A program made the position numbers and the translations under genes. The notes under the pieces are model-generated. The model was not told the origin of the DNA. It ran no database searches and saw nothing but the letters and a program-made list of their open reading frames with translations. Of a DNA stretch of 34,295 bases, positions 1 through 34,295 are shown in pieces. The DNA is taken from positions 1-34,295 of the IMG/VR virus record IMGVR_UViG_3300013138_000023; one strand, 5' to 3'. This DNA is from a virus. The first letter of the stretch is position 1, and the number at the start of each line of letters is the position of its first letter.

Positions 1-16
1 ATCGTGTTCCTATTTT

Positions 17-30
17 TGGTTATTTATTTA
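17..30 (-). promoter_or_regulatory. T4-late-like promoter motif
   Basis: Minus-strand TAAATAAATAACC, matching the ATAAATAAC core that recurs upstream of many gene clusters here and resembling the T4 late promoter TATAAATA. It lies just downstream of the 150-884 gene and points left, so it would serve a gene beyond the window edge. Motif seen; promoter function inferred. Confidence 0.45.
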
Positions 31-149
31 CAGACAAACACGAATGACATGGGAAGAGCCATTCACCATCGGATGAATCAGAAACGATTCGATTATTGAA
101 ATGAAGTAACTAGTGATCGATAGGTTTGGTGTCACCTGGAATCATCCGA

Positions 150-884
150 TCATCTCGTGGAATCAAGATCAGGATTAGGTATAGCTTTCCACCGACGTTC
201 TGCATCCCCGCCTGTTCCCCTAGCTAACTGTACTGTGATAGCTTTCTGTTTTAGGTAGGTCAAAGCTTCATCGTACTCTCCGTCATTCACCAAGTTCTGA
301 ATTTCCGTTCCGTCCGATTCAGACAATTTTACTCTGTATACGATCGGCCAACGCTGAGGATTAGCTTGAGCTCTCATCTTTAACATTCTGATGATGCTGT
401 TGTACTTCTTTCTTTCCGAAGTATTCCTTCCCTCTTCGGGAAGAAGTCCAGCTTTGAAGAGAGTGTCAAAATCGACCCAATCGGCCAATGATTCAGGTTC
501 CTCGATGAAAGAATCGATTCCTAGACAATCGGCCAGACCGAAGTACCATTTTTCCTGTGGAACTGCAATCGATTCGTTGAATGCTGCAAACGATGTTATT
601 GCTTTAGAATTATTCACTTTTTCGTAAACTTCGTCTTTTTCGTCTCGTTCACGATACGGTTCCAAATTGTCGCCGTACAGACCGGGAATCACGCTAACGT
701 TTTCGTCGTTCAATTCTATTGCATTGGCTAACGTGACTTCGTATCGCTTGACGTCTGGTTCGTACCTCGTTGAGTACACCTCGCTAACTTTCGCTTTTGC
801 CCCGGCAATAGCTTGAAACAGTTCGCTCTTTAATTCTTCGCCGGTCGCTTTTATCTTAACGACATCATCGACATTAAATTCCAT
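150..884 (-). CDS. Hypothetical protein, 244 aa
   Basis: I do not recognise the family. The protein is soluble-looking and acidic, with no signal peptide or membrane segment. An N-terminal part (about residues 1-60) looks beta-rich and small-domain-like, opening with a short stretch resembling a KOW/Tudor-type strand (VDDVVKI). The rest is mixed alpha/beta. Its start overlaps the 3' end of the upstream 540-aa gene by 11 bases, so the two are probably translationally coupled. It is the last gene of a four-gene minus-strand run starting near 3150. It ends in TGA. No function is proposed. Confidence 0.8.
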   Translation of the reverse strand: MEFNVDDVVKIKATGEELKSELFQAIAGAKAKVSEVYSTRYEPDVKRYEVTLANAIELNDENVSVIPGLYGDNLEPYRERDEKDEVYEKVNNSKAITSFAAFNESIAVPQEKWYFGLADCLGIDSFIEEPESLADWVDFDTLFKAGLLPEEGRNTSERKKYNSIIRMLKMRAQANPQRWPIVYRVKLSESDGTEIQNLVNDGEYDEALTYLKQKAITVQLARGTGGDAERRWKAIPNPDLDSTR

Positions 885-2496
885 TGTTAGGTCTCTTATT
901 TTCGTTTAGGAACTGCGAGAAGTTCATTATCGTCATTGAGTCCTCGTAAACGCTACGTTTCTTCTTTTTCTTTTTCTTCTGAGTGTTGAAATCTCCAGAA
1001 CCGAATTGATTTTCGGTGGGAACACGAATCGGTCCAGCACCGCTTATGGATCCTGGAACTTGAATAGAAACACCCGGAGCAGTTCCGCCTCCTTCACCAT
1101 CCTCAGTTATCGGAGAAATTACAGGTTGTTTCTTATTGATGACGCTCGGCCCAGGAATGAACATCCTTGAGATGGCATCCGCTTTCATTTCGCCTTCTCT
1201 TCCGCCGAATAGTCTGCCTATGAATTTCGCGGCAGTGTTCAGGGTCTTAGCATAGGCTCCATGAGTTTTCTCTCCGAATTCTGACCAAGCTCTCCCAGCC
1301 GACGTCATGTTTGGTTGAGCTGCTGGAAAAGCACGAAGTATTGAAGCTAACCTCTTCCTGAACTTCATTATCAAGCTAGCATCGGCGATCTGCTGACCGG
1401 TAACTGGTAGGTCGGTCAGTTCGTGTAATTTTAGCTTGGTGTTGAACTTGTAATGAATTCCCTTGGCCTTGTCCAAGTTTAGAGACTTATCCTTGGCCCT
1501 GTTTATGAGTTCGTTCACTGTTCTAGCAAGTTCGTCGGTCAAGTACTGAATGACTTCCGGCGAAGAAATGGACTGAAACTTGTAACGAGGTCCTTCCGCT
1601 CCACGTAAACCGTTGATTTGCTTTTTGATCTGGTCCGCTTCCGCATAGATTTCTTCTTCTGTCGTGAATAGCCGGTACCTCATGTCCATGATCCTTCTTA
1701 GAATCACGGCTTCCTGCTTGTTCCTGAGAGCTTCTTCCTTTACTTGGTTGAATTTTTCTTCTCCAATCTTGTCCTTTATTGTCTGTTCAGCTTTAGCTTT
1801 CGCTTGTTTTTCTCCGGCTTGAACCTCTGATGGGTAAATCTCGATCACCTGATCGGCGATTTCGAACGTATCGATTACCTTTTTTGCACTGTGAATCTTT
1901 GCATCTTCCTGAGTATCAGCATCCTCAATGTGAGCGATTTCAGGTTTAATCTTTTCGCTGAGCACGGTCAAAAAATCCATGTACGTGTTTGCGAATTCGG
2001 TTTTCAGGTTAGTTATGTCTTCCATAACCTCGTTAGCGATCTTGTGAATTTCTTCGTTATCGATGGTTTGGAAAGCCGAATAGATCTTTTCTAGAACTTG
2101 AATTCTAGCTGCTATCCTAGCCTTGGCAACGATTAGTTCTTCAAGGCGATACTCATCGATAGGATCCTTCGACATTATGGTTGAGATCTCGGAATCTATG
2201 TCCTCCCGTCTTTTCTTGCAGTACGCTAAGTACCTCTTGATCTTCGCCTTAGAAAATTCGGTTCCGAGTTCCTTTTCAAGAATCGGTTTCTTAAGGTCCT
2301 GAGCAATGTCAACTATGCCGCGTTCCAATAACTGGTCGATTAGGTAATCCACCTGATTCCAATTGTCGGTGCTTTCACCATTGTCTCCAGTTTTCAAACC
2401 GGCCTTGCTTAGAGCGTCCCCAATTTTGATCAGGGTCGTTTCCAGCAATAAATCTTCAAAGTGTTGAATTCTGTTTATCTTTAGAAACATTCTCAA
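874..2496 (-). CDS. Large helical/coiled-coil protein with C-terminal NFSQFLNE motif, 540 aa
   Basis: No family recognised. The first 400 residues are strongly helical and rich in E, K, I and L, with long stretches typical of coiled coils. A lysine run (about residues 508-516) precedes the extreme C-terminus. There, residues 521-533 read MTIMNFSQFLNEN, one copy of the short F-x-x-F-[LIV]-x-E motif shared by several proteins in this window. The N-terminus has a looser version (HFEDLLLET). The motif resembles the T4 internal-protein capsid-targeting and prohead-protease site, so a virion or prohead role is possible but inferred. The gene sits 2 bases downstream of the ferritin-like gene and overlaps the next gene by 11 bases. 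Confidence 0.8.
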   Translation of the reverse strand: MRMFLKINRIQHFEDLLLETTLIKIGDALSKAGLKTGDNGESTDNWNQVDYLIDQLLERGIVDIAQDLKKPILEKELGTEFSKAKIKRYLAYCKKRREDIDSEISTIMSKDPIDEYRLEELIVAKARIAARIQVLEKIYSAFQTIDNEEIHKIANEVMEDITNLKTEFANTYMDFLTVLSEKIKPEIAHIEDADTQEDAKIHSAKKVIDTFEIADQVIEIYPSEVQAGEKQAKAKAEQTIKDKIGEEKFNQVKEEALRNKQEAVILRRIMDMRYRLFTTEEEIYAEADQIKKQINGLRGAEGPRYKFQSISSPEVIQYLTDELARTVNELINRAKDKSLNLDKAKGIHYKFNTKLKLHELTDLPVTGQQIADASLIMKFRKRLASILRAFPAAQPNMTSAGRAWSEFGEKTHGAYAKTLNTAAKFIGRLFGGREGEMKADAISRMFIPGPSVINKKQPVISPITEDGEGGGTAPGVSIQVPGSISGAGPIRVPTENQFGSGDFNTQKKKKKKKRSVYEDSMTIMNFSQFLNENKRPNNGI

Positions 2497-2498
2497 AA

Positions 2499-2966
2499 TT
2501 ATTTCATTTGCAATAGGTACTGAACCTTATTCTTGAGGTCGAGCATTTCGTCAACGATGTTGAACAGTTCCGAATCCTTATCCCTATCGAAAATTTGGTA
2601 GAACATTTCCAGCAGTATGCTATCGACGAGCTGCCAGAAAGCGGGTAAAGCAACCTCGTAATCGTAGAGCATGATCGATGCCTGTCCGAATTTTAATTTG
2701 TCCTTACCGTACTTACCTGCGATTGCTTCGATAAGAGTGTCCATCTGACCGATGAACGTATCATAGAATAAGCCGAAATGCCTGTGCTCCGTGTCGAAAC
2801 CGGTTTGCAGGTGAAGGATTTTTGCCTGATCGGCGATTTGGAATAGAGATAGCATAAAAACTGCTACTGTCGATTCCTTTTGATTCTGTGGTTCTGTTAC
2901 GTCAGGGGCATCCTGTTCCAGCTGAGGATCTTCTTCTCCAACTGCTAAAGCTTCGATCTTAAACAT
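2499..2966 (-). CDS. Possible ferritin/Dps-like four-helix protein, 155 aa
   Basis: After an acidic 30-residue N-terminal extension, the protein is almost entirely helical. Residues about 44-80 carry AKILHLQTGFDTEH...FYDTF..MDTLIEAI, the spacing of hydrophobic and H/D/E residues seen in Dps-like phage proteins (family pattern: aKxLHwqT...H...g..yd.l...iD...E). The ferroxidase-type residues are only partly present, so metal storage is not claimed. The call rests on pattern resemblance by eye; any four-helix bundle could look similar. It overlaps the upstream 63-aa gene by 8 bases and is followed after 2 bases by the 540-aa gene. Confidence 0.6.
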   Translation of the reverse strand: MFKIEALAVGEEDPQLEQDAPDVTEPQNQKESTVAVFMLSLFQIADQAKILHLQTGFDTEHRHFGLFYDTFIGQMDTLIEAIAGKYGKDKLKFGQASIMLYDYEVALPAFWQLVDSILLEMFYQIFDRDKDSELFNIVDEMLDLKNKVQYLLQMK

Positions 2967-3150
2967 TTTTCTGCTTACGAATTTTTTGATTTTTCTCCCA
3001 TGTTTTGAACGGAATCACCCAGAAGTTGCGTTCCACTTTGCTTTTAACGTAGTCGTAAACCGGATTACCCTCAGGATGTTGGAGGACCGCATTCTTTAAG
3101 GGTTCCTTACCTTCTCGGTATCTTTTAGCGTTTAGGTGAGTCTTTTCCAT
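2959..3150 (-). CDS. Small basic hypothetical protein, 63 aa
   Basis: A short, lysine- and arginine-rich protein, first in a minus-strand run of four tightly packed genes. It starts with ATG directly downstream of a late-promoter-like motif at 3157-3168 and overlaps the next start by 8 bases. No domain recognised. Coding status is supported by position, overlap with a neighbour and normal codon use for this genome. Confidence 0.6.
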   Translation of the reverse strand: MEKTHLNAKRYREGKEPLKNAVLQHPEGNPVYDYVKSKVERNFWVIPFKTWEKNQKIRKQKNV

Positions 3151-3156
3151 GTCTGG

Positions 3157-3168
3157 ATTATTTATTAG
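3157..3168 (-). promoter_or_regulatory. T4-late-like promoter motif
   Basis: Minus-strand CTAATAAATAAT six bases before the ATG of the 63-aa gene. Matches the recurrent late-type core. Given the very short distance, the leader would be minimal. Confidence 0.45.
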
Positions 3169-3252
3169 CGGATGCTACCAATAAACCGGTATCAAAACTT
3201 TATTTCAAGTGTTAATAAAATAGATACATAAAACTGTAATAACGCAACGTTA

Positions 3253-4824
3253 ATGAAATTTGAAGATCTAACCAACGACGACATCCAAACGGTCTCCGAG
3301 TTATACAGGAACACGGATCTCACCTGGGATGAACGGATGAATAGATTGAGCAACTACCTTAACAAATCTGAACGCACAGTTGCCAAATGGTTATCCAGAT
3401 TAGGATTGACCGAAAGATCTATAATCGAATCACCGCAACTCATAAAAGCAAAGGAACGACAACTCGGAGAGAAGAATCGATTCCTCATTACTTGGGCTCA
3501 AAATGATACTCCAGTAAATGAAGCTTTCATTTCCAACATGGAAAAGTACGCGGAATACATCGATGCCGACATTCACGTGATAGCCGGCCGATACAGGAAT
3601 CCAACATCAATCTTCACGGACAAGAATTACGATACTTGGTCAGAACGCATTGAGAAGTACTTGGATGCTAACAGGCATAACGTCCACAAGCACATGTGGA
3701 TCATGTCCGACATCAAAATTCAACCGACTGCAACTGACCCGATGACGGGTCTTCGTGGTTTAACTGGAGTCAACTCATGCGTGTTCGGATCGCCGAAAGT
3801 TCAGTTCGAAACGGTCCCGGTTCTCGAGGGAAACCTCCCAAAGATCATGATGACTACTGGTGCATGCACAGTAAGAAATTATACAGATTCGAAATCCGGT
3901 AAAAAGGGAGAGTTCCACCACACTCTAGGTTTCGTCATCATTGAAATCAAGGATGAATCCACTTTCTTCGTTAGGCAGATAACTGCAACGGACGATGGAA
4001 ACTTCACGGACCTCAACACCAAAGTTGAGTACGATTTCGAAAACGAAGAGAGTACGATACGTAAAGTCAATAAGCTTGCTGCCATAGTTTTCGGAGACGT
4101 TCACTTCGGCCAGCACGATCCTATCGTTCTCAATAAGACTCTGGAATTCATGGAGATCATGAAGCCTGAGCACGTCATTCTACACGACGTATTTGATGGC
4201 CTTTCAATAAATCATCATGACATCAAAAATCCTTTCGTTCAATACGAACGCGAGATGAATGGGACCAACACGTTGAAGGACGAGGTCGAGTCGCTTCTCG
4301 AAGGTTTGGAAAATTTCGAAGGCTCGTTCAAGACAGTCATCGTTCGCGGAAACCATGACGATTTCCTTGACAGATGGTTGCAAACTTCCGATTGGAGAAA
4401 GAGCGGCACCTTGAAGAACTCGCTCGAGTACATGGAGTACGCTGCTCTGATACTAAGCGGAAAAGCAAAGAACGGAGTTATTCCATACCTCATCAAGCAG
4501 AGATTTCCAGATTTCATAACTTTGGACCGTAACGACAGTTACGTCATTAAGGATTGGGAACTCGGTCAGCATGGAGATCTAGGAACTAACGGTACGTACG
4601 GTTCCATAAATCAGTACAGGAACTTGAACACCAAAATCATTGTCGGTCATTATCATTCGCCTGGTAGGAAGGACGGCGCACTCGCCGTGGGGACTTCGAC
4701 CAAACTAAGAGTGAATTATAACTTTGGTCCTAGCAATTGGCTACAGTCACACGTAATCGTCCATGAGGATGGTAAGGCTCAGCACATTAACTTCACGAAC
4801 GGCGAATTCACAACACTTCTTTAA
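3253..4824 (+). CDS. Metallophosphoesterase (T5 A1-like), probable nuclease or phosphatase, 523 aa
   Basis: The C-terminal half is a calcineurin-like/Mre11-type metallophosphoesterase with all expected metal ligands visible: GDVHFG (D282, H284), D312 in HDVFDG, GNHDD (N367, H368, D369), H440 in GQHGD and GHYHS (H466, H468). The N-terminal ~55 residues look like a helix-turn-helix (KSERTVAKWLSRLGL). This architecture and length match phage T5 A1, a Mn-dependent DNase needed for host DNA breakdown; the match is from memory of the family. The gene stands alone on the plus strand between two minus-strand blocks and ends 22 bases before a strong hairpin terminator. Role in host DNA degradation is inferred; DNA end processing is an alternative. 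Confidence 0.85.
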   Translation: MKFEDLTNDDIQTVSELYRNTDLTWDERMNRLSNYLNKSERTVAKWLSRLGLTERSIIESPQLIKAKERQLGEKNRFLITWAQNDTPVNEAFISNMEKYAEYIDADIHVIAGRYRNPTSIFTDKNYDTWSERIEKYLDANRHNVHKHMWIMSDIKIQPTATDPMTGLRGLTGVNSCVFGSPKVQFETVPVLEGNLPKIMMTTGACTVRNYTDSKSGKKGEFHHTLGFVIIEIKDESTFFVRQITATDDGNFTDLNTKVEYDFENEESTIRKVNKLAAIVFGDVHFGQHDPIVLNKTLEFMEIMKPEHVILHDVFDGLSINHHDIKNPFVQYEREMNGTNTLKDEVESLLEGLENFEGSFKTVIVRGNHDDFLDRWLQTSDWRKSGTLKNSLEYMEYAALILSGKAKNGVIPYLIKQRFPDFITLDRNDSYVIKDWELGQHGDLGTNGTYGSINQYRNLNTKIIVGHYHSPGRKDGALAVGTSTKLRVNYNFGPSNWLQSHVIVHEDGKAQHINFTNGEFTTLL

Positions 4825-4846
4825 TCTCTCTCGTACTATTTTACAT

Positions 4847-4874
4847 AAAAAAAGCTCCTCATGGAGCTTTTTTT
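4847..4874. terminator. Bidirectional intrinsic terminator
   Basis: Perfect 12-bp stem AAAAAAAGCTCC / GGAGCTTTTTTT with loop TCAT. It has A and T tracts on both sides and so works on both strands. It separates the convergent metallophosphoesterase gene (plus) and the small minus-strand ORF downstream of the ligase gene, whose stop codon overlaps the stem. Confidence 0.93.
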
Positions 4875-4950
4875 ATGATTCCATCGCGATACCAGAAGTT
4901 CCGGAAGTTCCGCTAGAACCTGAGGTTCCCGGTTCCGTTTGTACTGGCAT
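4873..4950 (-). CDS. Small GTSG-repeat peptide, 25 aa
   Basis: ATG (4950) to TAA (4873-4875). The product contains a collagen-like Gly-Thr/Ser-Ser repeat, PGTSGSSGTSGTSG, a low-complexity type common in phage tail and structural proteins. An AGGA sequence sits six bases before the ATG and could be a ribosome binding site. The frame is the same as that of the upstream ligase fusion, whose TAA (4969-4971) lies 18 bases before this ATG with no other stop between. It could therefore be a separate peptide or a readthrough extension of the ligase protein. The ORF ends exactly in the terminator stem, supporting translation of this stretch. Confidence 0.45.
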   Translation of the reverse strand: MPVQTEPGTSGSSGTSGTSGIAMES

Positions 4951-4968
4951 TCCGTCCTGATGATATTC

Positions 4969-6876
4969 TTAAGTTTTTTCCTCGAGTATGAGATCGATCG
5001 ATTCGTCGACCTCTATTACTGGAACGCCAGGAGATTTGAATTGTGATAGATCAATCGATTCGTTTAGCTTCTCGTTCAAGTCTCTGTTCATGTTGAAAAA
5101 TTCTGAGTGAATTGCTGCTGGAGCCGCTGACTTGAATGACTGGTAATCGTTGTCCTTTACTGAGGTCATTATCGAATCCTTAACTCCCGCATTCGGAAGT
5201 TCCATCAATCTCAAATCCTTCTTTAGATTGAGGTTACGAGATCTTTTCTTTGCCAGTTCCAACTGAAGAGCAATGTCGCGAATCCTACTTTTGTTTGCAG
5301 CAATGATGTTAGGTTCGTAATCTGGGCGAATTTCCTTCAGTAAGTTTTCGACCTCTCCGTCCGGTACAACTACTGGTCCGATCATGAAGCTTGGGTAGAT
5401 ATTGACCAATTTGTGAAGAGCATTCACGACAGTTTCCTTTTTGAAAGGTTTGGTCTTATTCGTTGCTCCGCTGTGAACGCAGACCAACAGGCAAGGAAGA
5501 CCGTTCTCGTTGAACAGGCCCTGTGCCGATTTTATGTGACCTGGGTGAATTGGTTGAAAGTCAGAGATGATCAAGTTTACCGGTTTAGTCTTCCTATCCT
5601 CAATTCCTTTGAAGCTCTCAAAATAACCAGGTTCCTTATCTTCACCAATGAACTCGCTGAACGTTGGGAAGTAATTTTCGTAAATTGCATCTCCCATGAT
5701 TACTTTGCTAATTTTGTCTACCTGATCGTTCAGGTTGTCCTTCATTTCCTTGGTGAAGAACGTCGAACTTACTCGAATTTTTTTCTTCCTAAACATGTTC
5801 AGGAAGACACGATAGATTTCCTTGAAGTTCGGATTCGACTCGATTATTTGAGTCACTCTAGCGTCATTGACCAATCCGAAGTTAACGTTGAAATCTGCAC
5901 GCTGTAAGAAGTCCGGAATTTGAATGTCAAGGTCCCTGTACTTCTCTCCGAATTCCTTTATGAATGCCAAGTAAATGTGATTGACTAGGGAAATGTACTT
6001 CTCTTCGTAAGTTTCTCTAGCCAATTGTATGTTGCGTAGTTCGCTCAATGAGTACTGTTCTATGAAGTTCATCAGGTCGATGACGATGATCCAAATGTAG
6101 TCATCGCTCTTCTTTTGATTCTTGTCCGCCGCTCTGGCCTTTGCATTCGCTTGAAATGCTGGGTCGACCAATTTTGCTAGGAACACAGGTTCCTCAGTTT
6201 TCTTTCCGTCCTCGTAAAACCTGAATACAACTCCCTCTATGTCTTTATCGAGTGAATCACGTAGGAACGTTGCTTTCATTTTTGGATTGAGAACCGACAT
6301 GATGTACTTGGTGAAAGAAATGGTCTTGAACTTTTCTACGAGCTCGTCGAACGGAGTGTAAACGAACTCCTGAATCTTGTTCTTCTGTTCGTCAGTCAGC
6401 TTTCCCTGGAAAATGATAGGTGGTCTTTCTATTCCTAGAAGGTCGGCCCATTTGTTGAGTTCTTCCTTGCTCTGAATGGTTTCAGAAATGCTACCGTTCT
6501 GATCGAGAATGTGAATGTAACTGAGAATCAATTTGTTTTTTGGAAGACGGTCGTATGCGATGACCTGCGCTTTCTTATTCGCGAAGTACTCCATTCCGAA
6601 CATGTACGGAACTGGGATCTTTTCTATCGTTTCAGGAGATAGGCTTTCGAAGTACTGTACGGCAGGTTCGAAGTACCTGCTCAGAACTCTGTCGATGTAC
6701 GAGAGCTCGCCGTTCCTTTTGAAGTACTGGAATTTGGACGAATTTGGATCGCGCTTCACGCCAAAGAAGGCTCCGTCCATCTTCTCGTTGATGATGATGG
6801 ATTTATTAAGGAGATTCTCTATGAATGCCTTACCTTGTTTGTCTAAAACGTCCTTTAAGTGTGATAGCCCTGGCAT
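4969..6876 (-). CDS. RNA/DNA ligase fused to HxGH nucleotidyltransferase, 635 aa
   Basis: The N-terminal part is an ATP-dependent nucleic-acid ligase of the RNA-ligase type. Motif I is EKMDG with nucleophile K32, a motif III-like FGMEY follows, motif IV is EGVVFRF (E214) and a motif V-like segment LAKLVDP lies near residue 233. The middle (~250-420) is helical. The C-terminal part (~430-600) is a Rossmann-type cytidylyltransferase/NMNAT-like domain with HPGH at 444-447 and a late VKDSIM segment where an SxTxxR motif is expected; that motif is degenerate. Such HxGH domains transfer nucleotidyl groups, for example NMN to NAD. What the two activities do in one chain is unknown. A kinase and a HAD phosphatase lie upstream, suggesting a repair cassette. 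Confidence 0.85.
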   Translation of the reverse strand: MPGLSHLKDVLDKQGKAFIENLLNKSIIINEKMDGAFFGVKRDPNSSKFQYFKRNGELSYIDRVLSRYFEPAVQYFESLSPETIEKIPVPYMFGMEYFANKKAQVIAYDRLPKNKLILSYIHILDQNGSISETIQSKEELNKWADLLGIERPPIIFQGKLTDEQKNKIQEFVYTPFDELVEKFKTISFTKYIMSVLNPKMKATFLRDSLDKDIEGVVFRFYEDGKKTEEPVFLAKLVDPAFQANAKARAADKNQKKSDDYIWIIVIDLMNFIEQYSLSELRNIQLARETYEEKYISLVNHIYLAFIKEFGEKYRDLDIQIPDFLQRADFNVNFGLVNDARVTQIIESNPNFKEIYRVFLNMFRKKKIRVSSTFFTKEMKDNLNDQVDKISKVIMGDAIYENYFPTFSEFIGEDKEPGYFESFKGIEDRKTKPVNLIISDFQPIHPGHIKSAQGLFNENGLPCLLVCVHSGATNKTKPFKKETVVNALHKLVNIYPSFMIGPVVVPDGEVENLLKEIRPDYEPNIIAANKSRIRDIALQLELAKKRSRNLNLKKDLRLMELPNAGVKDSIMTSVKDNDYQSFKSAAPAAIHSEFFNMNRDLNEKLNESIDLSQFKSPGVPVIEVDESIDLILEEKT

Positions 6877-6888
6877 AATCTTTACTTT

Positions 6889-7443
6889 TTAGTCTAACGG
6901 CCCGAAGTCTCCACGACTCATTGCTTGACCGAATTCCCTTTTTCCATGCGAGTCCAGATCAATGCTAATGTGAGTGATCAAGTCAGCAACTTCCGAATTT
7001 CCTTCTAGGTACGAAATCAATTCGTTAGGAATGATGTTCTGAGACGTGGTTTTTCCACCTTTTGCTGTCAATCTCTTTTCGATTTCGTTGTACCTCAAAC
7101 CTCTTCCGCTAGCCTGCCAAATATAGAACGAGACTTCTTTCTGATTCTCGTCCTTGTAATAGTTCTTGTAGAATTCTTCAATCTTCAGGAGTTCGTCCGA
7201 GATAAGTTCGAAAGCTGCGTCAGGCCCGATTTCTTTTATGATTCCGGGTCTGTTAGAAATGATGGTTGCTACGTGAGAAGCATGCCCGTGAATGTCAGCT
7301 GGGTAGTGAATCGTTTCCAATTTCGGACACAATCCGATTATAGTTTGCAGTTCGGATAAAAATTCCGCTGCAGGTATTCCTTTGAATGGGGTCTCTAACG
7401 ATTCATTTACCTCGAAAAAATTCTTTACGAATTTCTTAAGCAT
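6889..7443 (-). CDS. Hypothetical protein, 184 aa
   Basis: No family recognised. The N-terminus KNFFEVNESLE resembles the short F-rich targeting motif seen in other proteins here. A histidine-rich HGHASHVATI stretch (about residues 50-59) could bind metal but matches no hydrolase I know. It lies between the P-loop kinase gene and the ligase-nucleotidyltransferase gene, with a late-promoter-like motif 19 bases before the ATG. Its place inside the putative repair cassette is the only functional hint. Confidence 0.75.
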   Translation of the reverse strand: MLKKFVKNFFEVNESLETPFKGIPAAEFLSELQTIIGLCPKLETIHYPADIHGHASHVATIISNRPGIIKEIGPDAAFELISDELLKIEEFYKNYYKDENQKEVSFYIWQASGRGLRYNEIEKRLTAKGGKTTSQNIIPNELISYLEGNSEVADLITHISIDLDSHGKREFGQAMSRGDFGPLD

Positions 7444-7461
7444 TTACCTTTGATAATTTTT

Positions 7462-7473
7462 GTTATTTATTAG
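7462..7473 (-). promoter_or_regulatory. T4-late-like promoter motif
   Basis: Minus-strand CTAATAAATAAC followed by an A-rich tract (AAAAATTATC). This is one of the best-preserved copies of the recurrent motif. It overlaps the 3' end of the kinase gene and would drive the 184-aa and ligase genes. Confidence 0.5.
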
Positions 7474-8122
7474 GTGGAATACCTAAAAGCCTATAACATT
7501 CTGCCGTAAATGCCACGTCTGAATCATCGTTGAACCTCTGAGTGGTCTCGTTGAAAGTGTTGGTAATGAAACTTAGTTCGTTATTCCATGGTCGATAGTC
7601 CAAGCTAGGAAGACCAAATTCGAGAAAATGGCCGAATTGGTGAAGCTCTTCTTCGGTTGAGTGAGCTCCGTCGAATATGTCCTTTCCTCTATTATCATTA
7701 GTTTGCCGATTGACCTTGATGAAAATGGTCTTGCAATTACGATAGAGATCCGAATTCAAAAGAGCTTCGTATTCTTTTCTTGCTCTTTCTGGGGTTAACC
7801 TGTGTCGAAGGACTGCCCATGTGTACGCTGAAAGTATCGCTCTATCGAAAATCCAAGTATGGCCGGCATAGTCCGGTCGTAAATTCATCTCCATGATTGA
7901 CATGATGTTGCCGAGACTGAAATAATGCAAAGCCGGAGTTGCATCGAGATCTTGCAAACCCAACGTTTTGATGTGATTGGCAAAGTAGAACTTGTAGTAC
8001 TCGACCCCATAGAATATCGGGTCCAGCGGATATTGTTCCCGTTGGGATTTGAGACTCTTTAGAAAATTCTCAATGAGGTAAGTTTTGCCGCATGAGCGCG
8101 GACCTTCTACGAATAGTATCAT
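7463..8122 (-). CDS. P-loop kinase (deoxynucleoside/polynucleotide kinase-like), 219 aa
   Basis: Walker A motif GPRSCGKT at residues 7-14, right at the N-terminus. A later WIFDRAILSAYTWA resembles the DR[SA] substrate/Walker B region of deoxynucleoside and thymidylate kinases. A basic RQTNDNRGKD segment may be the lid. No membrane or signal sequence. The start overlaps the stop of the HAD phosphatase gene by 4 bases, so the two are very likely co-translated. In T4, kinase and HAD phosphatase are fused in polynucleotide kinase; here they would be separate chains. A nucleotide-salvage kinase is the main alternative. Confidence 0.8.
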   Translation of the reverse strand: MILFVEGPRSCGKTYLIENFLKSLKSQREQYPLDPIFYGVEYYKFYFANHIKTLGLQDLDATPALHYFSLGNIMSIMEMNLRPDYAGHTWIFDRAILSAYTWAVLRHRLTPERARKEYEALLNSDLYRNCKTIFIKVNRQTNDNRGKDIFDGAHSTEEELHQFGHFLEFGLPSLDYRPWNNELSFITNTFNETTQRFNDDSDVAFTAECYRLLGIPPNK

Positions 8123-8649
8123 GTCAATCGGATTCTTTCCGGTTTACCGAGGTACCGTATGATTTCGATGGCGGACAATGGCAGTTCGAAGATTTTTGTC
8201 TTGTCCACGAAGAATATAGAAACTTGCAACTTGGACCCGCTGAGAACTGCTGCGTACTTGGTAAGTTCGGATATTGAGTCCTCGTATATGGTTACGCTCT
8301 TAACTGTCGGATTCTCGGCTAAAAGTTTTGATAGAACGTCTGCTTTGTTACCATCACGTTCGCAGAAGAAAACTTCCGTGAATTGACAACCTTGTTCGGA
8401 AAGCAATCTCATCACCTGTTCCTTGTTAGCGATCTTTCGATTGGTGATGAGGTAGTTTGGATTTTCAGTTTCTCTGGTCTTTTCGATGACGTTCTCTATT
8501 GCAGGAATGTGAAAATCAGGAGATAAGGACCTTTCTGAATCGTACCATTCGTACATAGTCTTGCCCTTCGGTTCCAATGAAGCGAAGTTCTGCGTTCTGA
8601 ACATGGTATCGTCGAAATCGAATACGTTAATGTGTTTCAGGTTGCTCAT
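8119..8649 (-). CDS. HAD-family phosphatase, RNA-repair (SAK) type, 176 aa
   Basis: HAD motif I is FDFDDT (D11, D13) in the form VFDFDDTMFRT, typical of the 'Swiss Army Knife' RNA repair-like HAD family. Motif II is likely the T of LITNR, motif III the K of GNKADVL and motif IV the acidic pair in IYEDS. The complete motif set suggests an active Mg-dependent phosphatase, plausibly acting on 3'-phosphate or cyclic-phosphate ends. It overlaps the following kinase gene by 4 bases and the upstream 123-aa gene by 23 bases. Confidence 0.85.
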   Translation of the reverse strand: MSNLKHINVFDFDDTMFRTQNFASLEPKGKTMYEWYDSERSLSPDFHIPAIENVIEKTRETENPNYLITNRKIANKEQVMRLLSEQGCQFTEVFFCERDGNKADVLSKLLAENPTVKSVTIYEDSISELTKYAAVLSGSKLQVSIFFVDKTKIFELPLSAIEIIRYLGKPERIRLT

Positions 8650-8998
8650 TTTCGAGTAGGTATGTTGTTTCTGGAGTCACTACTGAGACTCTCTCTTGAA
8701 ATAATTGAACTCTCAGCAATTCTGCAAGCTGCAATGCTTTTTTCAGTATTTGATCCTCAGTTCTCGGGAACCGCTGGTAGTTAATATACCCAACAATCAC
8801 CCCAGGTTCCCAGCCCTTTACGTACCTAAACTCAGTTGGAGTGATTGTAACGCAATCTCCTAAGCCTCTTTCGTCAAGGGTATTCACGAACTTGTCGCAG
8901 ATTTCTCTGACCTTCTCTATCGTGTGAATGTGATCACCGTATTCGGATCGAAGTCCGACCCAAATCTGAACATTGAATGATTTGACAGTTCTCATCAT
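8627..8998 (-). CDS. Conserved phage protein of unknown function, 123 aa
   Basis: The pattern IWVGLR, VTITPTEFRYV and WEPGVIVGYINYQRFP looks like a compact alpha/beta protein I have seen as a conserved hypothetical in phages, with no assigned function. It begins with two consecutive ATG codons; the first is used here. It is the first gene of the minus-strand cluster running to the ligase gene and overlaps the HAD gene by 23 bases. Confidence 0.75.
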   Translation of the reverse strand: MMRTVKSFNVQIWVGLRSEYGDHIHTIEKVREICDKFVNTLDERGLGDCVTITPTEFRYVKGWEPGVIVGYINYQRFPRTEDQILKKALQLAELLRVQLFQERVSVVTPETTYLLENEQPETH

Positions 8999-9018
8999 TA
9001 TAGTTTACTTCTTCTACT

Positions 9019-9028
9019 GATAAATAAC
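9019..9028 (+). promoter_or_regulatory. T4-late-like promoter motif (plus strand)
   Basis: GATAAATAAC 32 bases before the ATG of the 156-aa gene. It is one of two plus-strand copies and would drive the uvsY-uvsW transcript. It sits in the divergent gap between minus- and plus-strand blocks. Confidence 0.5.
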
Positions 9029-9060
9029 TCAGTAGTTTAACAATACTTCACAAATTTCGC

Positions 9061-9531
9061 ATGGACAGATCGTTAAGACGCTCACGAGAGTACGATGGTA
9101 ATAGGTATCACCTGATCAGGGACTGCGTTCAACAGCAAAAGCCTTTCGCCATATACAATTTTACGTCAATGAAGCAGTACAACGAGTTCCTGAATGACTT
9201 GGACACGTTCGAGAAGCTGAATTACGTGATCCAAACAATCACGTCGTTGTCCAAGATCGAACAACGAGTGCGCATGGTGTACCCAAGCATCTTCGTTACC
9301 AACGAGGGAACGTCCGTGTCCATTGATGAGTTCAAGGAAATCATTCGTGGATCGCTTGCTCACTACAATTTGGACTCTATCGTGTGCTTGTACGACGGAG
9401 CCGTCTCAGTTTTCTATCGTAACGGTGACCATCACTCAATTGGTAACACCATCTACGGCAGTAACCAGATCAACGAATTCCAGAGCGATTTCTATCAAAT
9501 AGAAAGCATTTATTACACCTTCCTGACGTAA
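9061..9531 (+). CDS. Hypothetical protein, 156 aa
   Basis: No family recognised. Soluble, mixed alpha/beta, with many Y, N and S residues; the basic N-terminus (MDRSLRRSREYDGNRYH) could touch nucleic acid. It is first in the plus-strand run with the UvsY-like and UvsW genes, 32 bases before the former. In T4 the uvsW-uvsY region carries small unassigned ORFs; that is context only. Confidence 0.75.
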   Translation: MDRSLRRSREYDGNRYHLIRDCVQQQKPFAIYNFTSMKQYNEFLNDLDTFEKLNYVIQTITSLSKIEQRVRMVYPSIFVTNEGTSVSIDEFKEIIRGSLAHYNLDSIVCLYDGAVSVFYRNGDHHSIGNTIYGSNQINEFQSDFYQIESIYYTFLT

Positions 9532-9563
9532 AACTTCCACACAATTTTAGGTAAAATACTAAG

Positions 9564-10004
9564 ATGGAAGATGAAAAACCTAAACGAACGTTAGCCGAGG
9601 TCTTTCGTGACAAACGAGAAACTTTTTCGGGAGAAATACAGAGCGGAATCAGGCTCTTGAGCAACATCAGGAACATACCTGATGTCCAGGTCACCTTTTT
9701 GAGCATGAGACAGCGCCTTCTTGAGGAAAATCACACTCTTTTGGAGCATTTTACTCAAATGAAGAAGAAGTATCGTGAAAAGAAGGGTGAAGAATGGGCC
9801 GACGCATCGAAAATAGGTCAGATTCGTTACCAGTCGACCGAAAAGGCGACAATAGTCGATGGAAAGACCGCAGAGTTACGAGAAAAGCTCGAACAGCTCG
9901 AAAATCAGATCAAATTTTACTCAGAATCGATCGTAACGGTCGATTCAGTTCTCTGGGGCATTAAAGACCGTATTGCCGCTCAGAAAATTCTCGACGGCAA
10001 CTAA
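9564..10004 (+). CDS. uvsY: UvsY-like recombination mediator (putative), 146 aa
   Basis: A small, mostly helical protein, close in length to T4 UvsY (137 aa). A basic middle (KKKYREKKGEEW) is followed by YQSTEKATIVDGKTAEL, which parallels the YEKSEMKTVLSADKDVL segment of T4 UvsY. A last long helix ends in GIKDRIAAQKI, similar in position to UvsY's ALDAIKSRGFAIKHI. In T4 uvsY neighbours uvsW; here it lies 15 bases upstream of the UvsW-like helicase. UvsY loads UvsX recombinase on gp32-coated single-stranded DNA. The assignment combines weak similarity with strong synteny. Confidence 0.65.
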   Translation: MEDEKPKRTLAEVFRDKRETFSGEIQSGIRLLSNIRNIPDVQVTFLSMRQRLLEENHTLLEHFTQMKKKYREKKGEEWADASKIGQIRYQSTEKATIVDGKTAELREKLEQLENQIKFYSESIVTVDSVLWGIKDRIAAQKILDGN

Positions 10005-10019
10005 AAACATCGAACGCGC

Positions 10020-11483
10020 TTGCTAGTATTTGACGTAACTGCAGATAAGCAGTACCTTCAGTTAGTACACCATGACACCAAGGGTGAATTAAAGGATCTG
10101 CAGCTCTACTTCAAGAAGAGGCAACAGGGATACTTTCACAACATTCTTTACAAGAGAAAACTTTGGGACGGGTACGATAAATTCATCGATGACCACCATC
10201 GAATCGGTATCGGTCTGTGGCGAGAGGTGTACTACTTCGGCGAAAAGTACGATTACGAGATAGAAATCCGTGGATTGGACAGTCTTTTGAACCTGGAGTT
10301 CACAAAGGACAAGTCAGACAAGTTCGCGTCAGTAATGTTGGACGGAACTAACCCCCAAATCGAAGCCTACGATTATCAATTGGAAGCTCTTCACCGTGGA
10401 TTGAAGTACAAGTTCTGTGCACAGGAATTAGCGACCTCAGCAGGTAAGACCCTGATCTTCTTTTTATACTTATCGTTCCTGAAAAGAAAGGGAATCATTT
10501 CAAAGGACAAGAAAGCAATTCTCATAGTTCCGAAAGTATCCCTGGTCAATCAGACAGCTGATGCATTCGAAACGGAATATCAGACGGGGTTGGTCACCTG
10601 GAACATTCACCGTATAGGAGGGAAGAACGAATTCTCCGAGAAGAAATTTGCTAATTGCGATCTGGTCATCACCACCTATCAGAGCGTCATTCTCGACGAC
10701 GGTACTCCAGCCAAGCGTGGAAAAAAGAAAATAGAACGTAAGACCAAGCCGGAGTTCTTCAAGAACTTCAGCGTCGTTTGTGTAGACGAATGTCACACGA
10801 GTCGAGGAGATTCGATTCGCAACATCCTGTTGGCCAGCATCAATGCTGAGTACAAGTTGGGACTCTCCGGAACCATACAAATAGAGGAACAGTTCTCGGA
10901 CTTCTTCAAGATTCAGGAGTTCTTGGGTCCGCTTAGCATGAAGGTCAGAGCGAAGTTCTTGATGGACAACGATTACTCTGCTGACGTTCATGTCAAAATG
11001 CTAAAGCTCAAGTACCCAAAGGACGAAACGTTCGTTCAGAAGTATGCCGAGCTGAAACAGATGGAAGTTCATCCTCCTGGGAAAGTGATGTACGATATGG
11101 AAAAGGAATTCATTATCTCGTACGAACCTCGAATCAATTTCATTGCGAAGCTCTGTGAGAATTTGCAGGGGAATAAGTTAGTCCTATTCATAAACGTTAA
11201 GGACAAGTACGGGCAGCGAATTCAGGATAAGATTCACGAAACTAACGAGAACGTTTACTACATAGATGGAGGCGTGAACGATGACGATAGGAGCGACTAT
11301 CGAGAAATTTTGGAAAATTCAAATAAATTTTTAGTAATTGAATTAGCTGATAGATTCATTAAAATTAACCAATATCAATTTGTACAGCTAAATGATGGTT
11401 CTAGAAAATACGCAAAGGATTTAACAGAAATTGATGAAATCTCAGATGCATGGGTAACTTTACAAAAGTGTCAATATAAATAA
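10020..11483 (+). CDS. uvsW: UvsW-like SF2 helicase, N-terminal part (broken by insertion)
   Basis: TTG is the only usual start in the open frame; an in-frame TAA lies 16-18 bases upstream. The UvsW-type N-terminal domain contains YKRKLWDGYDKF. The helicase core follows: Q-motif-like YDYQLEAL, motif I ATSAGKT (K143), Ia LIVPKVSLVNQ, motif II DECH (256-259) and motif III SGT (283-285), then the second RecA domain up to DGGVNDDDRSDYREILEN. From about base 11320 the sequence turns AT-rich and encodes a foreign ~50-residue tail (KFLVIELADRFIKI, then VQLNDGSRKYAKDL) ending at 11483. Motifs V and VI lie 1.2 kb downstream, past an HNH gene. UvsW drives branch migration and R-loop removal in T4. This half alone cannot be an active helicase. 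Confidence 0.88.
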   Translation: MLVFDVTADKQYLQLVHHDTKGELKDLQLYFKKRQQGYFHNILYKRKLWDGYDKFIDDHHRIGIGLWREVYYFGEKYDYEIEIRGLDSLLNLEFTKDKSDKFASVMLDGTNPQIEAYDYQLEALHRGLKYKFCAQELATSAGKTLIFFLYLSFLKRKGIISKDKKAILIVPKVSLVNQTADAFETEYQTGLVTWNIHRIGGKNEFSEKKFANCDLVITTYQSVILDDGTPAKRGKKKIERKTKPEFFKNFSVVCVDECHTSRGDSIRNILLASINAEYKLGLSGTIQIEEQFSDFFKIQEFLGPLSMKVRAKFLMDNDYSADVHVKMLKLKYPKDETFVQKYAELKQMEVHPPGKVMYDMEKEFIISYEPRINFIAKLCENLQGNKLVLFINVKDKYGQRIQDKIHETNENVYYIDGGVNDDDRSDYREILENSNKFLVIELADRFIKINQYQFVQLNDGSRKYAKDLTEIDEISDAWVTLQKCQYK

Positions 11484-12525
11484 GTAAAAGTTCACATTTT
11501 GTACAGGTATGAAATTCAAAAATATAAATTACTTCTATTCACAGTTCATTAATGAATTGGGAATGCCTGACGATGACCTCAAATTATTTGAATATTTGAC
11601 TTTTTTATTACGGTATTCCGAAGTGCACGATAGTACGCAAACAGTTGAATATACTGAAAATCATCATATTCTTCCTAGATCGCCATTTAATCAGCACATC
11701 AATGCAAATTGGAACATCGTCAATCTTGTTTATTTAGATCATATTTTTGTTCATGAATTGTTAGCACAAGCGTATAATACCAGACAATTTTTGCGAACAT
11801 TAAATTTTATGAAGAGTGATATTTCTAAGAATCATAAAATTTTATCGATTGCAGCAAAGAAAGGATGGATGAAGTTAAAGAGCAATATTGAAATTTATGA
11901 AAAATGGAAGTTAGCTAGACACGAATTTTTAAAAAATATTTCACTGACAGAAAGAAGTCGTAGATCAAATAAAGCATGGGCTAAAATAAAAGCAGACCCT
12001 TTAAAGTATGCGGCACGATGCAAACAAAATAGTGAGAACTGGAGCAATGATTTACGTATATTAAAAAGTAAACAAATGAAAGAATATTTTACAAATAATC
12101 CAAAGGAAAGTTCAAATAGAGGTTTGAAACGATGGGCATCGGCTGATACAGAATATCGTAAAGCATTCGGCGAGAAAATAAAGAAATCGTTATCAACTAT
12201 AATAGTAAAAGATAAAATAAGTACAAAATTAAAAGCTAAGTGGAATGAACCTTTATTTAGAGATAAAATGAAAAACCGTAAAATTCGGCAATTCAAGTAT
12301 CTTCTTATTTCGCCACTTGGCGAAGTTTTTAGACGAGTTGGCGTCCAATCTATACTTGATGAATTTAATTTTTCAGCAAGTTTATTTAGAAAATTTACGA
12401 ATTCTAATAAGCGAGTTAAATCAAAGTATCTTAAATGTGAGAAAGTTCGAAATACAATAGGTTGGACAATTAATAAAATAAGCTGATTAATTTAATATGG
12501 CAAAAATAGTATCATTAAAAAATAT
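11320..12525 (+). mobile_element. AT-rich intervening element with HNH endonuclease inside uvsW
   Basis: The helicase reading resumes cleanly if this stretch is removed: ...DYREILEN joins TKEATGVVLVASY, which aligns with T4 UvsW around motif V. Base composition shifts abruptly to AT-rich at both edges; edges are good to about 15 bases. Content: a ~50-codon tail in frame with the helicase that has some Hint/intein flavour (LNDGSRKYAKDLTEIDEI), a 25-base gap, the HNH gene, and a short leader starting MAKIVSLKNIEEN. It could be a fractured gene with a reduced split intein, a group I intron, or a plain endonuclease insertion leaving a two-piece helicase. I found no convincing group I core motif and no classical intein start (Cys) or end (HN). 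Confidence 0.65.
11509..12486 (+). CDS. HNH homing endonuclease, 325 aa
   Basis: An HNH-type core near residues 51-83: ENHHILPRSPF, then NANWNIVNLVYLDHIFVHELLA, the layout of phage HNH homing enzymes. The remainder is very basic, with repeated short W/K-rich segments (RSNKAWAKIK, NRGLKRWAS, KLKAKWNEP) that look like NUMOD-type DNA-binding repeats; the C-terminus (GEVFRRVGVQSILDEFN) resembles a further NUMOD helix-turn-helix. Codons are far more AT-rich than in neighbours, a sign of recent transfer. It lies inside the interrupted helicase gene and presumably cuts uninterrupted uvsW alleles. Confidence 0.88.
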   Translation: MKFKNINYFYSQFINELGMPDDDLKLFEYLTFLLRYSEVHDSTQTVEYTENHHILPRSPFNQHINANWNIVNLVYLDHIFVHELLAQAYNTRQFLRTLNFMKSDISKNHKILSIAAKKGWMKLKSNIEIYEKWKLARHEFLKNISLTERSRRSNKAWAKIKADPLKYAARCKQNSENWSNDLRILKSKQMKEYFTNNPKESSNRGLKRWASADTEYRKAFGEKIKKSLSTIIVKDKISTKLKAKWNEPLFRDKMKNRKIRQFKYLLISPLGEVFRRVGVQSILDEFNFSASLFRKFTNSNKRVKSKYLKCEKVRNTIGWTINKIS

Positions 12526-12577
12526 AGAGGAGAATACGAAGGAGGCAACTGGCGTTGTGCTAGTTGCCTCCTATTGA
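12497..12577 (+). CDS. Short ORF holding the resumed helicase sequence (26 codons)
   Basis: ATG to TGA, product MAKIVSLKNIEEN followed by TKEATGVVLVASY. The second half matches the strand before motif V of UvsW (T4: GIIIVASYGVFSTG). The expected next residues, GTFSTG, are present but start seven bases later in another frame, after TGAGGTC. This may be the start of a C-terminal helicase polypeptide that is frame-broken, or that needs a frameshift to continue. Confidence 0.5.
   Translation: MAKIVSLKNIEENTKEATGVVLVASY
12541..12571 (+). other. Perfect 10-bp hairpin at the helicase frame break
   Basis: GGAGGCAACT and AGTTGCCTCC enclose the 11-base loop GGCGTTGTGCT. The stem ends one base before the TAT codon that precedes the TGA. 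It lies inside sequence coding for conserved helicase residues, so it is either chance or a recoding/pausing structure. Confidence 0.6.
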
Positions 12578-12842
12578 GGTCGGAACGTTTTCTACTGGAA
12601 TAAACTTGAAGAATGTCAACTACATCATATTCGCCGAAAGCTACAAATCTGAAATCACCGTTCGACAGTCAATCGGCCGTGGAATGCGTAAGCTGAAGGG
12701 AAAGTACAAGATCACCATTTTGGATCTCGTTGACGATCTTGATGGGTACATCGTGAAGCACGGAAAAGTTAGGGAAAAAATCTACAAGGAACAGGAATTT
12801 GTGACTTCAAAACACGAGTACGATCTGACTCCGTTTAGGTAA
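12564..12842 (+). CDS. uvsW: UvsW-like helicase, C-terminal part (motifs V and VI)
   Basis: From VGTFSTGINLKNVN onward the frame encodes helicase motif V, then YIIFAESYKSEITV and motif VI RQSIGRGMRK, followed by KITILDLVDDLDGY. This corresponds to the last ~80 residues of T4 UvsW. The frame can start only at TTG 12564 (or read through from the preceding short ORF by a +1 shift at TAT-T). It has no good ribosome binding site, and GGAGG upstream is within the hairpin. It would complete the helicase only by splicing in trans, assembly of fragments, or recoding. Confidence 0.75.
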   Translation: MPPIEVGTFSTGINLKNVNYIIFAESYKSEITVRQSIGRGMRKLKGKYKITILDLVDDLDGYIVKHGKVREKIYKEQEFVTSKHEYDLTPFR

Positions 12843-12844
12843 AG

Positions 12845-13618
12845 TTAAGCGACTCCTTCTCTCAGGTAATCGTAGAACCATTCCTCTCCATTTTCCTTGA
12901 ACTTTTGAACCCTGGCGAGGACTTCTTGTAAATTGGAATCAATTGATTGCAATTTTTCCAATTCGTTAGTAAGAAAGGTCCTTATTTTTTCAGCTTCTTC
13001 CCTAAGCTCCTGTACTTCATAAGGCTCATCAATCATACCGGACTTGACAAGTTCCTCATAATTTTCGTCGTCAGATAATTCAACGAAACCTTCGTAACTG
13101 TCTTCTTCCTTCGCCGATTCTTTTATTCCTTCGTAATCGTAAGTCATATCCTCGATGCGGTTATGGCAATCGTCATCAGTAGCTACTGGCACGACAACTA
13201 ACCACCCTCCATTCTTTCCTCCGAAACCAACGTAATCCACCCAACCGTAATCTATTCCGTCAGTTAAAGCTTCCCGTTGATCGTTTAGAAACCGATACCA
13301 CCAATTGTACAATTCATCATCGCTGAGATTGGAGTAGTTCATTGCTTCTTCGGCTTTCTTCTTGTCTGGCCAGATGTTGTAGACTTTGATGTTCATTACG
13401 AAATGACCGGAAGGAAAATCCCGACCTTCTCTTCCCCAATTGTACTTATTTTTAAGCTCTATCCACTTTCTATCAACTGACTTAATGAGTTCAAGTATTC
13501 CGTGCTCGAATGGAAAATCGTTGAATAGCCCTTGATACGGATCGCCCCATGTCAAAGTATCATCGAATCGTCTACTTTCGTTGATGAAATTAGAAAAATT
13601 GAGTACGATTTCGTTCAT
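12845..13618 (-). CDS. Hypothetical protein with N-terminal targeting-like motif, 257 aa
   Basis: N-terminus MNEIVLNFSNFINESRRF closely resembles the T4 internal-protein capsid-targeting sequence (T4: MKTYQEFIAEA), with FINE|S as a possible prohead-protease site. The body is acidic and Trp/Tyr/Asp-rich, with an acidic middle (~160-220) and a coiled-coil-like C-terminus (about 210-245). No enzyme motif seen. It ends 3 bases after the convergent helicase stop; its ATG abuts the 124-aa gene stop. Possible packaged internal protein, by inference. Confidence 0.78.
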   Translation of the reverse strand: MNEIVLNFSNFINESRRFDDTLTWGDPYQGLFNDFPFEHGILELIKSVDRKWIELKNKYNWGREGRDFPSGHFVMNIKVYNIWPDKKKAEEAMNYSNLSDDELYNWWYRFLNDQREALTDGIDYGWVDYVGFGGKNGGWLVVVPVATDDDCHNRIEDMTYDYEGIKESAKEEDSYEGFVELSDDENYEELVKSGMIDEPYEVQELREEAEKIRTFLTNELEKLQSIDSNLQEVLARVQKFKENGEEWFYDYLREGVA

Positions 13619-13992
13619 TATCCGTGCTTGCTTATTTCGATTGCTCGCAGTTGGGCCAAAGCTTTTTCTTTGGTAGGATGCGTTCCCAACGTTTTCTTTC
13701 CCTTTTTGTCAAGAACCACCCATTTGTTTCCACGCTTACGTATCATTTCGTTGAGAACGAAATTATCGAAAGATTCGACGATCTGCTGTGCAGGAACGGC
13801 TTGGGTCTGTTGAACTGGTTGAACCGGCGCAGCGATTTGAGAAGGCGGCTGCGTACGTTTCAATAGGTCGGAAACCTTGCTACGTATGAGATCCAATTTT
13901 TGTATCTCCTCCTTGGTGAACTGATTTTCGTTCAAATCTTCTTCTACCAACGAAACGTAGGCTAAGAAGGAATCAAGTTGAGTATTGTCCAT
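13618..13992 (-). CDS. Hypothetical protein with internal targeting-like motif, 124 aa
   Basis: An N-terminal helical part (~1-47) is followed by a Pro/Gln-rich linker (~48-70), the motif IVESFDNFVLNEM at 71-83, and a basic C-terminal domain (GNKWVVLDKKGKKTLGTHPTKEKALAQLRAIE) of a type often appended to phage proteins. If VLNE|M is a prohead-protease site, cleavage would free this ~42-residue basic domain. It lies 3 bases from the 199-aa gene and overlaps the next start by 1 base. Confidence 0.75.
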   Translation of the reverse strand: MDNTQLDSFLAYVSLVEEDLNENQFTKEEIQKLDLIRSKVSDLLKRTQPPSQIAAPVQPVQQTQAVPAQQIVESFDNFVLNEMIRKRGNKWVVLDKKGKKTLGTHPTKEKALAQLRAIEISKHG

Positions 13993-13995
13993 TTA

Positions 13996-14595
13996 TCATA
14001 TCGATATTTTTGATGCTATCACTATTCCCAAAATAAGCTTGGTGTAAATCAACTGGAACTGGTAATAGGTGAGAATTATCTGGTACTCTTCCCTGTCCAA
14101 ACCGACCAGACCTTTTCCGATTGCTAGCTTGACCAACTTATTGATGACTGTTATCAGCTGTTCCTGATTTTTGACCAGGCCTGCAAGGATTTCGCCAGAA
14201 GTGGAGTAACTCAACCTGGTACGATTGTCCTGAATCTTCGACGACCAATCTTCAGCAAAATTCACTCCGTCCCTCTTCGCCAGAAGGTCTGGCGCATTTA
14301 TTGCATCGTCAATGATCTTAGTTGCATGATTAAGGTCGGTTATCTTTTCGGCGATTTCGTTCAACCAATTGAGTTCCTGTTCAAAAATCATGATGGTCAT
14401 TGAACTTTGACCGGCTTCGTAAACGAATTTCAGCAATTTCGGATCGATTGGAGTCTTCCGGTAATCGGAATCGTCCATTCCCATAGGATTGAACACTTCT
14501 CCTGCTTCAACCTGGAACTCGTTGAATGGAAAATTCTCGAGAAACGGGTACTTCCTTTGCACTACGTACGCCTGTTTACTAACAGAACTGATCAT
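13996..14595 (-). CDS. Hypothetical helical protein, 199 aa
   Basis: Not recognised. The N-terminus contains aromatic-rich FLENFPFNEFQVEAGEVFN; the rest is helical, with a hydrophobic C-terminus (LILGIVIASKISI) too short for a confident membrane helix. It is the first gene of a three-gene minus-strand cluster headed by a late-promoter-like motif at 14613-14624. Confidence 0.72.
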   Translation of the reverse strand: MISSVSKQAYVVQRKYPFLENFPFNEFQVEAGEVFNPMGMDDSDYRKTPIDPKLLKFVYEAGQSSMTIMIFEQELNWLNEIAEKITDLNHATKIIDDAINAPDLLAKRDGVNFAEDWSSKIQDNRTRLSYSTSGEILAGLVKNQEQLITVINKLVKLAIGKGLVGLDREEYQIILTYYQFQLIYTKLILGIVIASKISI

Positions 14596-14612
14596 TTGGT
14601 CAGTCTTTTTTC

Positions 14613-14624
14613 TTTATTTATTTA
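14613..14624 (-). promoter_or_regulatory. T4-late-like promoter motif
   Basis: Minus-strand TAAATAAATAAA about 18 bases before the ATG of the 199-aa gene. It lies in the 71-base divergent gap to the polymerase gene. A plus-strand CTATACAAT shortly before the polymerase ATG could be a separate -10-like element. Confidence 0.45.
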
Positions 14625-14666
14625 GTACATTAAAACTTAAATTGGGTTCACCTATACAATACCAGC

Positions 14667-16295
14667 ATGAATCAAACATTAGAACAACGAATAAAGTCAT
14701 TGGATCTTAAGCAGAATGCTATTAAGATCCTTATCAATTCTTTCTATGGTGCGTTTGGAAATCGCTATTTTTACTTCCACAATAATGATATTGCTCAGTC
14801 CATCACCCTACAGGGTCAGGACCTCATCAAGTTCTCGATCAAGGCAATAAACCACTACTTCATGAACATGTGGCACCTTGATACCGAACTTCACGAGAAG
14901 CTCGGTATCTTGGGAAGACCGATTTCGAAGATCGAAAAGGAAGCAGCAATTTACACCGACACCGATTCCATTTATTCCTGCATTGAGTACGCAATCAATT
15001 CAATTCAGAGAGATCTAAACTTGACCGATCAAGAAGCTTTGCAGTTCTGCTTGGACGTCAATGCTTACAGACTTCACGAGTACTTCGAACGCTGTTTCGA
15101 AAAGTACGCTCAGCATTTCAACACGAAAAATCACCAGAACTTCGAGCTCGAAAACATATCTCGCGCAGGAATTTGGGTAGCAAAGAAAAAGTACATTCTT
15201 GAGGTTGCTTCCAAAGGAACCAAGCTTCTTCCGAAACCGTACCTCATGATCAAGGGTCTCGAAGCTATTCAATCCTCGTATCCTATCTGGGCTCGCCAGA
15301 ACTTGCAAAAAATTTACTGGATCCTCCTGGCAAAAGGTTACGATCTCGATTTCGAAAACGATCTCATTCCGGTGATGAAAGCAATGAAAGCCGAAATGGA
15401 ACAGATGCTCATCGACGAAATAGCATTCAATTTTTCCGTAAGAGTTTACGAGGAACACCTCAGAAGCTTGCTTCCATTGGTGATGGAAAAAGGAATGCCG
15501 ATTTACGGCAGAGCTTCAGCTTATCACAATCACGTGATTCAAAAGACAAACAATCAGAAGTATCCGTTGATTCGTAGCGGTTCCAAGATCAAATTCTACT
15601 ACGCTGCGAATAACGAATACGATTTCGACGTTTTCGCCTATGCACCAGGAGCTTTTCCGGAATTCGCAATGCCTATCGATCGCGAGCAGCAATTCTTCCG
15701 TCTCATAGTCGAACCCATAAACAAGCTTCTCTTAGCCATGGGATTCAGCAAATTGAATTCGAAGTTAATTCGTCATATCGAGATAATAAAACCCAGGAGC
15801 AGAACGAAAGCTTTCACTAACGACGAAACGTATCCACTGTACACGGTGCATTCGGAAACTCTCGATTTCACTCCTATTCCGGAAAGTGTTCAGCATTTCG
15901 TTGGAAATCCGGACGTAACCATACCGCCAGATCTGTTTCCGATATTCATTTCGTCGATCACGACGTACGGTCTTTCGACAGTTATCGTTTCAAAGCACGA
16001 ATTGCAAAAGTACCGTGAACGTATAGCGAAGAAAAAAGGAATAACGATTACCGATCCTTTTGAAACTCCGTACGATGAGATGGTGATAGTTCTCGAACAG
16101 AACGGTTGGGAAAAATCCTGGGGAGACGATAACTGGGTAAAATCGAAAGCTAAGAATAAGGAAGCTAACACAGGTATATCGACGAAAGCTGCGTATTTAA
16201 GGGTCATGAAGATCTTACAGAAGAAAATGGTCACTCCGTACACAGCAGAAGAATTAGCGGAACACGAAGAAGAATTAAGAAGAGGTATTGAATAA
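14667..16295 (+). CDS. 43: Family B DNA polymerase, C-terminal half (split gp43), 542 aa
   Basis: The protein begins almost directly with polymerase motif B (K20...N24-S25-F-Y27-G28, in NAIKILINSFYGAFGN) and continues with motif C YTDTDS (catalytic D98 and D100), then thumb. The 3'-5' exonuclease and motif A (DxxSLYP) are absent, and no plus-strand coding for them lies immediately upstream, where minus-strand genes sit. Splits between motif A and motif B are known in some T4-related Aeromonas phages, and RM378 also has a split polymerase. The partner subunit must lie outside this window. The late region (~450-540) has a basic AKNKEANTGIS segment. It overlaps the primase start by 1 base (TAATG). 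Confidence 0.92.
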   Translation: MNQTLEQRIKSLDLKQNAIKILINSFYGAFGNRYFYFHNNDIAQSITLQGQDLIKFSIKAINHYFMNMWHLDTELHEKLGILGRPISKIEKEAAIYTDTDSIYSCIEYAINSIQRDLNLTDQEALQFCLDVNAYRLHEYFERCFEKYAQHFNTKNHQNFELENISRAGIWVAKKKYILEVASKGTKLLPKPYLMIKGLEAIQSSYPIWARQNLQKIYWILLAKGYDLDFENDLIPVMKAMKAEMEQMLIDEIAFNFSVRVYEEHLRSLLPLVMEKGMPIYGRASAYHNHVIQKTNNQKYPLIRSGSKIKFYYAANNEYDFDVFAYAPGAFPEFAMPIDREQQFFRLIVEPINKLLLAMGFSKLNSKLIRHIEIIKPRSRTKAFTNDETYPLYTVHSETLDFTPIPESVQHFVGNPDVTIPPDLFPIFISSITTYGLSTVIVSKHELQKYRERIAKKKGITITDPFETPYDEMVIVLEQNGWEKSWGDDNWVKSKAKNKEANTGISTKAAYLRVMKILQKKMVTPYTAEELAEHEEELRRGIE

Positions 16296-17416
16296 TGCAA
16301 AGGGAAGAGGTAGTACAATTCATTCGAGTCGTTCTCACCAAAAGATTTCACGATAATTTCGAGAAGCAAAAAATAGATGACTCCAACGATCGCAAGCTTA
16401 ATTTTGCTTGTCCGATCTGTGGAGACTCGCACAAAAAGGCTTCTAAGAAAAGGGGCAACCTCTATTTCGATACGGAAGCTTACAAGTGCTTTAATGACGG
16501 TTGCATGGCATACATGTCCCTTGGTGAGTTCGTTGCCAAGATGAGTCGCGAGCTTGGAATAATGCTTCCGAGCTTCGTAGCCGAAATGGAATACAAACCG
16601 ATCAGGATAAAAAGGACGGAGAAGCCATTCCTTCGATTCATGACGTCGGACACCAGCGAGTTAATCACGATACCTGAGGTCATCAATCGTTTCAGCCTAG
16701 TACGACTCGATCAAACCGAAAATCATCCGAATGCAGTATCGTACGTGAAGGGAAGGAACCTTCACCTCATAGAGGATTACGGTGACTTCCTGTACACGGA
16801 CAACTCCGACAATAAGATACTTATCTTCAACTTTGACCGGCGATCTGGGAAGATCCTGGGATTCTCAATGAGGAGCCTCGATCCAAAGGCTGAACGCAAG
16901 TACATTATCAAATCGTACACGGACCTGGCAAGCATATTCATACAGAGGGAAATCGACCACGATCTAGTGGAAGATGCGAATTACCTCAACAATTACTTCA
17001 ACATTCTCAATGTAGATTTTGCAAAACCGATCTGTTTGACCGAGGGGCAGTTCGATTCGATGTTCGTCAGGAACTGCATAGCTACGACTGGAGTGACGAA
17101 AGCAAGAAGCATACTTCCTTCTCTTGGAGCGAAGGCAGGTCTCAGGATACTGTTCGATAAGGATAAGGGCGGAAAGGACGAGATGATGAACCTAATAAAG
17201 CAAGGTTACTCGGTTCTGTTATGGAATAAGATACTATCCTACCTTAAGAAGATGTGCCAGACCGACTCGGATCTCATTCAGATAACTTCGATCAAGGACA
17301 TCAACGATCTGTTCAATTTCATCAGGGCAAGAAGGCCAAACTTCACGATAGCGGAATTCAACGACTGGCTAGAACATTACTTCAGCGACAGTCCATTCGA
17401 CATCGCATACCTTTAA
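16295..17416 (+). CDS. 61: DNA primase (T4 gp61-like), 373 aa
   Basis: The N-terminal zinc-binding region has C39-P-I-C42 and C65...C70, with H46 nearby. The Toprim fold has the catalytic glutamate in LTEGQFDS (E250) and the acidic pair FDKDKGG (D288, D290). Its length is close to T4 gp61 (342 aa). With the gp41-type helicase it would make RNA primers at the fork. The start overlaps the polymerase stop by 1 base, so the two are co-translated; the polymerase-primase pairing is sensible for replication. Confidence 0.9.
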   Translation: MQREEVVQFIRVVLTKRFHDNFEKQKIDDSNDRKLNFACPICGDSHKKASKKRGNLYFDTEAYKCFNDGCMAYMSLGEFVAKMSRELGIMLPSFVAEMEYKPIRIKRTEKPFLRFMTSDTSELITIPEVINRFSLVRLDQTENHPNAVSYVKGRNLHLIEDYGDFLYTDNSDNKILIFNFDRRSGKILGFSMRSLDPKAERKYIIKSYTDLASIFIQREIDHDLVEDANYLNNYFNILNVDFAKPICLTEGQFDSMFVRNCIATTGVTKARSILPSLGAKAGLRILFDKDKGGKDEMMNLIKQGYSVLLWNKILSYLKKMCQTDSDLIQITSIKDINDLFNFIRARRPNFTIAEFNDWLEHYFSDSPFDIAYL

Positions 17417-17436
17417 GAATTGACACGAACCAATTG

Positions 17437-17446
17437 GATAAATAAT
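17437..17446 (+). promoter_or_regulatory. T4-late-like promoter motif (plus strand)
   Basis: GATAAATAAT 18 bases before the ATG of the HNH gene, at the point where the transcript passes from replication to head genes. It would drive the HNH, head completion and portal genes, fitting a late class. Confidence 0.5.
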
Positions 17447-17464
17447 TCCAAATAATAGGTTCGA

Positions 17465-18166
17465 ATGCCAGCTAAAATACTTTTCCGGGAGAATATTACG
17501 TCTGAAGTTATCAGATTATACGTAGATGAATTTTTTAATTGTTGTCAAATAGCTCGAAATTTGCATTTGAAACCCCATCAAGTTACTACCATATTAAAAC
17601 GTAATGAAATAGCAATTGAAAAAATTGAAAAAAAGTCCAACCGAAAATATCGTAATCTAACGGACTCTACAAAAGATAAAATATCTAAAAGTTTACTCGG
17701 AAAACCTAGTGGCAGGTTAGGTAAAAGTATGTCACTTAGACATAAATATAATAATATCAAGTCTCAATTGAGAATGCCAACGCTAAAATTGGAACAGTAT
17801 TCAAATTATGATAAACTTAGATTTATTTTTCAATGGATTTGCCCATTACGAACTAGTAAAACTAACGATGAAAATTACGATTATGGGCAATCATATATTG
17901 AAAAGTTTATAGAAAAATTCTACAATGATGAGTATTTCAATGAATTATATGATTCTTGGGTAAACACTAATAACAATAAGTTAATACGCCCAACCATAGA
18001 CCATATAATTCCTAGAGCTAGAGGCGGAACTAATCATTTAGATAATCTACAGATTTTATCGTGGTTTGAAAATAGAGCTAAGGGAGATATGACCGAAGAG
18101 GAATGGAAACTCTTTAAGATAAATCATAATATCACGTGCGATCTTTTTAGACTTTCTGATAAATAG
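17465..18166 (+). CDS. Free-standing HNH endonuclease, 233 aa
   Basis: Classic HNH core near the C-terminus (residues 179-208): DHIIPRARGGTNHLDNLQILS then NRAKGDM, of the McrA-like type. The N-terminal ~60 residues look like a helix-turn-helix (CQIARNLHLKPHQVTTILKRN), and KISKSLLGKPSG resembles a NUMOD3-type DNA-contact motif. Codon use is very AT-rich. It stands between primase and the head completion gene, 4 bases before the latter's GTG, like a homing gene that targets a neighbouring locus in related phages. Confidence 0.9.
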   Translation: MPAKILFRENITSEVIRLYVDEFFNCCQIARNLHLKPHQVTTILKRNEIAIEKIEKKSNRKYRNLTDSTKDKISKSLLGKPSGRLGKSMSLRHKYNNIKSQLRMPTLKLEQYSNYDKLRFIFQWICPLRTSKTNDENYDYGQSYIEKFIEKFYNDEYFNELYDSWVNTNNNKLIRPTIDHIIPRARGGTNHLDNLQILSWFENRAKGDMTEEEWKLFKINHNITCDLFRLSDK

Positions 18167-18170
18167 TATT

Positions 18171-18683
18171 GTGCACACACCTAAAACTAATACGATCAAA
18201 GATTTTCTAAAACCTAGAAATGGCTTGCGCCTTCCTAGACAGGGTTATTATAAGCCAATTTATCCAGAAAAATATATAGGACGTTTAGATCAAATTATTT
18301 TTCGAAGTTCTTGGGAATTTCGATTCTTGAAATGGTGTGATTTGAATCCACAGATCAAAAATTATGCTAGTGAACCGATTCCAATTCCATTTTTTAATCC
18401 GCTAGACAAAAGAGTTCATAAATATTATGTAGATTTCTACGTTAAGATAATTGGGCAAGACGGAAAGGAAAGTGAATACTTATTAGAGGTGAAGCCCAAT
18501 AAGTACATAACTCCCCCGAAAGCTCCAGAACGAATGACGGACAAGCAGACCGCAAATTACGTTTGGGCTGCAAAACAGTACATAGTGAATCAGGCGAAAT
18601 TCGAAGCTGCCAAAGCGTTTGCTGAGCAAAAGGGAGTTAAATTCGGGATCATTACTGAAAACTTTCTGTTCAAATCCATATAA
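18171..18683 (+). CDS. 4: Head completion protein (T4 gp4-like), 170 aa
   Basis: GTG start 4 bases after the HNH stop. The signature of the T4 gp4/gp50 family is visible: IIFRSSWEFRFLKWCDLNP, then YASEPIPIPFFNPLDKRVHKYYVDFYVK and LLEVKP, a TnsA/PD-(D/E)xK-like arrangement (E of WEFRF, D of YVDF, E-x-K of EVKP). In T4, gp4 finishes filled heads before tail joining. The first ~310 bases use AT-rich codons like the HNH gene; from about 18480 the usual codon style returns, suggesting the 5' part arrived with the endonuclease. Confidence 0.85.
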   Translation: MHTPKTNTIKDFLKPRNGLRLPRQGYYKPIYPEKYIGRLDQIIFRSSWEFRFLKWCDLNPQIKNYASEPIPIPFFNPLDKRVHKYYVDFYVKIIGQDGKESEYLLEVKPNKYITPPKAPERMTDKQTANYVWAAKQYIVNQAKFEAAKAFAEQKGVKFGIITENFLFKSI

Positions 18684-18691
18684 AAGAAGTA

Positions 18692-19351
18692 ATGAAACTT
18701 AAAGTCATAAAAGAGTTCACAGATACCGGCGAAATCGCACCGTTTCCAGAAGAGGGAACAGCGTACTATTTCGATAACGATAGGGTGCAAATCAATTACG
18801 CTAGGCTAATTCCAGGATACTTTTACACGTTCGTTTCGGTTTCGTCATTCTCGGAGGACGATCTTCCGAGTCTTGACGAGTACCAAGTTGGACTGCTTGA
18901 TGGAAGGAAGCCGAAAAAACCGTACTTCGATAGAAGGCCGATCATTCTGTCGCTTGGACAGGAGGGGCCAATGGAAGTCGGGTTGAACGTCAAGCTAATG
19001 CCGTTTAACTTAAGGAGATGGTTTCTTCAGAAGTATTTGAAGCACATATTTCCGACGATGCTAAAGCTCGTGGATAGCACTGGCGATCTGGCGCATGTGA
19101 ACAACCGTATAAGAATGCAAGAATCTGCACCCTTGCATTCCATCAATCGACAATTCGTAAAGACTGCTTCCGAACAAACGGGTCTTAAATTAGAATTCCT
19201 GGTTGATAAATATACAAGAGGTGAGATGGGGAATCCATTAGCTCTAATCGATTGGGACCAAATTATTAAAATGGGTCGATGCAATTACATGCACGATAAA
19301 TCAATCGCTTCTAAAACTCCAATCTTCTACTTCTTGACAAAATTTACATGA
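18692..19351 (+). CDS. T4-like conserved protein, probably virion-associated, 219 aa
   Basis: Contains NYARLIPGYFYTF, PYFDRRPIILSLG and VGLNVKLMPFNLRRWFLQKYLKH, a pattern (PGxxYxF...PYxDxxPLxxxL...GLNxHxLP) I associate with a conserved protein of T4-like phages without a firm function. The equivalent T4 slot after gene 4 is gene 53 (baseplate wedge), but I cannot show homology. It lies between head completion and portal genes and ends in TGA, 6 bases before the portal ATG. Confidence 0.7.
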   Translation: MKLKVIKEFTDTGEIAPFPEEGTAYYFDNDRVQINYARLIPGYFYTFVSVSSFSEDDLPSLDEYQVGLLDGRKPKKPYFDRRPIILSLGQEGPMEVGLNVKLMPFNLRRWFLQKYLKHIFPTMLKLVDSTGDLAHVNNRIRMQESAPLHSINRQFVKTASEQTGLKLEFLVDKYTRGEMGNPLALIDWDQIIKMGRCNYMHDKSIASKTPIFYFLTKFT

Positions 19352-19357
19352 TAATGC

Positions 19358-21052
19358 ATGGCAGGATTTTTAGAAGGTAATCCAATGAAATCGCTCAAGT
19401 CCAGGTTAACGGAATTGAGCAGGTTCGGCCTTAAATACGATGACCTCCTCATTAAGAACTCTCAGGCGATCGGTTTTATCGAAAGCCAATTGGGAGGATC
19501 AGGTGGAGGCTTCGCAACCGACGATTTAATGAGGGCCACCGTAGCCCTAGCAGATACCACTTCGGCACTGAAGACGAAGGCTATCGCCTTCTTTCAGATG
19601 GATTACGTTACGAAACGTGAACGTTTGAGGGACATAGCTTCCAGTGGAGAAATCGAGTTCGTTCTCGAAACAATAACAGACGATGCAATCGTTTACGATC
19701 CGGACAATCGCTTCTGTTATGCGAACGACCTTATCGGAGAAATGCAGTACCTCGGAGACAACAAAAAGAACCGTCTCGAGTACCAAGAACGTATCGTCAA
19801 TGCTTACAATACAGCATTCTCGAAAATTTACAGTCGCTGGGGATTCGATCAAGGAATTTCTGCATGGCAGTACTTCTACCAGTGGTTGATCGAGGGACAC
19901 CTAACGTTCGAAATCATTTACGATAACATTCTGAAGCCAACCGAGATCATCGGTTTCAAGGAACTTGACCCGGCAAGCCTCTATCCGGAACTGAAAAAGG
20001 ATAATGAGGGCAAGATGGTCCTCATGTGGTCCCAGCGTGATCCTCTTACTAAGCAAATAAGAACATTAGCCGACTCACAGATCATTTACATATCGTACTC
20101 GAATCACATGAGGACGAAACGTGTAAGCTTCGTTGAACGTTTGGTGAGATCTTTCAACATGTTGAGGATCATTGAGCACTCGAAGGTCATTTGGCACACG
20201 ATGCATGCTCCAATTCGATTGGTTACTACCGTTCCTATCGGAACCAAGTCAATGCAGAAAGCCAAGGAGGACGTTCGTGAGTTCACGAACACCCTGAAGG
20301 AAGATATTTACTTCGACGGCGAATCTGGCGAACTGAAAGTCGACGGAAAGCCGAGCATTCTGTTCTACAAGAACTACGTCGTTCCAGTAAATGACCAGCA
20401 ACAGCAAGTAAAGATAGAACCTTTGGAATATGTCGGTCCAAACCTGTCCGGTTCAGAACTCTTGAAGTACTTTCATGAAAAACTGAAGATGGACTCGAAA
20501 ATTCCTAACTCCAGGTACACTGAGGGGGGCGGAACGTTCACCTTGTCAACGGAAGGTATTTCCAGGGAAGAAATTCGCTACAACAAATTCATTTTGCGTT
20601 TGCGTTCAGCTTACAAGGAGCTCATCACGAAACCTTTGTACTTGCAAATGTGCATGGACGTGAAGGAATTGAGAAATGATCCAAAATTCAAGAACTCTAT
20701 TGGCGTAACTTGGTACGATGATAACGTATTCGAGGAAATCAAGAATCAGGATCTCCTGAACAAGAGGATCGCAGCAATCAACGCTCTCAAAGCAATCACT
20801 AATGACGAGAACAAGTCGTACTTCTCTTCCGACTTCTTGGTAAGGGAATACTTGAAGCTTAGCGATCAGGTAATTCAAAAGAATGCCGATTACTTGGCTA
20901 AATCAAAGGGTAAAACGTCTGAGGGACAACCAGCAGAGGTCGAAGTTCCAGCTGGAGGTCCTCTTCCAACCCCGGCTCCTCCACCGGAAAATCCTGAAGA
21001 AGCTGGTGGCGAAACCAAGAGCGAAATGGGAACTCCAGAAGGAGGTCTCTAA
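19358..21052 (+). CDS. 20: Portal vertex protein (T4 gp20-like), 564 aa
   Basis: Length and features fit the gp20 family: FVLETITDDAIVYD near residue 100, DPASLYPE and a helical stem region including RSFNMLRIIEHSKVIWHTMHAPIRLVTT. A KAKEDVREFTNTLK segment and a glycine-rich TEGGGTFTLSTEG follow (T4 also has a GG-rich PGG loop there). The C-terminal ~55 residues are Pro/Glu/Gly-rich and probably disordered. The portal is the dodecameric head vertex through which DNA is packaged. It overlaps the next small ORF as TAATG. Confidence 0.9.
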   Translation: MAGFLEGNPMKSLKSRLTELSRFGLKYDDLLIKNSQAIGFIESQLGGSGGGFATDDLMRATVALADTTSALKTKAIAFFQMDYVTKRERLRDIASSGEIEFVLETITDDAIVYDPDNRFCYANDLIGEMQYLGDNKKNRLEYQERIVNAYNTAFSKIYSRWGFDQGISAWQYFYQWLIEGHLTFEIIYDNILKPTEIIGFKELDPASLYPELKKDNEGKMVLMWSQRDPLTKQIRTLADSQIIYISYSNHMRTKRVSFVERLVRSFNMLRIIEHSKVIWHTMHAPIRLVTTVPIGTKSMQKAKEDVREFTNTLKEDIYFDGESGELKVDGKPSILFYKNYVVPVNDQQQQVKIEPLEYVGPNLSGSELLKYFHEKLKMDSKIPNSRYTEGGGTFTLSTEGISREEIRYNKFILRLRSAYKELITKPLYLQMCMDVKELRNDPKFKNSIGVTWYDDNVFEEIKNQDLLNKRIAAINALKAITNDENKSYFSSDFLVREYLKLSDQVIQKNADYLAKSKGKTSEGQPAEVEVPAGGPLPTPAPPPENPEEAGGETKSEMGTPEGGL

Positions 21053-21220
21053 TGGGAGCAAAGAAACAAGGTAAAAAAAGCAGGACGAGATATTCGTTCT
21101 GCCATTTTTATGAGCACTAACCTTAATAAGTTGGGTAAATTCAAACAGCCGAATCACGTGGTGAAGGCTGATCCGGAGGTTAATCCTCGTACAGGGCTGC
21201 AAACGACCTCTTGCCATTGA
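21052..21220 (+). pseudogene. Small frame-broken ORF after portal
   Basis: The ATG overlaps the portal stop. The direct frame gives MGAKKQGKKSRTRYSF... and stops at 21120. A seven-A run lies at 21073-21079; with six As the frame would continue as KKAGRDIRSAIF, MSTNLNKLGKFKQPN and HVVKADPEVNPRT, to TGA at 21218-21220 (about 55 aa). In T4 the gene after 20 is the small prohead core gene 67, so a small prohead protein is conceivable. The extended version overlaps the convergent gp25 gene by 41 bases. It could be a homopolymer sequencing error, +1 slippage, or no gene at all. Confidence 0.4.
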
Positions 21221-21554
21221 TAGAAATATCCAGGCCCAATCCGACCTTGAACATGTCGGAAACATCGTCCAAATTGAATGCGGTTGGAACTATTTCGTAC
21301 TGCTTTGCTAGCATAACGTAGTTCTGTATCTGTTCGGACGCTTCTTTTTCCAATAAGTCTATTGGGTATCCCTCGAATTCGAAAAGGTACTTAGTTGCGT
21401 CCAACCCAAACATCGGTTCTCCCAAAACTTCTCCCTTTTTCGTCAGGATCGTCATTCGAACTTGCGTAATGGTGTTCTCGATGTCGTTTTTTGACTCGAA
21501 AACGTCCGCTATGAAGTTCGGATCGGTTGCTTCCCTGAAATAGAAATCTGTCAT
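21180..21554 (-). CDS. 25: Baseplate wedge protein gp25-like (GPW/gp25 family), 124 aa
   Basis: Carries the family signature NTITQVRMTILTKKGEVLGEPMFG, which corresponds to the conserved R..iLlT..GEr...P.FG core of gp25 / P2 W / type VI TssE proteins. The length fits (T4 gp25 is 132 aa). It forms the sheath-polymerisation site in the baseplate wedge, which establishes a contractile tail. Its start abuts the stop of the 244-aa gene, so the two are probably coupled. Confidence 0.9.
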   Translation of the reverse strand: MTDFYFREATDPNFIADVFESKNDIENTITQVRMTILTKKGEVLGEPMFGLDATKYLFEFEGYPIDLLEKEASEQIQNYVMLAKQYEIVPTAFNLDDVSDMFKVGLGLDISINGKRSFAALYED

Positions 21555-22288
21555 TAGAAGTGGACTAAGTAGAGCCAGTCAGGCGTATTTTCGCCCTTCA
21601 TCATTTCCAAAACTGCCGTGAATTCAGCATCAGCCTTGGTGACGAAGGTATTGTAATTAGGTCTGATACCTCCAGGTAGGTTGAAGTCAAAACTAGTGAG
21701 CAATTCTCCCAATCTTACTTTTGCTTTTGCCCTGGTGTACCTCTGGAACATTTCGTCCTCGTAAAGGTACTGCTCGTCGATTTTCTTAGCCACTTGCATG
21801 ACCATTTTGGTTGTTGGCGTTCTACCCGTTATGGAAACGCACTTGGTGTTCTTATTGTAATCGAATGCTATCGTATCAAGAATGAAATTCTTCGTGATGT
21901 CAAGGAATGAGAATAGAACCGTACGATACACCAGAGATTCTCCAATGAATGGAGTCAAAAAGACTTCGGATCCGATGAATTTGTTGTCCGCGAAGTCACA
22001 GTCAATGGTTCCGAATATGGAATTTCCCTTAGGTTCCTTTACTTCATAAACGAACTGAACGCAGTCCGGCATTCTGATGGTACGGGACTGTTTGAACCTA
22101 TCGTTCGAAAGAAGTTCGTTCGGTATGAGCAAGTATCGAGGCTCTACCGCATGTCTCCAATTATCGTAGAAGTACCGTTCGGCGTTAATAATGACACGTT
22201 CTATTTCCGCATCCGGGATCGAATACGGCAGAGCCTTTGCCAAGGTAAGTTCGTTCTTGATGTCAATTAAAAGTTCGGCTCTTGTCAT
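21554..22288 (-). CDS. Probable virion structural protein, 244 aa
   Basis: No firm family. N-terminal helical region (MTRAELLIDIKNELTLAKALPYSIPDAEIERVIINAERYFYDNWRH has the look of connector/adaptor proteins), then beta-rich segments (RTIRMPDCVQFVYEVKEP) and a late helix (RYTRAKAKVRLGELLTSF). It is co-oriented and 1-base overlapped with the gp25-like gene, so a baseplate or neck role is likely by context. No membrane or enzyme motif. Confidence 0.7.
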   Translation of the reverse strand: MTRAELLIDIKNELTLAKALPYSIPDAEIERVIINAERYFYDNWRHAVEPRYLLIPNELLSNDRFKQSRTIRMPDCVQFVYEVKEPKGNSIFGTIDCDFADNKFIGSEVFLTPFIGESLVYRTVLFSFLDITKNFILDTIAFDYNKNTKCVSITGRTPTTKMVMQVAKKIDEQYLYEDEMFQRYTRAKAKVRLGELLTSFDFNLPGGIRPNYNTFVTKADAEFTAVLEMMKGENTPDWLYLVHF

Positions 22289-22301
22289 TACGTTAGTATT
22301 T

Positions 22302-22766
22302 TTATTCTTCTGATCCTGGAGCTGCCATTGGCTGCCCTGCTGGGTTTCCGCCTATTCCTGGAGTGTTCTGAGCAGCCTGTGTTGCGGTCGGAGCGGCGGT
22401 TGTCGTTTGTGTAGTAGACTTCGCCTGCTCTGCTGCTAATTGCTGTTCGAACTGATTCTCTTGTAACCGCAGATCGTTGTAATCCTTCTGTGCCTTAGTT
22501 AAAGTTTCCAAAGCTTGCTGGATCTTCGGCTTCAGAGCGTTCAACTGAGTTACGATAGCATTCACATCCTCATTTATAGGATTTTCGACAGTTGCCGAAT
22601 AGTCGGGCTTGTTTGTGGTTAGAGTAGTTAAATCCGCTCTTTTGACCTGGTCCACGAACTTTTCCTTCTTCTGTGGGTCGACGTTATCGCCTTTCAGAGC
22701 AGTTTTTGGATCCTGCAAGGTGTCTGTTTTTGCGAACTGGTCGAAATTCATTACTTTATCTGACAT
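22302..22766 (-). CDS. Q/A-rich coiled-coil protein with N-terminal targeting-like motif, 154 aa
   Basis: MSDKVMNFDQFAKTD at the N-terminus is one of the repeated F-x-x-F motifs. A coiled-coil region follows (about 65-115: LNALKPKIQQALETLTKAQKDYNDL), then a low-complexity Thr/Ala/Gln/Pro tail. No enzyme features. It lies under a late-promoter-like motif (22784-22795), upstream of the putative baseplate pair. Possible prohead or tail component by inference. Confidence 0.72.
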   Translation of the reverse strand: MSDKVMNFDQFAKTDTLQDPKTALKGDNVDPQKKEKFVDQVKRADLTTLTTNKPDYSATVENPINEDVNAIVTQLNALKPKIQQALETLTKAQKDYNDLRLQENQFEQQLAAEQAKSTTQTTTAAPTATQAAQNTPGIGGNPAGQPMAAPGSEE

Positions 22767-22783
22767 GTGATTCGATACTTTTT

Positions 22784-22795
22784 GTTATTTATTTG
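22784..22795 (-). promoter_or_regulatory. T4-late-like promoter motif
   Basis: Minus-strand CAAATAAATAAC followed by AAAAAGTATCG, a near copy of the motif at 7462-7473. It overlaps the last codons of the nucleotidyltransferase gene and precedes the 154-aa ATG by about 18 bases. Confidence 0.5.
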
Positions 22796-23534
22796 ATCCT
22801 CCTTCTAGGTACTCAGCGAAAGATTTAACGTGCTTCTTTTTGGTCAATTCTCCAGGGTTCCGTCTGAACTGGGTCACGTTATTTGCAGGATTCAAATCCC
22901 ATCTGGAATAAGGAGCAGAATTCGTCCATTGAGTAGGAATCGCTCCGAGATTGGTGCTTATTGGAGTTGGAGAAACGTTAGGGTCGGTTTCCTGATTGAA
23001 CGAATCGGCTGGGATAGAATAGGTTCCGCTCGCTTCTTCGTTCACTATTTTCCATAGTTTTTCCTTGTCCACTTGTCTTGGCAATGCCGCAAAGAATTTT
23101 TCCTTGTCCATGTTCTTAATAAATTTTCGCATGTCGGTACCAGATACACCCTCAGGTCTCTTAGTAGTAATGCGGTTGATTTTCCCTATTCCCCCAGAAA
23201 AACGTTCGACAGTATCGAACCTGTTCATATCAGAGTCAAGAGAATATATGTTGAGCGTGACGTCCCGGGCGTCCTTGCTTTTTCCCAACAGGTCGATGAA
23301 TTCGTAGGCTGTTTTTACTGGAGAACCTTCGGCCAGGTTGATCTTCACAGATTTATCGTCCTTGAAGTACTCCTTTAGGATCTGCACGGCCATCGCTCCA
23401 GTCACGCCGTCCATTTCGATAGGAGAAACGAAGACCTGAGTCTCGTCGTTCTGCTTAGCTATCTTTTTGATGGCTTCGTAATGACCGACATGAGGTGGCT
23501 TGAACTTGCCAGTGATGATCCCGACCTTCTTCAT
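22785..23534 (-). CDS. Nucleotidyltransferase (cytidylyltransferase/NMNAT-like) with C-terminal targeting-like tail, 249 aa
   Basis: N-terminal GIITGKFKPPHVGHYEAI with HVGH at 15-18, and SGTDMRKFI near residue 133 matching the SxTxxR motif: both halves of the HxGH nucleotidyltransferase active site are intact, unlike in the ligase fusion. The last ~60 residues are not catalytic and end in KKHVKSFAEYLEGGSNK, another copy of the short F-x-x-Y/F-L-x motif. The substrate cannot be read from sequence (NMN, phosphopantetheine and CTP-type are all possible). It sits among putative structural genes, which with the tail raises the idea of a packaged enzyme. Confidence 0.83.
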   Translation of the reverse strand: MKKVGIITGKFKPPHVGHYEAIKKIAKQNDETQVFVSPIEMDGVTGAMAVQILKEYFKDDKSVKINLAEGSPVKTAYEFIDLLGKSKDARDVTLNIYSLDSDMNRFDTVERFSGGIGKINRITTKRPEGVSGTDMRKFIKNMDKEKFFAALPRQVDKEKLWKIVNEEASGTYSIPADSFNQETDPNVSPTPISTNLGAIPTQWTNSAPYSRWDLNPANNVTQFRRNPGELTKKKHVKSFAEYLEGGSNK

Positions 23535-23540
23535 TCGCAG

Positions 23541-24077
23541 TTAGACTTTTAGGTTCTGTGAAGCTCTTATCAAGCATTCTGCCATGTAATGAGTGCATTC
23601 CTTTAGGAACGTCTCGTACGTTTGATTAGGATCTTCTGAGGTCTCGTAAATGTGAGCTTCTTTGATCAAAACCTCATTACAGATCTGCTTGATTGCGGTC
23701 TTTGCATTTTCCGATAACGTGTCCGGATGGTCTGAACAACCCTCGCAAGGCTGAGCCATTTCTTCAGGTTCCTTTAGCATGTCCTCTTCGTTCATTTCTT
23801 CTGTATCATCGTCCTGATCTTCTCCGATTGGAGTTTCAGAAACGTTAGCCTGAAAATCCTGAAAGCTTTCGAAAACTTTGTGACTTTCATGATGATTCGA
23901 GGAGCCTTCTTTGTGGCTCGTTCTTTGTGTTGTCATTGATTCGCTCTTTTTTTGATTTTCGGCTGAGTCCTCACACGGAAGCTGTTCCTCAGTTAGAGTA
24001 GCGGTTTCGTCGGCAATGCCTTGACCGAACTTCTTTAATACGAATTCAGGGAGGTTGAATTTTCCGAATTTCCCCAT
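23541..24077 (-). CDS. Acidic hypothetical protein with targeting-like motif, 178 aa
   Basis: Low-complexity: an N-terminal hydrophobic/basic helix (MGKFGKFNLPEFVLKKFG), a Ser/His/Lys-rich linker, the motif KVFESFQDFQANVSE (about 67-81), a strongly acidic stretch (DQDDDTEEMNEEDM), then a cysteine-containing helical C-terminus. Composition recalls prohead core or scaffold proteins, but no family is recognised. Late-promoter-like motif 18 bases upstream; next gene 6 bases downstream. Confidence 0.72.
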   Translation of the reverse strand: MGKFGKFNLPEFVLKKFGQGIADETATLTEEQLPCEDSAENQKKSESMTTQRTSHKEGSSNHHESHKVFESFQDFQANVSETPIGEDQDDDTEEMNEEDMLKEPEEMAQPCEGCSDHPDTLSENAKTAIKQICNEVLIKEAHIYETSEDPNQTYETFLKECTHYMAECLIRASQNLKV

Positions 24078-24094
24078 TTACTTCAGATATTTAT

Positions 24095-24106
24095 GGTTAT
24101 TTATCC
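24095..24106 (-). promoter_or_regulatory. T4-late-like promoter motif
   Basis: Minus-strand GGATAAATAACC, then CATAAATATC, before the 178-aa gene. Identical in its 12-base core to the copy at 27643-27654. Confidence 0.5.
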
Positions 24107-24124
24107 GAAGAAGTTATCTTCTTC
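24107..24124. terminator. Hairpin, possible terminator
   Basis: GAAGAAG / CTTCTTC 7-bp stem with loop TTAT, directly upstream of a late-promoter-like motif on the minus strand. No clear T tract follows on the minus strand, so it may be a weak terminator or an mRNA-end structure. Confidence 0.4.
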
Positions 24125-24199
24125 CGGACAAAATCCGTATAGCGTCAGCCATATTTGTTAGGGTGGAAGACTTTATGCGAGAGTAGGAAATAAGAAGGT

Positions 24200-24440
24200 T
24201 CAATTCCTTTTGAAAATCGATAAGTTTATTGTCCCTCTACTTATCGTTGGATTAGGACTTGGCTTGAAATTAACAATACCTGTCATTATACTATCGCCAA
24301 TGATAGTAAGAATTTCGTCGTCCGTTAAATTAAGGTTCTCTAAGTAAACACCAGCCTCGTAATGATCATGTGATCGGTCTGAACTGGGACCATGTCAGTA
24401 TCCGCTCCAACAGCTTATTCCACTAGTTCCTTGCATGTTA
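24200..24440 (-). pseudogene. Probable remnant of a small gene
   Basis: This 360-base gap between annotated genes is not empty. An open minus-strand frame from 24394 to the TGA at 24200 encodes HYEAGVYLENLNLTDDEI followed by LTIIGDSIMTGIVNFKPSPN, protein-like and with normal codons, but with no start. The preceding stretch encodes LTCKELVE-stop-AVGADTDMVP (stop TAA) in a frame one base off. A GATCACAT / GATCATTA near-duplication marks the frame change. Together they read like one ~75-residue protein broken by a stop and a frame shift. No family recognised. The remaining bases (24125-24199) hold nothing I can name. Confidence 0.35.
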
Positions 24441-25058
24441 GTATGCGCCTAATTTTATCGAGAAGTCAAGTGCCACGTTATTCAATGGTTCGTACGTTGG
24501 AACGTATCGCCATGATGGCCCGCATGAGATGCGAAGCTTCTTTAGCACGTTTATTTCTACGCGAGCTCCGACCGTGAGAACGAAGAACGCTTCCGATTGT
24601 AATTTCATTTGGCCGGTGGTCCAGTACTGAGCCGTTTCCGACATGTAGTAAGAGACTCCGCCTGCACCAATCACGACCGGTACGGTCAAATGAATTAGGA
24701 ATTTTGAGAAGAAAGTAGGTTCCAATAACAGTCCGCCGTACCCGTAGTACTTCTTTATGTTGTAATACGTGTATCCATGAGGAACCAGAGCGTAAATTTC
24801 CGAAGGTATTCTCGGATCGACTATGAACTGACCGGTAAGCCCAATGGAGAACACGTGATTCACAGTTGCTCCAAGAGTTCCTCCCAATCCCCAAACGGTC
24901 TTGTCATTGGCCCAGGATAGGGAACCGTCGAAAGAAAAGTAACAGTTGACTACCGTAGGATCCGGAGAACTGTTGAATAACGTTGCTGAACCCTGTTCGG
25001 TCTGTGCAGCCGAAGCTAAAGATAATAGGAACAGAAAAACGATCAGAATCTTTTTCAT
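24438..25058 (-). CDS. Outer-membrane beta-barrel-like protein with signal peptide, 206 aa
   Basis: A clear Sec signal peptide (MKKILIVFLFLLSLASAAQ, likely cut after A18). The mature part is rich in alternating aromatic/glycine strands (LGGTLGATVNHVFSIGLTG, YYGYGGLLLEPTFFS, VVIGAGGVSYYM) and ends in DFSIKLGAY, with a terminal aromatic typical of outer-membrane barrels; about eight strands are plausible. It resembles Bacteroidota/Gram-negative OmpA-like porin-fold proteins. It is 2 bases downstream of the Clp gene stop. A phage may use such a protein to alter the host surface; that is inference. Confidence 0.78.
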   Translation of the reverse strand: MKKILIVFLFLLSLASAAQTEQGSATLFNSSPDPTVVNCYFSFDGSLSWANDKTVWGLGGTLGATVNHVFSIGLTGQFIVDPRIPSEIYALVPHGYTYYNIKKYYGYGGLLLEPTFFSKFLIHLTVPVVIGAGGVSYYMSETAQYWTTGQMKLQSEAFFVLTVGARVEINVLKKLRISCGPSWRYVPTYEPLNNVALDFSIKLGAY

Positions 25059-25060
25059 AT

Positions 25061-27037
25061 CTACTTTATTGATAGGCAGTCCTCTTTCGCCTTCCTCGTG
25101 ATCACCAGGTGATCTCCTTTTTTGACCTTATTGTCTACATAGGCTTCGGCTATGAGGTCCTCCAGGTGTGACTGAATGACTCGGTGTAACGGACGAGCTC
25201 CGAACTTTTCGTCGTAGCCTTTTTCGATAAGGAATTCCTTCGCCTTGTCCGTGATTTCGACGAAGTACCCATTTTCTTCTACTCGTTCCTTGAGATTGGC
25301 AAGTTCGATGTCAATGATCTTTCCGATGTCAGCCTTGGTCAAGGAATTGAAGGTGATGATGTCATCGATACGATTGATGAACTCCGGCGCGAACTGTTTG
25401 CTTACAGCTTTACGAAGAACCTCGTTCGCCAGTTCCTTTTGCCTTTCGATTTGACCGGCTGTTGCAAATCCTATGCCGGTTCCGAACTCCTGCAAAGTTT
25501 TTATCCCAACGTTCGACGTCATGATGATGACCGTGTTCTTGAAGTCAACGGTCTTTCCCAAACCGTCAGTCAAACGACCGTCATCGAGAACTTGGAGTAG
25601 CAGGTTAAAGATTGAAGGGTCTGCTTTCTCGATTTCGTCGAGAAGCACGACCGAATACGGCTTACGCCGAACTTTTTCGGTCAACTGACCGCCGTTCTCG
25701 TAACCAACGTATCCCGGAGGAGCTCCAATTATGCGGCTTCCTGAGAATTTTTCGCTGTATTCGGACATGTCAATACGAAGCAGAGCATCTTCCGAATTGA
25801 AAAGGAACTTTGCAAGCTGTTTTGCTAGTTCGCTCTTACCTACCCCGCTAGGGCCGATGAAAAGAAACGTTCCAATCGGCTTTTTCTTTGACTTCAGACC
25901 GGCTCGTGAGCGTTTTATTGCCCTTGCGAGCTTATGGATGGCCGAATCCTGTCCGACTATGAATTTCTGTAGAGATTCTTCCATTCCGGACAGCTTCTGG
26001 ATGTCAGTTCCCGTCATTTTATTGACCGGAATGCCAGTAATGTTGGAAACAAGCTTGGCTATGTCATCTTCGGTGACTGAAAAGCGATTTGCTTTCAGAG
26101 ATTGCTCCCATTCTCTCTTTGCTTCTGTAATTTCATCGGCCGCCGCAAGAGCTTCATCCCTGAGTTTTGCTGCGGCTTCGTAATCTTGAGAATTTACAGC
26201 ATCGTTCTTCTTTTTGATGACCCCGACCAATTTTTCTTCGAGAGTTTTGATGTTAGAAGGAACTACCACACCGTTTATATGAACTGTAGCTCCAGCTTCG
26301 TCCATAAGGTCGATCGCTTTGTCCGGAAGCCATCTGTCCTGAATGTACAGATCGCTGTACTTGACGCAAGCGTCCAAAGCGTCCTCAGTGTACCTTACAG
26401 AGTGATGATCTTCGTACTTTTCCTTGATGTTCTCGAGGATTTCACAAGTTTCGTCAGCGGTTGGCGGATTTATGATGATTTGTTGGAACCTGCGGTTGAG
26501 AGCTCCGTCCTTTTCGATTGAATTACGGAATTCGTCGATAGTTGTAGCTCCAATGCACTGAATTTCTCCCCTTGCGAGAGCTGGCTTAAGAATGTTAGCA
26601 GCATCGAGCGATCCGCTTGCGGATCCGGCTCCTACTAAAGCATGAACCTCATCGATGAACAGAATCATGTTTCCGTTGTGCTGGACTTCCTGAATTATCT
26701 GTTCCATTCGCTGTTCGAACTCTCCACGATACTTGGTTCCGGCAACGAGGTTAGCGAGTTCAAGGGCAATGATTCTTTTTCCGAGAAGTACTCTCGGACA
26801 AGTCCGGTTCACTATCATGGTCGCTAAACCTTCGACAATCGCCGTTTTTCCAACGCCAGGTTCTCCAATCAGCAACGGATTGTTCTTTTTCCTTCTCGAA
26901 AGTATCTGGCTGCATCTCTTGATTTCTGAGATACGGCCTACCACTGGATCGAGCTTTCCGTCCATTGCTAATTGAGTCAGATCCTTACCGAAGACATCTA
27001 CTAGAGGAGTTTTAGTGCTTTGAGCTGTCTTTACCAT
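25061..27037 (-). CDS. clpC-like: ClpC-like AAA+ unfoldase lacking the N domain, 658 aa
   Basis: Two AAA+ modules. D1 has Walker A GEPGVGKT (58-65) and Walker B ILFIDE (125-130). A short middle region with a UVR-like segment (NSQDYEAAAKLRDEAL) follows; this favours ClpC over the long-coiled ClpB. D2 has Walker A GPSGVGKS (about 394), Walker B VVLLDEIEKAD (about 463-473) and arginine-finger region PEFINRID. The N-terminal adaptor/substrate domain (~140 residues in ClpC) is missing; the protein starts about 25 residues before the D1 core. In D2, GTGIGFATA carries an IGF tripeptide at about 522-524, where ClpA/C/X dock to ClpP. No clpP is present here, so host ClpP may be the partner. Confidence 0.93.
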   Translation of the reverse strand: MVKTAQSTKTPLVDVFGKDLTQLAMDGKLDPVVGRISEIKRCSQILSRRKKNNPLLIGEPGVGKTAIVEGLATMIVNRTCPRVLLGKRIIALELANLVAGTKYRGEFEQRMEQIIQEVQHNGNMILFIDEVHALVGAGSASGSLDAANILKPALARGEIQCIGATTIDEFRNSIEKDGALNRRFQQIIINPPTADETCEILENIKEKYEDHHSVRYTEDALDACVKYSDLYIQDRWLPDKAIDLMDEAGATVHINGVVVPSNIKTLEEKLVGVIKKKNDAVNSQDYEAAAKLRDEALAAADEITEAKREWEQSLKANRFSVTEDDIAKLVSNITGIPVNKMTGTDIQKLSGMEESLQKFIVGQDSAIHKLARAIKRSRAGLKSKKKPIGTFLFIGPSGVGKSELAKQLAKFLFNSEDALLRIDMSEYSEKFSGSRIIGAPPGYVGYENGGQLTEKVRRKPYSVVLLDEIEKADPSIFNLLLQVLDDGRLTDGLGKTVDFKNTVIIMTSNVGIKTLQEFGTGIGFATAGQIERQKELANEVLRKAVSKQFAPEFINRIDDIITFNSLTKADIGKIIDIELANLKERVEENGYFVEITDKAKEFLIEKGYDEKFGARPLHRVIQSHLEDLIAEAYVDNKVKKGDHLVITRKAKEDCLSIK

Positions 27038-27626
27038 TTACTTTCTTTTTGCAATTTTCGAAATGCCATCTGTACATTCCGTTAGTTTTTCCGGAAGTGC
27101 CACAGTGTGGGCACGTTAATTCGCGAAATGCTGTTTTGTGTGTTTCAAAATATGCAGTTAATGTACTGCTAATTTTTTGTAATCGTTCACTTTTTTTAAT
27201 CGGATCAATATTTTGCCAATCTCTTTTTACCGATTCTCTACGTTTATTTCTTTCCTCTTCTGCATTTTCAATTCCGTGAATTTGTTCATACGTTTTACCG
27301 GATAAAGCTGCTGATATGCGGTTCTTTGTTTCTATTGAGTGATGCATTTTGAATCCTTCTCCACCGTCAGTAAAATTAGAAAGAATTCCGTCATTTGTAA
27401 GTTTGCCATATCTTAGAATGTATTCTTTTTCTAATCGACAGGCTTCCTCCCAAGAAATATTGTCATGTAATATTTCGACTTTATATTCTGTCTTCTTAAC
27501 GATGTTATTCCATAGCGGATTGCGATTGTGTTTCTTATATGCACGTCGGTAATCTGGCCCCAATCCTATTCCGATATAAAAAATAGAATTCGTATCTAAT
27601 CGTATGTGCTGGTAGACATAAGCCAT
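27012..27626 (-). CDS. GIY-YIG homing endonuclease with C-terminal zinc finger, 204 aa
   Basis: The N-terminus YVYQHIRLDTNSIFYIGIG fits the GIY-YIG fold (strand, 10-residue loop, YIG), followed by R27/R28 and the later acidic E of LEKEYILRYG. A middle NUMOD3-like KNRISAALSGKTYEQI and a C-terminal CPHCGTSGKTNGMYRWHFENC zinc finger are DNA-binding parts. AT-rich codons mark it as foreign. Its last 26 bases overlap the start of the clp gene. Free-standing homing gene, probably spread into the clp leader. Confidence 0.9.
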   Translation of the reverse strand: MAYVYQHIRLDTNSIFYIGIGLGPDYRRAYKKHNRNPLWNNIVKKTEYKVEILHDNISWEEACRLEKEYILRYGKLTNDGILSNFTDGGEGFKMHHSIETKNRISAALSGKTYEQIHGIENAEEERNKRRESVKRDWQNIDPIKKSERLQKISSTLTAYFETHKTAFRELTCPHCGTSGKTNGMYRWHFENCKKKVNGKDSSKH

Positions 27627-27642
27627 AACTACTGATAATTTA

Positions 27643-27654
27643 GGTTATTTATCC
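27643..27654 (-). promoter_or_regulatory. T4-late-like promoter motif
   Basis: Minus-strand GGATAAATAACC 17 bases before the GIY-YIG ATG; it would transcribe endonuclease, clp and the outer-membrane gene. Confidence 0.5.
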
Positions 27655-27669
27655 ACCAACCTTTCACGA

Positions 27670-28302
27670 CTAATCCCACCAGCCTTTCAGGCCGCTTCCG
27701 TCGAACCATTTATACCAAAGATCTTTCTTCTTTTTCTCTTCTTCTGTCATATCCTTGATGTATTCCTGGTAATCGTCGTAATCCTGACCTTCGAGGATCC
27801 TGAACAGTTCTTTCCATGTATCTTTTTCGATCTTGTGAGAAAGGTCTAAAAGGGCCTTATTTTTGGCTCTTTCTTCATCCGTTTCATCGTCAAGTAAGGC
27901 AACCATCCCGTTTTCGTCAGGCTTGCCAAAATTCCAACGCGTAACGAGCTCGTAACCTAATTCCTTCTCTGCGAGCTGAATAAAATCATCTTCGATGTGA
28001 TGTTCGAGAATTTCTATTGCCCTACGCATTTTCTGAACCTTTTTGTTCCTAGGTTCTTCGATTTCGTGGCCGTGAAATTCCAGGTAATTTGCAGTACGCT
28101 CAAGGTTCTTTTTGAGCATGGTAAGTGCATCGCGAAAGTCGAACTCGTAGTTATTCCAGAGTTCCTTTCTGAACTGCCAAACGTTGGTGCAAAAACGTGG
28201 AATATCGTACCGAAAAAGGTCGATAATCTTCCAGTACCACCTTTCGTGGATTCGAAGCTTCCTTAAGCTCTTGGCAAATGTGTCCGCAAATACGATATTC
28301 AT
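27670..28302 (-). CDS. Conserved phage protein of unknown function, 210 aa
   Basis: N-terminal RWYWKIIDLFRYDIPRF...NVWQFRKELWNNYEFDFRDAL, aromatic and basic, is a pattern I have met in conserved phage hypotheticals without function. The middle is helical (HEIEEPRNKKVQKMRRAIEIL); a lysine-rich end leads to YKWFDGSGLKGWWD. No signal or membrane helix. A late-like motif lies 18 bases upstream. Confidence 0.75.
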   Translation of the reverse strand: MNIVFADTFAKSLRKLRIHERWYWKIIDLFRYDIPRFCTNVWQFRKELWNNYEFDFRDALTMLKKNLERTANYLEFHGHEIEEPRNKKVQKMRRAIEILEHHIEDDFIQLAEKELGYELVTRWNFGKPDENGMVALLDDETDEERAKNKALLDLSHKIEKDTWKELFRILEGQDYDDYQEYIKDMTEEEKKKKDLWYKWFDGSGLKGWWD

Positions 28303-28319
28303 AAGGTACTCATCTTTTT

Positions 28320-28329
28320 GTTATTTACC
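28320..28329 (-). promoter_or_regulatory. T4-late-like promoter motif (weaker)
   Basis: Minus-strand GGTAAATAAC followed by AAAAAGATG, with one mismatch to the main core. It overlaps the end of the 146-aa gene and precedes the 210-aa ATG. Confidence 0.4.
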
Positions 28330-28761
28330 TTTTCCGTCGATGGCATGCTGATCTTCGACGATCCAGCGTAAGAAGGCACGAATGTTCATTTTGGTTTCGT
28401 GTTTCAGTTTCCTTCTGAACCTGTGAGCTTCGTGATCGAGGATGTCATTCATCAATGCATAAGCTGCCTGGTAGAACCACTGTGAATGAAATCCCTGGTG
28501 GTTGTCAATGTAGACCATGTAATCTTTCGAATCGCTTTTTATCATGATTATCAGGTCTTTCAGAACGATGAGAGTTTCGTTATCGATCCTGTCGTATCGG
28601 ATTGCTTCAGGATGTTTTCTGGCTTCACCAACTACGAGATCGAAAATTTCTTTCTGCTCAAAGTTAAGGGTCTTTAGTGCGGATTTCTTCAACACGGACC
28701 TGCGCTTGATTCGCGTTTTAGCGTTCATGCGCTTAATTTTATACTGCAATTTTTTTAACAT
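28321..28761 (-). CDS. Conserved phage protein of unknown function, 146 aa
   Basis: Very basic N-terminus (KKLQYKIKRMNAKTRIKRRSVLKKS) followed by a helical/mixed domain with YMVYIDNHQGFHSQWFYQAAY and a C-terminal RFRRKLKHETKMNIRAFLRW helix. No named family. It is headed by a good TATAAT element at 28785-28790, suggesting a host sigma-type rather than late promoter. Confidence 0.72.
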   Translation of the reverse strand: MLKKLQYKIKRMNAKTRIKRRSVLKKSALKTLNFEQKEIFDLVVGEARKHPEAIRYDRIDNETLIVLKDLIIMIKSDSKDYMVYIDNHQGFHSQWFYQAAYALMNDILDHEAHRFRRKLKHETKMNIRAFLRWIVEDQHAIDGKGK

Positions 28762-28784
28762 TTATGCATGTATTGCTTTGTACT

Positions 28785-28790
28785 ATTATA
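28785..28790 (-). promoter_or_regulatory. TATAAT -10 element
   Basis: Minus-strand GGTATAATAGTAC about 24 bases before the 146-aa ATG. No clear -35 at the usual spacing. Related (A/G)GTATAATA elements occur at 30930-30935 and 34239-34244, so this may be a second phage promoter class. Confidence 0.4.
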
Positions 28791-28798
28791 CCAAATAA

Positions 28799-29173
28799 TC
28801 AAGCTTTCGGAAAAAAGTTGCGCAAGTCATTTTCCGTAACAACAGTCTTCCGTGGCAATTCGAATTCAACGAAAGAATCGCTGACTCTCATGCTTTCGAC
28901 GTGCTTCCATAAGCTGGGAATATCGAAACAGACAGGATTGTGATCTTTGTCCCATGCTTGAACCTCAGTAGAATCCGAGTTCCTTTCGTAGAGGTACCAG
29001 TCAATCCATTCTGCCGCATCTCTTCCGTAATACGCATTAAACAGGAGGCTTATTGCCCCAACCCAACCGTCCTCGTAATGCATGAGGGCTATTCCTAACT
29101 CCGACACTTCAAAGCTTTTCTTGCTTTGTTTTTCCAGAGTAGTTATTATCAGTTCAAATACTTCAAGTTTCAT
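28799..29173 (-). CDS. Hypothetical protein, 124 aa
   Basis: Unrecognised; contains an N-terminal helix, then HYEDGWVGAISLLFNAYYGRDAAEWIDWYLYE and a beta-rich C-terminus. Soluble, acidic. Start overlaps the stop of the 69-aa gene by 11 bases, part of a dense minus-strand run of small genes from 30092 to 28799. Confidence 0.7.
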   Translation of the reverse strand: MKLEVFELIITTLEKQSKKSFEVSELGIALMHYEDGWVGAISLLFNAYYGRDAAEWIDWYLYERNSDSTEVQAWDKDHNPVCFDIPSLWKHVESMRVSDSFVEFELPRKTVVTENDLRNFFPKA

Positions 29174-29372
29174 CCAATTCGATTTTAGGGGTAACGGTTA
29201 TTTTTTCGAAAAAATCTTCCAGAGCAGTTTCTATTCCAGCCGCTATGAGAAGCTGTAAGTCAGCAGGTCCATTTACTTGCTTGTTGCGTTGTGCCACTGC
29301 CAGTGCTTGGACGATGCTTTCTGCGTATTCGTTAGCCAATGCAGGTAGGTTTATGTCAGCTGGTTTTTCCAT
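29163..29372 (-). CDS. Small hypothetical protein, 69 aa
   Basis: A short helical acidic protein (EYAESIVQALAVAQRNKQV). No domain recognised. It overlaps the HAD gene by 17 bases and the following gene by 11 bases, which supports a real, coupled gene. Confidence 0.65.
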   Translation of the reverse strand: MEKPADINLPALANEYAESIVQALAVAQRNKQVNGPADLQLLIAAGIETALEDFFEKITVTPKIELDET

Positions 29373-29880
29373 TCAGTATTTCAATTATTTTTTCAACGTT
29401 GTCTCGCAGTCGTTCAGTAGTGTCCGACCAATCTCCTATGAGCCACACGTGATTGTCTTTGGTGATGTGAGGGTATTCCTCGGTCATGTCCTCGAACTTC
29501 GGAGCAACGTTCATATCGTCTATCGCTACCCAAGTTTTAATTTCATCCACGTGATCGTTCACCCAATCAGCAATCTGTTTTGCACGATCGTGTGGACCGG
29601 TAGAACTCATCTTAGCTTTTCTATCGTGAGTCACGTCGATAATGACATTAGGTATTCCATAGAACTCAAAGAACTGACCGAGCTCATTGATCGTGTAGTG
29701 CTTCTTCCAATCCGAACTTATGACGACCTTTGCATCAGTCCTCCTTATGATTTCGGCCAAAGCATCGCAATCTTCCCTTTCCCATTCGTATGGCAATTTA
29801 AGAGTCTCACTCACCTTTACTCTGTGCGAATAAAGGCCGTATGATAAAGGTCCGTCTATGTCAACGAATATTACTTTCAT
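29356..29880 (-). CDS. HAD-fold phosphatase, RNA-repair (SAK) type, 174 aa
   Basis: Motif I IFVDIDGPL (D7, D9), motif II VVISSDWKKH and a later acidic VAIDDMN fit a HAD fold, closest in style to the 'HAD domain in Swiss Army Knife RNA repair proteins'. It is the second such protein in this window, 20 kb from the first. All HAD key residues look present, so it is likely active; substrate unknown. It abuts the 70-aa gene by 1 base. Confidence 0.82.
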   Translation of the reverse strand: MKVIFVDIDGPLSYGLYSHRVKVSETLKLPYEWEREDCDALAEIIRRTDAKVVISSDWKKHYTINELGQFFEFYGIPNVIIDVTHDRKAKMSSTGPHDRAKQIADWVNDHVDEIKTWVAIDDMNVAPKFEDMTEEYPHITKDNHVWLIGDWSDTTERLRDNVEKIIEILNGKTS

Positions 29881-30092
29881 TAGTCGATCAAATTGTGCAA
29901 TTTTATGACGAACTTCGCATAGAGGTTCTGTCGTACAGTTTTTGCGATCGGATTCTTTTCTCTTTCCAACCTCGCCAGAAATAATTCTGTCAATCTATCA
30001 GCTGCTAGCAATTGCTGTGGATCGTTGCACGACATGATCACTTTCTTTACCCAGCGATACACGTCCTTATTTTCTTTTCCTTCTGCTGCCAT
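29880..30092 (-). CDS. Small hypothetical protein, 70 aa
   Basis: Helical small protein (YRWVKKVIMSCNDPQQLLAADRLTELFLARLE). The pattern of a conserved Cys followed by DPQQLxAAxRLxxLF is one I associate with small phage hypotheticals without function. One base overlap with the HAD gene; 1 base from the SET gene stop. Confidence 0.68.
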   Translation of the reverse strand: MAAEGKENKDVYRWVKKVIMSCNDPQQLLAADRLTELFLARLEREKNPIAKTVRQNLYAKFVIKLHNLID

Positions 30093-30093
30093 A

Positions 30094-30495
30094 CTATTTT
30101 ACTTCAATGTTAGTTCTTCCGTCGTTCCAATACTCCGGTCCACCGTAGTAGACAAAAATTTCTTCACCAGCCTTTATGTCACGACTCGCAAAGAATTTGA
30201 AGGTCTTACGAATCTCATCCGATACCCAGTAAGCTGAGGCTGAGTTGCTGTGATTGTACATTGAACCTGCTCCTAATACTACCACTTGTTGAGTTGTTGG
30301 AGTCATCGAGCCGTTAGGATAATTGAATCGATAGTCCTGTAAAAGAGGAGAGGATTCGAAAGGCTTTAGACCCAAATCGAGGAATGGACATTCCTCGATA
30401 AGTTCTCCGGTTGATATGTCGTCGATCGCGAATACGCCCAATCCGTGGATTGGGCTCGAAGCAACCTTTATTTTACGGCTTACGAACAGTTCCAT
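30094..30495 (-). CDS. SET-domain protein (lysine methyltransferase-like), 133 aa
   Basis: Start chosen at ATG 30495, which overlaps the upstream stop as TAATG; a longer frame to 30564 would run into the previous gene and adds a basic non-SET leader. SET elements in order: SPIHGLGVFAIDDISTGELI (SAM-binding GxG region and strands), GAGSMYNHSNSASAYW (NHS motif) and SRDIKAGEEIFVYYGGPEYW (catalytic Tyr region). The complete motif set at minimal SET length suggests a SAM-dependent lysine methyltransferase. Substrate unknown; host or phage protein targets are equally possible. Confidence 0.85.
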   Translation of the reverse strand: MELFVSRKIKVASSPIHGLGVFAIDDISTGELIEECPFLDLGLKPFESSPLLQDYRFNYPNGSMTPTTQQVVVLGAGSMYNHSNSASAYWVSDEIRKTFKFFASRDIKAGEEIFVYYGGPEYWNDGRTNIEVK

Positions 30496-30901
30496 TAGCT
30501 TATGAATTCCGCTATTTTTCGATCGAGATCTCCGGCTACAACGTGCGAACCGTACTTGGTGCAAAAGTGCGAGATGAGAGCTCCACCGTTAAATTCCAGG
30601 TACTGAACGATCGTCAGGTTCTGGTACTCTTTCATCCACCTGTAAGCATGCATGCGTATGCATTCCTTATAGATTAGATCCTCGGTGAAGGCTACTGGTT
30701 CTGATTTTATTGACATTTCGTTAGAGACGTATTTTTCCTGCGTGATGGCATGGATTCGTTCCTTTTGCTTGGAAGTCAGCGAATGACGCGCATGCCACAG
30801 TTCGATGAGATCCTTTGCGAGTTCCTCGTCGTAATACGTACTTCCTTTGTCTTCGTTGATAGTAATAAGGATTCAGTATCCTTCACAGTAGTATGGCTCA
30901 T
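30495..30901 (-). pseudogene. Small gene with a one-base frame break, ~135 aa
   Basis: ATG at 30901, 6 bases after the stop of the 60-aa gene, opens MSHTTVKDTESLL. The protein-like frame then continues one base off as TINEDKGSTYYDEELAKDLI, ELWHARHSLTSKQKERIHA and MSIKSEPVAFTEDL, to the TAA at 30495-30497. The long frame has no usual start codon between its upstream TGA (30873) and the internal ATG at 30716. Joining near 30868 (GAATCCTTATTAC) restores a coherent helical protein. It could be a sequencing indel, real damage, or -1 frameshifting. A version starting at 30716 (73 aa) would be the minimal intact gene. Confidence 0.6.
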
Positions 30902-30907
30902 ATCGAT

Positions 30908-31090
30908 TTAAGAATTTTTCCTTAACGATATTATACTACTGGCTGGCTGTTTGGGTTTAGCTTTGACCTGCGATTTTTTAGGTCTTGAGGGCTTCTTTTT
31001 CGGATTCTTTCCGAATATGTAAGGATCGCCGGCTTGAGTTATTGCGGCTTGCTGAAGGAATTGAGTGAAGTTCTCGACGATCCTGCCCAT
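30908..31090 (-). CDS. Small basic protein with N-terminal targeting-like motif, 60 aa
   Basis: MGRIVENFTQFLQQAAITQ at the N-terminus, then a lysine/proline-rich tail (KNPKKKPSRPKKSQVKAKPK). Layout closely parallels T4 internal proteins IPI-IPIII: a ~12-residue F-x-x-F-[LI] targeting peptide followed by a small basic, DNA-binding-type body. Here the expected E after the motif is Q (FLQQ), so proteolysis is uncertain. Next gene upstream ends 2 bases before its ATG. Confidence 0.68.
   Translation of the reverse strand: MGRIVENFTQFLQQAAITQAGDPYIFGKNPKKKPSRPKKSQVKAKPKQPASSIISLRKNS
30930..30935 (-). promoter_or_regulatory. TATAAT -10 element
   Basis: Minus-strand AGTATAATATCG inside the 3' end of the 60-aa gene, about 29 bases before the ATG at 30901. 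Possible promoter for the frame-broken gene and SET gene; a coding coincidence is possible. Confidence 0.3.
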
Positions 31091-31092
31091 TT

Positions 31093-31560
31093 TTATTTCA
31101 ATTGTTGACCGAAAATCATCGCTAGAATGATTCCGGCTAATGCTGTGAAAATGATCCAGAGGACTCTGGTAACCGTTGTCTTAAAGGAAAGTATCTCTTT
31201 ATGCTCATCGAGCATCTTTTGGTATTCCTTTTCTTCAGCTTCCTTTTTTGTTTTGAAAGCCTGAAGGTCATGGTGTTCGGTTATGAGTTTCTGAAAGTCC
31301 TTTTCCTCAGCTACCGATTTCTTTCTGAACTCGGTATTCTTGTTGACCCTCACGACGATCCCGTCCTCTGGGTCCAATAACTGTCGCTTTATTGCACGCA
31401 GGTCCTCTTTTATGTCCTCCTGCGTGGAGTCGATATTGGTGATCTTTTCTTGGATCGCCTTTAATTCCCCATTAGGAAATTGTTTTTTGATTATCTCTAA
31501 AGCTTCAAGGATCTCATTCATCATGAGATTAACATCGCCGTCTGTGCGAGGATCTGCCAT
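31093..31560 (-). CDS. Coiled-coil protein with C-terminal membrane anchor, 155 aa
   Basis: Residues ~15-125 form a long coiled coil with two internal copies of an EEK-[DE]-[FY]-Q-K-[LM] heptad-like repeat. One transmembrane helix near the C-terminus (VLWIIFTALAGIILAMIFG) ends in a short QQLK tail. The layout resembles hemolysin XhlA-type and other phage membrane-associated helper proteins, so a lysis or membrane role is possible but unproven. It sits between the acidic 94-aa gene and the basic 60-aa gene. Confidence 0.75.
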   Translation of the reverse strand: MADPRTDGDVNLMMNEILEALEIIKKQFPNGELKAIQEKITNIDSTQEDIKEDLRAIKRQLLDPEDGIVVRVNKNTEFRKKSVAEEKDFQKLITEHHDLQAFKTKKEAEEKEYQKMLDEHKEILSFKTTVTRVLWIIFTALAGIILAMIFGQQLK

Positions 31561-31595
31561 TTTTAACCGAATTTTTTTAGTAAAGTTGAGTGTGA

Positions 31596-31880
31596 TTAGT
31601 CTACTGCTGGAGTTTCCTCAGGTTTCTCTCCGCCTTCTGGTTCTGCTGGTTTTTCAGCGCTTGCATCAGTGTCATCGAGAACAGTAACATCGTCTCCGCT
31701 TTCTGGTTCGATGGTAGCTACTGGAATTTCTGGCTCAGGAGTAGGTTCGCTATCGACCATTGCTGGCGTTACCATTCCACCCGATTGAGCTGCACAGAAT
31801 TCTTCGAAGTTTAAGATTTTGGTTGAACCCTCAAGATTAGCACCGTCCATGTTAGGCATGTTCATGTTATTGCCGTCCAT
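31596..31880 (-). CDS. Acidic Pro/Glu-rich protein with targeting-like motif, 94 aa
   Basis: Asn/Met-rich start, the motif TKILNFEEFCAAQSG at about 20-34, then a disordered Pro/Glu/Asp-rich tail (EPTPEPEIPVATIEPESGDD). No fold expected. Composition recalls small phage head or prohead-core proteins. Late-promoter-like motif 18 bases before its ATG. Confidence 0.68.
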   Translation of the reverse strand: MDGNNMNMPNMDGANLEGSTKILNFEEFCAAQSGGMVTPAMVDSEPTPEPEIPVATIEPESGDDVTVLDDTDASAEKPAEPEGGEKPEETPAVD

Positions 31881-31898
31881 ATTCGTTAGGATAATTTT

Positions 31899-31911
31899 GA
31901 TTTATTTATCC
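31899..31911 (-). promoter_or_regulatory. T4-late-like promoter motif
   Basis: Minus-strand GGATAAATAAATC followed by AAAATTATCC, 18 bases before the 94-aa ATG. Confidence 0.48.
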
Positions 31912-31922
31912 TGAGGGGTGGA

Positions 31923-31951
31923 ACAATTTGAGCCTCGCTCTCCCAAATTGT
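31923..31951. terminator. Hairpin after the 307-aa gene
   Basis: ACAATTTG / CAAATTGT 8-bp perfect stem, 13-base loop, placed 1-2 bases past the stop of the 307-aa gene and just before the next late-like motif. No T tract, so it may be an mRNA-end or weak terminator structure. Confidence 0.45.
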
Positions 31952-31952
31952 A

Positions 31953-32876
31953 TTAGGCAGTCAGTTTAGTCGAACAGATTGGACAGGCTTTCCAGTGACT
32001 TTTCACTTTAGCCCCACAGTTCGGGCATTTTCTACGAATCTCTCCGATTTCGATAGGTTTCGCACTTTCTGGTAGAATCCGATAGGAATACGTGTTGCAA
32101 GCCCACGAATTGAAAAATCCGTAAGTGTCGACCAGTTTTTGATCGGACTTACCGCCCTGTTCAACGCGGCCAGTTTCCAAAGAAGATTTGGAAAGCTTGC
32201 TTCGTGTTTTCGATACCGTCGCTTGTTCCATATTAGCTGCAAAGTTGTCGTTGAAGTTCAACGAATCCTGAGAAGCATTGCACGAAAAACTGGCATTGTT
32301 CATGTAACAGTTCACGTCTGGTTGCGTTGTGAAGCTGGAATTAGCGTTGTTTGTCAGAGTGGTTCCAATGGACGATCCGACTCCGCCGGTATTCGTATGA
32401 CTGAAGAAATAGTCATTACGGTAGAACGGTTGCGGTGGACTGATCGTTATGGTTCCTGCTCCGTAAATCCAGGTGTTTGTATAAATTCCGGGGAATACGA
32501 CCTGCTCGTCGTAAAAGTCCACCTTCACGAGTCCATTCAGCTGTGCTGCTTCGATCGCTTCGACGGAATTTTCGATTTCGTAGGTGTTGAACAGGAACTT
32601 GCGATTGATGTCAAGGAACCTCTCGAGATAAACTCTCTGACCGGGTTTCACGACGATTCCGCCACTGGAGACGTTAACTCCATTGATCATGATTTTTGCA
32701 AGAACTCTTGTTGTCTTGGGGTTCCACAATTCGATCTCGAACGTTGAGCCGTTCTTGAGATAAACGTTTGAATCGTAGAGTTTGAGGCGATTTCTGTTCA
32801 CAGTGATGTGAGCAGTTGGCCAATTATTGGCGTTTGAGCGACCCACATTGAGGGTGCTCGATTGATTTTGGTACAT
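31953..32876 (-). CDS. Virion-type protein with C-terminal zinc ribbon, 307 aa
   Basis: The N-terminal ~140 residues are beta-rich (LYDSNVYLKNGSTFEIELWN, then VLAKIMINGVNVSSGGIVVK and PGQRVYLERFLD) like a jelly-roll/decoration domain seen in large phages and viruses. A Ser/Asn/Thr-rich linker follows (~160-240). The C-terminus is a zinc ribbon with two CxxC knuckles, CPNCGAKVKSHWKACPIC. Function not known; a head-surface or decoration role is a guess. The leader before its ATG is GC-rich and holds the closest match to the T4 late promoter in this window. Confidence 0.78.
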   Translation of the reverse strand: MYQNQSSTLNVGRSNANNWPTAHITVNRNRLKLYDSNVYLKNGSTFEIELWNPKTTRVLAKIMINGVNVSSGGIVVKPGQRVYLERFLDINRKFLFNTYEIENSVEAIEAAQLNGLVKVDFYDEQVVFPGIYTNTWIYGAGTITISPPQPFYRNDYFFSHTNTGGVGSSIGTTLTNNANSSFTTQPDVNCYMNNASFSCNASQDSLNFNDNFAANMEQATVSKTRSKLSKSSLETGRVEQGGKSDQKLVDTYGFFNSWACNTYSYRILPESAKPIEIGEIRRKCPNCGAKVKSHWKACPICSTKLTA

Positions 32877-32981
32877 AGCTTTGTTGCATTATTTTTGCTC
32901 ATCTCATCGTGACCGTGGTCGATCACTCGAGGGCCCGCAGGCTCGAGACGAACAGAAGAGCGAGGCTTTATGTTCCAGTAA

Positions 32982-32989
32982 TATTTATA
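32982..32989 (-). promoter_or_regulatory. T4-late promoter, exact TATAAATA
   Basis: Minus-strand GTATAAATATT contains the exact T4 late consensus. It lies 106 bases before the 307-aa ATG, giving a leader of about 95 bases that includes a GC-rich stretch with two CTCGAG palindromes (32900-32965). Confidence 0.55.
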
Positions 32990-33003
32990 CGAAGATTGGA
33001 AAT

Positions 33004-33339
33004 TTAGTTTTGCGGATATTCTCGCTTCACTAGCTTGACGCAATCGCTGACCTTAAAGCATAGAACTGCTAACTGGTCGTAATGCACTAACGTGAACTGG
33101 ATGATTATGTCGATTTCTGATTCTGTGCATGTGATGAGAACCGGGATCATTCGATCCACGAATAGCTTATCATCGTCGCTTACCCACTGACCTTTTGATG
33201 TCTTGAAAATAGTCAGTCCACCAGCAATTGATCTGACATGATCGTCCCATTCATGGTGGTGAGTGATGTGATACTTTCGTCCGTTATTATCGTGAAACGG
33301 AACGAAGATCTGTCATAAGTATTTTTCGGTAGGTTCCAT
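33004..33339 (-). pseudogene. Conserved-looking ~110-aa protein with a broken start
   Basis: A long protein-like frame, IFVPFHDNNGRKYHITHHHE then WDDHVRSIAGGLTIFKTSKG and VDRMIPVLITC, ends at TAA 33004-33006. It resembles a conserved small protein family (start xIFVPxHDxxG..., then GGLT...KGQW, ERMIPV.I) seen in phages and bacteria; function unknown. It has no clean start. ATG 33339 (MEPTEKYL) meets an in-frame TGA at 33313-33315; ATG 33316 (MTD...) would need a one-base shift to give MT-IFVPFH. Either a nonsense/indel change or a non-canonical start. Confidence 0.6.
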
Positions 33340-33341
33340 AG

Positions 33342-33677
33342 CTAAAAGAAAAACTTCCCGTCCCTTTTCCCAGTGGACTTGGCACTTACTGCATTATTAC
33401 GTTTGTTGGCAGCGCGTAATCGCACTCTAGCCCAATCTCTACATGTCAGTCCTGCTTACCGCCTAGCTGAGGCGTCGGCGTCCATCGGTGTTGACCTTCG
33501 AGCGAGGAGGTATTGAAAAAAGTTTCGTATCATGGCAGCAAAATAAGACCGACCATCGTACTTGCACTGATCCCATAATGAGAGATCGTCATAGAAACAG
33601 AATGGTCCATTGATTCCTCTCAGCATTTGACTGAGTTCGTGTCGATCTGTGGGCTTGTGTCCTTTGAATACTACCAT
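33342..33677 (-). pseudogene. Phage hypothetical protein with in-frame TAA (73 aa to the stop, ~111 aa with readthrough)
   Basis: ATG at 33677 is 11 bases after the NADAR stop. The frame reads MVVFKGHKPTDRHELSQMLR, GINGPFCFYDDLSLWDQCKY and STPMDADASARR, then TAA at 33456-33458. The same frame continues with AGLTCRDWARVRLRAANKRN and ends in TAG at 33342-33344, only 2 bases before the next ATG. The continuation looks like a natural C-terminus, and a CAA (Gln) in place of TAA would give one coherent protein. A start further upstream (33761) would overlap NADAR by 73 bases and is less likely. Family not recognised. Confidence 0.6.
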
Positions 33678-33688
33678 GACGTTTTTGT

Positions 33689-34165
33689 TTATACTGTACC
33701 ACTTTTCAAAGTGTCCCGTACTTTCATGATGACTTTTCCAAGTAGATTGAGACCCGGCCATTTGCTAGGTTCCGTTCTAAGAGCGTGATCGACGTCCATG
33801 CCGATGCCCCAGATGCTGTCTACGGGACTTGCTTCGACTATGATAGATTCTCCAGTATCCATCAGAATCTCTTTCAACTCGGGATTCTGAGTGAATTTTA
33901 GCATGTTGCCCTCGTAAACGATTTGTTCTTTGTTCTCGTCCCATAATTGGGAATTGAAGCCCTGAATCTCTCTTCCGAGCATCTTTTGAACTTTCGGATT
34001 GTTCGTCTGCATTATTCGAGCTGCGGTGTTCGGATCTCCCATCAGCATGGCTTTCCGGTACATCATGTACTGTTCGGCAGTGCAGAATTTTTTTCCATCT
34101 TCCGTGAATTCGCTCTTGTACCATTGGGAGAACGGCCCGTTCCAAAAAAAGTGATATGTTGCCAT
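33689..34165 (-). CDS. NADAR-domain protein (YbiA-like N-glycosidase), 158 aa
   Basis: Whole-length match to the NADAR/YbiA pattern: FFWNGPFSQWYKSEFTEDGK (F...PFSQW), FCTAEQYMMYRKAMLMGD (the AEQYMMxxKA signature), ILMDTGESIIVEASPVDSIWGIG (E-A-x-P-D-x-x-W-G-x-G active-site loop) and GLNLLGKVIMKVR (NxLGxxLMxVR). Members cut N-glycosidic bonds in riboflavin intermediates or remove ADP-ribose from guanine in DNA; phage NADARs have been linked to reversing DarT-type ADP-ribosylation. All key residues are present. Anti-defence use is inference. Confidence 0.93.
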   Translation of the reverse strand: MATYHFFWNGPFSQWYKSEFTEDGKKFCTAEQYMMYRKAMLMGDPNTAARIMQTNNPKVQKMLGREIQGFNSQLWDENKEQIVYEGNMLKFTQNPELKEILMDTGESIIVEASPVDSIWGIGMDVDHALRTEPSKWPGLNLLGKVIMKVRDTLKSGTV

Positions 34166-34166
34166 G

Positions 34167-34244
34167 TTAAATGTGGTCTAAATGAAATTTTACTGCGTCG
34201 AGCATCGCATCGAGCGAATCGTGAACGTACTCGAAGTTATTATA
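34167..34244 (-). CDS. Possible tiny ORF or gene remnant, 25 codons
   Basis: The frame YNNFEYVHDSLDAMLDAVKF ending TAA at 34167-34169 has normal codon style but only an internal ATG (12 codons); an in-frame TAG (34245-34247) closes it upstream. It overlaps the TATAAT element. It may be the end of a decayed gene. Confidence 0.25.
   Translation of the reverse strand, partial: YNNFEYVHDSLDAMLDAVKFHLDHI
34239..34244 (-). promoter_or_regulatory. TATAAT -10 element
   Basis: Minus-strand AGTATAATAAC with a weak TTAACT 16 bases upstream as a possible -35. About 75 bases before the NADAR ATG. Third member of the (A/G)GTATAATA set, consistent with an early or middle promoter for NADAR. Confidence 0.4.
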
Positions 34245-34262
34245 CTAAAAGAGAATAGAAAG

Positions 34263-34295
34263 TTAACGGATATTTTCCATATCCTCGAACTTGGA
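34263..34295 (-). CDS. 3' end of a gene entering from the right edge
   Basis: Frame SKFEDMENIR ending at TAA 34263-34265; the rest lies outside the window. Too short to identify. Confidence 0.4.
   Translation of the reverse strand, partial: SKFEDMENIR

Follow-up and report, generated by a model that had tools for sequence, protein, structure and literature searches.

The HAD phosphatase, P-loop kinase and ligase genes described here most likely form, as judged from their sequences, a translationally coupled three-gene operon that is conserved in one clade of T4-related phages. The most economical account of this trio, which we hold tentatively and would place a little short of probable, is that of a variant operon for the healing and sealing of nucleic-acid ends, probably those of RNA; it is based on the genes themselves, their order, their homology, the fold class of their products and the conservation of their motifs. 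The SAK-type HAD would strip the 3' side of its terminal phosphate, the kinase, of thymidylate kinase/deoxynucleoside kinase (TMPK/dNK) fold, would phosphorylate the 5'-OH or act on a nucleotide used in repair, and the Rnl2-type domain would join the 5'-P to the 3'-OH via Lys32-AMP. The kinase step is the weakest part of this account. The end-repair cassette of the original prediction thus survives in its conserved gene order, its Rnl2-type ligase and its SAK_1-type HAD, but not in its kinase, which is not Pnkp-like, nor in its two additional proteins, which lie outside the core.

Gene order and coupling in the clade

The window, a 34.3-kb viral fragment from a T4-related phage, carries T4-type genes for UvsW helicase, DNA polymerase, primase, endonuclease VII, head closure and portal. 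All five ORFs of the original prediction are found on the minus strand exactly where it had placed them: the ligase, fused to a HIGH nucleotidyltransferase-like domain (4969-6876, 635 aa), an ORF of 184 aa (6889-7443), the P-loop kinase (7463-8122, 219 aa), the HAD phosphatase (8119-8649, 176 aa) and an ORF of 123 aa matching phrog_4848 (8627-8998). They are real genes rather than chance reading frames, since diverged homologues of the HAD, kinase and ligase occur in the same order and on the same strand, with invariant catalytic motifs. The core consists of HAD > kinase > ligase; the other two ORFs, to which no function is assigned and which had been thought possible parts of the system, are optional extras restricted to nearer relatives. 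Only the closest relatives (L010/L036, L049) have homologues of the 8627-8998 product, and those of the 6889-7443 product are confined to about six nearer ones (L010, L011, L012, L013 and L049 among them).

Searching IMG/VR in four scans for the kinase, ligase and HAD gave 7, 20, 36 and 38 loci, in overlapping sets. They represent about 24 distinct versions of 35-70% identity, from large T4-related phages of lake and sea with sizes of 250-271 kb (contigs up to 271 kb). Conservation of the gene order among relatives had been proposed as a check, and no relative departs from HAD > kinase > ligase wherever its locus extends far enough to show all three genes; this includes a contig of 254 kb that had been binned into a Bacteroidetes MAG. 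The predicted overlap of the HAD and kinase genes is 4 nt long, and, when homologous start sites are used, is so in nearly all of the partly redundant loci; the gap between kinase and ligase, again counted over partly redundant loci, is 5-8 nt without an inserted ORF and 440-609 nt with one. In the loci examined, insertions lie between kinase and ligase or past the ligase, and none separates the HAD from the kinase. Because the flanking genes (uvsW, 9564, 9061; 3253, 2499, 874) are likewise conserved, the order by itself shows common descent, and a linkage that extends to the whole neighbourhood gives no independent proof that the three genes work together. The coupling of the HAD and kinase reading frames is a stronger hint in that direction than the order. 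We found no tRNA genes in the window or in three other loci that were scanned, no Rfam matches in the window and nothing informative among promoter or terminator signals.

The rnlB gene of T4, on the minus strand, has hoc and inh as neighbours and is found upstream of the plus-strand uvsW. The ligase gene of the window, also on the minus strand, lies upstream of a plus-strand uvsW with the HAD and kinase genes between them, and thus holds the position and orientation of T4 rnlB relative to uvsW. The trio is an additional cassette in the relatives, given that these carry more canonical ligase and healing genes elsewhere; the window, being a fragment, cannot tell for its own phage. Two genomes of 252-253 kb (G005 and G006) have an Rnl1-type ligase with an AAA_33 P-loop kinase next to it, as well as an Rnl2-type ligase that has a cRec-like ORF nearby and, in G005, a HAD_SAK_2 gene too; the 271-kb genomes have a separate RNA_ligase gene and an AAA_33 gene.

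The ligase and its fused HIGH domain

The N-terminal domain of the 4969-6876 product (about residues 1-390) belongs, by its sequence and structural model, to the Rnl2 family of RNA ligases and is predicted to seal ends. The original prediction was therefore right in calling this protein a ligase, here an RNA ligase of Rnl2 type that keeps the catalytic lysine, but had missed the fused HIGH domain. Residues 26-223 match Pfam RNA_ligase (3e-8), and Foldseek places T4 Rnl2 first (E 3e-7), followed by other RNA ligases, for a model of modest quality (mean pLDDT 70.6, pTM 0.52). Alignments by hhalign of the ligase profile with T4 Rnl2 or with the ligase-like protein of Stenotrophomonas phage Moby, each as a single sequence, were unsuccessful, so that membership in the Rnl2 family is based on the Pfam match, the fold and the aligned motifs. 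The lysine of motif I (KxxG), K32, is present in all 22 distinct clade proteins. In the alignment with T4 Rnl2, R54, E214 and K235 take the places of R55, E204 and K225, and motifs Ia, III, IV and V are recognisable in the window protein, where E95 was assigned to motif III by eye, as the alignment does not place T4 E99. The position of T4 R55 is always occupied by R or K within the clade. At the position of T4 Lys227 the window ligase has Val, as do two HNH-fused phage Rnl2-type ligases that we aligned and the diplonemid Rnl2 (PMC4599027). Data on T4 Rnl2 K227Q had suggested a restriction to pre-adenylated ends (PMC3149579); we dropped the idea that the change to Val marks a ligase of this kind, Val being found in the two other phage enzymes too.

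The catalytic apparatus is not uniform among all homologues. One sub-clade has D for E in motif III and a displaced or altered motif IV (EG to DE or SE), which makes ligase competence less certain there. In five homologues from huge phages the EKxDG sequence reads ENLDG, ENIQG or EDxQG, and the catalytic lysine has thereby been lost; no HAD or kinase gene was found beside them.

The HIGH domain occupies about residues 431-600, with HPGH at 444-447. Residues 440-535 match Pfam CTP_transf_like (8e-4), profile searches link the domain to solved nicotinamide mononucleotide (NMN) adenylyltransferases (NMNATs), and Foldseek to NadM and PPAT. The (H/T)xGH motif is kept in most members and reads TNSH in three relatives; the C-terminal ISSTxxR-type phosphate-binding motif is absent from all 22 clade members, the window protein included. 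Given this loss, the NMNAT-like domain is more likely to bind a nucleotide or substrate than to carry out transfer. In L028, a homologue from a huge phage, the pattern is inverted, an ISASVVR motif being present and the ligase lysine lost, and we read the two patterns, at the level of their motifs, as those of a two-domain protein whose halves have apparently degenerated reciprocally. In L011-L014 and L026 the ligase ORF runs about 350-400 residues further and contains a GDI...IEVK pattern; this extension looks like a PD-(D/E)XK nuclease by motif reading, and has no Pfam match.

The HIGH domain is homologous to the product of a stand-alone gene of phage Moby (E 4e-6), in which a hoc-like gene is followed by two ORFs and then by a ligase-like ORF (KIKMDG, by our own reading) that overlaps the HIGH-domain gene. 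In Microcystis phage Mel-JY01 a single protein has the HIGH domain before a ligase-like stretch (GG..HMNHPFDD...EKLDG, again our own reading), and in S-PM2 a DUF6267 region precedes a HIGH domain in one protein. The association of ligase-like and HIGH sequences thus recurs in T4-related phages. We found no description of the ligase-HIGH fusion in the literature searched.

These features raise the question of whether the fusion protein could be mainly non-catalytic, with a role in binding, in the virion or in assembly, and the operon therefore not one of repair. The five huge-phage homologues without the EKxDG lysine would fit such a relaxed ligase fold, as would the uniform absence of the ISSTxxR-type motif, the three TNSH variants and the location of the ligase-like and HIGH-domain genes of Moby and Mel-JY01 near head genes. 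We nevertheless consider it rather unlikely, as the clade itself keeps the catalytic lysine without exception and always R or K at the T4 R55 position, and the catalytic residues of the accompanying HAD and kinase are invariant.

The HAD phosphatase and the kinase

The 8119-8649 product was correctly recognised as a HAD phosphatase, with the activity itself being predicted: D11, D13 and T15 of the DxDxT motif, T69, K102 and E123-D124 are invariant in 15 homologues, and motifs I-IV are intact. Its direct Pfam matches are weak (HAD_SAK_1, PF10307, 1.5e-3, below the cut-off; Acid_phosphat_B, 1.4e-3). Profile comparison through intermediates clearly makes it a predicted member of HAD_SAK_1, whose name stands for 'Swiss Army Knife RNA repair'. 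One match of the 15-member profile is a HAD_SAK_1 domain from a phage (98.4%, 6e-15), which itself matches the family at 1e-23, and another is a HAD_SAK_1 protein of a T4-like phage (97.3%, 2e-11), which does so at 2e-32. The HAD is nearer to SAK_1 than to the phosphatase domain of T4 Pnkp. The context of HAD homologues elsewhere points both ways. At locus L127, a homologue (HAD_SAK_1, 2e-32) precedes a Nudix gene and an ORF that contains two HxT-like motifs, looks 2H-like to the eye and lacks a Pfam match, whereas the HAD_SAK_1 gene of L128 lies near thymidine-kinase-like and dCMP-deaminase-like ORFs and another P-loop kinase ORF.

The kinase (7463-8122) has a P-loop of the form EGPRxxGKT, a DRA motif (FDRAIxSAY) and an arginine, R145, in a lid of low confidence. 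Its catalytic residues are invariant in the relatives, and its model is good overall (mean pLDDT 81.8, pTM 0.82) and poor in the lid (pLDDT below 50 at 146-150). The fold search of the PDB returns dTMP kinases as the closest structures (best 4e-5) together with deoxyadenosine and deoxycytidine kinase, and NadR further down; in the viral fold library one phage relative (31% identity) comes first and TMPKs and dNKs then dominate. Neither search lists any Pnkp, that of T4 included, in its 50 best matches. The best PDB sequence match of the kinase profile is a deoxynucleoside kinase (E 0.025) and its PHROG matches are thymidylate kinases (best 0.004); no family model matches the kinase above its cut-off, and PDB sequence searches with the single window proteins gave nothing useful. 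In hhalign, the kinase aligns with E. coli Tmk over 87 columns including the DR motif, with T4 Pnkp over 23 P-loop columns only and with T4 gp1 over the P-loop only. The scores from hhalign are weak throughout, and by E-value Pnkp is numerically ahead of Tmk; the non-Pnkp assignment comes from the extent of the match and the folds. The kinase is thus assigned by profile and model to the TMPK/dNK superfamily rather than to the Pnkp type, its substrate class being a prediction. Of the two outcomes that the original prediction had named as speaking, in combination, against it, a kinase that groups with salvage enzymes is largely what we see, whereas a loss of gene order is not. The idea that the activities of T4 Pnkp are here encoded as separate genes does not hold in its simple form: with a TMPK/dNK-like kinase and a HAD closer to SAK_1, the pair is not simply Pnkp split in two.

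The ancestry of the kinase leads directly to the main rival of end repair, a role in nucleotide metabolism, in which the kinase would be a phage (hydroxymethyl-)dNMP or deoxynucleoside kinase, the HAD a 5'-nucleotidase and the Rnl2 ligase merely adjacent. Besides the fold and profile of the kinase and the surroundings of the L128 HAD gene, this reading can draw on 7 of the 15 HAD homologues, which weakly match the Pfam 5-nucleotidase model (best 0.0024). It can also draw on the gene content of the relatives, where a second thymidylate-synthase homologue next to a dCMP deaminase has D at the TPTDVAFF site by our own reading and may be a dCMP hydroxymethylase; yet no other TMPK or DNMK was recognised in them, neither a Thymidylate_kin match above the cut-off nor a DNMK of the T4 gp1 type. 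We regard it as a serious but doubtful alternative, since the HAD clearly joins HAD_SAK_1 and the operon partner is an RNA ligase and not the thymidylate genes, which lie apart from the trio elsewhere in the genome.

The kinase and HIGH domain together also recall NadR, which combines exactly a kinase and an NMN adenylyltransferase domain (PMC9503650). In a split NadR serving NAD+ salvage, the kinase would be a nicotinamide riboside kinase, the HIGH domain the NMN adenylyltransferase and the HAD an NMN nucleotidase, and the closeness of the HIGH domain to NMNAT, NadM and PPAT and the appearance of both NadR and viral Nrk1 in the fold searches with the kinase agree with this. It is nonetheless very improbable: the HIGH domain lacks the phosphate-binding motif, no NAPRTase/NadV gene was found in the six clade genomes or large fragments searched (one is present in huge phage LR756500), and the kinase matches TMPK and dNK structures better.

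A possible variant of known repair systems

Compared with T4 Pnkp (PseT) and RnlA/RnlB, the operon shares the Rnl2 fold and motifs, the rnlB-like position and the company of a HAD and a P-loop kinase; it differs in its separate kinase of TMPK/dNK type, its SAK_1-type HAD and the NMNAT-like domain in the C-terminal part of its ligase. A parallel in composition is found in published phage RNA-repair neighbourhoods in which ATP-dependent RNA ligases occur with SAK-family HADs, V5 and Mydo adding a 'nucleotide kinase' (PMC7824862, PMC9503650). No 2H, cRec, sirtuin, KptA or RlaP gene is recognised here, and the passages of these two surveys that we consulted make no mention of an Rnl2-HIGH fusion. 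The kinase resembles TMPKs and dNKs in fold, DR motif and spacing, and differs from them in its unusual EGPRxSGKT P-loop and in its constant translational coupling to a SAK HAD. The HIGH domain has its nearest parallels in NadR/NadM and in other phage HIGH-domain proteins such as those of S-PM2 and Moby, with homology to the stand-alone Moby gene product; the pairing with ligase-like sequences recurs in Moby and Mel-JY01 in the forms described above. It differs from these in its lost phosphate-binding motif and its place behind an Rnl2 domain.

The end-repair reading is therefore favoured by the evidence for an Rnl2 ligase, the HAD_SAK_1 homology, the gene coupling, the rnlB-like position and the published neighbourhoods. 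It is weakened by the TMPK/dNK-like kinase, the other ligase and healing genes of the relatives, the drift in motifs III and IV, the loss of the lysine in huge phages whose ligases have no HAD or kinase beside them, and a gene order that is part of clade-wide synteny. A division-of-labour repair machine, in which Rnl2 is joined to an adenylyltransferase-fold domain handling the App 5' end or a mononucleotide, and the ends are healed by the SAK HAD and by a kinase drawn from the TMPK/dNK family, the latter being a polynucleotide kinase of independent origin, seems to us quite unlikely.

Should the nucleotide-metabolism reading be correct, the missing dNMP kinase would be named for a clade that apparently makes a modified cytosine precursor. 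If the end-repair reading is true, these phages would possess a repair pathway built with a kinase of different ancestry, and the recurring and largely unannotated associations of ligase-like and HIGH sequences in T4-related phages would gain a role. The clade would then carry two or more parallel RNA-repair cassettes, which bears on the resistance of jumbo phages to tRNA-cleaving defences.

Ligase-HIGH proteins with a PD-(D/E)XK-like extension

The ligase-HIGH protein is longer by ~350-400 aa in loci L011, L012, L013, L014 and L026 from relatives (in L013 the extended ORF spans 8001-10952), and the extension carries a PD-(D/E)XK-like motif (GDI...IEVKG). No counterpart of the metallophosphoesterase gene F (window 3253-4824) was detected in these same loci. 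Stenotrophomonas phage Moby (L088) has, downstream of a hoc-like gene, a run of consecutive overlapping ORFs (1441-4558) whose order reads like a Pol-beta-type nucleotidyltransferase, a PD-(D/E)XK-like protein, a ligase-like protein (KIKMDG) and a HIGH nucleotidyltransferase; the first three, labelled from motifs read by eye, had no Pfam matches.

HIGH and HAD domains in other fusions

A separate second HIGH nucleotidyltransferase gene lies on the minus strand of the window (22785-23534), and a domain homologous to its product is fused C-terminal to a HAD domain in a relative, L077 (5536-7002). In L030 (7956-9482), from the 485-kb phage LR745208.1, one protein combines a HAD_SAK_1 domain, the family of the operon HAD, with the catalytic core of a topoisomerase I of eukaryotic type (2e-26 to Topoisom_I).

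Interrupted uvsW and possible cytosine modification

The split uvsW spans window 10020-12842: intact UvsW from relatives aligns to 10020-11339 and again to ~12521-12836, and the ~1.2-kb insert contains an HNH homing endonuclease ORF (11509-12486). The insert is either an intron or an intervening element; an Rfam search of the window gave no intron match for it.

Relatives G001 and G005 (loci L135 and L136) have a second homologue of thymidylate synthase that may be a dCMP hydroxymethylase; it overlaps a dCMP-deaminase-like ORF, a possible sign of cytosine modification in their clade.

Follow-up and report, generated by a model that had tools for sequence, protein, structure and literature searches.

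A probable homing cassette in a phage uvsW helicase gene carries a candidate short ribosome-bypass element

Our analysis of a 34,295-nucleotide stretch of viral DNA (the window) establishes that uvsW (10020-12842), a DNA-repair helicase gene of a bacterial virus, is split by a gene for an HNH homing endonuclease, that its upstream half ends in a member of a family of tails found at the identical site in other phages, that a stop and a short gap recur in the downstream half in association with an RNA hairpin, and that the unit is mobile in one pair of lineages. We consider it probable, at roughly 60%, that uvsW houses a homing cassette with a short ribosome-bypass element and that the two halves of the helicase assemble in trans, the bypass being what we infer from the anatomy of the locus. 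This candidate cassette resembles mobA and gene 60 of phage T4 but is best read as one of a new type.

The split is not an accident of assembly, since the whole 2.8-kb uvsW stretch is identical in the window and in two further independent contigs. About 30 relatives (intact homologues L003-L033) have an uninterrupted uvsW, and L003, 72% identical, served as the empty-site reference. All features described here lie on the plus strand. The N-part, an open reading frame with a TTG start that also encodes the element-derived C-terminal tail (10020-11483), contains helicase motifs I-IV and matches Pfam ResIII (5.7e-18) and DEAD (5.5e-13) as well as a PHROG DNA helicase profile (6e-43), with UvsW_N reaching a sub-threshold score only (6.9e-4, Pfam). 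Motifs V and VI lie at the far end of the locus (12582-12842), where the Helicase_C match is also sub-threshold. Between the halves is the HNH gene (11509-12486; PHROG 12434/655), whose GC content is 30% against 44% in the N-part, and whose product is 42% identical to the HNH protein at the same site in lineage L104 and homologous to those of LIMEstone and PP35. Its HNH profile, together with the mobility of the cassette in lineages L068 and L072, fits a MobE/MobA-like homing endonuclease. An earlier, sequence-only reading had proposed that motifs I-III and V-VI sit in separate frames around an AT-rich HNH gene, and this is borne out, with motif IV added to the N-part frame.

The C-part, by contrast, is not the single frame which that reading had assumed. 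It begins at ATG 12497 with a short leader (MAKIVSLKNIEENTKEATGVVLVASY, 12497-12577) that has counterparts in relatives (MKP[ST]K.. or MAKPSK..), and this frame, opening MAKIVSLKNIEEN, ends in TGA (12575-12577) directly after ...VVLVASY; motif V (GTFSTGINLKN...), which starts at 12582, is read in the +1 frame with respect to the leader. Relative to L003, the seven nucleotides TGAGGTC (12575-12581), of which the first codon is the stop, are an insertion, and they are missing from the intact relatives. TAT, the codon for the Tyr of VASY (12572-12574), is the putative take-off codon. Four other split lineages have a stop at exactly the same position and then 6-11 extra nucleotides. The window reads TAT|TGAGGTC|GGA, L104 TAC|TGAGGAC|GGA, L068/L072 TCG|TGAATGATTCG|GGG, L076 TAT|TAGGTGC|GGT and L078 TAT|TAGTGA|GGG, the lineages of L076 and L078 resting on a single contig each. 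The native VAS[YS]/GTF junction residues are kept on both sides of the gap in all five. Take-off and landing codons match in L068/L072 alone (TCG and TCG) and differ in the window (TAT/GTC), L104 (TAC/GAC), L076 (TAT/TGC) and L078 (TAT/TGA), so that landing in the window would need weak or no re-pairing.

Flush with the stop lies an RNA hairpin of 14 bp with a 5-nt loop (AGGAGGCAACTGGC/GTTGT/GCTAGTTGCCTCCT, 12540-12572), whose 3' arm ends in the TAT codon and whose stability is well beyond expectation (z -4.5 against synonymous recodings and -5.7 against dinucleotide shuffles). A hairpin of 10-14 bp abuts the last codon or the stop in five of five gapped lineages (z -3.5 to -4.5, synonymous recoding) and in none of 18 ungapped or intact relatives (z -0.5 to +1.6). 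Among controls, a z of -3.4 was reached by 0 of 195 other ORF ends and by 7 of 758 coding windows. The stems of the window and L104 are two compensatory double changes apart. The sequence-only reading had noticed neither the hairpin nor the stop and gap.

Taken together, we propose that a homing cassette inserted into uvsW just ahead of the strand leading into helicase motif V, bringing a tail of about 50 codons for the N-half, the HNH gene, a start codon and short leader new to the C-half, and a hairpin, stop and short gap placed at the presumed cleavage site. The halves would yield two polypeptides that assemble in trans, with tail and leader acting as putative docking tags. Ribosomes arriving at TAT-TGA would let go of the mRNA and take up translation again 7 nt downstream, at GGA, and by virtue of this hop the C-half would be made in one piece, containing the joined peptide EATGVVLVASYGTFSTGINLK (...VVLVASY fused to GTFSTGIN...). 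As the anatomy and the T4 gene 60 model suggest, the strong hairpin may refold just behind the P site, pull on the mRNA and so drive the hop. By analogy with T4 mobA and gene 60, the gap may also spoil the endonuclease target and shield the cassette from its own enzyme.

That the unit moves as a cassette follows from L068 and L072, whose identity is 95-100% from the tail through to the gap but about 83% in either flank. The C-part has a dN/dS of 0.03 in this pair, which we reject as proof of a working gapped gene because the cassette is younger than the divergence of its flanks and purifying selection may predate the insertion.

The tail itself (SNKFLVIELADRFIKINQYQFVQLNDGSRKYAKDLTEIDEISDAWVTLQKCQYK, 11319-11480) had been suspected of being foreign, and alignment with uninterrupted uvsW genes confirms this: its GC content is 25%, and it is missing from L003 and all other intact relatives. 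At the same uvsW site, homologous tails occur in phages of Vibrio and Dickeya and in some ten lineages from metagenomes; what separates the two halves there is an HNH gene, a GIY-YIG gene or a 72-aa HNH remnant, and in some cases no endonuclease at all. These homologues are confined to split UvsW N-parts, or stand in frame in Vibrio phage 1.244.A, and none was found in bacterial genomes. The tail is better conserved than the helicase itself (63% identity over 41 aa between L058 and Vibrio tails, against 32% for the N-parts). Tail and leader gave nothing in Pfam at E<10 except a chance dynein match, a PDB sequence search with tail profiles gave nothing meaningful, and weak matches outside UvsW (Escherichia, Shigella, Staphylococcus; those listed for Staphylococcus at E ~1-10) were taken as chance. 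In Dickeya phage LIMEstone1, uvsW with I-LimI presents the same gene and site and a homologous tail and HNH protein, although its C-part, unlike that of the window, has no gap or hairpin. Aeromonas phage Aeh1 offers a comparable arrangement in nrdA-a/mobE/nrdA-b, where an HNH endonuclease splits an essential gene (ribonucleotide reductase) and both halves bear non-native tails, which are reportedly protein interaction domains required for activity; no similarity between these and the uvsW tails is visible by eye. Of the options that the sequence-only reading put forward, the strongest is a two-piece helicase whose parts would be joined by tails derived from the element, with docking as predicted here.

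The same reading had seen some Hint flavour in the tail and favoured a split intein, with a group I intron as an alternative; either would restore a continuous helicase, and we regard both as very improbable. As possible ancestry the Hint flavour survives. Among Foldseek matches to the tail model inteins are over-represented, yet at E>1, the best superposition being on VidaL (1.2 A over 38 residues), and an HMM of the tail can be aligned in register with block B of a split intein from a phage, 2 of 5000 shuffles doing equally well. In hhalign the P value was 0.005 and the probability 7%, Hint membership by sequence was rejected with an NrdJ-1 score that does not exceed those of the best 1% of shuffles, and the predicted fold has a pLDDT of 83 alone but below 50 within the full N-part, where AlphaFold left the tail unresolved. 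The fold and profile comparisons weakly suggest that the tail may be a degenerate half of an intein (Hint) domain, a resemblance that makes a docking tag its likely role. As a splicing intein the tail does not hold up: it has no block A Cys1/Ser1, no TxxH, no C-terminal HN and no Pfam match. The Asn-Thr noticed where the C-part resumes is present by eye and is not conserved among relatives, the Vibrio phages having no Asn at this junction. Fractured genes that combine split inteins with free-standing endonucleases share the order of N-half, endonuclease and C-half, and in pattern and predicted fold the window tail is like intein block B, but unlike them the window lacks the splicing residues and the whole Int-C region; uvsW of L076 does contain a split intein as well as a cis intein, at sites other than this one. 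For an intron speaks the endonuclease at this uvsW site in LIMEstone1, which was published as intron-borne (PMC3296691). However, Rfam gave no match in the window, even at E<=1 or with permissive filters, nor in 12 related loci, the PP35 locus related to LIMEstone1 gave no intron model match, and in Vibrio phages with the same tail the halves overlap by ATGA, which leaves no room for an intron.

The stop and gap might instead reflect a helicase made in two or three pieces, in which the leader frame ends and ribosomes restart at a nearby in-frame non-AUG codon, aided by the hairpin, which would display a Shine-Dalgarno sequence in the manner of T4 genes 38 and 25. Such hairpin-bridged initiation is known in T4 (PMC3014915), candidate restart codons exist (TTG 12564 or ATT in the window; GTG in L068, overlapping the stop as GTGA in the correct frame), and several lineages have AGGAGG/GAAAGG-like sequences on the hairpin's 5' side. 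We nonetheless think reinitiation unlikely, as the start codon is not conserved across lineages (L078 is without any before GTFSTG), the Shine-Dalgarno sequence of the window is itself buried in the stem, and the product would lack the motif V strand VVLVASY, whose codons and register persist in all lineages. An RF2-like +1 frameshift at TAT_TGA, giving VASY-EV-GTFSTGIN with two extra residues, would be in keeping with the slow stop codon, the upstream Shine-Dalgarno sequence and the 7-nt (+1) gaps of the window, L104 and L076. Yet Tyr-tRNA re-pairs poorly at the +1 codons ATT or ACT, and because L068 would require +2 or -1 and L078 has two in-frame stops, no one frameshift rule serves all five gaps (frames 0, +1 and +2); we consider this reading improbable. 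To a similar degree we doubt that uvsW is a fragmented, partly dead gene, inactivated by the cassette, in which hairpin and gap serve only the endonuclease, through target protection or regulation. Homing elements can spread at a cost, and the purifying selection in L068/L072 may predate insertion, but the C-parts of all lineages retain an open frame containing motifs V and VI, including the long-diverged window and L104 (HNH 42% and C-part 59% identical), and neither the stem pairing nor the native residues flanking the gap have been lost.

To our knowledge, ribosome bypass in phages has so far been known mainly from one T4 gene. A 2010 review (PMC3014915) treats T4 gene 60 as apparently the sole case of programmed bypassing and raises the question of its use by other T4-related phages. 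That gene combines an endonuclease split, a stop after the take-off codon and a 5' stem-loop as motor (PMC5009743; PMC3014915). The window shares with T4 gene 39/mobA/gene 60 the splitting of a phage DNA-metabolism gene by an HNH endonuclease insertion, the gene being intact in related phages (PMC5009743, PMC3014915), a non-coding insert near the start of the new downstream gene that opens with an in-frame stop after the take-off codon, and an mRNA stem-loop 5' of take-off. Unlike T4, the gene is uvsW, the gap is 6-11 nt rather than 50, the hairpins are much stronger and directly abut the take-off codon (the T4 control, L106, has z ~ -1), take-off and landing codons match in L068/L072 only, several lineages rather than one phage are involved, and the upstream half carries a conserved tail. 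Ribosomes are also thought, or have been shown, to skip short non-coding blocks in two further cases, the terminase of Streptomyces phage Hau3 and the byps of Magnusiomyces mitochondria, and byps codon matching is not always perfect; these cases differ in gene, host and context, and the sections of PMC5009743 that concern them describe no homing-endonuclease split. More tentatively, and at somewhat less than even odds, bypassing may be a recurrent partner of homing endonucleases rather than peculiar to T4, with uvsW-splitting cassettes of diverse phages combining a compact hop element (flush hairpin, stop, 6-11 nt gap, mostly no codon matching) with a half-Hint docking tail left by a dead split intein.

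In summary, five phage lineages show T4-like logic in a different gene, where the gaps are far shorter and the candidate motor hairpin is much cleaner. Should bypass be disproved, the stop, gap and hairpin that they share would still call for an explanation. The uvsW elements would be ready-made minimal systems in which to study how mRNA refolding moves ribosomes, and they suggest that such elements may originate as a way of repairing, and gaining immunity to, the insertion of a homing endonuclease. As for the recurrent tail, it illustrates a way in which phages may keep an important enzyme functional after it has been split in two.

The uvsW gene of the window phage is divided into a UvsW-type helicase N-terminal part (ORF 10020-11483), a homing endonuclease gene assigned to the HNH type with PHROG profiles (11509-12486) and a C-part carrying helicase motifs V and VI (12582-12842). 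The GC content is 44% in the N-part, drops to 25% across its C-terminal tail (11319-11480) and 30% across the HNH gene, and is again 44% downstream. Since two more IMG/VR contigs (L001 and L002) are identical to the window across the entire 2.8 kb, and since uvsW is uninterrupted in about 30 relatives (57-72% identity; the junction in one of these, L003, is DDRSEYRSIMESNAGVVLVASFGTFSTGINLKN), the insertion is genuine and private to the window phage among its close kin. This bears out the proposal, made in the sequence-only reading, that an HNH gene splits uvsW. The family B DNA polymerase also seems to be in two pieces, because the piece at 14667-16295 starts just upstream of the KxxxNSxYG motif; pieces with the same start occur in L004, L005, L007 and L031. 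Elsewhere in the window, a weak GIY-YIG ORF that runs into the 5' end of a gene for a ClpB-like ATPase (27012-27626) and an HNH ORF adjoining a TnsA-like endonuclease (17465-18683) resemble mobile elements.

The C-part, previously read as one frame, proved to consist of two. The ORF from ATG 12497 (MAKIVSLKNIEENTKEATGVVLVASY) is ended by TGA at 12575, and GTFSTGINLKN... starts at 12582 in a different frame; apart from 7 nt inserted here, the DNA is collinear with that of L003. At 12540-12572 lies a hairpin of 14 bp with a 5-nt loop, near-perfect in its pairing (one G-U), whose 3' end falls at the TAT codon preceding the stop. In five lineages a stop directly follows the VAS[Y/S] (or IATY) codon and is succeeded by extra nucleotides and then native GTF/GIF, with gaps of 7 nt in the window and L104/L105 (frame change +1 in each), 11 nt in L068-L072 (+2), 7 nt in L076 (+1) and 6 nt in L078 (0). 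When the 54 nt upstream of the gap were compared with synonymous recodings of the identical peptide, these lineages gave hairpin z scores of -4.5, -3.5, -3.6, -4.3 and -4.0, against -0.5 to +1.6 in comparison genes (8 split but ungapped, 10 intact or in-frame); a z of -3.4 was reached by none of 195 other ORF ends and by 7 of 758 coding windows. Between the window and L104, whose endonucleases are just 42% identical, the stem is maintained with two compensatory double changes among 11 pairs. Stop, gap and hairpin are thus associated across lineages. In three of these (window 12520-12600; L068; L078), a possible outer stem pairing an SD-like stretch 5' of the hairpin with codons just 3' of the gap would enclose both hairpin and gap.

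In T4, gene 39 is split by an endonuclease, and the new downstream gene, gene 60, contains a 50-nt insert beginning with a stop right behind the take-off codon, with an upstream stem-loop thought to act as a motor that pulls the mRNA while refolding (PMC5009743; PMC3014915). The uvsW element has its parts in identical order, but its hairpin lies flush with the take-off codon. The 3' arm would consequently sit within the ribosome at take-off, and the hairpin could re-form solely if the mRNA moved on, the gain being a hop of 6-11 nt. Skipping the gap gives back exactly the native residues in all five lineages. Reinitiation, a +1 shift and a dead gene are kept as rival explanations; one frameshift or readthrough event common to all five gaps is ruled out, because their frames differ.

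Neither an intron nor a splicing intein accounts for the split. The comparable insertion in Dickeya LIMEstone-type phages, where an HNH gene separates the uvsW halves, was published as an intron (PMC3296691), and an intron model search of the related PP35 locus found no match; the group I intron offered as an alternative in the sequence-only reading was rejected, as Rfam searches of the window and 12 related loci gave no hit. Its split-intein suggestion fails for want of splicing residues, and a Hint-like origin of the tail is suggestive but unproven.

With the final 57 residues of the N-part as query, tblastn matched the C-terminal ends of UvsW N-parts in Vibrio phages, where the protein is likewise split but the halves overlap by ATGA with no gene between. 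Homologous tails also occur in Dickeya LIMEstone-type phages, and IMG/VR profile scans found about 10 further lineages with the tail. The tails form a family. The endonuclease is swapped across lineages (HNH in L058/L060, L068-L072, L073, L078 and L104/L105; GIY-YIG in L055-L057/L059, L067, L076 and L080; a 72-aa remnant in L061), while the tail, its site and a short leader on the C-part (in most cases MKP[STD]...) are retained. Between L058 and the Vibrio phages, 41 aa of the tail show 63% identity, although the N-parts share only 32%. Between L068 and L072, tail-to-gap identity is 95-100% and that of both flanks about 83%, which indicates, in this one pair, that the unit moves as a cassette. 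In Vibrio phage 1.244.A, a tail-related stretch of about 48 aa lies in frame at the same site within a single 581-aa UvsW (L043:1807-3552), and represents either the precursor of the split arrangement or what is left of it after fusion. The uvsW of L076 (529-5316) has three interruptions: a cis intein with a LAGLIDADG endonuclease at Walker A, a canonical split intein flanking a TnsA/NUMOD3-type endonuclease gene at motif II, and, at motif V, a split of the tail type that includes a GIY-YIG gene as well as the hairpin and the stop.

From 14 tails, AlphaFold predicts a small beta domain with a C-terminal helix (pLDDT 83). Foldseek returned weak matches only, with inteins strongly over-represented, among them VidaL, 38 residues of which superpose at 1.2 A (E>1). 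The tail HMM aligns at block B of the L076 split intein (9.5 bits; 2 of 5000 shuffles as good), and more weakly with other inteins (gp41-1, Npu, IMPDH-1 and NrdJ-1, the sequence of the last being confirmed against the PDB). Derivation from a dead split intein is suggested, though unproven. The tail likely serves in docking of the helicase halves, as is reportedly the case for Aeh1 NrdA, whose tail sequences are not similar by eye.

In sum, uvsW encodes a helicase that an endonuclease gene has split and that bears a conserved tail; most likely it also contains a short ribosome-bypass element. We infer that ribosomes bypass the gap, that the halves dock and that the gap protects the cassette from its own endonuclease. 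The element would represent a new form of the T4 mobA/gene 60 type, present in several lineages.
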